Of a DNA stretch of 64,000 nt, positions 1-64,000 are shown piece by piece; the stretch's first letter is position 1, and each line of letters opens with the position of its first letter. Where the stretch lies: assembly GCF_014207635.1 (NCBI RefSeq), contig NZ_JACHIE010000004.1:124001-188000 (forward strand), in the 5' to 3' direction. Made by a program: the position numbers and the translations under genes. This DNA comes from Acetobacter lovaniensis. GTDB lineage: Bacteria; Pseudomonadota; Alphaproteobacteria; Acetobacterales; Acetobacteraceae. The notes under the pieces were generated by a model. The model made no database searches. It saw nothing but the letters and a program-made list of their open reading frames with translations, and had not been told where the DNA came from.

Positions 1-30
1 AGGGCTGATTATCTCAATCTGGATTGGCAT
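1..30 (-). CDS. atpC: ATP synthase F1 epsilon subunit, N-terminal fragment (cut by window edge)
   Basis: Only the first ten codons lie in the window, reading MPIQIEIISP, which matches the usual epsilon N-terminus (…F-x-I-V-S-P). A strong GGAGGGAG ribosome binding site sits about 7 bases upstream of the ATG. It follows atpD by 28 bases on the same strand, the standard atpHAGDC order. Epsilon is the rotor-stalk subunit that couples and inhibits F1. Identification rests on position plus the short match. Confidence 0.75.
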   Translation of the reverse strand, partial: MPIQIEIISP

Positions 31-58
31 GACTGGTGCTCCCTCCAGAAGCCGGCTG

Positions 59-1534
<1,476 letters not shown>

Positions 1535-1562
1535 TCAGCTCCTGCGGGGCATACGATCGGGC

Positions 1563-2450
1563 TCAGACAGCCTGTGCGCCCGAAATGATTTCGATCAGCT
1601 CGTTAGTAATATTGGTCTGGCGGGTCCGGTTATAGACCTGCGTCAGACTATCGATAGTGCGGCCTGCATTGCGCGTGGCGTTATCCATGGCCGTCATACG
1701 GGCACCGTTTTCGCCCGCAACCGTTTCCAGCAGCGACGCATAAATCTGAACCTGCAGATTGCGCGGCAGCAGCATGGCCAGCAGCGTTGCCTCATCAGGT
1801 TCAAACTCATACTGGGCCACATCGTTGGAGGCTTCCAGCTTACCGCCTGCCTCTTCCACGACCATGGGAACCAGTTGCTGGCATGTCGGCACCTGTGTCA
1901 TCGCATTGCGAAACTTGTTGAACACAAGTGTGCAGACATCAATCTCGCCTGCTTCAAGCAGGGCATTGATCTTGTCACCCAGATCACTGGCGACGGAAAA
2001 GGGAATTTCCTTCGCACTTGTCCCGATCACATGATCAACGATCAGATCTGCGTAGTCGCGCATGAAAAAGTTCAGCGCGCGACGACCAACCGGAAGCAGA
2101 CGCACCGTCTTGCCTTCGGACTGAAGGCGACGGATGGTCTGCACCGTAAGGCGATGCACGTTGGCGTTAAAGCCACCGCACAGGCCACGGTCACTGGTCA
2201 TGGGCACAAGGAGATGAACCTTGTCCTGCCCGGTACCGGCCAGAAGAAGAGGCGCTCCGTCCTCCCCCTTGGTTGCACCGGCCAGCTCACCCAGCATACG
2301 GCGCATGGCTGCCGCATAAGGACGAGCAGCTTCTGCGCTGGCTTGCGCCCGCCGCAGTTTGGCCGCTGCCACCATCTTCATGGCGCTCGTGATCTTCCGT
2401 GTCGATTTGATACTTCCGATCCGGGCGCGTAGTTCCTTAAGGGAAGCCAT
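1563..2450 (-). CDS. atpG: ATP synthase F1 subunit gamma
   Basis: Central rotor-stalk subunit, 295 residues. The N-terminal signature MASLKELRARIGSIKSTRKI and the C-terminal helix with RNAGRTIDSLTQVYNRTRQ and ITNELIEIISGA are typical of gamma and form the coiled coil that rotates inside the alpha3beta3 head. It lies 16 bases downstream of atpA and 31 bases upstream of atpD in the same operon, so co-translation of the F1 subunits is expected. Confidence 0.98.
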   Translation of the reverse strand: MASLKELRARIGSIKSTRKITSAMKMVAAAKLRRAQASAEAARPYAAAMRRMLGELAGATKGEDGAPLLLAGTGQDKVHLLVPMTSDRGLCGGFNANVHRLTVQTIRRLQSEGKTVRLLPVGRRALNFFMRDYADLIVDHVIGTSAKEIPFSVASDLGDKINALLEAGEIDVCTLVFNKFRNAMTQVPTCQQLVPMVVEEAGGKLEASNDVAQYEFEPDEATLLAMLLPRNLQVQIYASLLETVAGENGARMTAMDNATRNAGRTIDSLTQVYNRTRQTNITNELIEIISGAQAV

Positions 2451-2466
2451 GAGTGCTTCTGCTCCC

Positions 2467-4002
2467 TCAGCCGGCGAAGTTGCGGTTGAAGGCGGTCAGA
2501 TATTCGGTCAGCCGCGCTTCCAGGTCCTTGGAAATGGCCTGTTCCTTGCTCAGCGTATCCAGAATGTCCTTGCCCGCGCTCCGCACATCGCTCAGCACTG
2601 CGCGTTCCCAGGCCACAACCTTGCTGGCTGCAATGCCATCCAGGAAGCCACGGGTCCCGGCAAACAGCAGAACAACCTGTTCTTCAACCGAAAGCGGCGA
2701 AGCCTGCGGCTGCTTCAGCAGTTCCACCAGACGGGCACCACGGGCAAGCATCTTCTGCGTTGCCGGGTCCAGATCGGATGCGAACTGGGAGAAGGCTGCC
2801 ATTTCACGGTACTGGGCGAGTTCAAGCTTGATCTTGCCTGCAACCTGCTTCATGGCCTTGATCTGCGCTGCGGACCCAACGCGGGAGACGGAACCACCCA
2901 CGTTAACGGCAGGGCGGATACCCTTGTAGAACAGATCGGTCTCAAGGAAGATCTGGCCATCCGTAATGGAGATCACGTTGGTCGGGATGTAAGCTGCAAC
3001 GTCACCGGCCTGCGTTTCAATAACGGGCAGAGCCGTCAGAGACCCCCCGCCATTGGCGTCGGACATCTTGGCAGCCCGTTCCAGCAGACGGGAATGCAGG
3101 TAGAACACGTCACCCGGATAAGCTTCACGGCCCGGCGGACGACGCAGCAGCAGGGACATCTGGCGATAGGCCACAGCCTGCTTGGTCAGATCGTCATAGC
3201 AGATCAGGGCATGCATGCCGTTATCGCGGAAGTATTCACCCATGGCGCACGCGGCGTAGGGGGCAAGATACTGCAGCGGAGCCGGGTCGGATGCGGTCGC
3301 GGCCACGACGATGGAGTACTTCATCGCGCCTTTTTCTTCCAGCAGACGCACAAGCTGTGCGACCGTGGAGCGCTTCTGACCAACAGCAACGTAGATGCAG
3401 TAGAGGGACTTCTTGTCGTCGCCCTGCTCATTCACGCCCTTCTGGGCCAGAATGGTGTCGGTCAGGATGGTGGTTTTACCAGTCTGACGGTCACCAATCA
3501 CCAGTTCACGCTGGCCACGACCAATCGGCACCAGAGCGTCAATCGCCTTGATCCCGGTCTGCATGGGTTCGCTCACGGACTGGCGCGGCATAATGCCGGG
3601 GGCCTTGACTTCCGCACGACGCAGTTCAACGTCAACCAGCGGGCCCTTGTCGTCGATCGGGTTACCCAGACCGTCCACAACGCGGCCCAGCAGGCCCTTA
3701 CCAACCGGCACACTGACAACCATACCCGAACGGGTGACACTGTCCCCTTCACGGATGTTGGTGTCGTCACCGAAAATAACGATACCGACGTTGTCGCTTT
3801 CCAGGTTCAGGGCCATGCCCTTCTGCCCAGCGGACGGAAAGTCCACCAGTTCACCCGACATGACATTCTGCAGGCCAAATACGCGGGCAATACCATCCCC
3901 AACGGACAGGACTGTGCCGGTTTCGACCACATCAGATTCCTTGTCGAACGAGGCAATCTGCTGCTTGAGGATATCCGAAATCTCTGCGGGACGGATTTCC
4001 AT
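2467..4002 (-). CDS. atpA: ATP synthase F1 subunit alpha
   Basis: Regulatory nucleotide-binding subunit of F1, about 511 residues. The P-loop GDRQTGKT is near residue 170, with the family motif [21 protein letters not shown] downstream. I chose the ATG at 4002 ([12 protein letters not shown]…), the usual alpha N-terminus; a GTG codon directly before it (4005) is an alternative. The ATG overlaps the atpH stop codon as TGATG, so translational coupling to delta is likely. Confidence 0.98.
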
Positions 4003-4586
4003 CACGCGGCTCCCTTCATGGCGTAATGCAAACGAAACAGGCGGGTTTTGAGGCTGGCATCATACAGCTTTGCCCCGACGCGGACGACAAGACCGCCGAG
4101 CAGGGCGCTGTCAACACGCTCGCGAATATTGATGCGGGAATAACCGGCTTCGGCCAGACGAACCTGAAGCTGGGCCCGCTGTTCGGCCGTAAGCGGCACA
4201 GCACTGCTGACCTCGGCCACGACCTCGCCACGGCGGGCCACGGCCAGCGCATCCAGCGATGCAAGAATGCGCCGCAGGACCGGCAGACGGCGGTTATCAG
4301 CCACGACGCCCACAAAATTACGAAGAATCTGACCGAATCCCTGAGCCTCAAGCACGGCCAGAACGGCCTTGCGAGACACCAGAATATCCAGGCGCCTGTC
4401 TTCCAGAACAGTGCGCAGGGGCGCACTCTCATCAATCAGGCGCGCAAGTGCGCCACCTTCATCAAGCACGGTGTCCAGCTGCTGCTGTTCGGCAGCCAGA
4501 TCATAAAGCGCAATCGCGTAACGGCCTTCAAGACCGTTGGCCGCAAAAGCTACTGCTTGTGCTGTCGTTACGCCCGAGGCCACCAC
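4002..4586 (-). CDS. atpH: ATP synthase F1 subunit delta
   Basis: Peripheral-stalk subunit that ties F1 to the b subunits of Fo. The start is inferred: a GTG at 4586 (reading [10 protein letters not shown]…) has a GAAGGAAAG ribosome binding site about 8 bases upstream. The frame stays open further up to an ATG at 4640 or 4617, but neither has a convincing RBS. Typical features are [13 protein letters not shown] near the N-terminus and the C-terminal [20 protein letters not shown] segment. First gene of the atpHAGDC operon; the Fo genes are not beside it, as is usual in alphaproteobacteria. Confidence 0.93.
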
Positions 4587-4928
4587 TCTTTGGTTCTTTC
4601 CTTCTGTGCGCGCCGGCATTCCACACTGACAACGATGCAACCCGGACCATCAGGCGATGTATCCAAGTTTTGCTGCACCTGTTGGCGCGGCCTCTAGCAT
4701 GACCACAACAGGCACGCAACTGGCTGAACAACCCTATTTTATTCAACCCGCTTTTAGCGGCATATTCTGGCTAACCAGAATGCCCCGCAAAAAGCTCTCA
4801 GACACTTGCCCAAGACACTACAGGGCAGCAAAAAACTGCTCCGGGAACGACCTGTGCACGCCGTGCAAAATCCACTACGCTCACGCAACGGTGAGACTGA
4901 ACGGATTTGATTTTCAGGGGAAAAGCTT
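4587..4928. other. Intergenic region upstream of the atp operon
   Basis: About 340 bases between atpH and tRNA-Gly. Open frames here on both strands lack ribosome binding sites and family resemblance. It should contain the atpHAGDC promoter on the minus strand, but I could not single out a convincing -35/-10 pair. Confidence 0.4.
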
Positions 4929-5002
4929 TGGAGCGGACAGAGGGAATCGAACCCTCCTCGGTAGCTTGGAAGGCTACAGCATTACCACTATGCTATGCCC
5001 GC
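4929..5002 (-). tRNA. tRNA-Gly (anticodon TCC)
   Basis: On the minus strand the acceptor GCGGGCA pairs with TGTCCGC with one G-U pair. The D-loop has the AGTGGTA form, the anticodon loop reads CTTCCAA giving TCC, and the T-arm contains GGTTCGATTCC. U73 and an encoded CCA end the gene. Seventy-four bases including CCA. It is the only feature between the atp operon and tRNA-Trp. Confidence 0.96.
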
Positions 5003-5226
5003 ACTCCGAAGGTGAAGGTTTTATAATCCATCCCCCCTCCGCACCGCAAGCCCCCAGTGTTTTTTTTACGCCAGCGCCCGCCCGCACGACAATAATCTGC
5101 AACAGGCACTTGACTTTAGGGCCGCAACATATTTTGTTCCGCCTCCTGTGATGCCCGCAAGATTGTGGCTGGTCAGACGAACGGGTTTCCGTTATAGGTC
5201 TTTTCCAGCCGTGGCGGACACGCTGC

Positions 5227-5303
5227 AGGGGTGTAGCTCAATTGGCTAGAGTGCCGGTCTCCAAAACCGGAGGTTGTGGGTTCGAGACCCTCCACCCCTG
5301 CCA
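5227..5303 (+). tRNA. tRNA-Trp (anticodon CCA)
   Basis: Acceptor AGGGGTG pairs with CACCCCT, discriminator G, encoded CCA. The D-arm contains TAGCTCAATTGG, the anticodon loop CTCCAAA gives CCA, and the T-arm contains GGTTCGAGACC. It sits just upstream of secE-nusG; a tRNA-Trp directly before secE is a common bacterial arrangement. Confidence 0.97.
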
Positions 5304-5435
5304 GATTTTCTCGTGGTGTACGGAAGGTTCCGCTTTTCACCTGTAAAATGCGGCTTTATCGTACAATCTGAGTGGTGTTGATTTAAGGCTGCCCCCTTGG
5401 CAACAGAGCGGGGCGGAACAAGGAGAGTGTGCTTC

Positions 5436-5630
5436 GTGTCGTTCAGTCCCGGTAAGTTCCTGCATGATGTGCGTACCGAGGCGGAACGGGTCACATGGCC
5501 CACCCGCCGCGCAACATTTGTCACCACCGGCGCCGTATTGGCCATGGCAGGTATGGCATCCATCTTCTTCTTCGTCGTTGACCAGTTGATCGGTCTCGGT
5601 GTGCGTCAACTTTTCGGGCTGGGAGGCTGA
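5436..5630 (+). CDS. secE: Preprotein translocase subunit SecE
   Basis: Small SecYEG subunit, 64 residues, with the single-helix layout of most bacteria. The amphipathic FLHDVRTEAERVTWP segment (the conserved E-x-x-x-V-x-W-P motif) is followed by one transmembrane helix around residues 25-50. I chose the GTG at 5436 because AAGGAGAG lies 8 bases upstream; an upstream TTG at 5397 would place the RBS inside the gene. nusG starts 9 bases downstream, the classic secE-nusG pair. Confidence 0.95.
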   Translation: MSFSPGKFLHDVRTEAERVTWPTRRATFVTTGAVLAMAGMASIFFFVVDQLIGLGVRQLFGLGG

Positions 5631-5639
5631 GGAAACGGC

Positions 5640-6170
5640 ATGGCCAAGCGTTGGTATGTGGTCCACGTCTATTCGGGCTTCGAAAAGAAAATCGCGCAGC
5701 ACATCCGCGAAGATGCGGCCCAGAAGGGGCTGAGCGACCATATTGACGAGATTCTCGTCCCGTCCGAGGAAGTGATTGAAGTCCGCCGTGGCCAGAAGGT
5801 GAACGCGGAACGCAAGTTCTTCCCCGGTTACGTACTGGTCAAGATGGAAATGACCGACGAGTCATGGCATCTGGTCAAGGACACCCCCAAGGTTACGGGT
5901 TTTCTGGGCACCAAAAACCGCCCTACGCCCATTTCCGCGGCGGAAGCCGAACGGATTATCCGCCAGACAGAGGAAGGCGTGCAGCATCCTCGCTCCGCCG
6001 TTACCTTTGAAGTGGGCGAGCAGATTCGTGTGGCCGATGGCCCCTTCACCTCCTTCAATGGTGTTATTGAAGAAGTGGATGAGGAAAAAGGCCGCCTGAA
6101 AGTCAGCGTTTCGATCTTTGGCCGGTCCACTCCGGTGGATCTGGAGTTCAATCAGGTCGAAAAGCTGTAA
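5640..6170 (+). CDS. nusG: Transcription termination/antitermination factor NusG
   Basis: 176 residues. The NGN domain covers about residues 1-110, beginning [16 protein letters not shown] and containing the [10 protein letters not shown] signature. The KOW domain follows at about 120-155 ([16 protein letters not shown]). NusG binds RNA polymerase and links it to Rho or to the ribosome. The gene is followed within 40 bases by an intrinsic terminator and then by an unrelated gene, not by rplK-rplA. Confidence 0.98.
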
Positions 6171-6200
6171 TTTTTCAGCCCATAGACACAATTTTATATT

Positions 6201-6228
6201 AAGGGCGGCCTCCGGGCCGCCTTTTTTA
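6201..6228 (+). terminator. Rho-independent terminator after nusG
   Basis: GGCGGCC, loop TCCG, GGCCGCC, then TTTTTT. A 7-bp GC-only stem followed by a T run, 30 bases after the nusG stop, closing the secE-nusG transcript. Confidence 0.9.
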
Positions 6229-6361
6229 TTGCTGATATGCACCGTCCATCTGCCTTGCAAACACAACAAACCCGTTCAGGCGTTTGGAACACTCGGGCGC
6301 GTTCCGGGTTGTATCCTTGTCTGTTAGCCTGACGTGGTTTTCGTTTTGCCAAGGAGTTACC

Positions 6362-7990
6362 ATGCCTTTAACCCCGGCTCTTAGAGGAACAGCCCTTCTC
6401 AACAATGCCCTGCTGAACAAGGGCACGGCCTTTACTGAAGCAGAGCGGCGGGAATACGGACTGGAAGGACTCCTGCCCACACAGGTGGAAACACTGGACC
6501 GGCAGGTAGAGCGAATCCACAGGCACCTCGAAGCCAAACCCAGCAATCTGGAACGCTACATCTATCTGAGCGGCCTGCGCGACCAGAACCAGACCCTGTT
6601 CTACCGGGTGCTCATGTCCAACCCCGCGCAGTTTGTGCCCATTGTGTATGCACCTACTCTGGCGGCTGTCTGCCAGCAGTTCAGCCACATCTACCGCCGC
6701 CCGCGTGGCATGTACATCAGTCTGGACATGCGTGGCCGAATCCGTGACGTGCTGCGCAACTGGCCTACGGAGAACGTACGCTTCCTGTGCGTCACCACAG
6801 GAGGCCGTATTCTGGGGCTGGGCGATATTGGCGTGAATGGCATGGGCATTCCCATTGGCAAGCTCGACCTTTACACGGCCTGCGGTGCGGTTCCTCCGGA
6901 AGTGCTCCTGCCCGTGCAGCTTGATATTGGCACAACCAACAGCGCCCTACGGGCAGACCCGCTCTACCTTGGCCTGCGCAGGGAACCCCCTCCGCTGGAA
7001 GAGCTGGACGGGTTTGTGGAAGAATTTGTAAGCGCGGTTAACGACGTCTTCCCTGATTGCTGCCTGCATTTTGAGGACTGGAAGGGCACGGATGCCCTGC
7101 ATTATCTGGACAAATACCGCAACACGGCCCTGTGCTATAATGATGACATTCAGGGCACTGCGGCCGTTACGCTGGCGGGCCTGATTACCGCGCTCAAAAT
7201 CAAGAATGAAACACTGGCGCAGCAGCGCTTTTTATTCCTCGGGGCAGGCTCCTCCGGGCTGGGTACCGCGGATATGCTGATTTCCGCCCTGAAGCAGGAG
7301 GGCATAAGCGCGCAGGAGGCCATTGAGCGCATAACGCTCATGGATGTGAATGGCCTGCTTGAAACCTCCCGCACGGACCTGAGCCCACAGCAGAAACGCT
7401 ACGCCAAAGCCATGCCCCCCTCGCGTGATCTGCTGGCCACAATCAAAGCCTTCAAGCCCACCGTGCTCATTGGTGTTTCAACCTGTGGGGGGGCCTTTAC
7501 GCAGGAGGTTGTGGAAACCATGAGCGCGCTGAACGAACGCCCCATTATTTTTCCGCTCTCCCTGCCCCAGAAAAACGCGGAATGCACGGCCGAGCAGGCT
7601 TATGAATGGTCACAGGGACAGGCACTTTTTGCCGCCGGTCTGCAGTTCCCCGAAGTGGAAATGAACGGGCGGACTTTCTACCCCGGTCAGGCCAACAATT
7701 TTTACATCTTCCCGGCTCTGGGGCTGGCTGTGTACGCCACATGCCCCAAACACATTACGGATGACATGGTCATTGAAACCGCCCGCGCACTGGCGGATCA
7801 GGTAGACCCGGCATCACGCGAGCGGGGCCGCCTGTTTCCACCCCAGAGTGATATTCTGGACGTTTCAATTACGTCTGCTGCGCGTATTGCCGAATTTATT
7901 TTTGATCAGGGTGCCGCAACGGTAGAACGCCCCAAAGATATTCGGGCCTGGATTGAAAGCCTGACGTACAGCCCACGCTACGCGGACTGA
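6362..7990 (+). CDS. maeA: NAD(P)-dependent malic enzyme (oxaloacetate-decarboxylating)
   Basis: Converts malate to pyruvate and CO2 with reduction of NAD(P). The 542-residue length fits the large MaeA/SfcA class, not the MaeB/PTA fusion. I see the catalytic Tyr in VYAPTL (about residue 96), the lysine in IPIGKLDLYTACG (about 167), metal ligands in FEDW (about 238) and NDDIQGT (about 262), and the dinucleotide fold GAGSSG at 294-299. The ATG at 6362 has AAGGAG five bases upstream; the frame is open further up without an RBS. It stands alone between two strong terminators. NAD versus NADP preference cannot be read from sequence here. Confidence 0.93.
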   Translation: MPLTPALRGTALLNNALLNKGTAFTEAERREYGLEGLLPTQVETLDRQVERIHRHLEAKPSNLERYIYLSGLRDQNQTLFYRVLMSNPAQFVPIVYAPTLAAVCQQFSHIYRRPRGMYISLDMRGRIRDVLRNWPTENVRFLCVTTGGRILGLGDIGVNGMGIPIGKLDLYTACGAVPPEVLLPVQLDIGTTNSALRADPLYLGLRREPPPLEELDGFVEEFVSAVNDVFPDCCLHFEDWKGTDALHYLDKYRNTALCYNDDIQGTAAVTLAGLITALKIKNETLAQQRFLFLGAGSSGLGTADMLISALKQEGISAQEAIERITLMDVNGLLETSRTDLSPQQKRYAKAMPPSRDLLATIKAFKPTVLIGVSTCGGAFTQEVVETMSALNERPIIFPLSLPQKNAECTAEQAYEWSQGQALFAAGLQFPEVEMNGRTFYPGQANNFYIFPALGLAVYATCPKHITDDMVIETARALADQVDPASRERGRLFPPQSDILDVSITSAARIAEFIFDQGAATVERPKDIRAWIESLTYSPRYAD

Positions 7991-8005
7991 TTTTTTACAG
8001 ACCAC

Positions 8006-8044
8006 AAAAAAAAACGGAGCGATGTTTCTGCTCCGTTTTTTTTT
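8006..8044. terminator. Bidirectional terminator between malic enzyme and S9 peptidase
   Basis: Nine A, CGGAGC, a nine-base loop, GCTCCG and a run of twelve T. The stem is about 15 bp including A-T pairs, and it has T runs on both strands. It separates two convergent genes. Confidence 0.9.
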
Positions 8045-8069
8045 TTTCGATTCGACTGGGCGTATGCAC

Positions 8070-10034
8070 TCAGGCGTCCATTGGAGGAGCCGGATCAAAC
8101 CCGAAAACCCGGCCATAAAATGCCAGCTCCATGGTCCATGCCTGACGGATGGTCGCCTCCTGACGGAAGCCATGCCCCTCGCCGGGGAATTCATACAACG
8201 TGCAGGGAGCACCCGCCGCACGCAGCGCCGCCGCCATGGCATGAGCCTGAGAGGGGGGAACAACCTTGTCCTCCGCCCCCTGCAACAGCAGCACCGGCGC
8301 CCTTATCCGGCTGGCGACAGAAAGGGGTGAGCGCGCCACATAAACAGACTCCGCTTCCGGCCACGAGCCAACCAGAGCATCAAGGTAGCGCGCTTCAAAC
8401 TTGTGCGTTTCCTGTGCCAATGCGCGCAGGTCGGTAACGCCATACAGGCTGACACCCGCAGCAAACAGGTCGGAGGCGGCCAGCGCGAGCAGCACGGTCA
8501 TTCCCCCCGCACTGGAACCGCGAATGGCGATTCGCTTGGGGTCAACGCGGCCAGTGGCCACCATATGGCGGCAGGCGGCAATGCAGTCCGCCACATCCAC
8601 AATACCCCACTGGCCCTGCAGCCGTTCCCGCCATGACCGCCCAAAGCCTGTAGAACCACCGTAATTAACATCCAGCACGGCAAAACCGCGGGATGTCCAC
8701 CACTGCACCTTAAAGGAAAAACCATCCTGCGCCCGAGCGGTTGGGCCACCATGCACCAGCACGATCATCGGGGGTTTTTCATCCTGTGGCACACAGGCAC
8801 GGCTATTGGCGGGAGGGTAGAAAAAAGCGTGCCCCTGCTGGCCATCGACCCCATCCACCGCAAAACGCACCGATTCGGGGCGGGACATATCCGCCGCCTG
8901 CAAATCCAGAGTGGCAGAACGACGGAGTACCTGCAGCCCCCCCTGTTCGGCAGAACCCACCACCACAGCGGGCAGGGCATCCACAGGTGCCTGCACCCAT
9001 GCAAACCGCCCATCCGCCAATGCAACAGGGCATTGGTCGGGCTGCCCTGCGAAGCTGTGTGTGTGGCCCTCAGCCGTGCGTACAAAACACTGGCCCTCTC
9101 CATCACGCACGCTCAGGACCACACACCCGCCATCGGCCAAAGGCTGGTAGCTGCTTTGGCCAAATACCCATGCGGGCTGGCCAATCTCCCCTTCCGGCAT
9201 GGCATACGCCACCAGATGCGGGGCGGGCTGATGCACAACCTCCCATACCCGCCAGAGTTCGGAACGGTCAGAAATCACAAGCAGGCGGCCATCTGCCGTC
9301 CAGCGCGGCTCCACCAGCGACTCGCCGCCTGCCCCTCCGGCCAGAACCTGCACACCTTCAAGTGCCGCAATGGTGCCATCTGCCCCGCGCACCACACGCC
9401 CCAAGCACAGGCGCGTGGAATCCCACGGCATGTTCGGATGGTCCCACTCAATCCATGCCAGCAACGTACCATCAGGCGAGAGGGTGGGGGACATGTAAAA
9501 ATCCGCACCATGTTGCAGCACCAGCCCATCCGGGCCAGCCTCCCCACCAAGGACGACCATTGTGCTCTGGGGCTCACCGGCCCCGCGGTGGTCCTCCCGC
9601 ACGGCAACAACCGAGGGGCTGGCGGGGTCAAACCGCAGGTCGGCAAAGCGCACGCCCTCTGCCCCGGCCAGAAGGGTGGGGGATCCACTTCCCTGCCCCA
9701 GCAGCCAGACCTGCGCCGTGCGCCGGTCCACATAGACAATACCGTGGGGGGAGACGGCATAAGCGCCTCCTCCATATTCATGCACACGGGTCCCGACATC
9801 GGCCTGCGCGGGCAGTACCTCGGCCACGCCATCGGGTTCTGCCCAGCGCATCAGAACTGTCCGTCCCCCCTCTGCCGGGCGGCGCTCCAACCAGAACACG
9901 GCCTGCCCTGCACTGCGTACCTCTGAAAAGGTCAGGCTTTTACCAGCCACCAGAGTAGCCGTTACGGGGGAGGGCCAACTACCGCAGCGCATGGGCTGGG
10001 ACACTTGAGCATGAGTGCTGTTCTGTTCCATCAT
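8070..10034 (-). CDS. S9 family peptidase (dipeptidyl/acyl-aminoacyl peptidase type)
   Basis: 654-residue prolyl-oligopeptidase-family serine peptidase. The N-terminal ~400 residues are Trp- and Gly-rich, consistent with a beta-propeller. The C-terminal alpha/beta hydrolase domain has VHGGPTA (oxyanion region), the nucleophile motif GSSAGG (Ser508), the acid in LLLQGAEDKVVP (Asp589) and the base in FPGEGHGF (His621), so the catalytic triad is complete. No signal peptide is visible, suggesting a cytoplasmic enzyme acting on short peptides. It is monocistronic and convergent with malic enzyme. Confidence 0.9.
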   Translation of the reverse strand: MMEQNSTHAQVSQPMRCGSWPSPVTATLVAGKSLTFSEVRSAGQAVFWLERRPAEGGRTVLMRWAEPDGVAEVLPAQADVGTRVHEYGGGAYAVSPHGIVYVDRRTAQVWLLGQGSGSPTLLAGAEGVRFADLRFDPASPSVVAVREDHRGAGEPQSTMVVLGGEAGPDGLVLQHGADFYMSPTLSPDGTLLAWIEWDHPNMPWDSTRLCLGRVVRGADGTIAALEGVQVLAGGAGGESLVEPRWTADGRLLVISDRSELWRVWEVVHQPAPHLVAYAMPEGEIGQPAWVFGQSSYQPLADGGCVVLSVRDGEGQCFVRTAEGHTHSFAGQPDQCPVALADGRFAWVQAPVDALPAVVVGSAEQGGLQVLRRSATLDLQAADMSRPESVRFAVDGVDGQQGHAFFYPPANSRACVPQDEKPPMIVLVHGGPTARAQDGFSFKVQWWTSRGFAVLDVNYGGSTGFGRSWRERLQGQWGIVDVADCIAACRHMVATGRVDPKRIAIRGSSAGGMTVLLALAASDLFAAGVSLYGVTDLRALAQETHKFEARYLDALVGSWPEAESVYVARSPLSVASRIRAPVLLLQGAEDKVVPPSQAHAMAAALRAAGAPCTLYEFPGEGHGFRQEATIRQAWTMELAFYGRVFGFDPAPPMDA

Positions 10035-10197
10035 CTTCCCAGTTTATCATGCAAAATGCCCTGAACGGAAAGGCATGTGCCGCTTTGCATTCCATGCTAG
10101 GCAGGGCATACGGACCTGCTGTTTTTTCCTGTGGGCTTGACATGACGGGAGCGACTCTGCTCCTCCCCACTCCTGACGATGTTCTCTCTGAATTGGA

Positions 10198-10881
10198 TTG
10201 TCTGTCCTGTTACACGCTCTGGAATCCATCTTTTCGCTTGATTACCTGACAACCCTGTTCACCCGGTACGGTTATGGGGTGGTTGGAGTGGTTGTTATGC
10301 TGGAAAGCATGGGCCTGCCCCTTCCTGCGGAAAGTCTGCTGATTACCGGGGCCATTTTTTGTGCGACCACCCACAAGCTCCAGATCGAAGGCATTATTGT
10401 TGCCGGGGTGACAGGGGCGATCATGGGGGACAATCTGGGCTACCTGCTTGGCCACTATCTGGGCCTTGGGCTTTTGCGCAAGCACGGCCCACGCTTTGGC
10501 TTAACCCCTGAGCGCCTGCTGCTGGGGCGTTATGTTTTTCTCAAGCATGGCGGGCCGGTTATCTTTTTTGGTCGCTTTGTGGCCATCCTGCGGATGTTTG
10601 TTGCCATACTGGCCGGAGCGAACCGTATGCCCTGGCATACGTTTCTGTTCTATAACGCACTTGGTGGCGTGTTCTGGGCTGGAGGATACACAACATGCGC
10701 CTACCTGCTGGGAAGCGAGATTGCCAAGCTCTCCGGCTGGCTGGCCGTAGGCTTTGGGGCCGCGACTCTGGTGGTTATTGGCGTGCTGTTCGTGTTCATC
10801 AAGCACAATGAAAAACGTCTGACGGAGGAAGCCATGAAAGCAGCAGAACAGGATGAGCAGCTCAAAGCCCCCCTGCCATGA
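10198..10881 (+). CDS. DedA family (SNARE-associated/VTT domain) membrane protein
   Basis: 227 residues with four to five hydrophobic segments. DedA hallmarks are visible: the MLESMGLPLPAESLLITGAI segment with the conserved acidic residue, GDNLGYLLGHYLG, and the FFGRFVAILRMFVAILAGANRM arginine motif (F/Y-G-R-x-x-x-x-R). DedA proteins are inner-membrane lipid or polyisoprenyl-phosphate transporters in the families tested. The start is a TTG at 10198 with no clear RBS, so it is uncertain. Its TGA overlaps the next gene's ATG (ATGATG), implying coupled translation. Confidence 0.88.
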   Translation: MSVLLHALESIFSLDYLTTLFTRYGYGVVGVVVMLESMGLPLPAESLLITGAIFCATTHKLQIEGIIVAGVTGAIMGDNLGYLLGHYLGLGLLRKHGPRFGLTPERLLLGRYVFLKHGGPVIFFGRFVAILRMFVAILAGANRMPWHTFLFYNALGGVFWAGGYTTCAYLLGSEIAKLSGWLAVGFGAATLVVIGVLFVFIKHNEKRLTEEAMKAAEQDEQLKAPLP

Positions 10882-11828
10882 TGGGCCGCAGTCCCTGGCG
10901 GGTGAACAGCACACAGCCGGACCTCCACCGGCGCGTAGCCCTTATAACCGGCGCAAACAGCGGTCTGGGGTTTGAGGCCGCACTCGGCCTTGCCCACCGT
11001 GGCGCAAAACTTCTTCTACCGGTCCGCAACCCCGAAAAAGGGCAGAATGCCCTGAACCGCCTGCGCGCGGACTGTCCCCGGGCGGATGTGACCCTGCTCC
11101 CGCTTAATCTGGCCTCCCTCCGCTCCGTGGCGGAATGTGCGCGAGCGGTTGCCGAGTTGACAGACCGGATTGATATCCAGATCAACAATGCTGGGATCAT
11201 GGCCCCGACGCGACGTATGGAAACCGAGGATGGATTCGAACTCCAGTTCGGCGTGAACCATCTGGGCCATTTTGCCCTGAGCGCACATCTGCGCCCCCTG
11301 CTTGAAGCGGCAAAGGGTGGAGGCGTGCTTGTAACCGTAGCCAGCCTTGCTGCGGGTAAAAACACCATCCACTTCAACGACCTGCAATGCCGCCACAGGT
11401 ATAGCCCGTTCGGGGCGTACCAGCAGAGCAAGCTGGCCAACCTGCTTTTCGCGCAGGAACTTGCCCGCAGAGCGGGGGAACGAGGCTGGAACGTCCACTC
11501 CCGCGCGGCGCATCCGGGGTGGGCGGCTACCTCCATTGTGGCTAACGGGCAGGCATCGACGCTACCCAAGCCACTAGGGCTGATCGAACAGACCCTTGGT
11601 ACGGCTATCCTGCGCGTTATGGGCCAGTCCGCCGCCAAAGGAGCCGAACCCCTGCTGTATGCTGCCCTCGCCCCTCAGGCGCGGGATGGAGATTACTATG
11701 GCCCGCAGGGCGCAGGTGAACGCCGTGGCCCGCCCGGCCCGGCCATTGTGCCCCCCACAGCCCGCAAGACCAGCCTGGCCACCCGCCTGTGGGATGTTTC
11801 GGAACGGCTGACCAACACGGCCTGGTAA
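10878..11828 (+). CDS. Short-chain dehydrogenase/reductase (retinol dehydrogenase-like)
   Basis: 316-residue SDR with a complete signature: cofactor loop TGANSGLG at 24-31, NNAG at 103-106, catalytic Ser156, and Tyr181/Lys185 in YQQSK. The length and C-terminal tail resemble the retinol-dehydrogenase/WW-domain oxidoreductase-like group of bacterial SDRs; substrate unknown. The start codon overlaps the dedA stop by four bases, so the two are probably one transcript. It is convergent with the helicase gene, 12 bases away. Confidence 0.88.
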   Translation: MMGRSPWRVNSTQPDLHRRVALITGANSGLGFEAALGLAHRGAKLLLPVRNPEKGQNALNRLRADCPRADVTLLPLNLASLRSVAECARAVAELTDRIDIQINNAGIMAPTRRMETEDGFELQFGVNHLGHFALSAHLRPLLEAAKGGGVLVTVASLAAGKNTIHFNDLQCRHRYSPFGAYQQSKLANLLFAQELARRAGERGWNVHSRAAHPGWAATSIVANGQASTLPKPLGLIEQTLGTAILRVMGQSAAKGAEPLLYAALAPQARDGDYYGPQGAGERRGPPGPAIVPPTARKTSLATRLWDVSERLTNTAW

Positions 11829-11840
11829 AAACCGGGCCGC

Positions 11841-14192
11841 TTACCCGTGCGTGGAGCGGCGCGCACGGCTCTGCTGGCGCAGAACGCGCTCGATCCAGTC
11901 ATTCAGTTTACGGGTGGTATCCTCCGCCTCTTCCCGGTCCGGGTAGATGGTGGGGAAGCGCAGCGCCAGCCAGCGCCACGCCACCAGCCGCTTATGCCGT
12001 TTTTCGGCCCGTTCCAGTTCCTCGCGCCCGGCGCGTTCGGCAGCAGGCAACGGGCCTGTGCCCGGTGGCAGCACACGGCGGCCAGCGGCATGGTCCGCCG
12101 CCCAGCCAACCAGACGCCTGATCCCGTTATCGCGGTCATCCACCGGGCACATGGCGTAGGACCAGCGGGTGGTCAGGTCCAGCCCTTCCACCCCTTCCAG
12201 CGCCGAGGCAATGGCAAAGGCCTGCTCCATATCCGACAGGCGATAATTGGGATCATCCTTGCGCAGAACCGCCCTGTGAATGCGTGAGAGCACGCCATAC
12301 AGGCTTTGCGAGCCTATTTCGGACGCAACAGCTTTTACAATGTCCGCATCGGGCTGCACATAGGGGCGCAGGTCATCAGGCAATTCGGCATCGGCATCCA
12401 ACTGGCGGCGCACAAAGCTCGGGCTGCCTGCACCAGCCAGCACGGCCACAACGCCTGTCTCGTGCTTGCCAAAACGGCCCGCACGCCCGCCAATCTGCTT
12501 GACCTCCTGCACAGTCAGGTCGCGTGTCTGCCGACCATCGTATTTTTTGAGCGCGGCAAACACCACCCGTTTGATGGACAGGTTAAGCCCCATGCCAATG
12601 GCATCCGTTGCCACCAGAATATCAGCCTGACCGTTGTTAAAGCGCTGCGCCTCCGCCCGGCGTACTTCCGGGCTGAGTGCGCCATACACCACAGCCACAC
12701 GCTTGCCATGCTGCATAAGGGCCGCACGCAGGTCCAGCACCTCCCTGCGGGAAAACGCAATCAGCGCATCCCCCGCCCCAAGGTCGGCCAGACGCACAGG
12801 CTGGCTGGCGGCCTTGAGCGGGCTTTTACGCTCGAGCGAGATTTCATCCAGCGGGTCACCACATAGTTCGGCAATCCGGCGGACCATGGGAATACAGTCC
12901 GGCGCACCCAGCACATACAGGTGCCGCGCTGGTGCCCCCATAATGGCGGCTGTCCATGCGGCACCACGGTCCGTATCAAACAGCATCTGGGCTTCATCAA
13001 TAACGGCCACATCAACCGGGCTGTAAAAGGGGCACATCTCCACCGTTGCAGCCAGATGTCGGCTTCCGGGGACTTCAATCCGCTCCTCCCCGGTGGACAG
13101 GGAGGCCTCAACCCCACGCGCGGCCAGAGCTTCGCGGAACTCATGCGCCAGCAGACGCAGGGGAGCGAGCGCCAGTCCGCTCTCCGCCTGTGCCAGCGCA
13201 TTAAGGGCTGTGTAGGACTTGCCGCTGTTGGTTGGCCCCGTGACCAGCGTAATCTGGCGGTTGAGGGCACGCGCGGTGCGGAAATGGGCCGCGTATTTGT
13301 CCAACGCCGCCACACGGGCGATCACGGCATTGGCGACCTTGCGCCCCATATCCGGCGCATGTTTGCCCTTGCCCGGACCTGTTGCGGGGCCACGTTCCTC
13401 CTTGCGCCACTCGGACAGGTTGCCCCGCAGGGCCACAAGTGCTGCGGGGTCGAACTCCCACCGCTCCCGCCCACCGGGTTCCTGCACCTTACGTGCAACG
13501 GGGAGCCGATTCTCGGCAATCCAGCGCAGGGCCTCGCGGTGGGAGCAATGGAGGAGTCGCGGCACCTCATTGAACGGCACAAGGCTGCTTTCCCATGCCC
13601 TAAGATGCTCTTCCTCCTGTGCGCGTTTGCTCTGGGCGGTTTCTTCTATCCGGCTGGCAGCCCGCTGGCGCTGAGCCTCTTCCTTGCGGGCGGTCTCCAG
13701 AAAGGGGTCGCCTTCGGGCAGATCAAAGGCAATAGCCACGGCCATAAGCAAAAGGTCGGTCTGGGCGGGGGATGGCACGCGCCCGATATCCACCAGATCC
13801 GCCTGAATGGCGGCAAACGCCGCATGGGGCGATGCCCCATACCCACGCAGGCGCGCCAGACTGACCGGTGCCAGAGCGTGCTCAAGCGCCTGATCATCCA
13901 CTGCCGGGTCGGTAATCCCGCCGACAGCCTCTTCTATTTCTTCCCGCGTAATCCAGATTCGGCCACTGCGGCGCGTACGGTCCAGCAGGCGGGAAATCCA
14001 TTTTTTACGCCGTACCTGGCACAGCGCAGCCCGATAGACCTCAACCGGAACTTCGCGCGCTCCGGGTTCAAGTGCCCGCGCAATGCGGCGCAGAACCTCT
14101 GTTTCTTCCTTGGGTTCGGGCTGGAGGCCCGTATGGGCCACGGCATGGGCAAGCGCTTCACGCGCGGGGGAGGCGGGGCTATCTGACGTCAT
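11841..14192 (-). CDS. SUV3/Mgs1-like ATP-dependent RNA helicase (copy 1)
   Basis: 783-residue superfamily 2 helicase of the SUV3 type. The N-terminal ~300 residues are family-specific, with a charged, probably coiled-coil stretch near 165-200. Walker A GPTNSGKS is at 319-326, the DEAQ box at 399-402, then the VATDAIGMGLNLSI and QIGGRAGRFG (motifs V and VI) of the second RecA domain. SUV3 proteins unwind RNA during decay, in mitochondria as part of the degradosome; the bacterial role is poorly known. A second member occurs at 41254-43848. The ATG at 14192 was chosen as the first in-frame ATG. Confidence 0.88.
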   Translation of the reverse strand: MTSDSPASPAREALAHAVAHTGLQPEPKEETEVLRRIARALEPGAREVPVEVYRAALCQVRRKKWISRLLDRTRRSGRIWITREEIEEAVGGITDPAVDDQALEHALAPVSLARLRGYGASPHAAFAAIQADLVDIGRVPSPAQTDLLLMAVAIAFDLPEGDPFLETARKEEAQRQRAASRIEETAQSKRAQEEEHLRAWESSLVPFNEVPRLLHCSHREALRWIAENRLPVARKVQEPGGRERWEFDPAALVALRGNLSEWRKEERGPATGPGKGKHAPDMGRKVANAVIARVAALDKYAAHFRTARALNRQITLVTGPTNSGKSYTALNALAQAESGLALAPLRLLAHEFREALAARGVEASLSTGEERIEVPGSRHLAATVEMCPFYSPVDVAVIDEAQMLFDTDRGAAWTAAIMGAPARHLYVLGAPDCIPMVRRIAELCGDPLDEISLERKSPLKAASQPVRLADLGAGDALIAFSRREVLDLRAALMQHGKRVAVVYGALSPEVRRAEAQRFNNGQADILVATDAIGMGLNLSIKRVVFAALKKYDGRQTRDLTVQEVKQIGGRAGRFGKHETGVVAVLAGAGSPSFVRRQLDADAELPDDLRPYVQPDADIVKAVASEIGSQSLYGVLSRIHRAVLRKDDPNYRLSDMEQAFAIASALEGVEGLDLTTRWSYAMCPVDDRDNGIRRLVGWAADHAAGRRVLPPGTGPLPAAERAGREELERAEKRHKRLVAWRWLALRFPTIYPDREEAEDTTRKLNDWIERVLRQQSRARRSTHG

Positions 14193-14553
14193 GCCCTACT
14201 CTTGCGTCATCCCGGGCGGCGGAACAATGGGCCTTGCCCAATACTTCATGGAAAAATCCAACATTGTCCCCGCCAATGGAGGGCGCAGCACACTCTACGC
14301 TTGATATGGCAGCCACCTTGTGCCCATTGTGCCCGCCACTGGCGGTTTGTGGCTTCCAAGCGAGGCTGTTCCTGCCCTGCTGTGTGAAGCAGGAACACGT
14401 CTCGTGACGAATTTGCACTGGCGTCCCACGCGCCTGCCCCTTAAAAACGCCGCCAAAGCACCAGGGTTGCCTTTTGCCTGTTGAAGCACTGCCCCCTTTG
14501 GGCAAAAGCGCGCCATCTATCTGATCTGCTATAAGCGGAGTACAAAGCGGTCC
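14193..14553. other. Divergent intergenic region with a 9-bp inverted repeat
   Basis: About 360 bases between the divergent helicase and ferredoxin reductase genes; no credible gene. It holds a perfect 9-bp inverted repeat, TGTTCCTGC (14367-14375) and GCAGGAACA (14389-14397) with a 13-base loop, without a T run. This could be an operator or leader hairpin. Promoters for both genes must lie here, but none stands out. Confidence 0.4.
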
Positions 14554-15450
14554 ATGTCTGAAACCATTCTTGATAACGACGTTCTCCCCCGGATGTCTGC
14601 CTCTGAAGTGCCGAGCAGCCTGCTGCCGGTAGAAGGGCAGGACGGTATGTGGCACCTTGCTCCCCCCACCAAGGAGTATGGTCACCTCTACCCGGCCAAG
14701 GTGCTGACCGTGCACCACTGGACCGACCGCCTGTTCACCTTCACCACCACGCGTGACCCTGGCCTGCGGTTTGAGAACGGCCAGTTCGCCATGATCGGGA
14801 TTGAAGTGGACGGCAAGCCCCTGCTGCGTGCCTACTCCATTGCCTCCCCCAATTATGCGGACGAAATGGAGTTCCTCTCCATTGCCGTGCCTGATGGCCC
14901 GCTGACCTCGCGCCTGCGCCACGTCAAGGTAGGCGACACGGTTCTGATCGGGCGCAAGCCCACCGGCACCCTGCTGCTGGACAACCTGCGCCCCGGGCGG
15001 AACCTGTACTTCCTGTCCACCGGCACGGGTCTGGCTCCCTTCATGAGCCTGATCAAGGACCCGGAATGCTATGAGCGTTACGACCACGTGATCCTGAGCC
15101 ACACGGTCCGTATTTCGGGTGAGCTGGCCTATGCCAACCATATCCGCCACGAACTGCCCCAGCACGAGTTCCTTGGCGAGGACATCAGCGGCAAGCTGCT
15201 TTACTACCCCGCCGTCACGCGTGAGGACTTTGCCGTAACCGACCGCATTACCAAGCTGATCGAAACTGGCAAGATCTTTACGGATCTGAACATCCCCGCT
15301 CTGGACCCCGAGCATGACCGCGTGATGATCTGCGGTTCGCCCGAAATGCTGGCCGATACGGAAGCCCTGCTTCAGGCCCGCGGGTTTGATGAAGGCAACA
15401 TGTCCACCCCCGGTGCTTACGTGGTGGAAAAAGCATTTGCCGAACGGTAA
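14554..15450 (+). CDS. fpr: Ferredoxin--NADP+ reductase
   Basis: 298 residues, subfamily I bacterial FPR with an N-terminal extension of about 45 residues. FAD-binding motif RAYSIASPNY, NADP-binding FLSTGTGLAPFMS, and the C-terminal YVVEKAFAER with the aromatic residue near the end, typical of bacterial enzymes. It exchanges electrons between NADPH and ferredoxin/flavodoxin in redox defence and biosynthesis. glutathione reductase follows 59 bases downstream on the same strand. A 7Fe ferredoxin (44014) in this window is a plausible partner. Confidence 0.94.
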   Translation: MSETILDNDVLPRMSASEVPSSLLPVEGQDGMWHLAPPTKEYGHLYPAKVLTVHHWTDRLFTFTTTRDPGLRFENGQFAMIGIEVDGKPLLRAYSIASPNYADEMEFLSIAVPDGPLTSRLRHVKVGDTVLIGRKPTGTLLLDNLRPGRNLYFLSTGTGLAPFMSLIKDPECYERYDHVILSHTVRISGELAYANHIRHELPQHEFLGEDISGKLLYYPAVTREDFAVTDRITKLIETGKIFTDLNIPALDPEHDRVMICGSPEMLADTEALLQARGFDEGNMSTPGAYVVEKAFAER

Positions 15451-15509
15451 AGGTAGTCCCACCTTACTGTAAAAGACCCCTCAGCCCAGCACCAAAGGAA
15501 CCCTGCCCC

Positions 15510-16907
15510 ATGACGTATGACTTTGATCTTCTGGTCATAGGAGCAGGCTCCGGCGGTGTTCGGTGCGCCCGCATTGCCGCTGGCCACGGTGCGCGTGTTG
15601 GTGTGGTGGAAAGCCGCCACTGGGGGGGCACATGCGTCAATCTTGGCTGTGTGCCCAAAAAGCTGATGGTCATGGCCAGCGATTATGCCAACATGGTGGA
15701 AGACAGCCACGGCTTTGGCTGGTCCACCGCACCGGGCACCCATAGCTGGCCAACCCTGATTGCCGCCAAGGACCGCGAAATTACGCGCCTGAACGGTATT
15801 TATGTCTCCATGCTGGAAAAAGCGGGCATTACGCTCTTTACCGGCCATGCCGAGTTTGTGGATGGGCATACCCTGCGTATCACCCCCTCCCCTCTGGCCC
15901 CCACGGAACAGCCCCGGACCATTACCGCCGAGCGGATTGTAATTGCCACCGGCTCCACCCCCACCAAGCTGGATATTCCCGGAGCCGAACTGGCCATTAC
16001 CTCGGACGAGGCCTTTGCCCTGCCGCAGCGCCCCGAACGGGTAATCATGATCGGGAGCGGGTATATCGGCATTGAATTTGCCGGTATCTTTGCAGGACTT
16101 GGCTCGCAGGTAGACCTTGTTTACCGCCGCGACCTGCCCCTGCGCGGCTTTGATGAAGACATGCGCACCGCACTGGCAGACGCCATAGATGCCCGTGGCA
16201 TTACCCAGCACCGCCATGCCAACCCCACCAGCATAACCCGGAACGGGGCCGAGCTGGTCCTGACACTGGATAACGGGCAGACGCTGCGCGCGGACTGCAT
16301 CTTCATGGCCACAGGCCGCCGCCCCAAAATTGATGCGCTGGGACTGGGCAGGACATCCATCACCACCGCCGGTAACGGCCGCATTCAGGTTGATGGCAAC
16401 AGCGAGACGGCACACCCCGGCATTTACGCCATCGGGGACGTGACCGACCGGATCAACCTCACCCCCGTTGCCATTGCGGAAGGGCATAATCTGGCCGATC
16501 GCCTGTTTGGGCAGGCCCCCCCGCGCCAGTGGTGCTATGCGACCACTCCCAAGGCGGTCTTTTTCTCCCCCCCCCTTGCCACGGTTGGCCTGACGGAGGA
16601 GGAAGCCACGCAAAACGGGGCGGTGGATATTTACCTGACCCGCTTTAACCCCATGCGCTACACGCTGGCAGGCCGCGTGCGCAAAACGGTCATGAAACTG
16701 GTTGTGGACCAGCAGAGCCAGAAGGTGGTTGGCGTGCATATTCTGGGCGACGAAGCACCAGAAATGCTACAGGCCGTAGCCATTGCCGTAACAGCCGGGC
16801 TGACCAAGGCCGACTTTGACCGCACCATTGGTATTCACCCCACCTCAGCCGAGGAGCTGGTGACCATGCGCACCCGCACACGCACCACCCCCAAAGCTGA
16901 CAAGTAA
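15510..16907 (+). CDS. gor: Glutathione-disulfide reductase
   Basis: 465-residue class I pyridine nucleotide disulfide oxidoreductase. FAD motif GAGSGG at 11-16, redox-active disulfide in GGTCVNLGCVPKK (Cys42/Cys47), the second dinucleotide fold GSGYIGIEFAG, and the C-terminal HPTSAEE with the catalytic His near 443. The sequence around the disulfide is that of glutathione reductase and not of lipoamide dehydrogenase. Recycles GSSG with NADPH in the cytoplasm. It lies between fpr and dihydroorotase, ten bases upstream of the latter. Confidence 0.93.
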   Translation: MTYDFDLLVIGAGSGGVRCARIAAGHGARVGVVESRHWGGTCVNLGCVPKKLMVMASDYANMVEDSHGFGWSTAPGTHSWPTLIAAKDREITRLNGIYVSMLEKAGITLFTGHAEFVDGHTLRITPSPLAPTEQPRTITAERIVIATGSTPTKLDIPGAELAITSDEAFALPQRPERVIMIGSGYIGIEFAGIFAGLGSQVDLVYRRDLPLRGFDEDMRTALADAIDARGITQHRHANPTSITRNGAELVLTLDNGQTLRADCIFMATGRRPKIDALGLGRTSITTAGNGRIQVDGNSETAHPGIYAIGDVTDRINLTPVAIAEGHNLADRLFGQAPPRQWCYATTPKAVFFSPPLATVGLTEEEATQNGAVDIYLTRFNPMRYTLAGRVRKTVMKLVVDQQSQKVVGVHILGDEAPEMLQAVAIAVTAGLTKADFDRTIGIHPTSAEELVTMRTRTRTTPKADK

Positions 16908-16917
16908 GGACACCCCC

Positions 16918-18267
16918 ATGGCCGCATCCGCACAGAACACTCCGCACAAGGCGCATGATCTGGCGCTCAAAAACGGTTCCGTGGTACTGCCTGATGGCAC
17001 GGTAGAAACAACGGTATATGTGCGCAATGGCCAGATTAGCGCCATTGGTGGCACGGCGGATGCCGCGCGGGTTATTGATTGTAGCGGCCTGACTATTCTC
17101 CCCGGCGTGATCGACACTCAGGTTCATTTCCGTGAACCCGGAGCCGTGGAAAACGAAGACCTTGAAACCGGCAGCCGGTCCGCCGTGCTTGGCGGGGTCA
17201 CCGGCGTTTTTGAAATGCCGAACACCAAACCCACCACCTCCACACCCGAAGCCGTGGCCGACAAACTGGCCCGCGCCAAAGACCGGATGTGGTGCGAACA
17301 CGCATTTTATGTTGGTGCGACATCCGACAATGCCGACCAGTGCGGGGAGCTGGAAAAACTGCCCGGCACTGCGGGGATCAAGGTGTTCATGGGCTCTTCC
17401 ACAGGCAACCTGCTGGTCTCTGATGATGCCATGCTTGAACGCGTCCTGCGCTCCGGCCAGCGCCGGGTGGCCATTCATGCCGAAGATGAAGCCCGGCTGA
17501 TCGAACGCATGGGAGAACGTGTGGAAGGGGACCCCTCCTCCCACCCCGTCTGGCGGGATGATGAAACGGCATTACGCGCAACTGCCCGTGTGCTGCATCT
17601 GGCCCGCAAAACCGGGCGGCGCGTGCATATCCTGCACATTACCACCCCTGCGGAACTGGAACTGATTGCCCAGCACCGCGACATCGCCACCTGCGAGCTA
17701 ACGCCCCAGCACCTGACACTGGCAGCCGAAGATGCTTACCCACGTCTGGGCACGTTTGCCCAGATGAACCCCCCCATCCGCTCCGCTGCGCACCGCGACG
17801 GATTGTGGCACTGGGTCACGCAGGGTATGCCTGATGTTATTGGCTCCGACCATGCGCCCCATAGTCTGGCCAACAAGAGCAAGCCCTACCCGGCCTCTCC
17901 CTCTGGCATGCCGGGTGTGCAGACATTGCTCCCCCTTATGCTCAACCATGTGGCCCACCACCGCCTGACCCTGCGTCGGCTGGTGGACCTGACATCCGCC
18001 GGTCCCCAGCGCCTGTTTGGTCTGGTGCGCAAAGGCCGGATTGCCGTAGGGTATGATGCGGATTTTACCATTGTGGACCTGAAGGCGCGCTGGACCATAG
18101 AGCAGGACTGGCTGGCCTCGCGCTGTGGCTGGTCCCCATTCACGGGCGAGACCCTGACCGGCAAACCTGTGGGCACCGTTATTCGCGGGCAGCAGGTGAT
18201 GTGGGAAGGAACACTGGCGGACAAAGCGACAGGCAAGCCTTTCCGCTTTGACGCAACAGACAAATAG
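16918..18267 (+). CDS. pyrC: Dihydroorotase (class I type)
   Basis: 449-residue amidohydrolase of pyrimidine synthesis (carbamoyl-aspartate to dihydroorotate). Metal site motifs: DTQVHFREPG at 66-75, the carboxylated-lysine segment GIKVFMGSS, IHAEDE, HILHIT and GSDHAPH. The usual first His of the HxH pair is Gln68 here (QVH). All other ligands remain, so the active site may bind one fewer metal through protein ligands. The start is ten bases after gor. An alternative is a related amidohydrolase, but the REPG, NPP and SDHAPH motifs favour dihydroorotase. Confidence 0.87.
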   Translation: MAASAQNTPHKAHDLALKNGSVVLPDGTVETTVYVRNGQISAIGGTADAARVIDCSGLTILPGVIDTQVHFREPGAVENEDLETGSRSAVLGGVTGVFEMPNTKPTTSTPEAVADKLARAKDRMWCEHAFYVGATSDNADQCGELEKLPGTAGIKVFMGSSTGNLLVSDDAMLERVLRSGQRRVAIHAEDEARLIERMGERVEGDPSSHPVWRDDETALRATARVLHLARKTGRRVHILHITTPAELELIAQHRDIATCELTPQHLTLAAEDAYPRLGTFAQMNPPIRSAAHRDGLWHWVTQGMPDVIGSDHAPHSLANKSKPYPASPSGMPGVQTLLPLMLNHVAHHRLTLRRLVDLTSAGPQRLFGLVRKGRIAVGYDADFTIVDLKARWTIEQDWLASRCGWSPFTGETLTGKPVGTVIRGQQVMWEGTLADKATGKPFRFDATDK

Positions 18268-18327
18268 ATCAATCAGAACTACTCTCTGCCAAACAGAGCC
18301 AATATAGATCAGCCAGACATTCAAACC

Positions 18328-18355
18328 AGATAAGCGGTCAAAAGACCGCTTATCT
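18328..18355. terminator. Perfect 12-bp inverted repeat between convergent genes
   Basis: AGATAAGCGGTC, loop AAAA, GACCGCTTATCT. It sits between the converging dihydroorotase and tad transcripts. There is no long T run, so function as a bidirectional terminator is inferred from position and stem strength. Confidence 0.6.
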
Positions 18356-18407
18356 TCAAATCCGCTCCTATCTTCCCCCATGCTCGGGGAACATTACGCC
18401 AACCCGG

Positions 18408-19949
18408 TTACTGGGCAAGGCGCAAAGCCGAAATCTGCCCTGCAACACTGGCAAAAGCCGCCTGCATGTTCGCAGCACTTGGTGATTCGAAATAATGATT
18501 ACTATCCGTCACACACGCTTTCATTGTGTTGATTGCGGCATTATCCACCGATGATCCCTGATGGGTATAAAGAATAACATAAATATCTATACCCACAGCT
18601 TTCATATTAGAGCAGACCTGAATAACAAGATTATCCAGTATGGGCCGAACAGTGTTCTGGAACCCATAATAATATCCACTGACAGTTGCCAGCTTATTAT
18701 CCAGCAACCGTCCAAATGCCGTTTCGTCACTATTCCACCATCCGCCAGAGACATTAGAATTAAAATCCGGCCATCCAAAAAAACAGGGGCACATTTGATT
18801 GGTGCCATCAGTCATCAGCACAAGAATCTTCTTCGTGCTGGACTGTCCATAATCATATGGCATGTCTGGTAAGGAACTGGACCACAGCCCTTTCCACTTG
18901 GGACTTATGGTAAACCAGCCTGTCTGCAATGCATTCTGGATCAATGTTCCGCCACGCATCAACGTTGGCATAAGGCTGATTTCTTTTTCAACCGTCGCCT
19001 TCGACGCCGTCTCAGGCAATAACGCAAGCGGAGGACATCCTAAATTTGGACCAACCTCACTCGCCGAAACAGTCGGAGGATCAGATGCCGACAAAGTAAT
19101 TGGCGCAGTTTCCGTAATCCCCGGACCGCCATTAATACTCCAGTCATTATCCCCGTAGAAACACCCCCACCCGTAAGCGCACTGATATGGTGCTTGCCCA
19201 TAAGTGCTCGGCCAGAAAAAAGGCTGGAACAGATAATTGGATGTGGGCGGATTTTCACTCATATCTGCCTTTCCATTACTTGTATAACGTGCAAATACAC
19301 ACCCACCCCATCCATTTTTACCATATTTCAGAGTAGAAATATTAGCTGAGCTATCCAGCCAGTTTGCATGTGACTTTCCAATATTGACTTCACCACCAAA
19401 CGGCACAACAGAAACCCATGTTGTTGTCGTTGTTGTACTATCCCCATAGACTGTTTCAACCAGATTGGTTGCACCAGCTTTAAGAGCTGCAATACCATCA
19501 TCGCCCAGTGAGTTTGTATTATCCAGCACAAGAGCAACCTCAAGCCCACCCCCTGCGGCAACGACCTGAGCCTGTGCTGTTACTGGAATCTGATTCCAGC
19601 CAAAAATTCTGACAAACACCATTGGGACATTTGCCGTGGCCGAGATGTTCAACGTAGACGCATTGACAAGCGTAAGTTGTGGACCAGGGGTCTGCGATCC
19701 TACAGGACCGAGCCCATTAGCAACACGATTGACTGCAAAATTCTGCCAGAAAACCAGAGTAGCATCGGCGTCACGGGTAGAAGATTTGACTTCCCTCCCA
19801 GCCGTAAGTGCAGCCGCATCAATGGCGGTCTGTAATCTTACGCGTGTCAGATAGGTGCGGGAAAAATCAATACCCATGGCAACAGATGCAATCATGGCGA
19901 ACATGGCTAGACCAACAATCAGCCCCACAGCTCCTTTACGATCCATCAT
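18408..19949 (-). CDS. tadG: TadG-like pilus assembly protein with von Willebrand A domain
   Basis: About 513 residues; last gene of the tad operon. The N-terminal TadE/TadG-like segment is one membrane helix (GLIVGLAMFAMIASVAMGIDFSR) followed by LQTAIDAAALTAGR. A vWA domain starts at EVALVLDNTNSL, a variant MIDAS loop, and continues through KKILVLMTDGTNQMCP. The insert is rich in Trp, Tyr and Cys. TadG proteins are membrane-anchored, envelope-exposed components of Flp pilus systems. I chose the ATG at 19949, which overlaps the upstream stop as ATGA and has GAGAGA upstream; an ATG at 19955 is too close to that RBS. Confidence 0.86.
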   Translation of the reverse strand: MMDRKGAVGLIVGLAMFAMIASVAMGIDFSRTYLTRVRLQTAIDAAALTAGREVKSSTRDADATLVFWQNFAVNRVANGLGPVGSQTPGPQLTLVNASTLNISATANVPMVFVRIFGWNQIPVTAQAQVVAAGGGLEVALVLDNTNSLGDDGIAALKAGATNLVETVYGDSTTTTTTWVSVVPFGGEVNIGKSHANWLDSSANISTLKYGKNGWGGCVFARYTSNGKADMSENPPTSNYLFQPFFWPSTYGQAPYQCAYGWGCFYGDNDWSINGGPGITETAPITLSASDPPTVSASEVGPNLGCPPLALLPETASKATVEKEISLMPTLMRGGTLIQNALQTGWFTISPKWKGLWSSSLPDMPYDYGQSSTKKILVLMTDGTNQMCPCFFGWPDFNSNVSGGWWNSDETAFGRLLDNKLATVSGYYYGFQNTVRPILDNLVIQVCSNMKAVGIDIYVILYTHQGSSVDNAAINTMKACVTDSNHYFESPSAANMQAAFASVAGQISALRLAQ

Positions 19950-20554
19950 GTGCATTCTCTCGCTGTTGCCGTTGTATCAAGCCTGCCAATGCCAATATTG
20001 GTGCCGAAAAAACGGGCTGGCAGAACAGACTGGCTGCTAAGCACTGGACTGTCCTGACTGGTGATCAGCTTCGAAGCAAACTGCCATAATCCAGGCCGGG
20101 CAAACGCCTCCACCACGACAAATGTCTGAATGGCATTCATGGAGACACCAGATATCGCATATTGTGAAAGACTTGCTGAAGTAATCCCACTATTAAAAAC
20201 AGTGGAGCCAATTCGCTTCTGCCAGTAAATAGAGAGATTGTTATTCTGGTCCGGACCTATTGCGGTAATGATAACGGCTCCGTTTGTCGGGCCGGTAATG
20301 TCCAGAGGAGCGGCGATCTGCTGCGCATCGGCAAAAAAAACATTCAGGTCATACGGGTCTGAAATATGCTGGCACTGGGCAATAATCTGCCCGACCTGCG
20401 TTGTCACCGAGTGCAGGCGCATCCAGTTCCTGAATTCAAGAATGAGATCTGTTGCACCCAACAGCAGCAAAAGAACAACCGGAGCAACGAGCGCAAGTTC
20501 CAGCGCAGCGGAGCCCTTGCAATTAGCAGCTAATCGTGCCTGAAAACGGTTCAT
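19946..20554 (-). CDS. TadE-like pseudopilin (second copy)
   Basis: 202 residues. The N-terminal GSAALELALVAPVVLLLLLGATDL segment is a TadE-like prepilin helix, with the conserved Glu five residues into the hydrophobic part. The rest is a periplasmic domain of unknown fold. Overlaps the preceding TadE-like gene by 32 bases and the following tadG by four bases. TadE/TadF are processed by the Tad prepilin peptidase and act as minor pilins. This could equally be called TadF; the distinction is not clear from sequence. Confidence 0.82.
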   Translation of the reverse strand: MNRFQARLAANCKGSAALELALVAPVVLLLLLGATDLILEFRNWMRLHSVTTQVGQIIAQCQHISDPYDLNVFFADAQQIAAPLDITGPTNGAVIITAIGPDQNNNLSIYWQKRIGSTVFNSGITSASLSQYAISGVSMNAIQTFVVVEAFARPGLWQFASKLITSQDSPVLSSQSVLPARFFGTNIGIGRLDTTATARECT

Positions 20555-21005
20555 TCTTGACCAACGATGAGACTGTATGAATCATACTACTAGAATTCAT
20601 AATCCACCTTCCAAAAAAAGTAAGATAGGGTTGGGTGTAAACAAATGTATAAATCATTGTATCACCCCCTGCACCACCAAATCCACTTCCACTGGGAAGC
20701 ACAGCCGTTGCATTATTTGCAGCCGATGTTATTTGCAGATTTTCTGGTTTTAAAAGCATGGGTGCGCGCAGCATCACAAGAAAAACAATAGCCTGAGCGC
20801 GGCATGTCGGAGAAGCTTTCACATTCGGCACAATTGACTGCCCGGTTGATGCAAAACGCATCGCTTCGTCCACGCCATTCCGCAGCGCGGCCTCCGTTTC
20901 CAGCTGCCAGCCAACCTCTATCGTTCCTACCACAACCATTATCAGAAACAGAGCCACCAGCGCAAACTCGACTGCGGCGGCACCACGACGATCATTGCGC
21001 AACAT
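20523..21005 (-). CDS. tadE: TadE-like pseudopilin (first copy)
   Basis: About 160 residues from the ATG at 21005 (MLRNDRRGAAAVEFALVAL…), which has AGGA nine bases upstream; the open frame extends to 21044 without a better start. RRGAAAVEFALV is the classic TadE processing site and helix with the conserved Glu. The remainder includes a Gly/Ser-rich linker. Overlaps both neighbours (tadD-like upstream by 14 bases, the second TadE-like gene by 32 bases), indicating tight translational coupling. Confidence 0.86.
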   Translation of the reverse strand: MLRNDRRGAAAVEFALVALFLIMVVVGTIEVGWQLETEAALRNGVDEAMRFASTGQSIVPNVKASPTCRAQAIVFLVMLRAPMLLKPENLQITSAANNATAVLPSGSGFGGAGGDTMIYTFVYTQPYLTFFGRWIMNSSSMIHTVSSLVKNEPFSGTISC

Positions 21006-21732
21006 AGGGACGCGTCCTGAATTTGGAAAAGGATGCCATGACAATGTTCGCCTGCGCTCTGGACATATCCTGCATCAGCGTATTCCGGGCGTTATCCCTG
21101 TACCCGGCCAGATATTGTGCCAGAGCAAAGTTGGCACGCACCCTGCTTGACGTCGTATCTGGCGCAGCAGCAATAGGTTCCAGAATTTCCAGCGCCTGAG
21201 CATACTGCCCACTTAACACATAGGACAAACCCAGATTACTCTGGGCAGAAACTTTCATGGGATCAAGCCCCATGGCTGTCCGATAGGCCGCCTGCGCAGG
21301 CACATATTGGCCCTGCAGGTCATAGGAAACACCCAGATCAACCCATGCCTGCACATCACGCGGATAACGTTTGACCATGTCCTGCAACAGAACCATGGCC
21401 GCTGGTGGATCAATCTTCAATTTAATTTTGGCTAGACCTTTGGTCGCCTCCAAAGAGTGGGGCTGGTGCTGGAGAGCTTTCTCAAAAAAAATAGCCGCTG
21501 CCTGATTACGCCCCATACTGGCATTGACCTTGCCCATTTCGGTCAAGGCCTTAGGGTCATCTGGATGTTCATTCAGATAATGCTTCAGCACCTCCAGAGC
21601 CGCCTGAGGAGCCCCGTCTCGCAACTCCGCATCCGCCTTGACAACTTCATCAGTCATCGCCGACTGCGTTCCACAACCTGCAAGCAACGGAAACAGCAGC
21701 AGAAGGGCATTCATGTATCTGATATAGTACAT
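20992..21732 (-). CDS. tadD: TadD-like TPR lipoprotein
   Basis: 246 residues. Lipoprotein signal with lipobox LLAGC near residue 20, then about five tetratricopeptide-like repeats between residues 40 and 215 (for example YLNEHPDDPKALTEMGKVNA and YVPAQAAYRTAMGLDPMKVS). TadD is the outer-membrane pilotin-like TPR component of Tad systems, thought to help secretin assembly. It sits between tadC and the TadE-like genes. Start at 21732 is one of two nearby ATGs (also 21714). Confidence 0.88.
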   Translation of the reverse strand: MYYIRYMNALLLLFPLLAGCGTQSAMTDEVVKADAELRDGAPQAALEVLKHYLNEHPDDPKALTEMGKVNASMGRNQAAAIFFEKALQHQPHSLEATKGLAKIKLKIDPPAAMVLLQDMVKRYPRDVQAWVDLGVSYDLQGQYVPAQAAYRTAMGLDPMKVSAQSNLGLSYVLSGQYAQALEILEPIAAAPDTTSSRVRANFALAQYLAGYRDNARNTLMQDMSRAQANIVMASFSKFRTRPYVAQ

Positions 21733-21759
21733 AACTATTGTACTCTTTTCTTCCCGTAG

Positions 21760-22698
21760 TTATTTATAAAACGTTTTCACAACCTGCAGGAAGGCTGGTC
21801 CTCCAGCAATAATAAACACAACTGGTAGAAAAAATACGATCATAGGTAACGTCAGCAACACCGGCAACTGAGCGGCACGGGCTTCATACTCAATCATACG
21901 ATTTTTGCGAATTTCGACAGAAAGAGCACGCAACGCAAGAGTTACTGATGATCCAACCTGAATGGTCTGACTTAAGGAGTTGGCAATACGGCGCATATCC
22001 AGCAATCCCGTACGACTTGCCATTAAATGAAAAACTTCCCGACGATCAGTAATCATATTCATCTCCTGAGCCGTCAATTGAAACTCAAAAGCCGTACTAG
22101 GATTGACACTCTTCATTTCTACCGCAACACGATTAATGGCCGCTTCAATAGCCAGGCCCGCATCTGCACAAATTACCAGCATATCCAGAGCGTCGGGAAG
22201 TCCTTTTTCTACCGCTTTAAGATAACTCTTTCTCCACTGCCGAATAAGAATATCTGGCAACAATAACCCCAAAATGCCTCCAGCAATAGGAGCGACAATA
22301 TGCAACATTGGCGCGGAAAAAAAATCATAGGAAAAAAACCAGGCGACAAAACCGCCTACCGGCAAAAGAACCAGCTTACAGCCAACAAAAACTTCCAGAT
22401 AGTGACCGCCTATATAAGAACTTGCACGCAGGCTTTCTGTAAATGCCTGAATGCTCTTCTGATCTATAAGCCCGCTTTTTAAAACAACTTGACCTATTTT
22501 CTGAAATACTATTGAAAACTGTCCCCCTTTTTGCTCTTCAACAAAATTAGGATCAAGTTCACTCACACTGACAAGAATAGCCCGCAAACGCTTGGCGCGT
22601 CTGTCATCACTCCGTGTTTTGGCCACCAGAACAAATACGGAAGCACAAAACACCCCGAGCAGACAGAAGAAAATAATAATATTTAAATAATGCATCAT
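21760..22698 (-). CDS. tadC: Tad pilus inner-membrane platform protein TadC
   Basis: 312 residues with a T2SSF domain: central LPDALDMLVICADAGLAIEAAINRVA segment flanked by hydrophobic helices (N-terminal helix 5-25, two around 110-150, one at the C-terminus). TadC pairs with TadB to form the platform that transmits force from the TadA ATPase. Its ATG overlaps the stop of the tadB 3' part by one base. Intact, unlike tadB. Confidence 0.92.
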   Translation of the reverse strand: MMHYLNIIIFFCLLGVFCASVFVLVAKTRSDDRRAKRLRAILVSVSELDPNFVEEQKGGQFSIVFQKIGQVVLKSGLIDQKSIQAFTESLRASSYIGGHYLEVFVGCKLVLLPVGGFVAWFFSYDFFSAPMLHIVAPIAGGILGLLLPDILIRQWRKSYLKAVEKGLPDALDMLVICADAGLAIEAAINRVAVEMKSVNPSTAFEFQLTAQEMNMITDRREVFHLMASRTGLLDMRRIANSLSQTIQVGSSVTLALRALSVEIRKNRMIEYEARAAQLPVLLTLPMIVFFLPVVFIIAGGPAFLQVVKTFYK

Positions 22699-23204
22699 TA
22701 CAGATCAAGAACCCGACTAATAATTATTCTCATGACTGCCACACCCAGAATAAACAGGCACAAGGCATACGCCAATAGATAATGACCAGACTGCGTTAAA
22801 AAGAGCTGGTTAATATAGTCCGGGCTAACAATCTCCAACATCAAGCCAATACAAAAAGGGAGTGCTGCCAACACATAGGAACTCATTTTGGCTTCGCTAG
22901 AAAGTGCGAGCCCCCGCTTGTAAATGGCAATCTGCTGCTTGATGGTATCTGCCAAAGAGGACAGCACATCAGCCAATGCTCCCCCTGTAGATGACTGAAT
23001 ACTGATCACCGTTGCCAGAAAACGATATTCCTGAACATCAACCCGATCCGCTACTGTCTGCAAAACCTCACCCAGACTGCGCCCCATAGCAACCTCGCTC
23101 GCAATCACCTTAAACTCCCTGCACGTCGGCTCGTCACTTTCCTCGCTGACCACAATCATGCAGCGTGAAAGAGGTACACCAACCCGCAACGAGCGGACCA
23201 TCAT
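22698..23204 (-). CDS. tadB: TadB, C-terminal part (3' fragment after a frame change)
   Basis: 168 residues beginning MMVRSLRVGVPLSRCM, the core of the TadB T2SSF domain. The frame continues upstream of this ATG as …TQFPDAIGMMVRSLR, the family's PDA-x-x-x-M-x-R-S-L-R signature, so the ATG at 23204 is internal to a longer ancestral frame. C-terminal helices lie near residues 108-128 and 140-165. The N-terminal part is 23201-23662 in another frame. The two join seamlessly if one base is gained at the A8 tract (23235-23242), giving about 321 residues, the normal TadB length. Confidence 0.85.
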   Translation of the reverse strand: MMVRSLRVGVPLSRCMIVVSEESDEPTCREFKVIASEVAMGRSLGEVLQTVADRVDVQEYRFLATVISIQSSTGGALADVLSSLADTIKQQIAIYKRGLALSSEAKMSSYVLAALPFCIGLMLEIVSPDYINQLFLTQSGHYLLAYALCLFILGVAVMRIIISRVLDL

Positions 23205-23662
23205 ACCGATCGCATCGGGGAATTGTGTATATAATTTTTTTTGTATCTATTCCGCAAAAAATTACAAATAAATCTGATGGTAGCAACCCATATGAAAAAA
23301 TTAATGAAAATACTCCACAACCCTATAATGCTAAAAAGATAGTAAAGCGTTATGGTTGGCAATATGGATGACAGCAGGTATATCTTCAGCAACCCAACGT
23401 CACTATGCGCATAATGCTGTGGATTATACTTTGAGGCCCATATCAAAAACTTCTTAATAAACCCGGATTCAACAATATATACAGCCCATTCCAACGGTGT
23501 ACGCTGGCGTGGTTGGATATTATGCAAAAGATAAAAGCTGATTTCTTTATAGATACGTTTATTACGACGATCTTTAGCTAAACTCGATTGATAAAGAATA
23601 TACGCGAGGACATTAATACCTACAAAAAATAAAAACCCAGAAACCAGAAGGAGACTGGTCAT
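23201..23662 (-). CDS. tadB: TadB, N-terminal part (5' fragment before a frame change)
   Basis: 153 residues: an N-terminal membrane helix (LLLVSGFLFFVGINVLAYIL), a cytoplasmic stretch, and two hydrophobic helices near 90-130, then RNRYKK followed by eight residues out of frame and a stop. This is the amino half of TadB. The frame breaks at a run of eight A (minus strand). Its start overlaps the tadA stop region by four bases. Whether the cell makes full TadB by slippage or frameshifting, or has lost it, cannot be told from one sequence. Confidence 0.83.
   Translation of the reverse strand: MTSLLLVSGFLFFVGINVLAYILYQSSLAKDRRNKRIYKEISFYLLHNIQPRQRTPLEWAVYIVESGFIKKFLIWASKYNPQHYAHSDVGLLKIYLLSSILPTITLYYLFSIIGLWSIFINFFIWVATIRFICNFLRNRYKKNYIHNSPMRSV
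23235..23242 (-). repeat. A8 homopolymer at the tadB frame break
   Basis: Eight consecutive T on the plus strand (A8 in the mRNA), reading TAC AAA AAA AAT in the upstream frame. A -1 shift or one extra A gives AAA AAA AAA TTA…CCC GAT GCG and restores the TadB frame. Such runs are known sites of polymerase slippage, ribosomal frameshifting and sequencing error. Confidence 0.8.
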
Positions 23663-25059
23663 AAGGACACACTTTCAAATGCGGCATTCCAAACACCATC
23701 CATCTGATTATAAATGAGTTTTTCATAAAAACTGGGACGAATGCGTGACACTTCATAGCTTGTCAGCAGCTTGCCTTCCGCATCCTCACCATCAAACTGC
23801 ATCCTGAAAATATCGTTCAGAACAACAACATCCCCTTCAACACCGGATACGTCTGTAACCTGAGTAATCCGGCGACTACCATCCCTGTGGCGTCCAACCT
23901 GAATAATCATATCAACCGCACCAACAATCTGGCTGCGGATAGCAGAAATAGGCAAACCGAAATTGCCCATCTGCACCATACTTTCAATACGTGTCACGCC
24001 ATCACGCGTTGTATTCGCGTGGACCGTGGACATGCTGCCATCATGGCCGGTATTCATAGCCTGAAGCATATCAAACGCTTCCGGACCACGGACCTCCCCG
24101 ATAATGATACGATCAGGACGCATACGCAGAGCATTCCGCACAAGATCACGCTGCGTTACTTCTCCCTTACCTTCCAACGACATGGGACGCGTTTCCATAC
24201 GCACGACATGCGGCTGCTGAAGCTGAAGTTCCGCAGCATCTTCAACGGTAATCACACGTTCGCCAAAATCGATAAAATGCGAAAGCGCATTCAGCAGCGT
24301 GGTCTTACCAGACCCTGTGCCACCGGAAATCACAACATTCAGACGAATACGTGCAGCAATTTCAAGGATTTTGGCAACGGCAGGAGTACAACTGCCATTA
24401 CTAACCAACTGTTGAAAACTGATTTTATGACGCGAGAATTTACGAATGGACAGATAGGGGCCATCCAGCGCCAACGGCGGAAAAACAATATTGACACGCG
24501 ATCCGTCTTTAAGACGCGCATCGACCATTGGACTTGACTCATCAACACGCCGCCCCACGTCTGACGCAATACGCTGACAAACAGACGCCAGATGCCGAGC
24601 ATCCCGGAAGCGGATATTAGACGGGAGCGTTTTCCCGCTCCGTTCAACAAAAATGCTATTGGGCCCGTTAACCATAATATCAGCAATGCTATCGTCATCA
24701 AGCAGTGGCTGAATAGGGCCCAAACCCTTCATGTCATGAACAAGTTCTGTCGCAATGCGGCGCTGCTCTCGCAGGTTGAGCTGAATCCGCTGCTCCGTGG
24801 CAACCTGATCAACCACCTGCTCGACCTGCTCAAGCAACTCCTCCGCCGATAGAGATAAAACTATTGTTGGATCAAGTCGATTTAAGCATAACGGACGCAA
24901 GATGAGTGATTGATTGGACAGAGTTGGGCTCTCCGCCTCTACGGCAGGTGCTTTATCTTGCGGAGCAGTCGTTCCGGCATCAGGCACACTGAACTCGTCC
25001 TGCACAGTCTGCATGCGGCGCAGGCGATCAACAATTTCATTTTGCTTGCTAGAACTCAT
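23659..25059 (-). CDS. tadA: Tad/CpaF secretion ATPase
   Basis: 466 residues, VirB11/CpaF family. Walker A GGTGSGKT at 246-253, Asp box/Walker B region with [19 protein letters not shown], and the His box [12 protein letters not shown]. The N-terminal ~90 residues are low-complexity linker, followed by the CpaF N-terminal domain ([21 protein letters not shown]). It powers Flp pilus extension on the cytoplasmic side. Overlaps the upstream tadZ gene and the downstream tadB start by four bases each. Confidence 0.95.
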
Positions 25060-26312
25060 TTCTTAAACCGTGCTCCCAAAGTTTTTATTTTTTCTTTGAG
25101 TTGTGCGAACAATCCTCCCTTGGAAAGTGAGGGGCTCAACGTAACGGCAAGCGCACTATGTGCCAGTTGTTCAATAACCTGACGGTACGCCTTGTTTTTC
25201 GTAACGACCAGCTTGCCATCGATTTCTGCATTCCCACAATCCGCCGGAAGATAGGGCATCACTATATCAGGTGCTGTTCCAAGGCTCTGTGTAATTTCAT
25301 CCAACGACAGGGAGCCAGGCCGCCCCATATTGTTCACAACAATAAACGGCTTGCTGACAGGTGAAACGCGAGGAAGGCTGGCCATGACTCTCAATGCATC
25401 ACGCACGGAGACAATGCTAGGATCCATGATCAATATATACTGCTGTGCCTGCCCTAGAACACGCATATACACGTCATCATCCGACCACTTCACTTCTGTC
25501 AGGACAAAACGAAACCGGGGCCGCACAAGCTCCATCAACCGGGTAACAGCATTACTCCCGATTTTGGGCAATGTGTTCAAATCCCCCATGCTCGACAGGA
25601 CCTGCAAACGCTCCCCAACCGCCTGCATACTGCGCTCAAGCAGCAGCTCATCCATACGGTCTGGAGTTTCCAGCGCAGAGCGAAAACCACCATTGGTGGT
25701 AATATCCAATAAGGTTGCCATTTTGCCTGCACGCAGGTCAAAATCAATCAGCAACGAATACCTGCGGGCTTCTTCTGCCAGAAAATAAGCCAGATTCGTG
25801 GTGAGAGTCGTAGCCCCCACACCATCACGCACCCCGATGCAGGCGATTAGACTGGCCCCTTCCATCAGGCGATGCGTGTCACGCCCATGGAGAATGATCG
25901 GACCCAAAATACGCAAAATCAGGTTACGACTGAACGGACGATACAGATACTCTACCGCCCCGAACACGTGCGTGACACTACGGTAGAAATCCGCATCGGT
26001 TCGGTCACCCAACACCATAACGGTCACGTCGGGTGGCAATAACTCCGTAACTGTACGCAGAATGCCTAATGCGTCACTTTCTCCACCAACATCAATAATC
26101 AGATAAGATGGGAATTCATGTTTACCCAGATAGGAAATCGCAAACGCCCCCGACCCGCGCAAAACCTGCACTGTACCGGACCGAAGCTCTTTAAGGCATT
26201 CTGTTAACTGCGCTTCTGTATCTGCATCCTGCACAAAAGCGAGAACACTCCCCAGCTTTACGTTATCGACATCACCGGGCTGTTCTTGAAGCTGTTCTGG
26301 GGTAAGTGCCAC
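25056..26312 (-). CDS. tadZ: Pilus localisation ATPase-like protein TadZ/CpaE
   Basis: 418 residues. An N-terminal receiver-like domain (~20-140) precedes a MinD/ParA-type domain with a deviant nucleotide loop, VRDGVGATT at 161-169, in which the usual lysines of KGGVGKT are absent. LLIDFDLRAGKMATLLDI is the switch region. TadZ/CpaE proteins place the pilus machine at the pole. GTG start at 26312, three bases after the upstream stop, with a G-rich RBS about nine bases before it. Confidence 0.9.
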   Translation of the reverse strand: MALTPEQLQEQPGDVDNVKLGSVLAFVQDADTEAQLTECLKELRSGTVQVLRGSGAFAISYLGKHEFPSYLIIDVGGESDALGILRTVTELLPPDVTVMVLGDRTDADFYRSVTHVFGAVEYLYRPFSRNLILRILGPIILHGRDTHRLMEGASLIACIGVRDGVGATTLTTNLAYFLAEEARRYSLLIDFDLRAGKMATLLDITTNGGFRSALETPDRMDELLLERSMQAVGERLQVLSSMGDLNTLPKIGSNAVTRLMELVRPRFRFVLTEVKWSDDDVYMRVLGQAQQYILIMDPSIVSVRDALRVMASLPRVSPVSKPFIVVNNMGRPGSLSLDEITQSLGTAPDIVMPYLPADCGNAEIDGKLVVTKNKAYRQVIEQLAHSALAVTLSPSLSKGGLFAQLKEKIKTLGARFKK

Positions 26313-26315
26313 CGG

Positions 26316-26657
26316 CTATTGCCCCCCAGCGCCACTGCTGCTGGCGGCTGCTCCGCCTCCGGAAGCCCCCTGATCCTCACCGTTCATATTCAACTCAGCC
26401 AGACCACTTCGGCCAAGACTTTTGACACGATCCTCCCGCCAGCGTTCGACTGCGGCCACGGCGGTCTGCCCATCAGACGGCGGCAGAGGACGCCCCCTTT
26501 GCAAATCTTTCTTGTTATCAGCCTGCGCGGCTGTATTGGCATCATAAATCCCCAGACTCCGCCAGTGATAAGACTGGTTTAGCGGTTCCATAACCGAACA
26601 ATCCGTCAAACTCATCAGAAAAATAACAGCAAGGCCTGAAACGATTTTATATGACAT
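26316..26657 (-). CDS. Small CpaD-like lipoprotein of the tad locus
   Basis: 113 residues. N-terminal hydrophobic segment ending LTDC, an imperfect lipobox with Asp at -1. The middle, DLQRGRPLPPSDGQTAVAAVERWREDRVKSL, resembles the C-terminal tail of CpaD pilus lipoproteins (NLAAMV-x-x-P-x-DLV-x-GR…). The N-terminal two thirds of a normal CpaD are missing, and the tail ends in a Gly/Ala/Ser-rich stretch. It lies at the expected cpaD position between cpaC and cpaE. CpaD assignment is inferred from this and is not certain. Confidence 0.65.
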   Translation of the reverse strand: MSYKIVSGLAVIFLMSLTDCSVMEPLNQSYHWRSLGIYDANTAAQADNKKDLQRGRPLPPSDGQTAVAAVERWREDRVKSLGRSGLAELNMNGEDQGASGGGAAASSSGAGGQ

Positions 26658-26663
26658 AAGGTG

Positions 26664-28118
26664 CTACTCCACCATAAAACCGGCATCGCCAGTTTCCAGA
26701 CGCTGCCAAGGACGTCTACGGGATACATCGGTGCCACTTTGACGCATCATGAAAATACGTTCCATGTCATTCGGCGGAGTCCACCCTTCATCTGGCGTAT
26801 GCAATTCTTTTTCGCTGTTCACCGGCTTGACCAGATACGGCGTGGCAATAATGACCAGTTCACTCTCATCTTTCTGGAAGCTTGAGGATTTGAACAGTGC
26901 TCCCAGCACAGGAATATCACCCAGCCATGGCAGACCTTGACCTGTAATTTTCGTACTATCCGACATAAGACCGGCAAGCACAAAACTTTGCCCACTTGCC
27001 ATTTCTACAGTAGTATCCGCCCGCCTGACAGTAATGGCCGGAATCTGAACAGAAGAGTTCCCAGCCGATAATGTGACTGCCCCATTGGAGGAGAGCGCAC
27101 TCACCTCCGGCCTTACGTGTAAACTGATACGACCATCCCCCAAAACTGTGGGAACAAACGCCAAAGAAATACCGTATTGTTTAAAGCTGACATTGGTCGT
27201 GTTATTGTAACTCGAAACCGGAACAGGATACTCCCCACCGACCACAAAATTGGCTGGCTGCCCACTGATTGTGGTCAAGTTTGGCTCGGCAAGACTGTGG
27301 ATCAAACCATCTCTGGCGAGCATATCCACGACAGTTTCCAGTGTGACCGACTGGCTACCAGCTTTGAAACGAGAGAGAAACCCAATGCTGCTTTTTGTTG
27401 TTGCCAAGGTTTCCAACGGGCTTGAGGTCGCAAGCCCGATTACCGCCGATGTCCCCAATGCATTGACATTTTGCCACTCCACCCCAAGTTCACGCACCAG
27501 TGAACGATCCATCTCGACAATACGGATCTTGAGGTTCACCTGAATGGAACCGTGCATTTTCGAGTAGTCAGACACAAACCCGTCTTTACCAACCAGCCCG
27601 CGCGCACGGTCGCTAAAGCGCCAGGCTTTTTCAGGGTTGTCAGAATTCCCATCAATATTCAGCCCGTCCGGCGTGGCTGTCGCCCGTAGCATCGGCACAA
27701 TTTGACCAGATGAGCGGTCCAAGGTGCTGGCTGGATAGGTCGAGGGTTCGACACGTACAGCATAATGGTCAATAGCCTGTCCATTCGCATCTGCGGCAAC
27801 AATGCTCGTGCGCCCCGCGGCCAGCCCGAACACAAACACGCTGTGTGGACTTGCTGGCCGTATTTCCGCCACTTTAGGGTCTGCCGAGAACACATTTTCT
27901 GCTGACCCGGACAGTTCAACCAGCTTGCCATTCCCGACTTCAATCGTCAGAACAGAAAGAGAGGGTGACTGACTGACATGGCGCCTTGCTACAACTGGCT
28001 TATGATGCCTTCTGGAATGCGTTCTGTATTTTCGTGCTGATGCCTCCATTGGAGAACACACGCCAAACAATACGATGCCACTAAGCACAATCCGTATAGT
28101 TCTTTTAAAAGCGGACAT
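26664..28118 (-). CDS. rcpA: Tad outer-membrane secretin RcpA/CpaC
   Basis: About 484 residues. Signal sequence, then an N-terminal BON/N0-like domain (LTIEVGNGKLVELSGSAENVFSADPKVAEI) and a C-terminal secretin domain with GLIHSLAEPNLTTISGQPANFVVGGEYPVPV and the VPVLGALFKS region. It forms the outer-membrane pore for the Flp pilus. I chose the ATG at 28118, overlapping the rcpC end by 14 bases; the frame is open to 28148. Confidence 0.93.
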   Translation of the reverse strand: MSAFKRTIRIVLSGIVLFGVCSPMEASARKYRTHSRRHHKPVVARRHVSQSPSLSVLTIEVGNGKLVELSGSAENVFSADPKVAEIRPASPHSVFVFGLAAGRTSIVAADANGQAIDHYAVRVEPSTYPASTLDRSSGQIVPMLRATATPDGLNIDGNSDNPEKAWRFSDRARGLVGKDGFVSDYSKMHGSIQVNLKIRIVEMDRSLVRELGVEWQNVNALGTSAVIGLATSSPLETLATTKSSIGFLSRFKAGSQSVTLETVVDMLARDGLIHSLAEPNLTTISGQPANFVVGGEYPVPVSSYNNTTNVSFKQYGISLAFVPTVLGDGRISLHVRPEVSALSSNGAVTLSAGNSSVQIPAITVRRADTTVEMASGQSFVLAGLMSDSTKITGQGLPWLGDIPVLGALFKSSSFQKDESELVIIATPYLVKPVNSEKELHTPDEGWTPPNDMERIFMMRQSGTDVSRRRPWQRLETGDAGFMVE

Positions 28119-28947
28119 CTTGAGCGCCTGAAATTCCATTATAGACATGCACGACTTTTACGCCGTCCTTCAACTGCTGACTATCAGACGCTGAGACCGA
28201 GTATTCCCAGACCGGGGGGGTAGCAAGATCGTCATGCGAGCCACCAAGTGATTGCACTGTCAGCACTATTTGGCCAAGCTGCTGGGCTGTTCCCAGAATG
28301 CCTGACTGCTCGGGCGTAACTTCCAGCGTTACGGTTCGCACGTCCACACCGGCCTGCTCGGCAATATTTTTACCCCCACGAGGGGATAAGGAACCACCCA
28401 CGGCAACAATCCGAATACCGGAAAGTACAATTTTGGATACAAGATGCGAAACATTCCCTCCCGCACCGTCTCCAACCCGCTCGGTCATGACTACATCGAC
28501 ACGATCGCCAGGCTCGATAAGACCCGACACACCAGAAGCCGGACCCACAGCAACGCTCAGTGCGCGCATCCCAGGTTTGAGAACCGCTGCCAGAAAGCCA
28601 TGGTCCCCGACTCGAAGAAATGATTGCTCAACAATCCCACTGCCCGCGGGCAGATCCACCCGAAGCAGCGCCCCTTCAAGGGCCTGCCGGTTCGCTGGTG
28701 TATCCTCCAGACTACCGGGAAGGACATAATTGTCAGGGATAGAAGACGCAACTAAATCCGACTCCCGGAGAAAATCACCCGCATGCATGGCGTTCCGGAC
28801 CGTAAGCAGTTTTTTTGTATGCACAACAACTTCCTGTTGCACAACTTTCTGCGGTGCTGGTGCGGGAGACATCATAACCTTCCCGAGCGCAAAAAGACCA
28901 ATCAACCCGATCACACCAATGAACAACATCGCAATACGCGTGACCAT
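28105..28947 (-). CDS. rcpC: Tad pilus assembly protein RcpC/CpaB
   Basis: 280 residues. One N-terminal membrane helix, then a SAF domain (VRNAMHAGDFLRESDLVASSIPDNYVLPGSL) and the RcpC domain with IEPGDRVDVVMTERVG and VTLEVTPEQSGILGTAQQLG. CpaB is a periplasmic partner of the secretin. Ten bases downstream of tadV and overlapping rcpA, as in most tad loci. Confidence 0.93.
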   Translation of the reverse strand: MVTRIAMLFIGVIGLIGLFALGKVMMSPAPAPQKVVQQEVVVHTKKLLTVRNAMHAGDFLRESDLVASSIPDNYVLPGSLEDTPANRQALEGALLRVDLPAGSGIVEQSFLRVGDHGFLAAVLKPGMRALSVAVGPASGVSGLIEPGDRVDVVMTERVGDGAGGNVSHLVSKIVLSGIRIVAVGGSLSPRGGKNIAEQAGVDVRTVTLEVTPEQSGILGTAQQLGQIVLTVQSLGGSHDDLATPPVWEYSVSASDSQQLKDGVKVVHVYNGISGAQDVRF

Positions 28948-28957
28948 TCTTTACCGC

Positions 28958-29440
28958 CTACCACTCACCCCGCAGGGTCGTCATAATAAAGCCAACCGCA
29001 ATCGCCACGGCATATGGCAGGGGCGCACCCCGCCTGATCCGCCATGCCTCAACGCGAAGAACGCGAATTTTCGTTGTTCTCTTTGATATGATGGGCAATC
29101 GCTTCCGACCAAAGAGATACAGCACGGCCAGAACACCACCAGCCAGACCAATATTCAAAAGAAAAATAAGCTGCTCATACGGCATAAAAAACAGTGACGT
29201 TGCGGCAATCAGCTTAACATCCCCCCCTCCCATGACTCCGACACTCCACAAGAAAAAAAGCAGGAGATAAATCAGACCACCACAGGCAAGGGAAACCCAA
29301 TGAATTGCCGCACCATTCAAAATCGCAAGCACAAGAAGACCCAGACTAACCCAGTCGGGAATCTCCCGCACTCGTATATCAACCCACATTGCATAGCAAA
29401 GCAGGGCATAAGCGGGCATGATAATAAACCATGAGACCAC
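28958..29440 (-). CDS. tadV: Tad prepilin peptidase TadV/CpaA
   Basis: 160 residues with four or five membrane helices. The two catalytic aspartates of type IV prepilin peptidases are present: one in MWVDIRVREIPDW and one in GGGDVKL. The short form, without the N-methyltransferase domain, is typical of CpaA/TadV. It processes Flp and the TadE-like proteins. Second gene of the operon after flp. Confidence 0.93.
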   Translation of the reverse strand: MVSWFIIMPAYALLCYAMWVDIRVREIPDWVSLGLLVLAILNGAAIHWVSLACGGLIYLLLFFLWSVGVMGGGDVKLIAATSLFFMPYEQLIFLLNIGLAGGVLAVLYLFGRKRLPIISKRTTKIRVLRVEAWRIRRGAPLPYAVAIAVGFIMTTLRGEW

Positions 29441-29462
29441 TATAAGCCCCGCACCTCACCAA

Positions 29463-29480
29463 GCACGGAGTTGCTCGTGC
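29463..29480 (-). promoter_or_regulatory. Hairpin between flp and tadV
   Basis: GCAC G GAG / TTG / CTC GTGC, a short hairpin in the 94-base gap between flp and tadV. It could stabilise the flp message or attenuate read-through, giving more pilin than assembly protein. Inferred. Confidence 0.4.
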
Positions 29481-29534
29481 CTCCAAGCCTAAACGGCGCT
29501 AATAAGCAAAGAAGCACAAGCGGCCCTTTTACAA

Positions 29535-29726
29535 TTACGAGGAAATGCTGCCCGCCACCGAGCTGAACATCCCGTTCAGTTTGCTGCCAAGCGTAGTGGC
29601 ACCTGCAATAAGCGCCACGGCGACCAGAGAAGCGATCAAACCATATTCAATTGCCGTGACACCACGCTTATCTTTAATGGCAAAAAAACGAGCAACAATA
29701 GCTGCATATTCATTTACGCGCAACAT
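29535..29726 (-). CDS. flp: Flp/Fap-type major pilin
   Basis: 63 residues from the ATG at 29726, which has AAGGAG about seven bases upstream; an ATG at 29732 abuts that RBS and is less likely. The Flp motif RGVTAIEYGLIASLVAVALI shows the processing Gly, the +5 Glu and the adjacent Tyr. The C-terminal tail is short and Ser/Gly-rich. It is the first gene and presumably the most highly expressed of the tad operon. Confidence 0.95.
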   Translation of the reverse strand: MLRVNEYAAIVARFFAIKDKRGVTAIEYGLIASLVAVALIAGATTLGSKLNGMFSSVAGSISS

Positions 29727-29793
29727 ACACATTCTCCTTACACTAATAAAACCAACAAGGAATCCGCCTTGCGATCGGATAACACGCCTGTAG

Positions 29794-29822
29794 ACTATAC
29801 TAAAGCATTTCTATGCGCGCAA
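29794..29822 (-). promoter_or_regulatory. Candidate sigma-70 promoter of the tad operon
   Basis: On the minus strand TTGCGC, 17 bases, TATAGT. This would start transcription about 60 bases before the flp ATG. The leader contains a small CAAGG…CCTTG hairpin just before the RBS. Confidence 0.5.
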
Positions 29823-29945
29823 GAATTGCTTTAAATCAAAAAATCCAAAAAACTTTTACATGCGATGCACTCCGGGTTGTAATCTTTATCGAACTCTCTT
29901 AAATTACCAGCACACTGCACCATATTCCGTAGAGCTCACACCTAA

Positions 29946-31178
29946 ATGCTTACAAAAAATAGTTTAAAAAAAATAATGGATTATGTTTATTGTGAATTGA
30001 AATTCATGAACTTTTTCAATAAAGATCGGTGCGATGCTTATTTAAGAATTTATATTTTCGTTTTTTTTGCTATTATTTCTATTGCATGCTTTATGGGCGG
30101 AAAAGCGTTTCTAGCCAATTTTAAATTGGGTGGAGATTTTATTCTATTCTGGGCAGCATCTTCACAAATACTGCACGGACATTTTTTGGATATCTACAAT
30201 ACAGCAGCCCATGAGGCTGCCATGCAAAGTGGGCAGTTTTTAAACCATCCTTATAAATTACCCTTCCTTTACCCCCCTCCCATGCTTTTATTTATTTGGC
30301 CACTTGCTTTTTTTACATATACAATATCCTACATTCTTTGGGCATTAAGCGCCCCGATCATAACAGCTAAAACGCTGAATCTTTTATGCAAAAACTGGTC
30401 CATTGCAGCATTTGCTTTTTTTTCCCCTCAATTTATCGTCTCCCTTTTAACCGGGCAAAATGGCCTGCTGATTACTCTCATTCTAACGATAGGTATCTTC
30501 TATCTCATTAAGAAGCCTTTTCTGTCGGGGCTCATTCTGGGACTACTCGTCATTAAACCCCATGTTGTTTTTCTGGTGCCTCTTTGTTTGATTTTTTCGA
30601 GAAAATGGCGGGTTGTCGCAGGTATAGCCACATCCGCTTCATTCCTGATCATTCTCTCCTACTGCGTATTCGGCCTTGAAACCTGGAAGCGTTTTTTCGA
30701 GTATTCTCATGTTATGCAAAACAGCATCCTGCACGATGTTTATTTGTGTCAGATTTTTATCACAGTTTTTGGATTTCTAAGCGTACATGGCCTCCCATTT
30801 ATTGAGGCTTTCTGGATACAGATCACATTTTCGCTCATTGTCGTTGCCTATGTTTTATATAACACTGTGAAAAGTAAAAATATTTATAACAATGTTATTC
30901 TATCCTTGGCAGCATCTCCTTTATGCACACCCTATCTCTTGCATTATGATCTGACTTATATGCTGATACCCGCTATATGGATTATCAACACTGCGCTCCG
31001 GACAGGATTCTTCTCATGGGAAAAACCCTTCCTGATTGTTCTATATTTTTCACCTATTTTTACACTTGCCTTGACTTGGTGTTATCATTTTCCTGTTGAG
31101 CCTATAGTTGCTACTATTTTCCTCTGCCTTGTCTTACGTCGCCACCATTATCTTGAAAAACACCCACAATATGCCTGA
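29946..31178 (+). CDS. GT87/DUF2029-like polytopic glycosyltransferase
   Basis: 410 residues with about ten hydrophobic helices. Features of the GT87 (alpha-mannosyltransferase-like, polyprenyl-phosphate sugar-using) family: FKLGGDFILFWAAS with the acidic residue after helix 1, GHFLDIYN, LYPPPMLLF, LLTGQNGLL and LLVIKPHVV. It probably transfers a sugar to a lipid or protein on the periplasmic side. The DNA is visibly AT-rich compared with the flanks, suggesting acquisition. Start uncertain; no clear RBS before 29946. Confidence 0.75.
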   Translation: MLTKNSLKKIMDYVYCELKFMNFFNKDRCDAYLRIYIFVFFAIISIACFMGGKAFLANFKLGGDFILFWAASSQILHGHFLDIYNTAAHEAAMQSGQFLNHPYKLPFLYPPPMLLFIWPLAFFTYTISYILWALSAPIITAKTLNLLCKNWSIAAFAFFSPQFIVSLLTGQNGLLITLILTIGIFYLIKKPFLSGLILGLLVIKPHVVFLVPLCLIFSRKWRVVAGIATSASFLIILSYCVFGLETWKRFFEYSHVMQNSILHDVYLCQIFITVFGFLSVHGLPFIEAFWIQITFSLIVVAYVLYNTVKSKNIYNNVILSLAASPLCTPYLLHYDLTYMLIPAIWIINTALRTGFFSWEKPFLIVLYFSPIFTLALTWCYHFPVEPIVATIFLCLVLRRHHYLEKHPQYA

Positions 31179-31812
31179 TAAAAACAATGATAACCACAAA
31201 ATGAAACACTTTGTATTTCAGGAGTACATGGAGAAACTTATCATCATAGTCCCATATATTTATTTCATTTATCACAACTCTGAGTCAATATTTATTATTA
31301 TGAACCCGATATCGATATTATACTTATTCGAAATGATCCTTGAGCTTTTTTTCACTTTATTAAGATTCCCCGGGAAAATGAGCCATAACACAACAGATTG
31401 GATATTAGCCATTCTGGGAACATATGCAGCCCAGATTGTCTCTACTCATGCCAGCAACACCCACCTCGCTTCTATTACCTTCTGCTTTATTCTGTCTTTT
31501 ATAGGAATTCTTGTCAGTTTTTCTGCCAAAATCTGCCTGGGAAGAAGCTTTGCGATTGTTGCCGCCGTACGCGTTGTAAAAACTTATGGCCCATACCGTA
31601 TCATCCGGCATCCAATGTATGCTGGCTATATGTTAACCAGCTTTGGTTTCCTGCTCTACAATTTTAGTCTTTGGAATATTTGTACTATTTTTAGCGCATG
31701 GTTTGTACAAATTCTGCGTATCCAGGCGGAAGAAAAAATTCTTTCCACAGACCCACAATGGTCTCTTTGGTCCAAACATGTCCGCTGTAAGCTTTTACCT
31801 TTTATTTACTAA
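31171..31812 (+). CDS. ICMT/PEMT-type membrane methyltransferase
   Basis: About 213 residues with four or five helices. The C-terminal motif YGPYRIIRHPMYAGYMLTS, plus QAEEKIL, is the SAM-binding signature of isoprenylcysteine carboxyl methyltransferase-like and phospholipid methyltransferase proteins. Substrate unknown; bacterial members modify lipids or lipid-linked molecules. The first ATG (31171) overlaps the end of the GT87-like gene by eight bases. An internal ATG at 31228 has an AGGAG but only three bases away. AT-rich like its upstream neighbour, and probably co-transcribed with it. Confidence 0.78.
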   Translation: MPDKNNDNHKMKHFVFQEYMEKLIIIVPYIYFIYHNSESIFIIMNPISILYLFEMILELFFTLLRFPGKMSHNTTDWILAILGTYAAQIVSTHASNTHLASITFCFILSFIGILVSFSAKICLGRSFAIVAAVRVVKTYGPYRIIRHPMYAGYMLTSFGFLLYNFSLWNICTIFSAWFVQILRIQAEEKILSTDPQWSLWSKHVRCKLLPFIY

Positions 31813-32139
31813 CACCAGAACCTGTTACACACATGACTCGATCATTATGCTATTCATATAAAAATTTTCGGTAATATGGTGTTAAAGTATCATAATAAAA
31901 TTTATTTATTTTATTAATATTGCACTATGCATGTTATTTTATTCTTTATATTGTTTAATATTTATACTTAATTGAAAAATACTTGACTTTATGAAATATT
32001 TTTCTCCATATTATCATGATTAAGAAATATGCCAATTTGACCTTTTGAATCCTTCAGATACCTTGTATTTACTACCGATCTTTCCGATCAAGAATATTCG
32101 CATTCAGAAACAAGATGTTAGGTAAATACAGGAAACATC
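31813..32139. other. AT-rich intergenic region
   Basis: About 330 bases of very AT-rich DNA with no gene. A TTGACT at 31983 followed by AT-rich hexamers near 32007-32014 may be a promoter for the flavoprotein gene, but the spacing (18-20) is not ideal. Confidence 0.4.
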
Positions 32140-33702
32140 ATGGCACAAGATGAAAAAATTATCGTTATCGGTGCTGGACCTGCCGGATTAACTCTTGCCT
32201 ATGAACTCCTGAAAGCTGGTCGGAAAAATGTTACTGTTTACGAATGCGACAAACAGGTTGGCGGCATATCAAAAACCATAAAACATCATGGCAATCGCAT
32301 AGACATTGGTGGGCACCGTTTTTTCTCCAAGTCCGATTGGGTTATGTCCTGGTGGGAAAGCTTTCTGCCTATTGCGGCACCGAACGAACAAAACGTTACC
32401 TTACACTATCAAGGTAAAGAGCGGGAACACCTTGTCAGACCTCACCCTCAGTCCCAGAGCCAGTCTCCTGAGTCTGACGACGTTATGCTGGTCCGCTCGC
32501 GCCTGTCACGTATCTATTATAATAAAACGTTTTTTGACTACCCGCTCAAACTCACACCAACAAACCTGGCCAAGCTTGGGTGGCGTAAAACTATTGTCTT
32601 CGGCCTGAGCTATCTCTGGACCCGGTTACATAAAATTACACCTGAACTGACACTGGAAGATTTTTTCATAAATCGGTTTGGTCGCAAACTGTACCAACAG
32701 TTTTTTAAAGATTATACAGAAAAAGTCTGGGGCGTTCCGTGCTCCAGCATCAGTGCAGACTGGGGGGCGCAGCGGGTTAAAAGCCTGTCTATTTCCAGTG
32801 CAATTCTGCATGCCTGTAAAAAAGCTCTTGGTCTGCAAAAAGACACGAGTGTTCAGACGTCCCTTATAGAGCAATTCATCTACCCAAAATACGGTCCGGG
32901 CCAGATGTGGGAAACGGTTGCGCGTCATATTACGGATATGGGGGGGACAATCCTCCTCAATCATCATGTCAATGAGATTACTTTTGAGAATAATCGCGCT
33001 GTATCCATCACTGTTACAGATCAGAATGGTGGGCAGGAGCAACAGAAGTGCGATGTTCTGGTGTCGACCATGCCGATTAAAGAGCTTGTCGCTGCCAGCG
33101 GAAATTACTTTTCCTCTACGGTAAAGCAGATTGCACAAGACCTGCAATACAGGGACTTTATTACAGTTGGCCTGCTCTATAAGTCTTCAGACATAACACG
33201 CCAGTTGGAAGACAACTGGATTTATATTCAGGAGCCCGGCGTCAATGTCGGACGGGTACAGATCTTTAATAACTGGAGTCCCTATCTGGTTGCCGACCCG
33301 GAAACCACATGGCTTGGACTTGAATTTTTCTGTTCCGAGGGAAATGAACTCTGGACACTGAGCGAGCTGGATATGATCAAGCTCGCCTGTTTTGAAATGC
33401 AGAAAATCGGTCTTGTTTCAACGCTGAACACATTGGACAGTGTTGTGGTGCATGTGCCTAAAGCGTATCCTGGTTACTTTGGCGAGTCCTACAAGAGATT
33501 TTCCACACTCCGCAATGCCTTGGATACTGTGGAAAATCTCTATCTTATCGGGCGGAATGGTATGCACTGTTACAATAATCAGGACCATTCCATGCTAACC
33601 GCCAAGGAGGCAACTGACCAGATCCTCTCTGGTCAGCAGGATAAGAGCAAAATCTGGGAAATTAATATTGATGATGAGTACCACGAAGAAAAATCAAACT
33701 AA
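32140..33702 (+). CDS. FAD-dependent oxidoreductase, UDP-galactopyranose-mutase/amine-oxidase-like
   Basis: 520 residues. N-terminal FAD motif GAGPAG at 11-16, followed by [24 protein letters not shown], the second flavin-contacting motif typical of the UGM/protoporphyrinogen-oxidase-like group found in surface polysaccharide clusters. C-terminal [21 protein letters not shown] closes the FAD site. Substrate unknown; a nucleotide-sugar or lipid-linked sugar is a guess from the neighbouring glycan genes. The base composition is closer to the core than the preceding two genes. Confidence 0.78.
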
Positions 33703-33755
33703 GATACTTTTTAAAGCAGGTTAATGCCCTAACACCACCACCAGCTCGCAGCGCC

Positions 33756-34220
33756 TTATGGAAAGCTGGAATGCTTGAACGGATAACGGTCAACCATCAT
33801 GCGCAGCGGGGCAAATTCCTTGTTGGAAAATGTTTCCGTACGTACCCATGACCCATCGGGCGATTCCACAAAAACCGTGGCGTTCCAATCGGCTGCACTA
33901 ATCCCGGTCCACAATGTAAGGGTCAGAACATCCTTGCCCTGAGCATCCTTGAGCAACAGATGCGAATCCCCCGAGGACGGTGGGGTACGGCTCAACGGCC
34001 CCCAACCGGACTTATGCCCGGAAAGCCATTTATTCAGATCCGCCACTTCATCCTTATCCAGCGGACGCTGGTGGTGCATTGGCCCCACATCAATAACGCC
34101 ACTGACTACCTGCGGAAACGAAACAGGCTTGAAGTTAGGAAGGGCAAAGGTCCAGATTGCAACCGATGTACTAACCGTCAAAACCAGAAAACCAATAATA
34201 AATGCTGTTTCTTTCCGCAT
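33756..34220 (-). CDS. Membrane-anchored hypothetical protein
   Basis: 154 residues. One N-terminal hydrophobic helix (FIIGFLVLTVSTSVAIWTF), uncleaved by appearance, then a periplasmic domain with HHQRPLDKDEVADLNKWL and LTLTLWTGISAADWNATVFVE. I do not recognise the family. It is 12 bases after the aminotransferase gene on the same strand, so it is probably in that operon. Confidence 0.65.
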   Translation of the reverse strand: MRKETAFIIGFLVLTVSTSVAIWTFALPNFKPVSFPQVVSGVIDVGPMHHQRPLDKDEVADLNKWLSGHKSGWGPLSRTPPSSGDSHLLLKDAQGKDVLTLTLWTGISAADWNATVFVESPDGSWVRTETFSNKEFAPLRMMVDRYPFKHSSFP

Positions 34221-34232
34221 GATATATCTTTC

Positions 34233-35369
34233 TTAACCTCTGACTGCGGCGATCACGCGCGCTACGTCTTGGTTTGTCAGTTCCGGGTGAATGGGCAGGG
34301 CCAGAATACGCTGCGCCAGGTCTTCGGAAACAGGAAGGGCCGTACCATCATGGTGGTCACGATAGGCAGGCTGTTTATGCAATGGCAAAGGGTAATAAAT
34401 GGCCGAAGGCACCCCATTATCCGTCAAGCGGGCCTGCAGAGCGCTCCGCTCGGCCGTATCTGCCAGCAATATGGCGTAAATGGCCCATGCACTGCGACTA
34501 TCGGCCACACGTACCGGCACCTGCACACATCCGGCAAGCCCTGCATCATACTGTTGGGCAATAGCATCACGCCGGTCCAGCTCATCTTTAAAGCTCTCCA
34601 GCTTGGCTAGCAGAACTGCCGCCTGCAACGTATCAAGCCGACCATTCATGCCCGTGCGCAGGACCTCGTACCGGCTTGCTCCTTCGCCATGGGTACGTAG
34701 GGAACGGTACAGGGCAGCCCGCTCGGGGTCATCCGTCAGAATGGCTCCACCATCTCCATACCCCCCCAGTGGTTTGGACGGGAAAAAGGACAGGGTGGTT
34801 GCCGTGGCCTCGCACCCCAGCGGTTTGCCCGCCAGTTCCGCCCCAAAGGACTGGGCGCAATCCGCCATAAGGAACAGCTCTTCCGCCGCGGCAATGGCCC
34901 GAAGTTCCGGCCATGGAGCAGGCTGGCCAAACAGGTCCACGCCCACAATGGCGCGCGGCCGCAGCTTGCCCGCCGCCCGCACGGCCTGAATCCGGCTTTG
35001 CAGATGCGCAGGATCAATCTGGAATGTTCTGGGGTCCACATCCACAAAAACGGGCGTTGCCCCCAGCAGCAGAGGCACCTCCGCCGTGGCGGTATAGGTA
35101 AAGGCGGGCAGAAAGACCGCATCTCCCCGGCCAATGCCTTCGGCCATCATGACAATCTGGAGCGCATCCGTGCCGGACGACACACCCACGCACTCCCGCG
35201 CACCCGCCCATGCTGCCAGACGGCCTTCCAGCTCGGCAACTTCCGGTCCCATGACAAAACGGCAATGGGCCAGCACAGCGTCCAGACGCTGGCGCAGCAC
35301 TGGTCCCAGCCGTTTCTGCTGGGCAACGAGGTCAAGAAACGCAATGGGCCTATTGTCTGAACTGCTCAT
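34233..35369 (-). CDS. DegT/DnrJ/EryC1/StrS-type sugar aminotransferase
   Basis: 378 residues, PLP-dependent fold type I. GVSSGTDALQ (PLP phosphate), PAFTYTATAEVPLLLGATPVF, DCAQSFGA, and the Schiff-base lysine in FFPSKPLGGYGDGGA. Such enzymes aminate 3- or 4-keto nucleotide sugars. The upstream dehydratase (overlap of four bases) would supply a 4-keto-6-deoxy sugar, so a 4-amino-4,6-dideoxy-hexosamine nucleotide is the likely product (inference). Confidence 0.9.
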   Translation of the reverse strand: MSSSDNRPIAFLDLVAQQKRLGPVLRQRLDAVLAHCRFVMGPEVAELEGRLAAWAGARECVGVSSGTDALQIVMMAEGIGRGDAVFLPAFTYTATAEVPLLLGATPVFVDVDPRTFQIDPAHLQSRIQAVRAAGKLRPRAIVGVDLFGQPAPWPELRAIAAAEELFLMADCAQSFGAELAGKPLGCEATATTLSFFPSKPLGGYGDGGAILTDDPERAALYRSLRTHGEGASRYEVLRTGMNGRLDTLQAAVLLAKLESFKDELDRRDAIAQQYDAGLAGCVQVPVRVADSRSAWAIYAILLADTAERSALQARLTDNGVPSAIYYPLPLHKQPAYRDHHDGTALPVSEDLAQRILALPIHPELTNQDVARVIAAVRG

Positions 35370-37384
35370 GGTGCCATCTGCTCCGTGCCGTCGGCCTTTA
35401 TCTGCCTGTCTTGTACAGCACCCGAGGGATTTGCACCAGCCGGAGCCAGCGCCCGCACATCTCCGTTAGGATTATGGTCGAACTCGGGCACCAGCATGCG
35501 CAGAGCCTGCAAGGTCGCGGGGACATCACCGCACCGGGCATAGCCGGTAATCTGGTCCACGGCTGCGCGTACCTCATCCATCTCCACGACACGCGGTGTT
35601 GCCATGAGCAAGCCGGGAGCATCGGTCGGCACCAAGGTCTCACGCCCATGGAACAGTTCCTCGTACAGTTTTTCCCCTGCACGCAGACCGGTGAAATGAA
35701 TGGCGATGTCCTCATCCGGTTTCAGGCCCGCCAGACAGATCATCTGCCGGGCCAGATCCACAATTTTAACAGGCTCCCCCATATCCAGCACAAAAATACC
35801 GCCCTGACGGAGCAGGCTCTCCATCTCCGTCCCGGTTGCACAGGACATGCCCCGCACACATGCCTGCAGAACAAGCCCCACAGCTTCAGGCACGGTCATG
35901 AAGTAACGCCGCATTTCGGGGTGGGTTACGGTTAGCGGGCCGCCCCGCTCCAACTGACGCTGGAAAAGGGGAACCACAGAGCCGGTAGACCCCAGCACAT
36001 TGCCAAACCGCACCGTAATGCAGCGCATGGCCTCCGGCCGCCCCGAAGAGCGGGCCTGCACATCCAGCGCCTGACAGTACATTTCCGCCGCGCGCTTGGT
36101 AGCGCCCATCAGATTAAAAGGGTTAACCGCCTTGTCGGTGGAAATAACGATCATGGCAGCCGCCCCATGCCGGGCGGCGGCATCGGCCACGACGCGTGTG
36201 CCGTGCAGGTTGGTCAGAACACCTTCTTCCGGATTGGCCTCCACAATCGGAACATGCTTGAGCGCTGCCGCATGAAACACCAGATCAGGCTTGTACTGGG
36301 CCATAATGGCGTTAATCCGCTCCTCGTCCCGCACATCGGCCACAACCACCTTGCGCGTAATGTCCGGCGCACACTCCGCCAGTTCCACATCAATCTGCCA
36401 CAGTGCGAACTCACCATGATCCAGCAGAACAAGGCAGGCAGGAGCATGACGGGCAATCTGGCGCGCCAGTTCGGAGCCAATGGTCCCCCCGACCCCCGTG
36501 ACCAGAACCGAACGCTGGTTGATCAGGCGGTCCAGCCCAGCCTGATCCAACGGAACCTGCGGGCGGTTCAGCAGGTCCTGAGGCTGCATCGGCTGCAAAC
36601 GCACCTGCTCCGCCGGGGTCATGCCCAGCATGGCTGGCGGTCTCAGCACGGCCAGACCGTATTCTGCCGCCATATCCAGTATCTGGCTTAACGCACGACC
36701 CCTGCAGTCGGGGTCCAGCACCACCAGAGCTTCTGGCAGGTGCCCCACCTTGTTCATCTGCTCCAGAACATGGGCAAGCTCATCCAGCTGCCCCAGAATT
36801 GGCACGTTACGAATCCGGTGGCCCGTTTGTGACCGGTCCAGCCCCACCAGCCCAGCAATGCGGACATTCATGTGCCTGCCGCGTTCCGCCACCTGAATAA
36901 ACAGATCCGCCGCCGTATCCGAGCCAACCAGCAGAACGCTCTGCCCGTCGGTCCGTAGCCCGCCTGCCCTGTGCGCCAGACGATGGAACACCCGTATCCC
37001 GCCGAGCAGAACCAGCAGCACCAGCGCGTAAATAAAGGGGAATGCAACACTGGGCAGAGGCAGCCCCGCCCACACTCCCCCGACGGAAAGCAGCAGGGCG
37101 CTGCTGAATGATGCTCCAGCAAGCCCCAGCAGGTCCGGCATACCTGAAAAACGCCAGTACTGCTGCGGCAGCCTGAAAGGAAGCCCCCCCACTACCAGTG
37201 AGGTACCCCCCGCAAGGGCAAACCACAATGGATGCAGTTGCACCCCATAAGGAGCCGCCAGCCAGCAGGCGAACAGTGCCGCCAACGCTGCCAGCGCACC
37301 ATCGAGCAGGATATTCAGGACAATCCTGTTCAGCGGCCAAAATCTTGCATAATGATGCTGGAGCTGAGAACGTTGCGATACCAT
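35366..37384 (-). CDS. Membrane-bound nucleotide-sugar 4,6-dehydratase (CapD/WbpM/PglF type)
   Basis: 672 residues. Four N-terminal membrane helices (about 20-135), a CoA-binding-like Rossmann segment (~140-250), then the extended SDR domain with VTGVGGTIGSELARQ and the ISTDKAVNPFNLMGATKR active site, which carries the TDxK arrangement of UDP-GlcNAc C6-dehydratases in place of a normal YxxxK. Works on undecaprenyl-linked glycan precursors as UDP-sugars at the inner membrane. Coupled to the aminotransferase downstream, and divergent from the WecA-like gene. Confidence 0.92.
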   Translation of the reverse strand: MVSQRSQLQHHYARFWPLNRIVLNILLDGALAALAALFACWLAAPYGVQLHPLWFALAGGTSLVVGGLPFRLPQQYWRFSGMPDLLGLAGASFSSALLLSVGGVWAGLPLPSVAFPFIYALVLLVLLGGIRVFHRLAHRAGGLRTDGQSVLLVGSDTAADLFIQVAERGRHMNVRIAGLVGLDRSQTGHRIRNVPILGQLDELAHVLEQMNKVGHLPEALVVLDPDCRGRALSQILDMAAEYGLAVLRPPAMLGMTPAEQVRLQPMQPQDLLNRPQVPLDQAGLDRLINQRSVLVTGVGGTIGSELARQIARHAPACLVLLDHGEFALWQIDVELAECAPDITRKVVVADVRDEERINAIMAQYKPDLVFHAAALKHVPIVEANPEEGVLTNLHGTRVVADAAARHGAAAMIVISTDKAVNPFNLMGATKRAAEMYCQALDVQARSSGRPEAMRCITVRFGNVLGSTGSVVPLFQRQLERGGPLTVTHPEMRRYFMTVPEAVGLVLQACVRGMSCATGTEMESLLRQGGIFVLDMGEPVKIVDLARQMICLAGLKPDEDIAIHFTGLRAGEKLYEELFHGRETLVPTDAPGLLMATPRVVEMDEVRAAVDQITGYARCGDVPATLQALRMLVPEFDHNPNGDVRALAPAGANPSGAVQDRQIKADGTEQMAP

Positions 37385-37450
37385 GATCGTGCGCTTATAG
37401 CCCAGCGCCCGACATCCTAGAAGCAGCCTAACCGGACAACCCTCTCTTTC

Positions 37451-38476
37451 ATGTCTTTTTTTCCCACCGTTCTGGCTTTTTCATGCCTGCCCTGCGCTAC
37501 CCTGCTGTGTGCGATCCTTGTGCGGTGCATGATCAGGCTGGCGGTCATGGACCACCCCGACCATCGTAGCGCCCATGTTACCCCCACACCCAAAGGGGGA
37601 GGAATCGGGGTTATGGTGGCATTCGGACTGTTTTTTCCTGTTCTGCAGGGGGTAACAGGCCAGCCCGTTTTCTCTTTTCCATGCCTCATGGCCGCAGGGG
37701 CTCTGCTGCTTCTGTGCGGTGTCTCGTGGCTGGATGACCTGTACCAGTGGCACCCCGGCCTTAAGTTTGCGGCACAGACGATAGCCGCCTGCCTGGTTGT
37801 CGCGGGCGGTGTGCGTCTGGCCGGGCCAACGCCGCTGGCGGGTGCGGCCCTGTCTGTTCTGTGGCTGGTTTTTATCAGCAACGCCGTCAACTTCATGGAC
37901 GGGTTAAACGGGCTTATTGCGGGGTGTCTGGCCTGCGCCGCCCTGTGCGTGGGCCTTGCTGCCCCGTTTTTTGGCGTGCCGGAACTGCAATGGCCTGCCT
38001 TGCTGCTGAGCACCTGCCTTGCGGGCTTTCTGCCCTTTAACTTCCCCCATGCCCGGATTTTTCTGGGCGATGTCGGCAGTCAGGGCTGTGGCCTGCTGGC
38101 GGGAATAGCCAGCCTGTATATTGCCAGCCATACCACCCTGCCGCGCGGGGGAATACTTGGCCCTGCCGTGCTGTTCCCACTGGTTTATGATGTGCTGTTC
38201 ACGCTTATCCGCCGCCTGTGGATGCGGCAGACACTTGTGCAGGCGCACCGGGGGCACCTTTACCAGATTATCTACCGTAGCGCCGTAGCGGTGCCCGTTG
38301 TCTCCCTGCTGGAATGGGGGCTAACCCTGTGGGGTGGTGGCGTAGCTTGCCTTGTAGCCCCCACAACAGGGCTCTTGAGCGGCATGGCTGGCGCAGCCCT
38401 GCTTGTTTTGCCCCAACTGGCATGGACCCTTTGGGGTGTACTGCGCGCACGCCAGCACGCCATTGGCCCGTGGTAG
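37451..38476 (+). CDS. WecA/WbpL-type polyprenyl-phosphate sugar-1-phosphate transferase
   Basis: 341 residues and about ten helices. MraY/WecA family motifs: RSAHVTPTPKGGG, LDDLYQWHPGLKF, NAVNFMDGLNGLIAG with the catalytic acidic residues, ARIFLGDVGSQ, and the cytoplasmic HRGHLYQ loop. It starts glycan assembly by attaching a HexNAc-1-P to undecaprenyl phosphate. Together with the divergent dehydratase-aminotransferase pair this suggests a modified amino sugar as the first residue of an O-antigen or exopolysaccharide unit. Confidence 0.9.
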   Translation: MSFFPTVLAFSCLPCATLLCAILVRCMIRLAVMDHPDHRSAHVTPTPKGGGIGVMVAFGLFFPVLQGVTGQPVFSFPCLMAAGALLLLCGVSWLDDLYQWHPGLKFAAQTIAACLVVAGGVRLAGPTPLAGAALSVLWLVFISNAVNFMDGLNGLIAGCLACAALCVGLAAPFFGVPELQWPALLLSTCLAGFLPFNFPHARIFLGDVGSQGCGLLAGIASLYIASHTTLPRGGILGPAVLFPLVYDVLFTLIRRLWMRQTLVQAHRGHLYQIIYRSAVAVPVVSLLEWGLTLWGGGVACLVAPTTGLLSGMAGAALLVLPQLAWTLWGVLRARQHAIGPW

Positions 38477-38498
38477 GACCAGCCCCCCCGGCAGGCAG

Positions 38499-38942
38499 TT
38501 ATTTGAGCGTTAACGTCAGCCCCTGAGCGGAACCGGCAAGCCGCGCCCCCTGCGAGATGGTCTCGATCTTGATCCGGACACCATTCCTGTTTTCCAGCAC
38601 AGCCCCGCCCAGACCCTGACCCAGCGTGGCCTCGCCATGGGCGGCAACATAGGTGCCGCTAAAATCCTTCAGGCGGTGCAGGTTATAAACCGTGCCTGTT
38701 CCTTCGATCTTGGAAAAACCGACAGCGGCAATAGTTCCGCCGGTAATGGAAAAGGCATGCGTTTTGCCGCCATAGGTCAGCTTACCCTCACCCCACGTAT
38801 AGCCCAGCCCAATATCGGCCGATTTGGCGGTCAGGGTAATTTTGGCAGTGGGTGCGCCCATGGCATCAGCGGCGTATGCGGCAGGCACGCCCGCAACAGA
38901 GACAGCCAGAGCAGCAGCGGCGACAAAAGAAGAAAAACGCAT
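38499..38942 (-). CDS. Small exported protein of unknown function
   Basis: 147 residues with a clear Sec signal peptide (cleavage likely after AAYA, residue 25). The mature part is beta-rich with repeated Gly (GLGYTWGEGKLTYGGK, GTYVAAHGEATLGQGLGG). I do not recognise the family with confidence. It is convergent with the WecA-like gene, 22 bases apart, and is separated from the upstream marR by a strongly structured intergenic element. Confidence 0.65.
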   Translation of the reverse strand: MRFSSFVAAAALAVSVAGVPAAYAADAMGAPTAKITLTAKSADIGLGYTWGEGKLTYGGKTHAFSITGGTIAAVGFSKIEGTGTVYNLHRLKDFSGTYVAAHGEATLGQGLGGAVLENRNGVRIKIETISQGARLAGSAQGLTLTLK

Positions 38943-39035
38943 GGAACAGCTCCCTTTACAGGCGTGTCCAGAAGACTGTTAGCAACCTGAGGTTGAAAAC
39001 ATCCGACACAAGTCAGGAATAACAACGCCCCCCAT

Positions 39036-39106
39036 GCAAAAAGGTTGCCGGTTACAGCCCCGCACCCTTTCCGGAAGGGTACGAGGCCCGCAACACGACA
39101 ACCTTT
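39036..39106 (-). other. Long nested RNA hairpin between marR and the exported protein gene
   Basis: On the minus strand AAAGGUUG pairs with CAACCUUU (plus-strand 39099-39106 and 39040-39047). Inside, GUUGC pairs with GUAAC. Innermost is a roughly 14-bp hairpin, GGCCUCGUACCCUU / AAGGGUGCGGGGCU with GU pairs, around a CCGGA loop. The outer stem runs into UUUUU. It could be a large terminator for marR, or a small structured RNA. Seen by hand folding only. Confidence 0.5.
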
Positions 39107-39139
39107 ATCCGTGCGTATATAAGCGCGAAGGCTGGCTGA

Positions 39140-39553
39140 TCAGGCAGCCGCAACACGGCGCAGGCGGCGCACTGTTGCCACTTTTTCTTCCTGCTGGGTA
39201 TTCTGGGCCACATCCTGCACGGTCGTGCCCATGATGGAACGAATTTCCTTCAGGTAGGAAGCGCCCTTAGGGGTACGCTGCACCAGCACGGAGCGGCGGT
39301 CCAGCGGGTCCACCTTGCGACGTGCCAGATCCAGTTCGGTCAAACGGTCGAGTGCCCGGGTAATGGCCGGCTTGGACACGTTCAGGCTTGCCGCCAGACC
39401 GCGTACCGTATGCCCGCTCTCATCCAGATAGCAGGTCAGGAACACGGCGAGCTGACGGGCGGACAGATCCGGCCCTTCTCCGCGCACCAGTGCAACAATG
39501 GTATCCCGCAGGGTCTTGACCAGATCCTCTGCCTTTTCTGCGGCCTGCGCCAT
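39140..39553 (-). CDS. MarR family transcriptional regulator
   Basis: About 137 residues, winged helix-turn-helix. The helix-turn-helix is in TVRGLAASLNVSKPAITRALDRLTEL, and the wing is LARRKVDPLDRRSVLVQRTPKG with the conserved D-x-R-S-x-x-V. The ATG at 39553 has AAGGAAG about ten bases before it; a TTG nine bases upstream is less likely. The target is unknown. The C-terminal QEEEKVATVRRLRRVAAA tail is basic. Neighbouring M17 peptidase is downstream of its promoter side in the same orientation but separated. Confidence 0.88.
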   Translation of the reverse strand: MAQAAEKAEDLVKTLRDTIVALVRGEGPDLSARQLAVFLTCYLDESGHTVRGLAASLNVSKPAITRALDRLTELDLARRKVDPLDRRSVLVQRTPKGASYLKEIRSIMGTTVQDVAQNTQQEEKVATVRRLRRVAAA

Positions 39554-39722
39554 GACGTTCAACTTCCTTTTGTGCCGGGGGCCAGAGCCTTGGCCCGCCC
39601 GGCGGTGTTTTTCCGGCCCAGATGCAAACCGGAATGAATCTGATGCGCTTTATATAGACACCGAAACGATTTTTTAAAGCGCTGTCACAAAAAATATTAC
39701 GCCAGAATGGTCTGTGAAGACC

Positions 39723-41150
39723 CTAACTCTTTTCCATCCGATTCGTTCCACAAAGAGAACGGATAACACGAAAAAGTGCACGAATCCCCGGAGTATCCCC
39801 ACCTTCTGGCCGTCCGGGCCTGCTGGAATCATTCCATGCATAACTGTCGATATGCACCCAGCACTGGTCTGGTTGTACAAAATGTTCCAAAAACAGGGCC
39901 GCCGTAACCGCTCCTGCCATGGGACGCGAAGCAATATTGTTCAGGTCCGCCACCGCGCTTTTAAGCCAGCCTGCATAGCCCGGCCAGAGCGGCAGACGCC
40001 ACAGGGGATCTGCCTCGTATTCCGCTGCTTCCGCGAACAGCATGGCCGTGGCGTCGTTATTGCAGAAGAGGGCAGGCAGGTCCGGCCCCAGCGCCACGCG
40101 GGCAGCGCCTGTAAGGGTTGCCACATCCACCAGCAGGTCTGGCGCGCTCTCACCAGCCTCGTACAGCAGATCACTCAGCACCAGCCGCCCTTCGGCATCG
40201 GTATTGCCAATTTCCACCGTCAGGCCCGAGCGGCTCCGAATAACGTCCAGCGGGCGCATGGCATGGCCGGACACGCTGTTTTCCACACATCCCAGCCGCA
40301 GTTCCAGCCGCACGGGCAGATCCTGCGCCATAACCAGATAAGCCAGCGCCAGCACGGTAGCCGCCCCGCCCATGTCCTTTTTCATGCGCAGCATGCCGCT
40401 GGAGGGTTTGATGTCATACCCCCCGCTATCAAAGCACACACCCTTGCCAACAAGGGAGACCAGCGGTGCATCTTTGCCAGCATGTGTACCGTGCCAGCGG
40501 GCCACGACCACTCTGGGCCCGCGCTGCGAACCATTACCCACATGTGCCAGCAGCGGATAAGCCTCGTCCAGCGCAGTGCCCTTGAGCACCTCTACCTCAG
40601 CCCCAAGCGGGCGGAGCGCCGTCTTGGCCTCCCGTGCGAGTTCGGATGGCCCCAGCAGGTTGGCAGGGGTATTGATCAGATCACGCGCAAAACAGATGGC
40701 GCGCGCCATCTGCGCCGCCAGCCCCTTGCGCTCGGCCGCCGTCACCACAAGCCGGGGCTGCTCGCCCGGTTCTTCGGTTTTCAGGCTGTAGCGATATGCG
40801 CCCAGACAAAAGCCCAGAATAACATCATCCCGCACCACATCATCTGGCGCCTGCACGGTCCAGTCCCCTACGGGCAGGTCCTGTGCCAGCTTGCCAAATA
40901 TAAACGGGTCGCGCGGTGTGGTCTTTTTTTCAGGCAGGCCAAACAGCGCCTGCACCTTGCCCTCGGGGCCGGGCACCAGCACAAGCTGGCCTGCCCGCGC
41001 GACAAAGCCGCAGCTCTGGGCAAAGCTGACTGCCGCCTCCCCTGCCAATGCCACCCATGTCTCTCGCTCACAGGCCCGCACGGCATAAACGGTGCACAGA
41101 GTCTTGTGCCTGCGCGCAACGCTCAGGCAGTCCAGATCACGAATAGGCAT
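39723..41150 (-). CDS. M17 family leucyl aminopeptidase
   Basis: 475 residues. M17 motifs: VGKGVCFDSGGYDIKPSSGM with the metal-binding Asp, MKKDMGGAA (metal Lys and Asp), and the signature NTDAEGRLVLSD. Catalyses removal of N-terminal residues from peptides, with two metal ions, in the cytoplasm. The N-terminal domain is the usual divergent one. It is divergent from the second SUV3-like helicase, 103 bases apart. Confidence 0.92.
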   Translation of the reverse strand: MPIRDLDCLSVARRHKTLCTVYAVRACERETWVALAGEAAVSFAQSCGFVARAGQLVLVPGPEGKVQALFGLPEKKTTPRDPFIFGKLAQDLPVGDWTVQAPDDVVRDDVILGFCLGAYRYSLKTEEPGEQPRLVVTAAERKGLAAQMARAICFARDLINTPANLLGPSELAREAKTALRPLGAEVEVLKGTALDEAYPLLAHVGNGSQRGPRVVVARWHGTHAGKDAPLVSLVGKGVCFDSGGYDIKPSSGMLRMKKDMGGAATVLALAYLVMAQDLPVRLELRLGCVENSVSGHAMRPLDVIRSRSGLTVEIGNTDAEGRLVLSDLLYEAGESAPDLLVDVATLTGAARVALGPDLPALFCNNDATAMLFAEAAEYEADPLWRLPLWPGYAGWLKSAVADLNNIASRPMAGAVTAALFLEHFVQPDQCWVHIDSYAWNDSSRPGRPEGGDTPGIRALFRVIRSLCGTNRMEKS

Positions 41151-41253
41151 GGCATTCCTCCTTCTGCCTGCACCCTGCGCCTCCCTTTTCCATCATGCAA
41201 CGGGGGAGGCGGCACGCATTGCCGACTTGCTTTTCAGGCGCGGGCAGCGGACC

Positions 41254-43848
41254 ATGCACGGCATGAAGGTTCCCCCCCGCCAGATGGCTCCTGCCCTGCA
41301 CGCGGCCCAGTGCGCAGATCAGGCTCCGGTCCGTGCCATTCTGGGCCCGACCAACACCGGCAAAACACATCTGGCGCTAGAGCGGATGCTGGCACACGCG
41401 TCCGGTGTCATTGGTTTTCCCCTCAGGCTGTTAGCGCGCGAGAACTATGACCGCATGGTGCGGCTTAAAGGGGTTCGCTCGGTTGCGCTGATGACGGGGG
41501 AGGAAAAAATCATTCCTCCGCAGGCCCGCTGGTTCTCCTGCACGGTTGAAGCCATGCCCATGCATCGCCCGGTGGACTTTGTGGCGGTGGACGAAATCCA
41601 GCTTTGCGCCGACCCCGAGCGTGGCCATATTTTTACCGACCGCCTGCTCAACGCCCGCGGCCGATGCGAAACCCTGTTCCTTGGGGCGGACACCATTGCC
41701 CCGCTCATGCGCAGCCTGATCCGCGACATCAGCATTGAAACCCGCCCGCGCCTGTCCAGCCTGAGCCATACGGGCCACACTCGCCTGTCGCGCCTGCCGC
41801 CCCGCACGGCCATTGTCGCTTTTTCCATGGCCGAGGTGTACGCCATTGCCGAGCTGATCCGGCGCAAAAGGGGTGGGTGTGCGGTGGTCATGGGCCAGCT
41901 CTCCCCCCGCACCCGCAATGCGCAGGTCGCACTGTACCAGAACCGCGAGGTGGATTATCTGGTCGCCACCGATGCCATTGGCATGGGGCTGAACATGACG
42001 ATCGACCATGTTGCCTTTGCGGGCCTGTCCAAATTTGACGGGCAGCGCCACCGCATGCTGGCACCGGCGGAAATCGCCCAGATTGCCGGGCGTGCAGGCC
42101 GTGGCACGCGCGATGGCACATTTGGCACCACCGGGGAGTGCCCCCCTCTGCCAGAGGCCATGGCCGAGGCGGTGGAAACCCACAAGTTTGAGCCACTTCC
42201 CTTTTTGTGGTGGCGCAGCAGCAAGCTCGATTTTGCCTCCCCACAGGCGCTGTATGCCAGCCTGTGCCAGAAGACCCCACACCCCAACCTGCGCCCTGCC
42301 GAACCCGCGGCCGACATGCAGACACTCAGCGCACTCATGCAGACCCCTGCCGTGCGCACACTGGCCACAACCACCGCACACACCCGCCTGCTGTGGGAAA
42401 TCTGCCAGATACCGGATTTTCGCAAACTGGGTCTGGACAGCCATATCCGCCTGTGTGGCCAGCTCTTCAGTATTCTGGCCAAGGATGGGCAGTTGCCTTC
42501 CAGCTGGCTCAAAGGACGGCTCGCCAGTCTGGAGCATACAGGTGGCGAGATAGAGGACCTGATGCACCGCCTGATGGGTATTCGCACATGGTCCTATGTT
42601 GCAGCCCACCCCGACTGGGTGGAAAACGCCCAGCACTGGCAGTGCCACACCCGCATGCTCGAAGACACACTCTCCGATGTCCTGCACGAGCGACTGGCCA
42701 GCCGGTTTGTGGACAAACGCGCCGCCAGTCTGGCCCGCAGGCTGGAAGAGACCGATGGCGCCCCCCTGCTGTGCGCCATTAACAAGGCCGGGGAAGTGCG
42801 CGTGGAAGGGCATGACGTAGGGCATATGCGCGGCTTTGCCTTTATGCCCGACCCCGAAGCCGCGCGCTCTGATCAGGCCCTTATTCTCAAAGCCGCACGG
42901 CGCGCAGCCCGGAGCGAGATCCCCCGGCTTGTTGCCCGCTTTCTGCAAGCCCCTGAGAGCGAGATCACGCTGGACAACCAGACAGGCCACATCCTGTGGC
43001 GTGAGGAGCCGATCGCCCATTTACGCAAAGGCCCTTCGGTCCTGCACCCGGTGATCCATATTGATGATGCGGAGTTTCTGGAATCCACCCATAAAGCCAG
43101 AATACGCGAGCGGCTGACACAATTTATGGCCTCGGTCCTTGCCCACACCCTTGGCCCGCTCTTCCGTGCGGAGCAGGCTGTGGCAGACCACCCCCTGCTC
43201 CGCGGCATCGTGCATGCTGTTACCGAAAATGGCGGCGTTGCCACCCTGCCCGTGCCGCCTGTTCTTCCCCCGGCGGAAGCGCTGCTGCTCCGGCGGCAGG
43301 CCATTCGGCTCCATGGCACGCTGGCTTTCTGCTCGCCATTGCTCAAGCCCCATGCCATGGCGCTCCGCAGCCTGCTGCTGCGTATCCACACGGGTCAGTC
43401 CATAACGCAGCCTTTGCCCGGTGGTGCGGTTTCCGTGCATCTGAGCGCACCACTAGCGCCCTCTGCACAGGCACTACTGGCCAGCCTTGGCTGGCTGCTC
43501 AGCCACAACACGCTTGTTCGACTCGATATTGCCGCCAGCCTCATGCAGGATATGCAGGTTTTGTGCGCCCGCACCCCCAAACCTTTACCGCTCTCTCTGG
43601 CATCCCGCCTGGGGATCAGCAAAAAAGACCTGCCCCATGTGCTCAAAGGGTTAGGAATCCGCCTGCAACCCCCCGCCCCCTTACCGCCGCGTTATGCGGG
43701 GCCACCGGCACCTTTTATGGTTTTACCAGCACGCCACGCAGAAAAAAGAAAACAGCACTCCAGCCGTCCAAAACACGGCGCACATCTACAAACTGCCCAA
43801 AATAACAGTCCTTTTGCCATTCTGCGCACATTACGGAGCCAAATGTAG
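41254..43848 (+). CDS. SUV3/Mgs1-like ATP-dependent RNA helicase (copy 2)
   Basis: About 864 residues from the ATG at 41254; the open frame runs upstream into the divergent peptidase gene, so I use the first ATG after it. Here Walker A (GPTNTGKT, 31-38) is near the N-terminus, DEIQ at 113-116, then VATDAIGMGLNMTI and QIAGRAGRGT. The ~500-residue C-terminal region is family-specific and ends in a basic, Pro/His-rich disordered tail. The layout (helicase core at the N-terminus, long C-terminal extension) is the reverse of copy 1, so the two are not a recent duplication. Confidence 0.88.
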   Translation: MHGMKVPPRQMAPALHAAQCADQAPVRAILGPTNTGKTHLALERMLAHASGVIGFPLRLLARENYDRMVRLKGVRSVALMTGEEKIIPPQARWFSCTVEAMPMHRPVDFVAVDEIQLCADPERGHIFTDRLLNARGRCETLFLGADTIAPLMRSLIRDISIETRPRLSSLSHTGHTRLSRLPPRTAIVAFSMAEVYAIAELIRRKRGGCAVVMGQLSPRTRNAQVALYQNREVDYLVATDAIGMGLNMTIDHVAFAGLSKFDGQRHRMLAPAEIAQIAGRAGRGTRDGTFGTTGECPPLPEAMAEAVETHKFEPLPFLWWRSSKLDFASPQALYASLCQKTPHPNLRPAEPAADMQTLSALMQTPAVRTLATTTAHTRLLWEICQIPDFRKLGLDSHIRLCGQLFSILAKDGQLPSSWLKGRLASLEHTGGEIEDLMHRLMGIRTWSYVAAHPDWVENAQHWQCHTRMLEDTLSDVLHERLASRFVDKRAASLARRLEETDGAPLLCAINKAGEVRVEGHDVGHMRGFAFMPDPEAARSDQALILKAARRAARSEIPRLVARFLQAPESEITLDNQTGHILWREEPIAHLRKGPSVLHPVIHIDDAEFLESTHKARIRERLTQFMASVLAHTLGPLFRAEQAVADHPLLRGIVHAVTENGGVATLPVPPVLPPAEALLLRRQAIRLHGTLAFCSPLLKPHAMALRSLLLRIHTGQSITQPLPGGAVSVHLSAPLAPSAQALLASLGWLLSHNTLVRLDIAASLMQDMQVLCARTPKPLPLSLASRLGISKKDLPHVLKGLGIRLQPPAPLPPRYAGPPAPFMVLPARHAEKRKQHSSRPKHGAHLQTAQNNSPFAILRTLRSQM

Positions 43849-44013
43849 GAGCAGCCCTGCGGGTATTGAAGTGCCCCCTTTCATCCATGCGGGTTGCCAG
43901 AGTGCAAAAAGCCCATCATATCTGCGCCATCCTTGGTGGCACGACCGGCAGGTTGGCCATCTGACCCCACGCGGCGAGCCCCACTCGACCGCCAGATAAT
44001 TTCGGAGATGGCA

Positions 44014-44346
44014 ATGACCTACGTGGTCACTGAAAACTGCATCCGCTGCAAATTCATGGACTGTGTGGAAGTCTGCCCCGTTGACTGCTTCTACGCCGGT
44101 GAAAATTTTCTGGTTATCAACCCGGACGAATGCATTGACTGCGGCGTGTGCGAACCTGAATGCCCAGCCGAAGCCATTTTCCCCGACAGCGACGACCGGT
44201 CAGCAGCGTGGGCGGAAATCAACACAAAATATGCCAGCCAGTGGCCCAACATTACACGCAAGGGCACCCCACCGGCCGATGCGCAGGAATGGAAAGACAA
44301 GCCCAACAAGGCTGACCTTCTTTCCCCCGAACCGCACAAGGACTGA
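44014..44346 (+). CDS. fdxA: 7Fe ferredoxin (FdI/FdxA type)
   Basis: 110 residues. [21 protein letters not shown] binds the [3Fe-4S]/[4Fe-4S] pair together with [13 protein letters not shown], the arrangement of Azotobacter FdI. The acidic C-terminal extension is also usual. ATG at 44014 follows GGAG by six bases and gives [10 protein letters not shown], the standard N-terminus; an in-frame ATG at 44008 overlaps the RBS. Soluble electron carrier, possible partner of the FPR at 14554. Confidence 0.95.
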
Positions 44347-44372
44347 AACCCCACCTGACTTAAGGGGTTTTA

Positions 44373-44415
44373 CCAATAAAAAAGGCACCGGTTTTTCCGG
44401 TGCCTTTTTTATTGG
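44373..44415. terminator. Terminator after fdxA
   Basis: Perfect 19-bp inverted repeat (44373-44391 with 44397-44415) around TTTTT, with core GGCACCGG/CCGGTGCC and T/A runs on both sides; works in both directions in principle. Confidence 0.92.
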
Positions 44416-44488
44416 GCGCAGTACAGCCTCCATAAAGGGCAGCAGGCGATGCAATACGCTGCCCCCCAGCATTACCCGGCAACAGGCC

Positions 44489-44530
44489 CAATAAAAAACC
44501 CCGGAGCCTGAGCCCCGGGGTTTTTTATTG
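44489..44530. terminator. Terminator of the cyo operon
   Basis: Perfect 16-bp inverted repeat, 44489-44504 with 44515-44530, core CCCCGG/CCGGGG and flanking A6/T6 runs. It ends the minus-strand cyo transcript, about 45 bases after cyoD, and can also act on the plus strand. Confidence 0.92.
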
Positions 44531-44576
44531 CTGACCGCCGCCCTGACCCAAGCCAGAGCAGCGAAGCGACATGATA

Positions 44577-44909
44577 TCAGCGAGACATCATGTTCATGGA
44601 CGTGTTCGCCATGACAAAGACCGTGCCGACAATAAGGATGGACACGAAAGCAACGGTGAAAACAAACGCAATGTTGTTCCAACGTGCTTCAGAACCACCA
44701 CCCATGTGCAGGAAGTAGTGCAGGTGCACCAGAACCTGAACAAGTGCCAGAACAGAAAGCACCGCCAGCGTGCCGGTTGGCGCAAGGCTGTGGCTCATGA
44801 CCACACCAAACGACAGAACCGTCAGGATAACAGCAAGAACAAAGCCGATAAGGTACGAAGATACGCTACCGTGGCTCTCGCCCGAGGAGGATGTGTTCGG
44901 ATTGCTCAT
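44577..44909 (-). CDS. cyoD: Ubiquinol oxidase subunit IV CyoD
   Basis: 110 residues with three membrane helices (about 20-40, 47-67, 80-102). VHLHYFLHM is the conserved CyoD motif in the second helix. Assists assembly of the copper site of subunit I. Start overlaps the cyoC end by one base; last gene before the terminator. Confidence 0.95.
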   Translation of the reverse strand: MSNPNTSSSGESHGSVSSYLIGFVLAVILTVLSFGVVMSHSLAPTGTLAVLSVLALVQVLVHLHYFLHMGGGSEARWNNIAFVFTVAFVSILIVGTVFVMANTSMNMMSR

Positions 44910-45514
44910 CAGATCATGCTCGCCAGATAGACATAGGTGAAAACACAGATCCAGACGATATCCAGAAAGTGCCAGAACAGGCTCAGGCAGGTGAGCTTGT
45001 TCATCATGCGTTCCGGAATTTCAGTTGTCCCCATCAGCTGAACCATCAGGGTAACAATCCAGATCAGACCACACGTCACGTGCAGACCGTGGGTGGAAAC
45101 CAGCGTAAAGAACGCAGACAGGAATGCACTGCGATCGGGGCCAGCACCATCCGCGATCAGATGCGCGAATTCACGCACTTCCAGACCAACGAACCCAAGA
45201 CCCAGCAGGAATGTGACGCCAAGCCACATGATAACCGAGTTGATCTGGGTCTTATGGGCGGCGATCATGCCAAACCCATAAGTAATGGAGGAGAGAAGCA
45301 GGAGGGCTGTTTCCAGCCCAAGCCCACCAAACTCGAACAGTTCGTGCGGGGTTGGCCCACCGTTGAACTGGTTACGCAGGACTGCAAACGTGGCAAACAG
45401 GGAGCCAAAGATAATGCAGTCCGTCATCAGATAGACCCAGAACCCGAACACCACCGTACTTTCGTGGTGATGTTCGTCGTGGCCTGCGGTCGGAACAGTT
45501 GTGTTCTGTGCCAT
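44909..45514 (-). CDS. cyoC: Ubiquinol oxidase subunit III CyoC
   Basis: 201 residues and five helices, heme-copper oxidase subunit III family. VFGFWVYLMTDCIIFGSLFATF at the start and THGLHVTCGLIWI are standard. The ATG overlaps the cyoB stop by one base. Confidence 0.96.
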   Translation of the reverse strand: MAQNTTVPTAGHDEHHHESTVVFGFWVYLMTDCIIFGSLFATFAVLRNQFNGGPTPHELFEFGGLGLETALLLLSSITYGFGMIAAHKTQINSVIMWLGVTFLLGLGFVGLEVREFAHLIADGAGPDRSAFLSAFFTLVSTHGLHVTCGLIWIVTLMVQLMGTTEIPERMMNKLTCLSLFWHFLDIVWICVFTYVYLASMI

Positions 45515-47505
45515 TATTCTGCTGCCTGTGCCATCAGTTTACGGGTGTGCTCGTTCTCGATCCGGGCAACCTCTTCGGCAGGGATATAGTAGTCAATATC
45601 CTTGTTAGCGCTGCGTGCAATGATCGTTGCGATCACGCCCACAAGGCCAATGGCTGCCAGCCACCAGATGTACCACACGGCGGCGAAACCGAAGATCAGG
45701 GCAAAAGCACCAGCCGAAATACCAGCTGCCGTGTTTTTCGGCATATGGATTGCTTCGTACTGAGCACCAGCCTGACGGGTATCAATGCCGTTTTCCTTGT
45801 CGTGCATATAAGCGTCAAGCGAGCTGACATGCGGGACAATGGCGTAGTTATACACCGGCGGAGGAGAAGAGGTGGACCATTCCAGCGTACGGCCGTTCCA
45901 GGGATCGCCCGTGAAGTCACGGTTTTCAGGCTTGTTGCAGTCGCGGATGGAGACAAAAATCTGCATCAGCTGGCAAACAACACCGAACAGGATGAGCACT
46001 GCACCAACTTCAGCGATCAGCATCCAGGGATGCCAGGCCGGGTTGTCATAGTGGTTCATACGGCGGGTCATGCCTTCGAAGCCGAGGACATACAGCGGCA
46101 TAAAGGCAAAGAAGAAGCCAACGAGCCAGAACCAGAAGGCGCGGATGCCCCAGGCTTCGTTCATTTTGAAGCCAAGAACCTTCGGAGCCCAGAAGTTCAT
46201 GCCGCAGACGTAACCGAAATACACACCACCAATAATCACGTTATGGAAGTGAGCAATCAGGAACAGACTGTTGTGCAGCACAAAGTCGGAACCGGGGATG
46301 GCCATCATAACACCGGTCATACCACCGATGGTGAACACCACCATGAAGCCAACAGCCCAATACATGCAGGCATGGTACTGGATGCGCCCCTTATACATGG
46401 TGAACAGCCAGTTGAAGAGCTTAACACCGGTCGGGATGGAGATGATCATGGTTGCGATGCCGAAGAAGGCATTCACGTCCGGACCAGCGCCCATGGTGAA
46501 GAAGTGATGCACCCACACAAGGAAGGACAGCACCATGATGGAGCAGGTTGCATAGACCATGGTCTTGTAACCGAAGAGCGGCTTGCCGGAGAAGGCAGGC
46601 ACAACTTCGGAGAACACACCAAAGGCAGGCAGAACAAGAATGTAAACTTCCGGATGGCCCCAAGCCCAGATCAGGTTCAGGTACAGCATCTGGTTGCCGC
46701 CACCATCATTGGTGAAGAAGTGCATACCGAAGTAACGGTCCAGACCCAGCAGGGCGACAGCAACCGTCAGCACGGGGAAGGTTGCCATGATCAGGATGGA
46801 AGAGCAGAAAGCCGTCCACGTGAACACGGGCATCTTCAGCCAGGTCATGCCTGGAGCGCGCATCTTAACAATGGTGACAAAGAAGTTCACACCGGTCAGC
46901 AGCGTGCCAACACCAGAGATCTGGATTGCCCAGATATAGTAGTCAACACCCACGCCAGGGCTGAACTGCATTTCGGACAGCGGGGGATAAGCCAGCCAGC
47001 CGCACTGCGAGAACTCACCAATGAACAGGGACACGTTCACCAGCATGAACGCAACAGCCGTCATCCAGAAGCTCAGGTTGTTCAGGAACGGGTAAGCCAC
47101 GTCACGTGCGCCAATCTGCAGCGGCACAATGAAGTTGAACAGACCGGTCATGAACGCCATGGCCAGGAAGAAGATCATGATCGTCCCGTGAGCGGAGAAG
47201 ATCTGGTCATAGTGATGCGGGGGCAGATAACCGGGGTTACCCGCATAGGCCAGCGCAAGCTGGGTACGCATCATGATGGCGTCCGCAAAACCGCGGGCCA
47301 GAGCAACCAGCGCCAGTACAATGTACATGACAGCCAGACGCTTGTGATCGACAGTAGTAAACCACTCTTTCCAGAGGTAGCCCCACTTGCCGTAATAGGT
47401 AATCAGTCCCAGTACCGCGACACCGACAATGAGAACGCCGATGAACGTACCTACTAGGATCGGCACATCCAACGGGATGGCCGAAAGCGATAGTCTCCCT
47501 AGCAT
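45514..47505 (-). CDS. cyoB: Ubiquinol oxidase subunit I CyoB (haem-copper)
   Basis: 663 residues. Haem and copper ligands are visible: [11 protein letters not shown] (low-spin haem His), [11 protein letters not shown] (CuB His and cross-linked Tyr), [10 protein letters not shown] (two CuB His), and [12 protein letters not shown] (haem His pair). Quinol-site residues known from E. coli CyoB, Arg and Asp in [11 protein letters not shown], are conserved. D-channel Asn/Asp segment is in NNLSFWM…. In acetic acid bacteria this enzyme is the cytochrome ba/a1 (cyaA) or bo3 oxidase that takes electrons from ethanol and sugar oxidation; the haem type cannot be told from sequence by eye. Confidence 0.97.
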
Positions 47506-47510
47506 AGATC

Positions 47511-48437
47511 CTATTCCTTCATATTCATGTCGGACATCGCGGACTGCTGCACCTGAATCATTTTGCCAGTGCTTTTGTCCATGACCATGCCGTTGTTGTA
47601 TTTGGCAACGATCGTGTTGAACATGCCGGGTTCAACATGCGCGAAATATTCGACGGGGTTCGCTTCGCTCGGTGCAGCCAGTTTAGGATAGGTCTGGCTA
47701 TCCAGCTGTTCGGAAGAACCACGCACTTTTTCAACCCAGGCATTGAACTCATCATTGCTCATTGCCAGGGCATGGAAGCGCATGTCCGAGAAACCACGCC
47801 CACTGTAGTTGGCGGATTCACCCATGTAATCGCCCGGCTCGCTTGCCAGCAGATGAAGCTGGGTCTGCATGCCTGCCATTGCATAAATCATGGAACCAAG
47901 ACGCGGAATGAAGAACGAGTTCATCACGGAATCAGAAGTGATGTCGAAATCAACAGGCGTGTTGACCGGCATAGCCATCTGATTAACCACGGCAATTCCC
48001 TGTTCAGGGTAAATGAACAGCCATTTCCAATCCTGTGCCACAACCTGAACGTGCAGCGGCTTGGTATTGGCTTCTGCCTCAAGCGGCTTGTAGGGGTCCA
48101 GAGAATGACAGGTCTGGTAGGTGATCACTGCCAGAAACAGAATAATCAGGGACGGAACGCCCCAGATCACCACTTCAATCTTGTTGGAATGGCTCCATTT
48201 CGGCAGATATTCGGCACTCGTGTTGGACTGGCGGTACTGCCAGGCAAACCAGAGTGTCAGAATAATGGTCGGAACCACTACGATCAGCATTGCGATCACA
48301 GAGGTGGTAATAAGAGATTTAACCCCCTCTCCCACCGGGCCTTTCGGGTCCAGAACGTCTAGTTCGCACCCGGCAAGCAGCAACGCTGACGATAGGCCGC
48401 CCAATCGCGCCATTCTCGCCAGTAACTTGTTTTTCAT
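47511..48437 (-). CDS. cyoA: Ubiquinol oxidase subunit II CyoA
   Basis: 308 residues. Lipoprotein signal with LLAGC (Cys24), two membrane helices (about 45-65 and 90-110), then a cupredoxin domain. The CuA cysteines of cytochrome c oxidases are absent, as expected of a quinol oxidase. First gene of cyoABCD; GAGG lies about ten bases before the ATG. Confidence 0.96.
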
Positions 48438-48960
48438 CGCACGCCTCTTGGTTCTGACATCAACTTAGCCTCACAAAGACTTTTGTCCTGCTGCCACAGA
48501 AGCCTGATAACAGCAAGAAAAACCGCGTCCCGGCATGAAGAGCCCTTTCTGTTCCGCACCAGCCGCACATTCTGATTATCCAAGATGAATACCCCGAATA
48601 TGTTGCTTACGGCGCAGCCCCCATGCTCAACGGAAACGCATCGTGCCTACTTTATTCCTTACGCGGGGATTCTCAAACGTCGGAAAAGTTCCATCTGCCT
48701 TTCGTCACAATCAGTTAGCCGCTGTGAGCATGGCTTCTGCCTACTTTTGAGGCGACTGCATGGTCCAAATGGCACATCACGTAGTGTTTCAAAATAATTC
48801 AAAAAATTCAATAATGGCAAAATTTAGTCTGAGATTTCATGTTGTTAGAGAGCACACAAAATCTCACATCCCTGTTACAACTTAAAGAATTGAAATCAGG
48901 ACCATTTTTGCACCCATTCTTGATTTTCATGCCATCATTCGAACCAAGCATAACTGCCCA
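48438..48960. other. Upstream region of the cyo operon
   Basis: More than 500 bases with no credible gene on either strand; the long plus-strand frame here continues as the antisense shadow of the BI-1 gene. The cyo promoter must lie here. The 48780-48960 part is AT-rich. No clear promoter or operator found. Confidence 0.4.
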
Positions 48961-48963
48961 TAC

Positions 48964-48990
48964 AAAAAAACCCGGCCATGACTGGCCGGG
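48964..48990 (-). terminator. Terminator of the BI-1 gene
   Basis: CCCGGCCA (48971-48978) and TGGCCGGG (48983-48990) with a four-base loop; followed on the minus strand by seven T. It lies 41 bases after the BI-1 stop. Confidence 0.88.
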
Positions 48991-49030
48991 CTTTCCTTAC
49001 TGGCAGGAGCGAAAACGCTGCCTTGGCACG

Positions 49031-49804
49031 TCAGTCGCTGGAATTGCGGACACCCATGAACTGCAACAGGAACTGGAAAAGGTTGATGAAGTTCAGGTAC
49101 AGGCTCAGCGCGTCATAAACGCTGCGCTTGGCGGTCATTTCCGGGCCTTCATACGCGGCAAACTGCGGGTAGGTCACCCGAATCCGCTGGGCGTCAAAAG
49201 CGCTGAACGCCGTGAAGATAAGCACGCCCGCAATGCTGTAGAGGTAATATACAGTCGGGCTTTTGAGGAAGAGGTTGACCAGACCGGCGATCATCAGACC
49301 GAACAGCCCCATCATCAGGAACGATCCGAACTGCATCAGGTTCGCTTTGGTGACATACCCCCAGAGGGAAGTCGCACCGAACATGCAGGCCGTTACCAGA
49401 AACACACGGACAATGGAGGTCCCGGTATAGATCACGAACACACTGGCCAGACTGGCGCCCATGGCGGCACAGAACGCCCAGAACAGCGCCTGCGCCCCCT
49501 GAAGAGACAGACGGTTGATCCCGAACGACATGACCAGCACAAATGCCAGCGGAGACAGCATGGCCAGATCACCCAGCAGAGTGGGGCGCGGCAATGGACC
49601 CGCGGCAGTCTGGAAGACCTGAAAAAACAGGCTGCTCGGGCCGGTATTGGCAATGACGTATGCCACAATCCCGGTCAGCAGAAGGCCAGATGCCATCCAG
49701 TTATAAACACGCAGCATGTAGCTGCGCAGTCCAGCGTCCAGACTGGCCTGATCGTTCCAGCCTGACGCTGATGCGGGGGAACGGTAGTCGCGACTAAACG
49801 ACAT
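49031..49804 (-). CDS. Bax inhibitor-1/YccA family membrane protein
   Basis: 257 residues with seven hydrophobic helices. BI-1 family marks: MLRVYNWMASGLLLTGIVAY at the first helix, and the C-terminal VLIFTAFSAFDAQRIR with the conserved Asp pair region, plus ALSLYLNFINLFQFLL. Bacterial members are proposed pH-sensitive calcium leak channels or FtsH-associated proteins; role here unknown. Monocistronic, with its own terminator. Confidence 0.9.
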   Translation of the reverse strand: MSFSRDYRSPASASGWNDQASLDAGLRSYMLRVYNWMASGLLLTGIVAYVIANTGPSSLFFQVFQTAAGPLPRPTLLGDLAMLSPLAFVLVMSFGINRLSLQGAQALFWAFCAAMGASLASVFVIYTGTSIVRVFLVTACMFGATSLWGYVTKANLMQFGSFLMMGLFGLMIAGLVNLFLKSPTVYYLYSIAGVLIFTAFSAFDAQRIRVTYPQFAAYEGPEMTAKRSVYDALSLYLNFINLFQFLLQFMGVRNSSD

Positions 49805-49968
49805 GGTTTTCTACACTCCTTAAACCCAGACAAGCTGGCTTTGCTTTATACTTGTGGCTGCCCTGCCTTTCCGTCAAGGGTATGGCACATCATATAGTCA
49901 TCGGGCCTGTCGACGATCTGTCCGGTTCGTGGCCCGCCCCTTCCCGCTGCCAGTCGCAAGGCCCGAAT

Positions 49969-50529
49969 ATGCACCTTATTGCCGGTCTTTCGCTCCCAAT
50001 GGAGATGCGTCTTTTCCTCCACGGTTTTCAAAACTTTTTTCCATCCCGGGACTGGAAGCCCCTACCACTGCTCTATCTGCCCCTTGTGGCCTTTGGACGC
50101 ATGCCGCCGCAGGTCTGGGAGGAGTTGGACCAGACCCTGTACACACTCCACCTGCCTGCCCCGGTAACACTCCGGCATACGGGTTTTGATGTGAGTCTGA
50201 AACAGAACCGAATCATGCTGGAAGCCACGGTAGAAGCCTCTGTTATAGATCACCTTTCCGTGAAAATCAGAAACCAGGCGCGGCTGGCTGGCGTCCCCTC
50301 AACGCGCTCTCTCATCCCCTCGGGCATCGCTCTGGCAGACATAACCGATGTGGACCCCGATGTGTGCAGTTTATGGCTTGCAACCCACCGCCATCTCTTT
50401 GCCCAAATAGAAGAAGTTTACGAATTCACCGTGTTCAAGACTGGGAAAAACCGTGAAAACCCCTTTTGGGAAGTGATGGCGGAATACCAGTTTGCAGAGG
50501 AGTTCTCATCCCCCGCCAGTTTGTTATAA
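49969..50529 (+). CDS. Degenerate ThpR/LigT-like 2H phosphoesterase homologue
   Basis: 186 residues from the ATG at 49969, which has AAGG about seven bases before it. The overall layout follows RNA 2',3'-cyclic phosphodiesterase (ThpR): N-terminal MHLIAGLSLP, a GFDV…LEATVE core, LAGVPSTRSLIP before the second active strand, and a C-terminal FTVFKTGKNRENPFWEVMAEYQF. Both catalytic HxT motifs are replaced: YLP at 36-38 and GIA at 119-121. It is therefore probably not an active phosphodiesterase. Family assignment is by pattern and needs a profile search. Confidence 0.6.
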   Translation: MHLIAGLSLPMEMRLFLHGFQNFFPSRDWKPLPLLYLPLVAFGRMPPQVWEELDQTLYTLHLPAPVTLRHTGFDVSLKQNRIMLEATVEASVIDHLSVKIRNQARLAGVPSTRSLIPSGIALADITDVDPDVCSLWLATHRHLFAQIEEVYEFTVFKTGKNRENPFWEVMAEYQFAEEFSSPASLL

Positions 50530-50643
50530 CATGGTTTTTCCAGAGTTCCGTTCCTGCCCCGGCATAGACCGGAACCGATCTTTCGTGCCCCTGATCTCTA
50601 CAAAGAACGAATACGTGGGGATGCAGCTATTCTCTCGGCGTGA

Positions 50644-50672
50644 TTGACATACAGCGCCCGCCTTGGCTGATG
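50644..50672 (+). promoter_or_regulatory. Possible -35 element upstream of adhA
   Basis: A perfect TTGACA at 50644-50649, about 90 bases before the adhA start. The -10 at the right spacing (CTGATG) is poor, so an activator-dependent promoter is possible. Confidence 0.3.
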
Positions 50673-50737
50673 TGTGAGAAACCGGATTTCCGGCTCTATT
50701 TTTCCTCATCTTGATACACAGTCGAGGACATGAACGC

Positions 50738-52969
50738 ATGACCCGCCCCGCCTCCGCCAAGAGACGTTCGCTGCTAGGAATTCTCGCGGCTGGAACAATC
50801 TGTGCCGCTGCTCTACCTTACGCAGCAGCTCCTGCCCGTGCCGACAGTCAGAGTGACACGGGACAAGCCATCATCCATACCGATGAGCACCCCGAAAACT
50901 GGTTGTCCTATGGACGCACCTATTCTGAACAGCGCTACAGCCCGCTGGATCAGATCAACCGCTCCAATGTCGGGAACCTGAAGCTGGCCTGGTACTTCAA
51001 CCTGGACAGCAACCGCGGTCAGGAAGGCACGCCTCTGATTGTGGACGGCATTATGTATGCCACGACCAACTGGTCCAAAATGAAGGCCCTTGATGCGGCA
51101 ACCGGCAAGCTGCTGTGGGAATATGACCCCAAGGTGCCCGGCAACATTGCTGACAAGGGCTGCTGTGACACGGTTAACCGTGGCGCGGGCTACTGGAACG
51201 GCAAGGTCTATTTTGGCACGTTTGATGGCCGCCTGATTGCGCTGGACGCCAAAACCGGCAAAAAAGTGTGGGAAATCAACACCATTCCTGCCGATGCCTC
51301 TCTGGGCAAACAGCGCTCCTATACGGTTGACGGCGCTGTGCGTATTGCCAAGGGCCTTGTGCTCATCGGCAACGGTGGCGCGGAATTTGGTGCGCGTGGC
51401 TTTGTCTCCGCTTTTGATGCGGAAACCGGCAAGCTGAAATGGCGCTTCTACACGGTTCCGAACAACAAGAACGAACCCGACCACGCTGCGTCGGATAACG
51501 TTCTGATGACCAAAGCCTACCGGACATGGGGCCCCAACGGGGCATGGGTCCGTCAGGGCGGTGGTGGTACCGTATGGGACTCCATTGTGTATGACCCCGT
51601 GTCCGATCTGGTCTATCTGGCTGTCGGCAACGGCTCCCCCTGGAACTACAAATACCGCTCCGAAGGGGTCGGCAGCAACCTGTTCCTGGGCAGCATTGTG
51701 GCGGTCAAGCCCGAAACGGGCGAATATGTCTGGCACTTCCAGGCTACACCCATGGACCAGTGGGATTACACCTCTGTCCAGCAGGTCATGACCCTTGATG
51801 TGCCGATCAATGGTGAAATGCGCCACGTTGTGATGCAGGCTCCCAAGAACGGCTTCTTCTACATGCTGGACGCCAAGACGGGTGAATTCCTGGCTGGCAA
51901 GAACTACGTGTACGAAAACTGGGCCAGTGGTCTGGACCCGCTGACCGGTCGCCCGATCTTCAAGCCCGAAGGCCTGTGGACCCTGAATGGCAACTTCTGG
52001 TACGGTATTCCCGGCCCGCTAGGTGCCCATAACTTCATGGCCATGGCGTACAGCCCCAAGACCCACCTGATCTACCTGCCTGCACACCAGATTCCGTTTG
52101 GTTACCAGAATCAGGCAGGTGGCTTCAAACCCCACCCGGATTCCTGGAACCTTGGTCTGGACATGACCAAGACCGGCCTGCCGGACTCGCCTGAAGCCCG
52201 CTCCGCTTACCTGAAAGACCTCAAGGGCGAACTGCTCGCATGGGATCCTGTGAAAATGGAAACCGTGTGGAAGATCGACCACAAGGGCCCATGGAACGGT
52301 GGTGTTCTGGCAACGGGCGGCGACCTGCTGTTCCAGGGCCTGGCCAACGGTGAGTTCCACGCCTACGACGCAACCAACGGCGCCGACCTTTACAAGTTTG
52401 ACGCGCAGAGCGGCATTATTGCTCCGCCTGTGACCTACAGCGTAAACGGCAAGCAGTATGTTGCGGTTGAAGTGGGCTGGGGCGGCATCTACCCGATCTC
52501 CATGGGCGCCATGGGCCGTACGTCGGGCTGGACCGTCAACCACTCTTACGTGGCCGTATTCTCGCTCGATGGCAAAGCCCAGCTGCCTGCCATGAACGAA
52601 CTGGGCTTCCTGCCCGTCAAACCCCCTGCGGAATATGACACCAAGGAAGCTGCCAAGGGCTACTTCCAGTATCAGACCTACTGCCAGACCTGCCACGGCG
52701 ACAACGGCGAAGGTTCGGGCGTGCTCCCAGACCTGCGCTGGTCCGGTGCCATCCGCCACGACGATGCGTTCTACAACGTTGTAGGCCGTGGTGCGCTGAC
52801 CGCTTACGGCATGGACCGTTTTGACACGAGCATGAAGCCTGAAGAAATTGAATCCATTCGTCAGTACCTCATCAAGAGGGCGAACGACAGCTATCAGCGC
52901 GAAGTGGATGCCCGTAAGAACGCTCAGGGAGTTCCTCAGACCCCTGTCGTGGGCATTACGCCCCAATAA
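50738..52969 (+). CDS. adhA: PQQ-dependent membrane alcohol dehydrogenase, subunit I (quinohaemoprotein)
   Basis: 743 residues. Sec signal ends near APARA (residue 35). An eight-bladed propeller with tryptophan-docking repeats (DAATGKLLWEYD, DAKTGKKVWEI) holds PQQ and calcium; the vicinal disulfide of the quinoprotein active site is Cys142-Cys143 in KGCCDTV. The C-terminal domain carries a cytochrome c motif, CQTCH at 649-653. It oxidises ethanol to acetaldehyde in the periplasm. Start chosen at 50738 with GAGGA nine bases upstream. adhB follows; the small third subunit (adhS) is not in this window. Confidence 0.97.
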   Translation: MTRPASAKRRSLLGILAAGTICAAALPYAAAPARADSQSDTGQAIIHTDEHPENWLSYGRTYSEQRYSPLDQINRSNVGNLKLAWYFNLDSNRGQEGTPLIVDGIMYATTNWSKMKALDAATGKLLWEYDPKVPGNIADKGCCDTVNRGAGYWNGKVYFGTFDGRLIALDAKTGKKVWEINTIPADASLGKQRSYTVDGAVRIAKGLVLIGNGGAEFGARGFVSAFDAETGKLKWRFYTVPNNKNEPDHAASDNVLMTKAYRTWGPNGAWVRQGGGGTVWDSIVYDPVSDLVYLAVGNGSPWNYKYRSEGVGSNLFLGSIVAVKPETGEYVWHFQATPMDQWDYTSVQQVMTLDVPINGEMRHVVMQAPKNGFFYMLDAKTGEFLAGKNYVYENWASGLDPLTGRPIFKPEGLWTLNGNFWYGIPGPLGAHNFMAMAYSPKTHLIYLPAHQIPFGYQNQAGGFKPHPDSWNLGLDMTKTGLPDSPEARSAYLKDLKGELLAWDPVKMETVWKIDHKGPWNGGVLATGGDLLFQGLANGEFHAYDATNGADLYKFDAQSGIIAPPVTYSVNGKQYVAVEVGWGGIYPISMGAMGRTSGWTVNHSYVAVFSLDGKAQLPAMNELGFLPVKPPAEYDTKEAAKGYFQYQTYCQTCHGDNGEGSGVLPDLRWSGAIRHDDAFYNVVGRGALTAYGMDRFDTSMKPEEIESIRQYLIKRANDSYQREVDARKNAQGVPQTPVVGITPQ

Positions 52970-53017
52970 AGCGGCAGTCATGACGTCATTCGGTACACAA
53001 GCGATACAGTGGTAAAA

Positions 53018-54436
53018 ATGATGATGAACAGACTCAAAGCCGCTCTTGGAGCGGTCACTGTCGGGCTTCTGGCAGGAACCTCCCTGGCACACGCGCAGGG
53101 AGCGGATGAAGACCTGATCAAAAAGGGCGAATATGTCGCCCGTCTTGGTGACTGTGTGGCTTGCCACACAGCACTGAATGGTCAGAAATTTGCAGGTGGG
53201 CTGGCGATCAAAACCCCCGTCGGCATGATCTATTCGACCAACATCACGCCAGACCCCACCTACGGGATTGGCACCTACACGTTGAAGGACTTTGATGAAG
53301 CCGTGCGCCATGGCATCCGCAAGGATGGCAGCACGCTTTATCCGGCCATGCCGTACCCGGCCTTCTCCCGCATGACGCAGGACGATGTGAAGTCGCTCTA
53401 CGCCTACTTCATGCACGGTGTGGAACCTGTTGCCCAGAAGAACCGTGAGGTCGGCATCAGCTGGCCCCTGTCCATGCGCTGGCCGCTGGCCATCTGGCGC
53501 TCCATGTTTGCGCCCGCGCCCAAGGACTTTACACCTGCTCCGGGTACGGATGCGGACATCGCCCGCGGCGAGTATCTGGTAACAGGTGCAGGGCATTGCG
53601 GCATGTGCCATACGCCACGTGGCTTCGCCATGCAGGAAAAGGCTCTGGATGCCTCCGGTGGCCCGGACTTCCTGGGTGGTGGCGCTCCGATCGACAACTG
53701 GATTGCGCCCACACTGCGCAACGACCCGGTTGTAGGTCTGGGTCGCTGGTCTGAAGAGGACATCTTCCAGTTCCTCAAATCCGGTCGTACCGACCACGCT
53801 GCAGTCTTTGGCGGCATGGCCGACGTGGTTGGCTGGAGCACCCAGTACTTCACGGATTCCGACCTGCACGCCATTGCGAAATACCTGAAAGCCCTGCCAC
53901 CGGTTCCGCCGTCGCGGGGGGATTACACGTACGATCCGTCCACAGCGCAGGCACTGGATTCTGGCAACACAGCCAACAACCCGGGCGCACGGGTTTATGT
54001 TGAGCAGTGCGCTGCCTGCCATCGTAACGATGGTGGTGGTGTCGCCCGGATGTTCCCGCCTCTGGCTGGCAACCCGGTTGTTGTTGGGGATGACCCGACC
54101 TCCGTTGCGCATATTGTTATGGCTGGTGGTGTTCTGCCGCCCACCAACTGGGCACCTTCCGCCGTTGCCATGCCGGACTACAAGAGCGTTCTGTCCGACC
54201 AGCAGATGGCTGATGTGGTCAACTTTGTCCGTTCTGCCTGGGGCAACAAGGCTCCGGCTAACGTGACGGCTGCTGACGTTCAGAAACTCCGTCTGGACCA
54301 TGCTCCGATCCCGACCACCGGCTGGGCTGACCCCACGTCCGCCACGGCAACCTGGGGCCTGTTCATGCCGCAGCCTTACGGCTCTGGCTGGACCTTTGCT
54401 CCGCAGACCCATACCGGGGTGGACACAGAACAGTAA
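53018..54436 (+). CDS. adhB: PQQ-dependent alcohol dehydrogenase, subunit II (tri-haem cytochrome c)
   Basis: About 472 residues. Signal peptide ending AHAQ, then three cytochrome c domains with CVACH, CGMCH and CAACH. The C-terminal amphipathic region anchors the complex and carries the ubiquinone site in the family. It transfers electrons from AdhA to ubiquinone. Three consecutive ATGs at 53018-53026 (and a GTG at 53009) make the exact start uncertain. About 50 bases after adhA and followed by a strong terminator. Confidence 0.97.
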   Translation: MMMNRLKAALGAVTVGLLAGTSLAHAQGADEDLIKKGEYVARLGDCVACHTALNGQKFAGGLAIKTPVGMIYSTNITPDPTYGIGTYTLKDFDEAVRHGIRKDGSTLYPAMPYPAFSRMTQDDVKSLYAYFMHGVEPVAQKNREVGISWPLSMRWPLAIWRSMFAPAPKDFTPAPGTDADIARGEYLVTGAGHCGMCHTPRGFAMQEKALDASGGPDFLGGGAPIDNWIAPTLRNDPVVGLGRWSEEDIFQFLKSGRTDHAAVFGGMADVVGWSTQYFTDSDLHAIAKYLKALPPVPPSRGDYTYDPSTAQALDSGNTANNPGARVYVEQCAACHRNDGGGVARMFPPLAGNPVVVGDDPTSVAHIVMAGGVLPPTNWAPSAVAMPDYKSVLSDQQMADVVNFVRSAWGNKAPANVTAADVQKLRLDHAPIPTTGWADPTSATATWGLFMPQPYGSGWTFAPQTHTGVDTEQ

Positions 54437-54483
54437 GGTCTGACCGACCTTACATCTGCCCCTCACCAGATGGGCTTGATTAC

Positions 54484-54519
54484 AAAAAACACCGCAGTGG
54501 TAACGCTGCGGTGTTTTTT
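54484..54519 (+). terminator. Terminator of adhAB
   Basis: A 14-bp stem, AAAAAACACCGCAG with CTGCGGTGTTTTTT, loop of eight bases, seven T following; 48 bases after the adhB stop. Confidence 0.93.
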
Positions 54520-54648
54520 TATGACTTGAAGCCAACATTACCAAACTGCCCTTAAGCCACCTGCCACGACATGCGGCAGAACGGCTTGGCTCTTTGCTCT
54601 CATACCCTTGCAGGTCTGTCGTCAGATATACAGAGTAAAACGCAGGGT

Positions 54649-54743
54649 TGGCACTGGCACTGGCACTGGCACTGGCACTGGCACTGGCACTGGCACTGGC
54701 ACTGGCACTGGCACTGGCACTGGCACTGGCACTGGCACTGGCA
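54649..54743. repeat. Hexanucleotide tandem repeat (TGGCAC), 15 full copies plus a partial
   Basis: Uninterrupted TGGCAC units from 54649 to 54738 plus TGGCA to 54743. All frames through it are open (Trp-His, Gly-Thr, Ala-Leu on plus; Val-Pro and others on minus), which creates long artificial open frames across it and across adhB antisense. The flanks do not look coding, so I treat it as a non-coding VNTR. Confidence 0.97.
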
Positions 54744-55276
54744 TATCTCGTGGTTCTGTCCAGCACTTAATGCAAACAACCACGATGAAACAGACTGCCT
54801 TGCTGCTCCTTACAGCATCACATGCATCCAGCAGGACTACACGCACCCCTGTTTGCCAGACATCCAAACGGACGGGCTAAAGCCAACACAAACACTCTGG
54901 AGCAAAGGGCAAGAGAATGGGGGAGGTTCACGACCACCCTGCCTGAGATATATGCTGCATTCTAAAGCATGTATCTGGATAAGGCTGCGCGCCACCCACC
55001 AAGCGGGGGACGCGCCAATTCCATAAAGATTTGAAATGTAAAAAACACAGGACTGATCATCTTATATGAGGATTATTACCCCAACGCGAAGGATCCAGAC
55101 CGCTTCCTTCGCACAATTATTCTTATGGCGTCCCATATCAGAAAAACCGTAGATACTCTACGCATAGATTACATGGAAAATTATTTCTAAAACTATTATA
55201 TTATCAAAGGATTTTTCCATCCACTTCAAGAGAATTACACGCCTGAAGTGGACCGGAAAAAACTCCAAGCGTTCTT
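54744..55276. other. Gene-poor region after the tandem repeat
   Basis: About 530 bases, AT-rich towards the right end, with no convincing gene. Short inverted repeats are present: CGTAGA/TCTACG at 55148-55162 and CCACTTCA/TGAAGTGG at 55221-55251. The latter lies just past the monooxygenase gene and may act in ending that transcript, though it lacks a T run. Confidence 0.45.
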
Positions 55277-56548
55277 TTAACCAACTTTATCCTGCTTGAA
55301 ATGCGGCGGGAAAACCAGAGGGTCCTGATGCAGAACATGTTTACCAATCACGCGACGGGCCAATACTTCCGGGTCATGGGAAGACAGGGTTCTGACATCC
55401 CGCCAGTACTGGTCAAAATCTGCTTCCCGTGCGGTTGAACGCCCCCCCAGCAACTCAAAAACACGTGGTGTGATATGCAAAGCTGTGCGTGCAGCAAAAG
55501 TACGGAGCGAGAGTGTTTCAAGCGCAATAGCGCCATAATCTTTTTCCGTCAGGGAAGAGCGCCGGTCCCATTGTTCCTGCACAAAAGCAATGGTTCTCTC
55601 AAAATACACCTGAGCCGCCTGAACCTGCACCCAGTATTCAGCAAATTCAGCCTGAATGAACGGGTCATCCGCCGAAATACTGACACCCCCAAAGCTGCCC
55701 TGCCTGCGCCCTTGCAGCACCCACTTGCGCGCATGCTCCAAAGCACCCAGCGTGCGGCCGATGAACACAGCCGTATAAAAAATGGCACCAAAGCTGGCCC
55801 ACAAGGGCAAGGGGCCGGTCTGGGCCGGGCTGTGGCCCCAATGCAGGACGTCTTCTGGCAAAATCCGCACATTATGGAAGGTAATGGTACCTGAATCCGT
55901 GCCGCGCAAACCAATGGGGTCCCAGTCATTATGGAACTCCAGCCCCTCACGCGCTGTGGGAATTACAGCGTAAATGTAGTGATCTCGGTCGGGGTGAATG
56001 GCCAGCACTGTTGTAATTTCTGCCAGTGGCGCACCCGTGTTCCACTTTTTGGTCCCGGTAATTGTAAATCCGCCATCCGCATGGTGCTCTGCCACAAACT
56101 CCTTGTTCACATACTGTGTGACATTGCCCCAGAAAAAGCGGTTATTCGCAGCATGACGCACCACATCATCATTCGCGCCAGTGTAGTCCGTTAGCAGCGG
56201 CACAAGGGAGTTATAGTAATTAAACCCAAGCAGCGCTGCTGTTGAACCATCCACCTTGGCAATTTCCAGCACACTTTGTGCAGCATCGCGGAGCGAACCT
56301 CCACCGCCCCCAAGATTTTTGGGGTAGAGCAGGCTGACAAGCCCGCTTTCGCGCAGGCGGCGGATCTGCTCCACAGGCCTTGCGCCATCCAGATCACGCT
56401 GAATAGCACCTTCGGCAAATTCATACGCAAGTTTTTGCGCGGCATCCACCCAGTCCTGTGGGTAAGGGGCCACTGCCTGCGGGCGCGTGGCACGCACAAG
56501 ATCATTACGAGGAGCAGGAAAGCTCTTGTTTTTTTCGATGAAAGTCAT
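55277..56548 (-). CDS. DszC/SfnB-like flavin-dependent monooxygenase (acyl-CoA dehydrogenase fold)
   Basis: 423 residues. Acyl-CoA dehydrogenase-like helical N-domain, then a beta domain with FTITGTKKWNTGAPLAEITTVLA and DWDPIGLRGTDSGTITFHNVRI, the pattern of DszC/SfnB reduced-flavin monooxygenases in place of that of true acyl-CoA dehydrogenases. DszC oxidises dibenzothiophene sulfur; SfnB is linked to dimethylsulfone use. No flavin reductase is seen in the window. The ATG at 56548 is four bases after the MFS stop, with only a weak purine-rich RBS. Last gene of the five-gene operon. Confidence 0.8.
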   Translation of the reverse strand: MTFIEKNKSFPAPRNDLVRATRPQAVAPYPQDWVDAAQKLAYEFAEGAIQRDLDGARPVEQIRRLRESGLVSLLYPKNLGGGGGSLRDAAQSVLEIAKVDGSTAALLGFNYYNSLVPLLTDYTGANDDVVRHAANNRFFWGNVTQYVNKEFVAEHHADGGFTITGTKKWNTGAPLAEITTVLAIHPDRDHYIYAVIPTAREGLEFHNDWDPIGLRGTDSGTITFHNVRILPEDVLHWGHSPAQTGPLPLWASFGAIFYTAVFIGRTLGALEHARKWVLQGRRQGSFGGVSISADDPFIQAEFAEYWVQVQAAQVYFERTIAFVQEQWDRRSSLTEKDYGAIALETLSLRTFAARTALHITPRVFELLGGRSTAREADFDQYWRDVRTLSSHDPEVLARRVIGKHVLHQDPLVFPPHFKQDKVG

Positions 56549-56552
56549 GAGA

Positions 56553-57839
56553 TCAATCTTTCTTTGAGTCGTTCTTGGCGTGAACTGCCAGCCAGATCCA
56601 GAAGATGGATGATGCTGCATAAAAAGCCGGTCCAATAAGAATAGCCTGTGCCAGACCTGCATGATCGGAAATCAGACCTAGAAGCCATGGGGCAAAAAGC
56701 CCTGACGCTCCACCAGCAACCATCGCACCAAACGAACCGGAAATAGTGCGCAAAGCCGGAGGCACGGTTTCAACCAGCAGCGTGGTCAGGCTACCTGCCG
56801 TGGCACCAAAGGAGGCAATGGCCAGCAGGGAAAAAACCTCGCAGACGCGTAGGGAAGATGCCGTAAAACCAATGGTGAACAAAACCGAGGCCAATAGCGC
56901 GCTTACGGCAAGGGACGCGGCAATGCCCCCCGTGCGCCCGGCCAGATAACGCCCCGTCAACCAGCCACCCACCGGCCCCGCCGGAAGGGTGAGCATAAGG
57001 GCTGAGAACGCAAAGCCCGTGGCATGCAGGTTATCCAGGCCATGCACCCGGTGCAAAAACGCAGGAAGCCACATCTGCGCTGTAATTGTGCCGGAAAAAA
57101 ACAGGCTTAGAGCGATCAGATGTGTGGTGTAGGGAACAATACGAAAAACAGAAAACTGTTGTTCCCAGCTTACCCTGTTCTCTACCGTGGATACGTGGCC
57201 ATCCGACTGGCCCGGAACCGGTTCAGGCACAAACAATAACAGAAAGCCCAGAACAAGACCCGGCAGACCAGTGAGAAAAAATGCCTGATGCCAGTTGGAG
57301 TGGGCTGCAATCCATCCCCCAACACCAAAAGCCAGCGCAGACCCGAGCTTGTTACGCAACATGAAAAGAGAAAAAACGAAGTTCCGCTGTTTCCTGTTAT
57401 AAAGATCAGCCAGCCAGCCCGGCACAATACCCTGATAGGCAGCCATGCCAAAACTGGTGAGAGTGCGCCACAAAACCAGTGTTGCCAGACCAGTAGAAAG
57501 CGCACTACCCGCCGATGCCAGACTCCACAGCACAATGGACCCGACCAGCACGGAACGGCGACTGAACCGTGCTGCCAGCACCGCAAAAAGTGGTGCGCCC
57601 AGAATACCCGCCAGTGTGGAGGCTGAAGATACACTCCCAAACGCAGCATCCGAAAGATGGAGATCCGCCTTGATTGGTGTCAGCAATCCGGAAAGAACCA
57701 TATTATCCATGGCGCAAACCGTACCCGTTGCCAGCAGCAGCACCAGTGCTGGATGGCGTGACAATGCCGTGCCGGTTACAGCTGGCTGATTTGTCACGTG
57801 CGGGGTAACTGAAGAGAGTGTGGTTGCAGTGGAAGACAT
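56553..57839 (-). CDS. MFS transporter
   Basis: 428 residues and twelve predicted helices. The loop 2-3 motif is GSVSSASTLAGILGAPLFAVLAARFSRR (G-x-x-x-D/A-R-x-x-R like). The ATG at 57839 follows GAGGAT by about nine bases and the previous stop by ten. Substrate unknown; in context it would import or export a compound handled by the adjacent monooxygenase, DszB-like protein and amidohydrolase. Confidence 0.87.
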   Translation of the reverse strand: MSSTATTLSSVTPHVTNQPAVTGTALSRHPALVLLLATGTVCAMDNMVLSGLLTPIKADLHLSDAAFGSVSSASTLAGILGAPLFAVLAARFSRRSVLVGSIVLWSLASAGSALSTGLATLVLWRTLTSFGMAAYQGIVPGWLADLYNRKQRNFVFSLFMLRNKLGSALAFGVGGWIAAHSNWHQAFFLTGLPGLVLGFLLLFVPEPVPGQSDGHVSTVENRVSWEQQFSVFRIVPYTTHLIALSLFFSGTITAQMWLPAFLHRVHGLDNLHATGFAFSALMLTLPAGPVGGWLTGRYLAGRTGGIAASLAVSALLASVLFTIGFTASSLRVCEVFSLLAIASFGATAGSLTTLLVETVPPALRTISGSFGAMVAGGASGLFAPWLLGLISDHAGLAQAILIGPAFYAASSIFWIWLAVHAKNDSKKD

Positions 57840-57849
57840 GGCTGTATCC

Positions 57850-58896
57850 TCATACCGGTTGAGGGTGCGTCTGTTCGAAAACCGCAGCATTTTGGGGGGC
57901 TCGCTGCGCAAGGGCTGTGGCATCTGCCAGAATTGAGCGGTCAATCCAGCTTTCCAGATCAAAGTCTTTTTTGATCAGCCCCTGGCGCAGCAAAAAGGTT
58001 TTTTGCGCATCCAGCGTCGAGACATAATCATCATTCAGGTCCAGCCTGATACCCTGCGCGATGTTCTCATACACTGCGGCAAGGTTTTCTGGTGCCTGCC
58101 CCAGATCGGTTGCCAGAGCCCGCAGGGCATCCAGCGGCTGGGTTGCCGCACGCTCTGCCGTGCGCACAAGCGTTGCCACAATGCGCACCAGCAGGTCTCG
58201 CTGCTCTTCAATCAGCGCCGTACTGACCACCAGACCACGCAGCACGGAAGGATGCACGCGCGAGATAAGGTCCGGGGCAAGCCGGGTATCGTACACCACA
58301 TTCAGGCGTGGGTAGAGGCCACCATCGGGGGGGATGGGTGCGGCTACCGCATCCACAATACCGTCTTCCAATGCCGCCAGAGCTGACTGAAAACCCGCGA
58401 GCAGAAAACTCTTCCGCTCCCCGCGTGGGGGAAAAATGCGCGGAATACGCACCAGTTCAACATCATCAAGACCCAGCCCGACAGTGGCCAGAGTGGTCTG
58501 ATAAATCTTGAGCTGTTGTGCGATCATCAGGTCAAACGGGCTATCGGGGTTGTAAAATACCGCAAGCCGCTTGCCTTTAAGCGCCTCGGGCTGTGCAAGC
58601 CCGGAAGAATGGAGGCTCAACACCGGGTAGTGGCCATCCAGAAAGGCAAGACCCACAACCTTGCAGTCCACGCCATGGCTTTTTTTCCATATGGCTGGTG
58701 CATGCCCAGCATTGCGGAGCCAGAACCGATCTTTGTGATCGTATTCCGTTTTGGGTGAAAACCCTACAGACTGAAAAACAATTTCAACATCGTGCTCTTC
58801 TGCAAACTCAGCACGTAGCGTGCCCCAAGCTTCTGCCAATGCGCTAATAGTCGGCACAGACGGGCAACGGGTATAATGAATAACCGGACGGGTCAT
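57850..58896 (-). CDS. DszB/NMT1-like protein (candidate desulfinase or substrate-binding fold)
   Basis: 348 residues with no signal peptide, so cytoplasmic despite a periplasmic-binding-protein fold. The N-terminus IHYTRCPSVPTISAL resembles the DszB segment containing catalytic Cys27 (Tyr-x-x-Cys-Pro), placing Cys11 here in that role. WLRNAGHAPAI aligns with the DszB Arg70 region (R-x-G-G/H), and the C-terminal KTFLLRQGLIKKDFDLESWI also matches. DszB cleaves the C-S bond of an aryl sulfinate. Alternative: a nitrate/sulfonate ABC binding protein without its transporter. AGGAG lies nine bases before the start. Confidence 0.72.
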   Translation of the reverse strand: MTRPVIHYTRCPSVPTISALAEAWGTLRAEFAEEHDVEIVFQSVGFSPKTEYDHKDRFWLRNAGHAPAIWKKSHGVDCKVVGLAFLDGHYPVLSLHSSGLAQPEALKGKRLAVFYNPDSPFDLMIAQQLKIYQTTLATVGLGLDDVELVRIPRIFPPRGERKSFLLAGFQSALAALEDGIVDAVAAPIPPDGGLYPRLNVVYDTRLAPDLISRVHPSVLRGLVVSTALIEEQRDLLVRIVATLVRTAERAATQPLDALRALATDLGQAPENLAAVYENIAQGIRLDLNDDYVSTLDAQKTFLLRQGLIKKDFDLESWIDRSILADATALAQRAPQNAAVFEQTHPQPV

Positions 58897-58902
58897 GAAT
58901 TT

Positions 58903-59958
58903 TTACTCCTGTGGGGCAACCTGCACACCATGACGTTCCAAAAGCTGCTGTGCATTCCAAAAAAGAACTGATTTCTGACCATCGGGGTCGGTTGCCGTTG
59001 CCGCGCGTACACGCTCAAGCGTAGGCCCAATATCGGGCACCGGGGCATAGTCCGAGCCAAAGACAACGCGCTCAGACCCCAGAACCCGCACGGCTGCGGC
59101 AACAGCTGCTGTGCCACTGCCTGCTGCCCCCGTATCCAGCCATATCTGCTTAAAATGCTCACGCAGCGGGCCAGCCTGCACACGGGGGGAAACTACGGCC
59201 TGTTCGGCCGCCAGCGCCCCCAGTGCCGTACCACCGAGCATGGCTATCTGAATTGTCACATCGGGGAATGGGGCCAGAAAATCCGTAAACGCCAGCGTTG
59301 CAACGGCAGATGCAAAGCAGAACCCGTTGTCTATGACCCAGCGCAGGGCTTCATTATCATCATGTAGAATATCGGGGGGCTGGCCATGAACCTTGGGGCT
59401 GGCAAACCCCGTATGCAGGTAAATATGGCTGCGATGCGCCTGAGCCACTTCGAATATCCCCCGAAAGGCCTCTGCCGAACGACGGGAGAAAAATCCGTTA
59501 ACAGGTAATACCCCCCCGATTAGGCCCAGTTGTTCATGCCCGCGTTCCAGCTCTTTGGCAGACCAGGCCAGATTATCCGTGCTGAGCGCCGCCACGGCGC
59601 TAAAGCGGTCCGGGTGCTGGGCCACAAGAGCAGCGGTATCGTTATTCCACTGCGTCCACAGGTCCTGCGTATCAGAAAAGGGGAGTGCGGCATCTACCCC
59701 CAGTGTTGTTGGCCATGACAAAAGCTGGTGCGCAATCCCTACATTATCCAGATGAGACAGTCGGGTTTGCAAATCGCACCATTGCGCACCAAGGGGGAAT
59801 GCTCCCCCCTTGCCTGCCCCCGCTCCCGTGCGCCAGATGGCGAGTTGATCTCCCTGACGGCCAATACGCGGTGCCTCCGCACGGCGCCCAAGAATATCCA
59901 GTGTGGAAGGTGCAAACCAGTGGGAGTGCAGGTCGATTACAGTCTTATGGGTTGTCAT
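58903..59958 (-). CDS. TIM-barrel amidohydrolase (ACMSD/decarboxylase-like)
   Basis: 351 residues. DLHSHW near residue 10 gives the HxH metal pair, IYLHTGF the third His, and VFGSDYAP the Asp, as in amidohydrolase_2 enzymes (ACMSD, gamma-resorcylate decarboxylase type). The usual HxGG near residue 250 reads AMLGG, so one ligand or catalytic His may be missing. AGGAGAG is about nine bases upstream, overlapping the end of the receptor gene. Likely hydrolyses or decarboxylates a ring product in the pathway of this operon. Confidence 0.8.
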   Translation of the reverse strand: MTTHKTVIDLHSHWFAPSTLDILGRRAEAPRIGRQGDQLAIWRTGAGAGKGGAFPLGAQWCDLQTRLSHLDNVGIAHQLLSWPTTLGVDAALPFSDTQDLWTQWNNDTAALVAQHPDRFSAVAALSTDNLAWSAKELERGHEQLGLIGGVLPVNGFFSRRSAEAFRGIFEVAQAHRSHIYLHTGFASPKVHGQPPDILHDDNEALRWVIDNGFCFASAVATLAFTDFLAPFPDVTIQIAMLGGTALGALAAEQAVVSPRVQAGPLREHFKQIWLDTGAAGSGTAAVAAAVRVLGSERVVFGSDYAPVPDIGPTLERVRAATATDPDGQKSVLFWNAQQLLERHGVQVAPQE

Positions 59959-59970
59959 GACGCACTCTCC

Positions 59971-62430
59971 TCAGAAAAAGTCCACACGGGCCGAAAGCAG
60001 GAACATGCGGGGATTGCTGTACTGATAAGTAAATGTCTGGCTTGTTGCGGAATACGGCAGCACCTGCACCAGATAACGGTTACCGGTAATATTGTTGACG
60101 ATCCCGCTGATTTCCCATCGGCTGTTCCCCGGACGGAAGGAGGCATGAACATCCCCCAGCCAGACAGACGATTGCTGAAGGGCAGACGCTTTTTCGTTTG
60201 AAACAAGGTAGTAATAATGCCCAGTATAGTTCCAGCGCGTGCCAACACTGCCGTTGCCAATACCGGTGCGGAAGTTCCAGTCCACCGAAATATTGGCTGT
60301 CTGATGTGGCGCACGGGCGAACTCGTTACCCTTCAGGCTGGTTGCACCCGTGGGAGCGGTAAAGTCCGTAAACTTTGTTCTGAGAACACCCACATTCCCA
60401 GATATTGTCAGGTCATCAATCGGGCGGGCCTGAAAGGAAAACTCACCCCCCAAAGTGCGCCCGGATGCGGCATTGGTAAGAGAAATAATGGTCGATTTTG
60501 TTGCGGCATCCGTTGCGGTCCAGGAGGTCTGGATATTGTCGTATTTTGAGTAAAAACCATCGGCACTCAGGGTCAGGCGATGGTTAAACCAGCTTCCTTT
60601 GTAACCGGCTTCATAGGATGTCAGGGTTTCAGGGTTAACCGGCTGCGCTGTCTGCAACGGCGTGCCACCCCTATTAACCGGGTTGGGGGTAATCTGGGTA
60701 TTGAACACGCCTGAACGATAGCCATCGGCAATACGCACGTAGAGCATCTGATCTTTTCCGATCAGGAACTGCGGCTCCACATCAAAGCTGACATTCGACC
60801 AGCTTTTGCCACCATGGTAACTATCAATCCCCGTTATGGGTGAGAGAACGCTCTGGGCATTCCACCAGTTTGTCGCATTCCCTGCAAACGAAACCGGAGA
60901 CCTTGCCTGAACACTATCCAGATCAAGGCGCAGATGGTCGTGCGTCCACCTTACCCCACCAGCAACCTGAAACCACGGCACAACATGGATGGTTGTATTG
61001 CCAAAAATAGCAAAACTATCTGTAGTTTGCCGGTATTGTGTGGATGTAAAGGCAGGCTGGCCAATAATAGCGGGCGTTGTAGGCGCGCCGGGGGGGAGCG
61101 TTGCGGTCGCGTAGTGGTCGTTCAGGGTTTCATGAAAATAATAAGCGCCTGCAATCCATGCGATCCGCTGGTGTGGGTCTGATGCAAGACGAAACTCCTG
61201 ACTGACCTGTACAGGGTGCAGTTTGTCATAAGACCTGCTGTATTCAAGGGGTGTGTAATCTCCATCCCCGCTCTGGCGGCGCTGTGCGTTTTCAAACGCG
61301 GTAATGGAGGTAAAGGTCAGCCCTTGCCCCGGATGCCACGTTGTGTGCAGGGATACCCCCTCCGACACAAGGGCCTGACGCCCGTTTACGTTGGAATTGG
61401 TCCAGTCCCTGCTTGATGTTTTAAGCGGTGAATATACTGACGTACCCGAAGCGCTATAATAAGGCACGTTGGAACTCTGCATGTCACGCACATGCGTATT
61501 CAGCAGAAACTCCAGATCATCCGATGGCCGCCAGAGCGTTTGAAAGCGGGCGGCAAAGTCACCAAAATTACCGACATCCTTGCCTGTGCTGGCATTTTTT
61601 GCCCAGCCATCCGAATTTTCCTGCCGAACAGACAGGCGGGTGGTCAACGTATTGGCGGTAATGGGGGTGTTGATAACAAACTCACCCCGCTTTTGACCAT
61701 AATCGCCAAAATCGACCTGTGCGTGACCCTCTTTTTTAAATTCGGGACGGCGGGAGGTAAACTGTATGGCCCCTGCCGTTGCATTCTTGCCCCACAAGGT
61801 GCCCTGCGGACCGTTAAGAATGGCAACCTGCGCCTGATCAAACAGCGGGAAGCCCTGAAAGCTCAGGCTGTTCAGATACACATCATCCGCATAAACCGCC
61901 ACCGCACCAATGGCGTTATTGGCCACATTCCCGTTGCCAACACCACGGATGTAATACCGGGGGCGCAAGCGACCATCAAAATTATACCCCAGCACGTTGG
62001 GGGCAAAAGCGGCCACATCGGCTGCACTATCCAGATGCTGCCGGGCAATGGTGGTTGCACTGATTGCCGTAACGGTGGCCGCAACCTTTTGAATATCCTG
62101 CGTGCGCCGGTTGGCTGTGACCATAACGGTCTCCAGCCCACCTGATGCCGCAGGAGAAGCCACCTTGCCCACTTTGCTGGCCTTGCCGCCCCTGGCAGAA
62201 GCAGGGGCGATTTTGGCACCTGAAGGTTTGCCCTGTGTTTCGGCTTTGGCGGAAGATGTGGCGGACGCCACAAGACCCGATGCAAGGATCAGGGATGGCA
62301 AAGCGGCGCAAGCAAGCCGGTTCCGCCTGGACAGGCAGGCCATAGCCCGCCCCGAAAGGGAGAGGAAGGACCGGGGAGCCGAGAGTGAGGAAGGGTAAAT
62401 CATGTTCCACGCCGCGTTGTTTTTAACCAT
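59971..62430 (-). CDS. TonB-dependent outer-membrane receptor
   Basis: Up to 819 residues. Signal peptide region ends near SSAKA, then an Ala/Lys/Ser-rich linker and the TonB box region ETVMVTANRRTQD. The plug domain contains YYIRGVGNG and ILNGPQGTLWGKNATAGAIQF, and the barrel ends in the aromatic residue typical of outer-membrane proteins (RVDFF). The start is uncertain (62430, 62403 or 62343; none has a clear RBS). First gene of the operon, so probably the uptake gate for its substrate. Closer in look to xenobiotic/iron-pseudo-siderophore receptors than to siderophore-specific ones, but not assignable. Confidence 0.9.
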   Translation of the reverse strand: MVKNNAAWNMIYPSSLSAPRSFLSLSGRAMACLSRRNRLACAALPSLILASGLVASATSSAKAETQGKPSGAKIAPASARGGKASKVGKVASPAASGGLETVMVTANRRTQDIQKVAATVTAISATTIARQHLDSAADVAAFAPNVLGYNFDGRLRPRYYIRGVGNGNVANNAIGAVAVYADDVYLNSLSFQGFPLFDQAQVAILNGPQGTLWGKNATAGAIQFTSRRPEFKKEGHAQVDFGDYGQKRGEFVINTPITANTLTTRLSVRQENSDGWAKNASTGKDVGNFGDFAARFQTLWRPSDDLEFLLNTHVRDMQSSNVPYYSASGTSVYSPLKTSSRDWTNSNVNGRQALVSEGVSLHTTWHPGQGLTFTSITAFENAQRRQSGDGDYTPLEYSRSYDKLHPVQVSQEFRLASDPHQRIAWIAGAYYFHETLNDHYATATLPPGAPTTPAIIGQPAFTSTQYRQTTDSFAIFGNTTIHVVPWFQVAGGVRWTHDHLRLDLDSVQARSPVSFAGNATNWWNAQSVLSPITGIDSYHGGKSWSNVSFDVEPQFLIGKDQMLYVRIADGYRSGVFNTQITPNPVNRGGTPLQTAQPVNPETLTSYEAGYKGSWFNHRLTLSADGFYSKYDNIQTSWTATDAATKSTIISLTNAASGRTLGGEFSFQARPIDDLTISGNVGVLRTKFTDFTAPTGATSLKGNEFARAPHQTANISVDWNFRTGIGNGSVGTRWNYTGHYYYLVSNEKASALQQSSVWLGDVHASFRPGNSRWEISGIVNNITGNRYLVQVLPYSATSQTFTYQYSNPRMFLLSARVDFF

Positions 62431-62549
62431 TTACTATTTTGATTAGTATTAATTCGTTGCATTTTACGACAGTGACGGCTTTTATAATTTTTATGGGTAC
62501 GGTTTAAACGATATTAAATAGTGCAATATGCGCATGAAAGTAGGCCCGC
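62431..62549. promoter_or_regulatory. Divergent promoter region between receptor operon and MocR-like regulator
   Basis: 119 AT-rich bases between two divergent genes; expected to hold both promoters and the regulator's operator. I see no unambiguous -10/-35 pair. MocR/GntR operators are often direct repeats, which I could not identify with confidence. Confidence 0.5.
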
Positions 62550-64000
62550 ATGTTTGTGCCCCAGCTTGACCGCAATTCCCGCGAAGGGCTGCAAAAACAG
62601 ATTATGCGGCAGATTATTGCCGCCATTGCCTCTGGCATGCTGCGCCCCAACACCCCTCTGCCGGGCATAAGGGAGGCATCCGTACGCTGGGGCGTATCGC
62701 GCAATACGGTCGTGCTTGTTTTTGAACATCTGGAAACGGAAGGGTATTTGCAGACGCGCCCTTCACGCGGGACATTCATCCACCCCACACCACCATGCAG
62801 CACCAGCTCCGTTGCGCAGTTGGGGAATGAACGCGGTGCCGCGGCCGCATCCCTTGGGGAGCCATCATGGCCCGGTCAGGCTTTTATCGGAGACCCGGCA
62901 CAGGAACGCCAAACACCCGATGGAGTCTTTAACCTCGGTTTTGGCAGCAACATGCCACTTTATCGTTTTCCCGCATGGCAAAAAACCATCGAGCGCCTGC
63001 TGCTGCGCGATAACTGGAAACGGGGGGGCGAGTTCCAGCCCAATGCCGGGCTCCCCTTCCTGCGTTCAACGCTGGCCCGGTGGCTGCATTTACGCCACGG
63101 CGTCACCATTGACCCGCAGCAGATCATTATTGTTACGGGGCTACAGCAAGCGCATTCCATTATCGCACATGCCCTGCTTAAAACCGGCGACCATGTGATA
63201 CTTGAAGACCCATGCTACCCGGGAAAACGCCAGTTATACGAAAAACTGGGCATGCACGTGATTAACGGCGCAATTGACCGCAAGGGGATCAAGCTGGCTG
63301 ATCTGGCCCCCGAGCAGGCACGCCTTTTATGCGTTAATCCGGGGTGCCACATCCCGACCAATGTCACGCTTTCTCTGCCGCGTCGCAAACATATTGCAGC
63401 ACTGGCCATGCAGGACCGCTGCCTTGTGTTTGAAGAAGCGATGTATGACCTGCTCTCGTTTGAAAAAAAACCGATCCCCTCCCTTCTCTCCCTTACAGGG
63501 GGGCGCAACCTGCTCCATGCGGGCCTGTTTGCTCCCTGCCTTGGTGGCGGGCTGATGCTTGGGTATCTGGTCGTCCCCTGGTCCTTCCTGCCGGCCGTGC
63601 TGGAAGCCAAGCTGCTTACGGGGAACGGCCTGCCCTGGCTGGAGCAGGAAGCTCTGGCCCGCATGCTGGACTCGGGCGAGCTGGACAATGCCCTGCGCCG
63701 TACACGGGTGGTTATGATGCGCCGCAGAGAGGTTTTTATGGCCGCATTGGAACGGTTTTTTGGTCGTATGGAATTCTGCGGCACAGAGCATGCCCCCCGC
63801 CTGAGCTGGTTCCTGCCCGGTGGGTTCGGCAAGGTGCAGCCTTTCCTGACCGAGGCGGAAGAAGCAGGAATCCGCTTCCCCGGTAATTATGCTGCAGCCA
63901 GCAGCCGCTCCCACCCGGGCCTGCCGGACCTGCCTAACCTTGTGTCCCATGGTTATGGAGAAATATCGGAAGAAGACATTCCAGCCCTTTTTTCCAGACT
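62550..64000 (+). CDS. MocR-type (GntR-aminotransferase) regulator lacking the PLP lysine, 3' end missing
   Basis: At least 483 residues, cut by the window end but nearly full length. N-terminal GntR winged helix (QKQIMRQIIAAIASGML…GVSRNTVVLVFEHLETEGYL) and a fold type I aminotransferase domain. At the place where MocR proteins have the Schiff-base Lys (F-S-K-T-L-x-P-x-x-R-x-GY) this one reads LFAPCLGGGLMLGY with Pro329 in place of Lys. The D-x-x-Y PLP ring Asp segment reads FEEAMYD, and the C-terminal substrate Arg segment is also changed. It probably does not bind PLP covalently. It likely controls the divergent receptor operon. Confidence 0.82.
   Translation, partial: MFVPQLDRNSREGLQKQIMRQIIAAIASGMLRPNTPLPGIREASVRWGVSRNTVVLVFEHLETEGYLQTRPSRGTFIHPTPPCSTSSVAQLGNERGAAAASLGEPSWPGQAFIGDPAQERQTPDGVFNLGFGSNMPLYRFPAWQKTIERLLLRDNWKRGGEFQPNAGLPFLRSTLARWLHLRHGVTIDPQQIIIVTGLQQAHSIIAHALLKTGDHVILEDPCYPGKRQLYEKLGMHVINGAIDRKGIKLADLAPEQARLLCVNPGCHIPTNVTLSLPRRKHIAALAMQDRCLVFEEAMYDLLSFEKKPIPSLLSLTGGRNLLHAGLFAPCLGGGLMLGYLVVPWSFLPAVLEAKLLTGNGLPWLEQEALARMLDSGELDNALRRTRVVMMRRREVFMAALERFFGRMEFCGTEHAPRLSWFLPGGFGKVQPFLTEAEEAGIRFPGNYAAASSRSHPGLPDLPNLVSHGYGEISEEDIPALFSR

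Follow-up and report, generated by a model that had tools for sequence, protein, structure and literature searches.

A conserved Acetobacteraceae gene block with no adjacent DszA that may import an organosulfur compound through a TonB-dependent receptor and cleave its carbon-sulfur bond

The 4S desulfurization pathway of actinobacteria is encoded by dszABC, for which the annotated operon of plasmid pMyong1 (L034) served as our control. Like that operon, a five-gene block in a 64,000-nucleotide stretch of Acetobacter lovaniensis DNA (the window) combines a DszC-like with a DszB-like protein, and each system probably draws on a flavin reductase encoded outside its operon. In alignments with the pMyong1 proteins, the DszB-like protein is 24% identical to DszB and the DszC-like protein 31% identical to DszC. 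Unlike dszABC, the block has no DszA, its DszB-like protein does not have His60, and a receptor, an amidohydrolase and a major facilitator superfamily (MFS) transporter are added. To our knowledge, active outer-membrane import is not part of known desulfurization operons.

We call the block undescribed because searches of the literature covered here found no description of dszB and dszC together with a TonB-dependent receptor. Searches on organosulfur desulfurization in acetic acid bacteria, and on a TonB-dependent receptor with a monooxygenase in Acetobacter fabarum, likewise found none. In the literature covered, desulfinase, sfnB and amidohydrolase occur together in work on Gordonia. We give a probability of roughly one half to the reading that the block serves to import an organosulfur compound with TonB energy and to cut its C-S bond, no DszA gene being adjacent, with both the substrate and the release of sulfur being putative.

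Layout and conservation of the block

The earlier note described five closely spaced minus-strand genes, 4–12 bases apart, with a divergent MocR-type regulator 119 bases away. Both points are borne out. The genes follow one another with intergenic gaps of 12, 6, 10 and 4 nt, in the order TonB-dependent outer-membrane receptor (59971..62430, 819 aa; Pfam Plug and TonB_dep_Rec_b-barrel), Amidohydrolase_2 family protein (58903..59958, 351 aa; Pfam PF04909), DszB-like protein (57850..58896, 348 aa; assigned by profile match, fold match, tree and residues), MFS transporter (56553..57839, 428 aa, counted from an ATG, a longer TTG frame also being present; Pfam MFS_1) and DszC-like flavin-dependent monooxygenase (55277..56548, 423 aa; assigned by NCBIfam DszC/SfnB, PDB matches and tree). 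Pfam and NCBIfam, used to assign the block genes to families, support the family names that the note had given. The plus-strand regulator gene (62550..64000 in the window, ending 16 bases past its edge; 488 aa; L010:8550-10016) starts 119 bases from the first ATG of the receptor, which may itself start at a later ATG, closer to its signal peptide. Shine-Dalgarno-like sequences (GAGGAG, AGGAG and GAGG) overlap the stop codons preceding genes two, three and four, respectively, as the note had it, but none was clearly seen at the junction before gene five. The G+C content of the block (0.554) is that of the window (0.555) and therefore gives no sign of recent acquisition.

All 11 Acetobacteraceae loci compared (our own and 10 further), which span Acetobacter, Gluconobacter, Brytella and Gluconacetobacter, have the six genes, the MocR gene included, arranged alike; the order that the note proposed to look for is thus not that of one strain only. 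Across the 10 further loci the five structural genes show 67–99% protein identity (receptor, 75–99%), apart from one A. papayae DszB-like piece of 67 residues (61%); in A. papayae both the receptor and the DszB-like genes are broken into pieces. MFS identity is 64–71% in three other genera, and MocR identity across the 10 loci is 51–99.6%, the A. lambici match ending near a contig end. Occurrence is patchy, with the block in 4 of 49 Acetobacter genomes. Zoogloea has all five structural families together in a changed order and without MocR (receptor identity, 35%), and another betaproteobacterium has the monooxygenase, amidohydrolase and DszB-like genes together. In a bog betaproteobacterium (L025), an MFS-family gene adjoins the second amidohydrolase of that locus; it is no close relative of the window MFS protein (E 0.33; a second such gene, 24% over 158 residues) and was not counted.

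Broader searches returned little. A phylum-wide amidohydrolase profile search (E 1e-30) matched 1 of 398 genomes, which was our own. Plasmid searches gave 82 records with the DszB-like protein, all below 60% (best among the matches listed, 31%), and 7 records with the amidohydrolase (best, 39%), while none of 37 pattern-matching stretches in viral contigs encoded a relative.

No DszA or flavin reductase gene lies within the block, so the gene content agrees with the note's view that this is not the classical 4S pathway; nor does the block hold any sulfur gene besides the two Dsz-like ones. Elsewhere in the genome are two Flavin_Reduct genes, the first below NCBIfam cut-offs and the second without any NCBIfam match, and two luciferase-like genes, both above the cut-offs of other families. 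The sulfur-type gene in the typed flanks is SfnB-like (below cut-off) and adjoins the block only in locus L022.

The two Dsz-like proteins

The monooxygenase scores far below the cut-offs of both the NCBIfam DszC model (217.8 bits against 850; control DszC of pMyong1, 865.4 bits) and the SfnB model TIGR04022 (173.4 bits against 430.9). Among PDB sequences it matches DszC best (E 3e-54), followed by methanesulfinate monooxygenase (E 1.5e-53). In a tree that included 4 of the 11 Acetobacteraceae sequences and no MsuC, and in which the Zoogloea and bog rows start inside frames or at a contig end, the block monooxygenases form their own clade (100/100), with the DszC/SfnB enzymes but outside the SfnB group. 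What is presumably the position of DszC His92, a residue with a role in that enzyme, is Asn in the window and in three other Acetobacter copies; 9 of the 13 block copies have His there. What is presumably the position of DszC His391, the His of an HDP motif, is kept in 19 of 20 rows, including all six block rows, but not in CaiA. A catalytic role of His391 is given in PMC11134501. The tree holds one certain acyl-CoA dehydrogenase, CaiA, which has 19% identity and falls outside the monooxygenase group. Grouping with true acyl-CoA dehydrogenases, an outcome that the earlier note had thought worth checking, was thus not found: the protein falls with DszC/SfnB and keeps the catalytic-His position that CaiA does not have.

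For the DszB-like protein, a profile search of PDB sequences placed DszB 2de2 first (E 0.00032, C-terminal half only). The protein carries the motif TRCP[SAG]VPT, a CPxP motif with one extra residue. In a tree that covered 6 of the 11 Acetobacteraceae sequences and contained one doubtful row (G143a, a 658 aa frame without the Cys-Pro motif), it groups with DszB, and the firm clustering with sulfonate/nitrate-binding proteins that the note had also raised did not appear: four sulfonate/taurine transport-binding proteins stand apart with support of 90/92. The Cys-Pro motif is present in 17 of 18 rows on the DszB side and in none of these four. The better of two structure models (pLDDT 85.9) has DszB 2de2 as its best fold match (E 2e-17, TM 0.70). 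By sequence and predicted fold, the protein is closer to DszB than to transport-binding proteins, even with the model's lower rmsd to SsuA (3.8, against 5.7 for DszB; target-length TM 0.73 against 0.70) and with SsuA ranking first and DszB third for the first, poorer model. The structure alignment (A10) omits A. papayae, whose frame is broken.

DszB positions Cys27, Arg70 and Gly73, whose roles are described in PMC12168087, are kept in 13 of 13 DszB-like sequences. No sequence of the 13 has His at the position aligned with His60; a His lies three residues further on in 7 of 13, and, of four distant relatives in the DszB alignment, three retain His60. On these sequence criteria, DszB-like proteins with Cys27, Arg70 and Gly73 but without His60 constitute a new subfamily and, His60 being missing across it, the DszB reaction is not to be assumed.

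That loss, the lower rmsd of SsuA on the model and the protein's only curated match (SsuA_fam, below cut-off) would fit a non-catalytic protein that binds or senses a ligand in the cytoplasm. We consider such a role very improbable: the Cys and Arg positions are invariant, the block has no ABC transporter, a crude hydropathy analysis found no signal-peptide-like hydrophobic N-terminal stretch here against 4 of 4 in transport-binding proteins, and the annotated DszB of a dszABC operon shares this weak match to the SsuA family.

Distant DszB-like proteins adjoin luciferase-type monooxygenases in Sphingobium, where there are also annotated sulfonate transport genes, and in Rhizobium; another (genome G027) adjoins an SfnB-group gene. 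In Sinorhizobium, the neighbour of the DszB-like gene is of the acyl-CoA dehydrogenase family and sides with CaiA rather than DszC in the tree, on long branches.

Hydrolase, transport proteins and regulator

The amidohydrolase has its HxH motif, His182 and Asp303 at metal-ligand positions that are kept in 14 of 14 sequences. Among solved structures, its nearest relatives (at low similarity) are aromatic decarboxylases, LigW for one, that act on 5-carboxyvanillate, dihydroxybenzoate or resorcylate. The block could accordingly be read as a sulfur-free aromatic acid pathway, with ring hydroxylation by the monooxygenase, decarboxylation or hydrolysis by the amidohydrolase and a DszB-like decarboxylase or lyase on a periplasmic-binding-protein fold. 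Consistent with such a pathway, the best curated MFS matches are organic/aromatic anion transporter models (2A0114 and 2A0115, below cut-off), the fold search of the better model also matches 4,5-dihydroxyphthalate decarboxylase (9jp7, rank 42), and an Acinetobacter relative of the amidohydrolase adjoins a DOPA 4,5-dioxygenase-family gene. We nevertheless rate it as rather unlikely. A His on β-strand 6 has a role in Amidohydrolase_2 aromatic decarboxylases, and here AMLGG stands in place of that His at the aligned position. Moreover, the two Dsz-like proteins are found together, no variation is seen at the Cys and Arg positions of DszB, and DszB is both the best sequence match and, with the better model, the best fold match.

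In the PDB, the receptor matches only FyuA at E 1e-5, the receptor for pesticin and also for yersiniabactin. Receptor and MFS permease are a known siderophore uptake pair, and the Acinetobacter relative has, beside its receptor, TonB/ExbB/ExbD genes of its own and a substrate-binding-protein-dependent ABC transporter. These features suggest that a foreign iron chelate is exploited, perhaps a thiazoline siderophore, imported by receptor and MFS protein and destroyed by the enzymes for its iron (and sulfur). This we regard as distinctly unlikely, in view of the limitation of the FyuA similarity to the plug region (residues 101–285) and the lack of a Fur-box-like site: the best matches in the regions of our own locus, 9 of the 10 other Acetobacteraceae (all but L015), Acinetobacter and Zoogloea reach 11–12 of 19 positions, below the shuffle maximum of 15, and give the Fur-box idea no support.

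The MocR profile matches GabR across the winged helix and the aminotransferase-like domain. None of the 10 sequences covered, which do not include A. lambici, keeps the PLP lysine (Lys312) or the pyridine aspartate (Asp279) at its position, a loss on which the earlier note is silent; both residues are conserved in all clusters of one MocR classification, according to PMC6677901. The protein is predicted from its sequence to be unable to hold PLP in the usual way. The element GTACCCAT is present in all 11 divergent promoters (MocR–receptor intergenic regions). In the window the candidate operator (62469..62502, minus strand) consists of CCGTACCCAT at 62502-62493 and a degenerate second copy at 62478-62469, the best spacing of the second GTACCCAT copy being 24 nt with only 4 of 8 positions matching, in our own locus. 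It may be a direct repeat, a form reported for GabR and TauR in PMC5320631. Allowing up to one mismatch, the candidate operator occurs at 24 places in the genome, against 29 for a reversed control, so no member of a wider regulon can be claimed; of two perfect matches, one is the site itself. The site is conserved, and MocR would be expected to bind there.

Proposed pathway and comparison with known systems

The preferred reading is an inducible pathway for uptake and breakdown of a scarce organic compound, most likely containing sulfur. The compound would cross the outer membrane through the TonB receptor, as its family suggests, and enter the cytoplasm through the MFS protein. The DszC-like two-component monooxygenase would then oxygenate it at sulfur or at the sulfur-bearing carbon, using reduced flavin supplied by a reductase whose gene lies outside the block, for which a RutF/HpaC-like protein is the best candidate. 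It counts against the sulfur reading that some DszC relatives hydroxylate carbon as well. In DszA's place, the metal-dependent amidohydrolase may open or trim the product by hydrolysis or decarboxylation, and the DszB-like enzyme, its catalytic residues partly conserved, could cut the C-S bond with the conserved Cys and Arg and release sulfite. The divergent MocR-type protein would act at the GTACCCAT site to control the block. Of this proposal, the computed part is the gene order and its conservation, the families, the residue losses and the predicted fold. That it amounts to a new desulfurization-type pathway, with a metal amidohydrolase for DszA, a His60-less DszB subfamily, a TonB receptor and a MocR-type sensor without PLP, is possible but on balance doubtful.

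If the proposal is true, some acetic acid bacteria own an organosulfur pathway with active outer-membrane import, and a route that avoids DszA and uses a DszB relative with an altered active site would help in understanding C-S bond cleavage by this fold. A MocR protein conserved without its PLP residues would mean that the aminotransferase-like domain can sense something else.

Set beside amidohydrolases of the LigW/ACMSD type, the block enzyme shares the Amidohydrolase_2 family and the metal-ligand positions and does not have the strand-6 His; the HxH motif is the point where LigW differs. The DszB-like protein shares its overall fold with the sulfonate-binding proteins SsuA and TauA and differs from them in its Cys-Pro motif, its separate place in the tree and its want of a signal-peptide-like stretch. 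With GabR and TauR the regulator has in common the winged helix and aminotransferase-like domain, but not the residues at the Lys312 and Asp279 positions. SfnB and the methanesulfinate (MsuC-type) monooxygenases belong to the same flavin-monooxygenase family as the block enzymes, which form a clade of their own.

Layout and distribution of the block

The window (contig C4 positions 124001-188000 of a 3.46 Mb genome) carries five minus-strand genes that encode a TonB receptor (62430-59971), an amidohydrolase (59958-58903), a DszB-like protein (58896-57850), an MFS permease (57839-56553) and a DszC-like monooxygenase (56548-55277), with a MocR-type gene diverging from 62550. All six lie where the earlier note had placed them. 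The gaps (12, 6, 10 and 4 nt) agree with its 4-12-base spacing, and a Shine-Dalgarno-like sequence crosses the preceding stop in three of the four downstream genes, as it had reported for several. The stretch that separates the block from a cytochrome c gene holds a short tandem repeat (about 54649-54750, position estimated from the frame), which gives (Trp-His)n in plus-strand and (Ala-Ser)n in minus-strand reading.

Two exact peptide patterns, run against one genome for each of 84,980 species, matched 12 loci, two in Betaproteobacteria and ten in Acetobacteraceae (three Acetobacter, four Gluconobacter, one Brytella and two Gluconacetobacter); because exact peptides were required, more distant copies would be missed. 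The search for this gene order in other Acetobacteraceae, which the earlier note had proposed, succeeded: regulator, receptor, amidohydrolase, DszB-like protein, permease and monooxygenase keep their order and orientation in 11/11 loci, our own included. The six window proteins are 97-99.6% identical to their Acetobacter fabarum LMG 24244 counterparts. The block is real and conserved. Its flanking genes are not alike among our own locus, L011, L012, L013 and a Gluconobacter MAG (L022), and its distribution is patchy: the amidohydrolase was found in 4/49 genomes of the genus (E 1e-30), and 4/299 genomes of the family encode a DszB-like protein of at least 66% identity (6/299 for any match at E 0.001). 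In Acetobacter papayae JCM 25143 (L023, 6537-11039) the receptor and DszB-like genes are broken into pieces in the draft, through either sequencing errors or decay. In the Gluconobacter MAG an SfnB-like gene (L022, 1448-2800; 239 bits, under the cut-off) adjoins the MocR gene.

Outside the family, Zoogloea sp. LCSB751 carries, on one strand, permease, monooxygenase, amidohydrolase, DszB-like protein and receptor, 35-53% identical to those of the window. The permease-monooxygenase and amidohydrolase-DszB-like pairs are preserved and the receptor has shifted position; the divergent gene is AraC-type, and the 16.8 kb locus holds no MocR match. A bog betaproteobacterium has a monooxygenase gene that runs off the contig end; next to it comes an amidohydrolase gene and, further on, a second amidohydrolase and a DszB-like protein. 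Nothing in its locus matches the receptor, and none of its MFS genes is closely related to the window's.

The DszB-like protein and the monooxygenase

The DszB-like protein has no Pfam match, and its only NCBIfam match is SsuA_fam (57.4 bits against a cut-off of 163.5). This match is no proof of a binding protein, since the annotated DszB of the pMyong1 dszABC operon also matches SsuA_fam best (65.4 bits); neither protein matched an NCBIfam DszB model. The transport-binding proteins SsuA and TauA of E. coli score 288 and 134 bits. Searched singly against PDB sequences, the protein found nothing up to E 1; a four-orthologue profile ranked DszB first (E 0.00032, C-terminal half). The structure predicted from 12 sequences (pLDDT 85.9) matches DszB best (2de2; E 2e-17, TM 0.70, rmsd 5.7) and SsuA second (E 1e-14, TM 0.65/0.73, rmsd 3.8); a poorer four-sequence model (pLDDT 63.1) placed SsuA first and DszB third. 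In a 22-protein tree the eight block proteins form a single clade (100/100), and four transport-binding proteins stand opposite DszB and 17 others (90/92). The protein thus does not group with the sulfonate/taurine-binding proteins, in keeping with the earlier assignment.

A Cys-Pro motif occurs in 17/18 proteins on the DszB side, the exception (G143a) being of doubtful frame, and in 0/4 binding proteins. The positions of DszB Cys27, Arg70 and Gly73 are conserved in 13/13 block copies, and His60 is His in none of the 13. The block motif, TRCP[SAG]VPT, is one residue longer than that of DszB. His65, four residues past the arginine, is invariant (13/13); that it substitutes for the lost His60 would be a guess.

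Distant DszB-like genes adjoin luciferase-type genes in Sphingobium and Rhizobium and an SfnB-group gene in another genome (G027). On Sinorhizobium meliloti pSymA, one immediately follows an acyl-CoA-dehydrogenase-family gene, whose product clusters with CaiA and not DszC (long branches); sulfate transport genes lie some 10-15 kb away. Judged from these few cases, which are not a survey, an oxidative flavin enzyme seems to be a frequent partner of such proteins, and this speaks for the window's protein being an enzyme.

The monooxygenase scores 217.8 bits with the NCBIfam DszC model and 173.4 with SfnB, both far below cut-off, and at most 70.3 with acyl-CoA dehydrogenase and hydroxylase models. 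Its top PDB matches are DszC, methanesulfinate monooxygenase and a thermophilic DszC. Six block monooxygenases form one clade (100/100) away from the SfnB group, on the DszC side of the tree with weak support (82/90); CaiA, the one certain acyl-CoA dehydrogenase in the tree, falls outside, so the protein is not placed with true acyl-CoA dehydrogenases, as the earlier reading had it. The HDP histidine (DszC His391) is present in 19/20 rows of the family alignment, all except CaiA. At the DszC His92 position (residue 110) the four Acetobacter copies have Asn and the nine remaining block copies His; 18/20 alignment rows have His there, the exceptions being the window's row and CaiA.

DszC-type monooxygenases require reduced flavin. 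Elsewhere in the genome are a RutF/HpaC-like reductase (below cut-offs) and a second Flavin_Reduct protein (no NCBIfam match). On contig C10 (L032) another TonB receptor gene has a TIGR04027 luciferase-like monooxygenase gene and a TIGR04029 CMD-domain gene as neighbours; this may be a second locus for oxidative scavenging.

Regulator and candidate operator

The MocR protein (62550-64000 and beyond; L010, the locus extended past the window, 8550-10016) aligns with GabR across both domains. Where GabR has the lysine of its FSK motif, this protein has proline (FAP), and the pyridine aspartate Asp279, taken as the D within EDDYD that the paper's numbering maps to, is Ala or Ser; both hold in 10/10 covered orthologues. 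According to a published classification (PMC6677901), the PLP lysine and Asp279 are conserved in all of its MocR clusters. Judged from its residues, the protein is a sensor that has probably abandoned the usual mode of PLP use.

The sequence GTACCCAT is present in 11/11 divergent promoters. A weaker second copy 24 nt on matches at 61% of 88 positions over 11 loci (next best spacing, 47%), several of which are close relatives; it matches at 5-7/8 positions in Gluconobacter and Gluconacetobacter and only 3-4/8 in Acetobacter (window, 4/8) and Brytella. Direct repeats are often bound by MocR regulators (PMC5320631). No Fur box was found in any of the regions scanned: our own, nine of the ten others from Acetobacteraceae, and those of Acinetobacter and Zoogloea.

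Substrate and relation to the dsz system

Our best guess, at a probability of about one half, is a sulfur-containing substrate. The main rival is an aromatic-acid pathway. Among solved structures the amidohydrolase comes nearest to aromatic decarboxylases, LigW among them, with low similarity (E 1.5e-8). Its metal-ligand positions HxH, His182 and Asp303 are present in 14/14 copies and the expected strand-6 histidine is replaced (AMLGG); the reaction may be either hydrolysis or decarboxylation. On a plasmid of Acinetobacter sp. NCu2D-2 (L037, 1092-11561) a 39% identical amidohydrolase relative lies with TonB/ExbB/ExbD, a receptor, an ABC transporter and a DOPA 4,5-dioxygenase-family gene, a neighbourhood that speaks for an aromatic substrate. 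The best curated matches of the permease are organic-anion (2A0114) and aromatic-acid (2A0115) transporter models, both under cut-off. The receptor passed no cut-off among curated subfamily models, and it has a single PDB match at 1e-5, FyuA, which covers the plug.

The earlier note held that the block is not the classical 4S pathway, and we agree: it lies outside the dsz system because it has no DszA, its DszB-like protein has lost His60 and its monooxygenase falls short of the DszC cut-off. Two of its parts nonetheless resemble the desulfurization operon.
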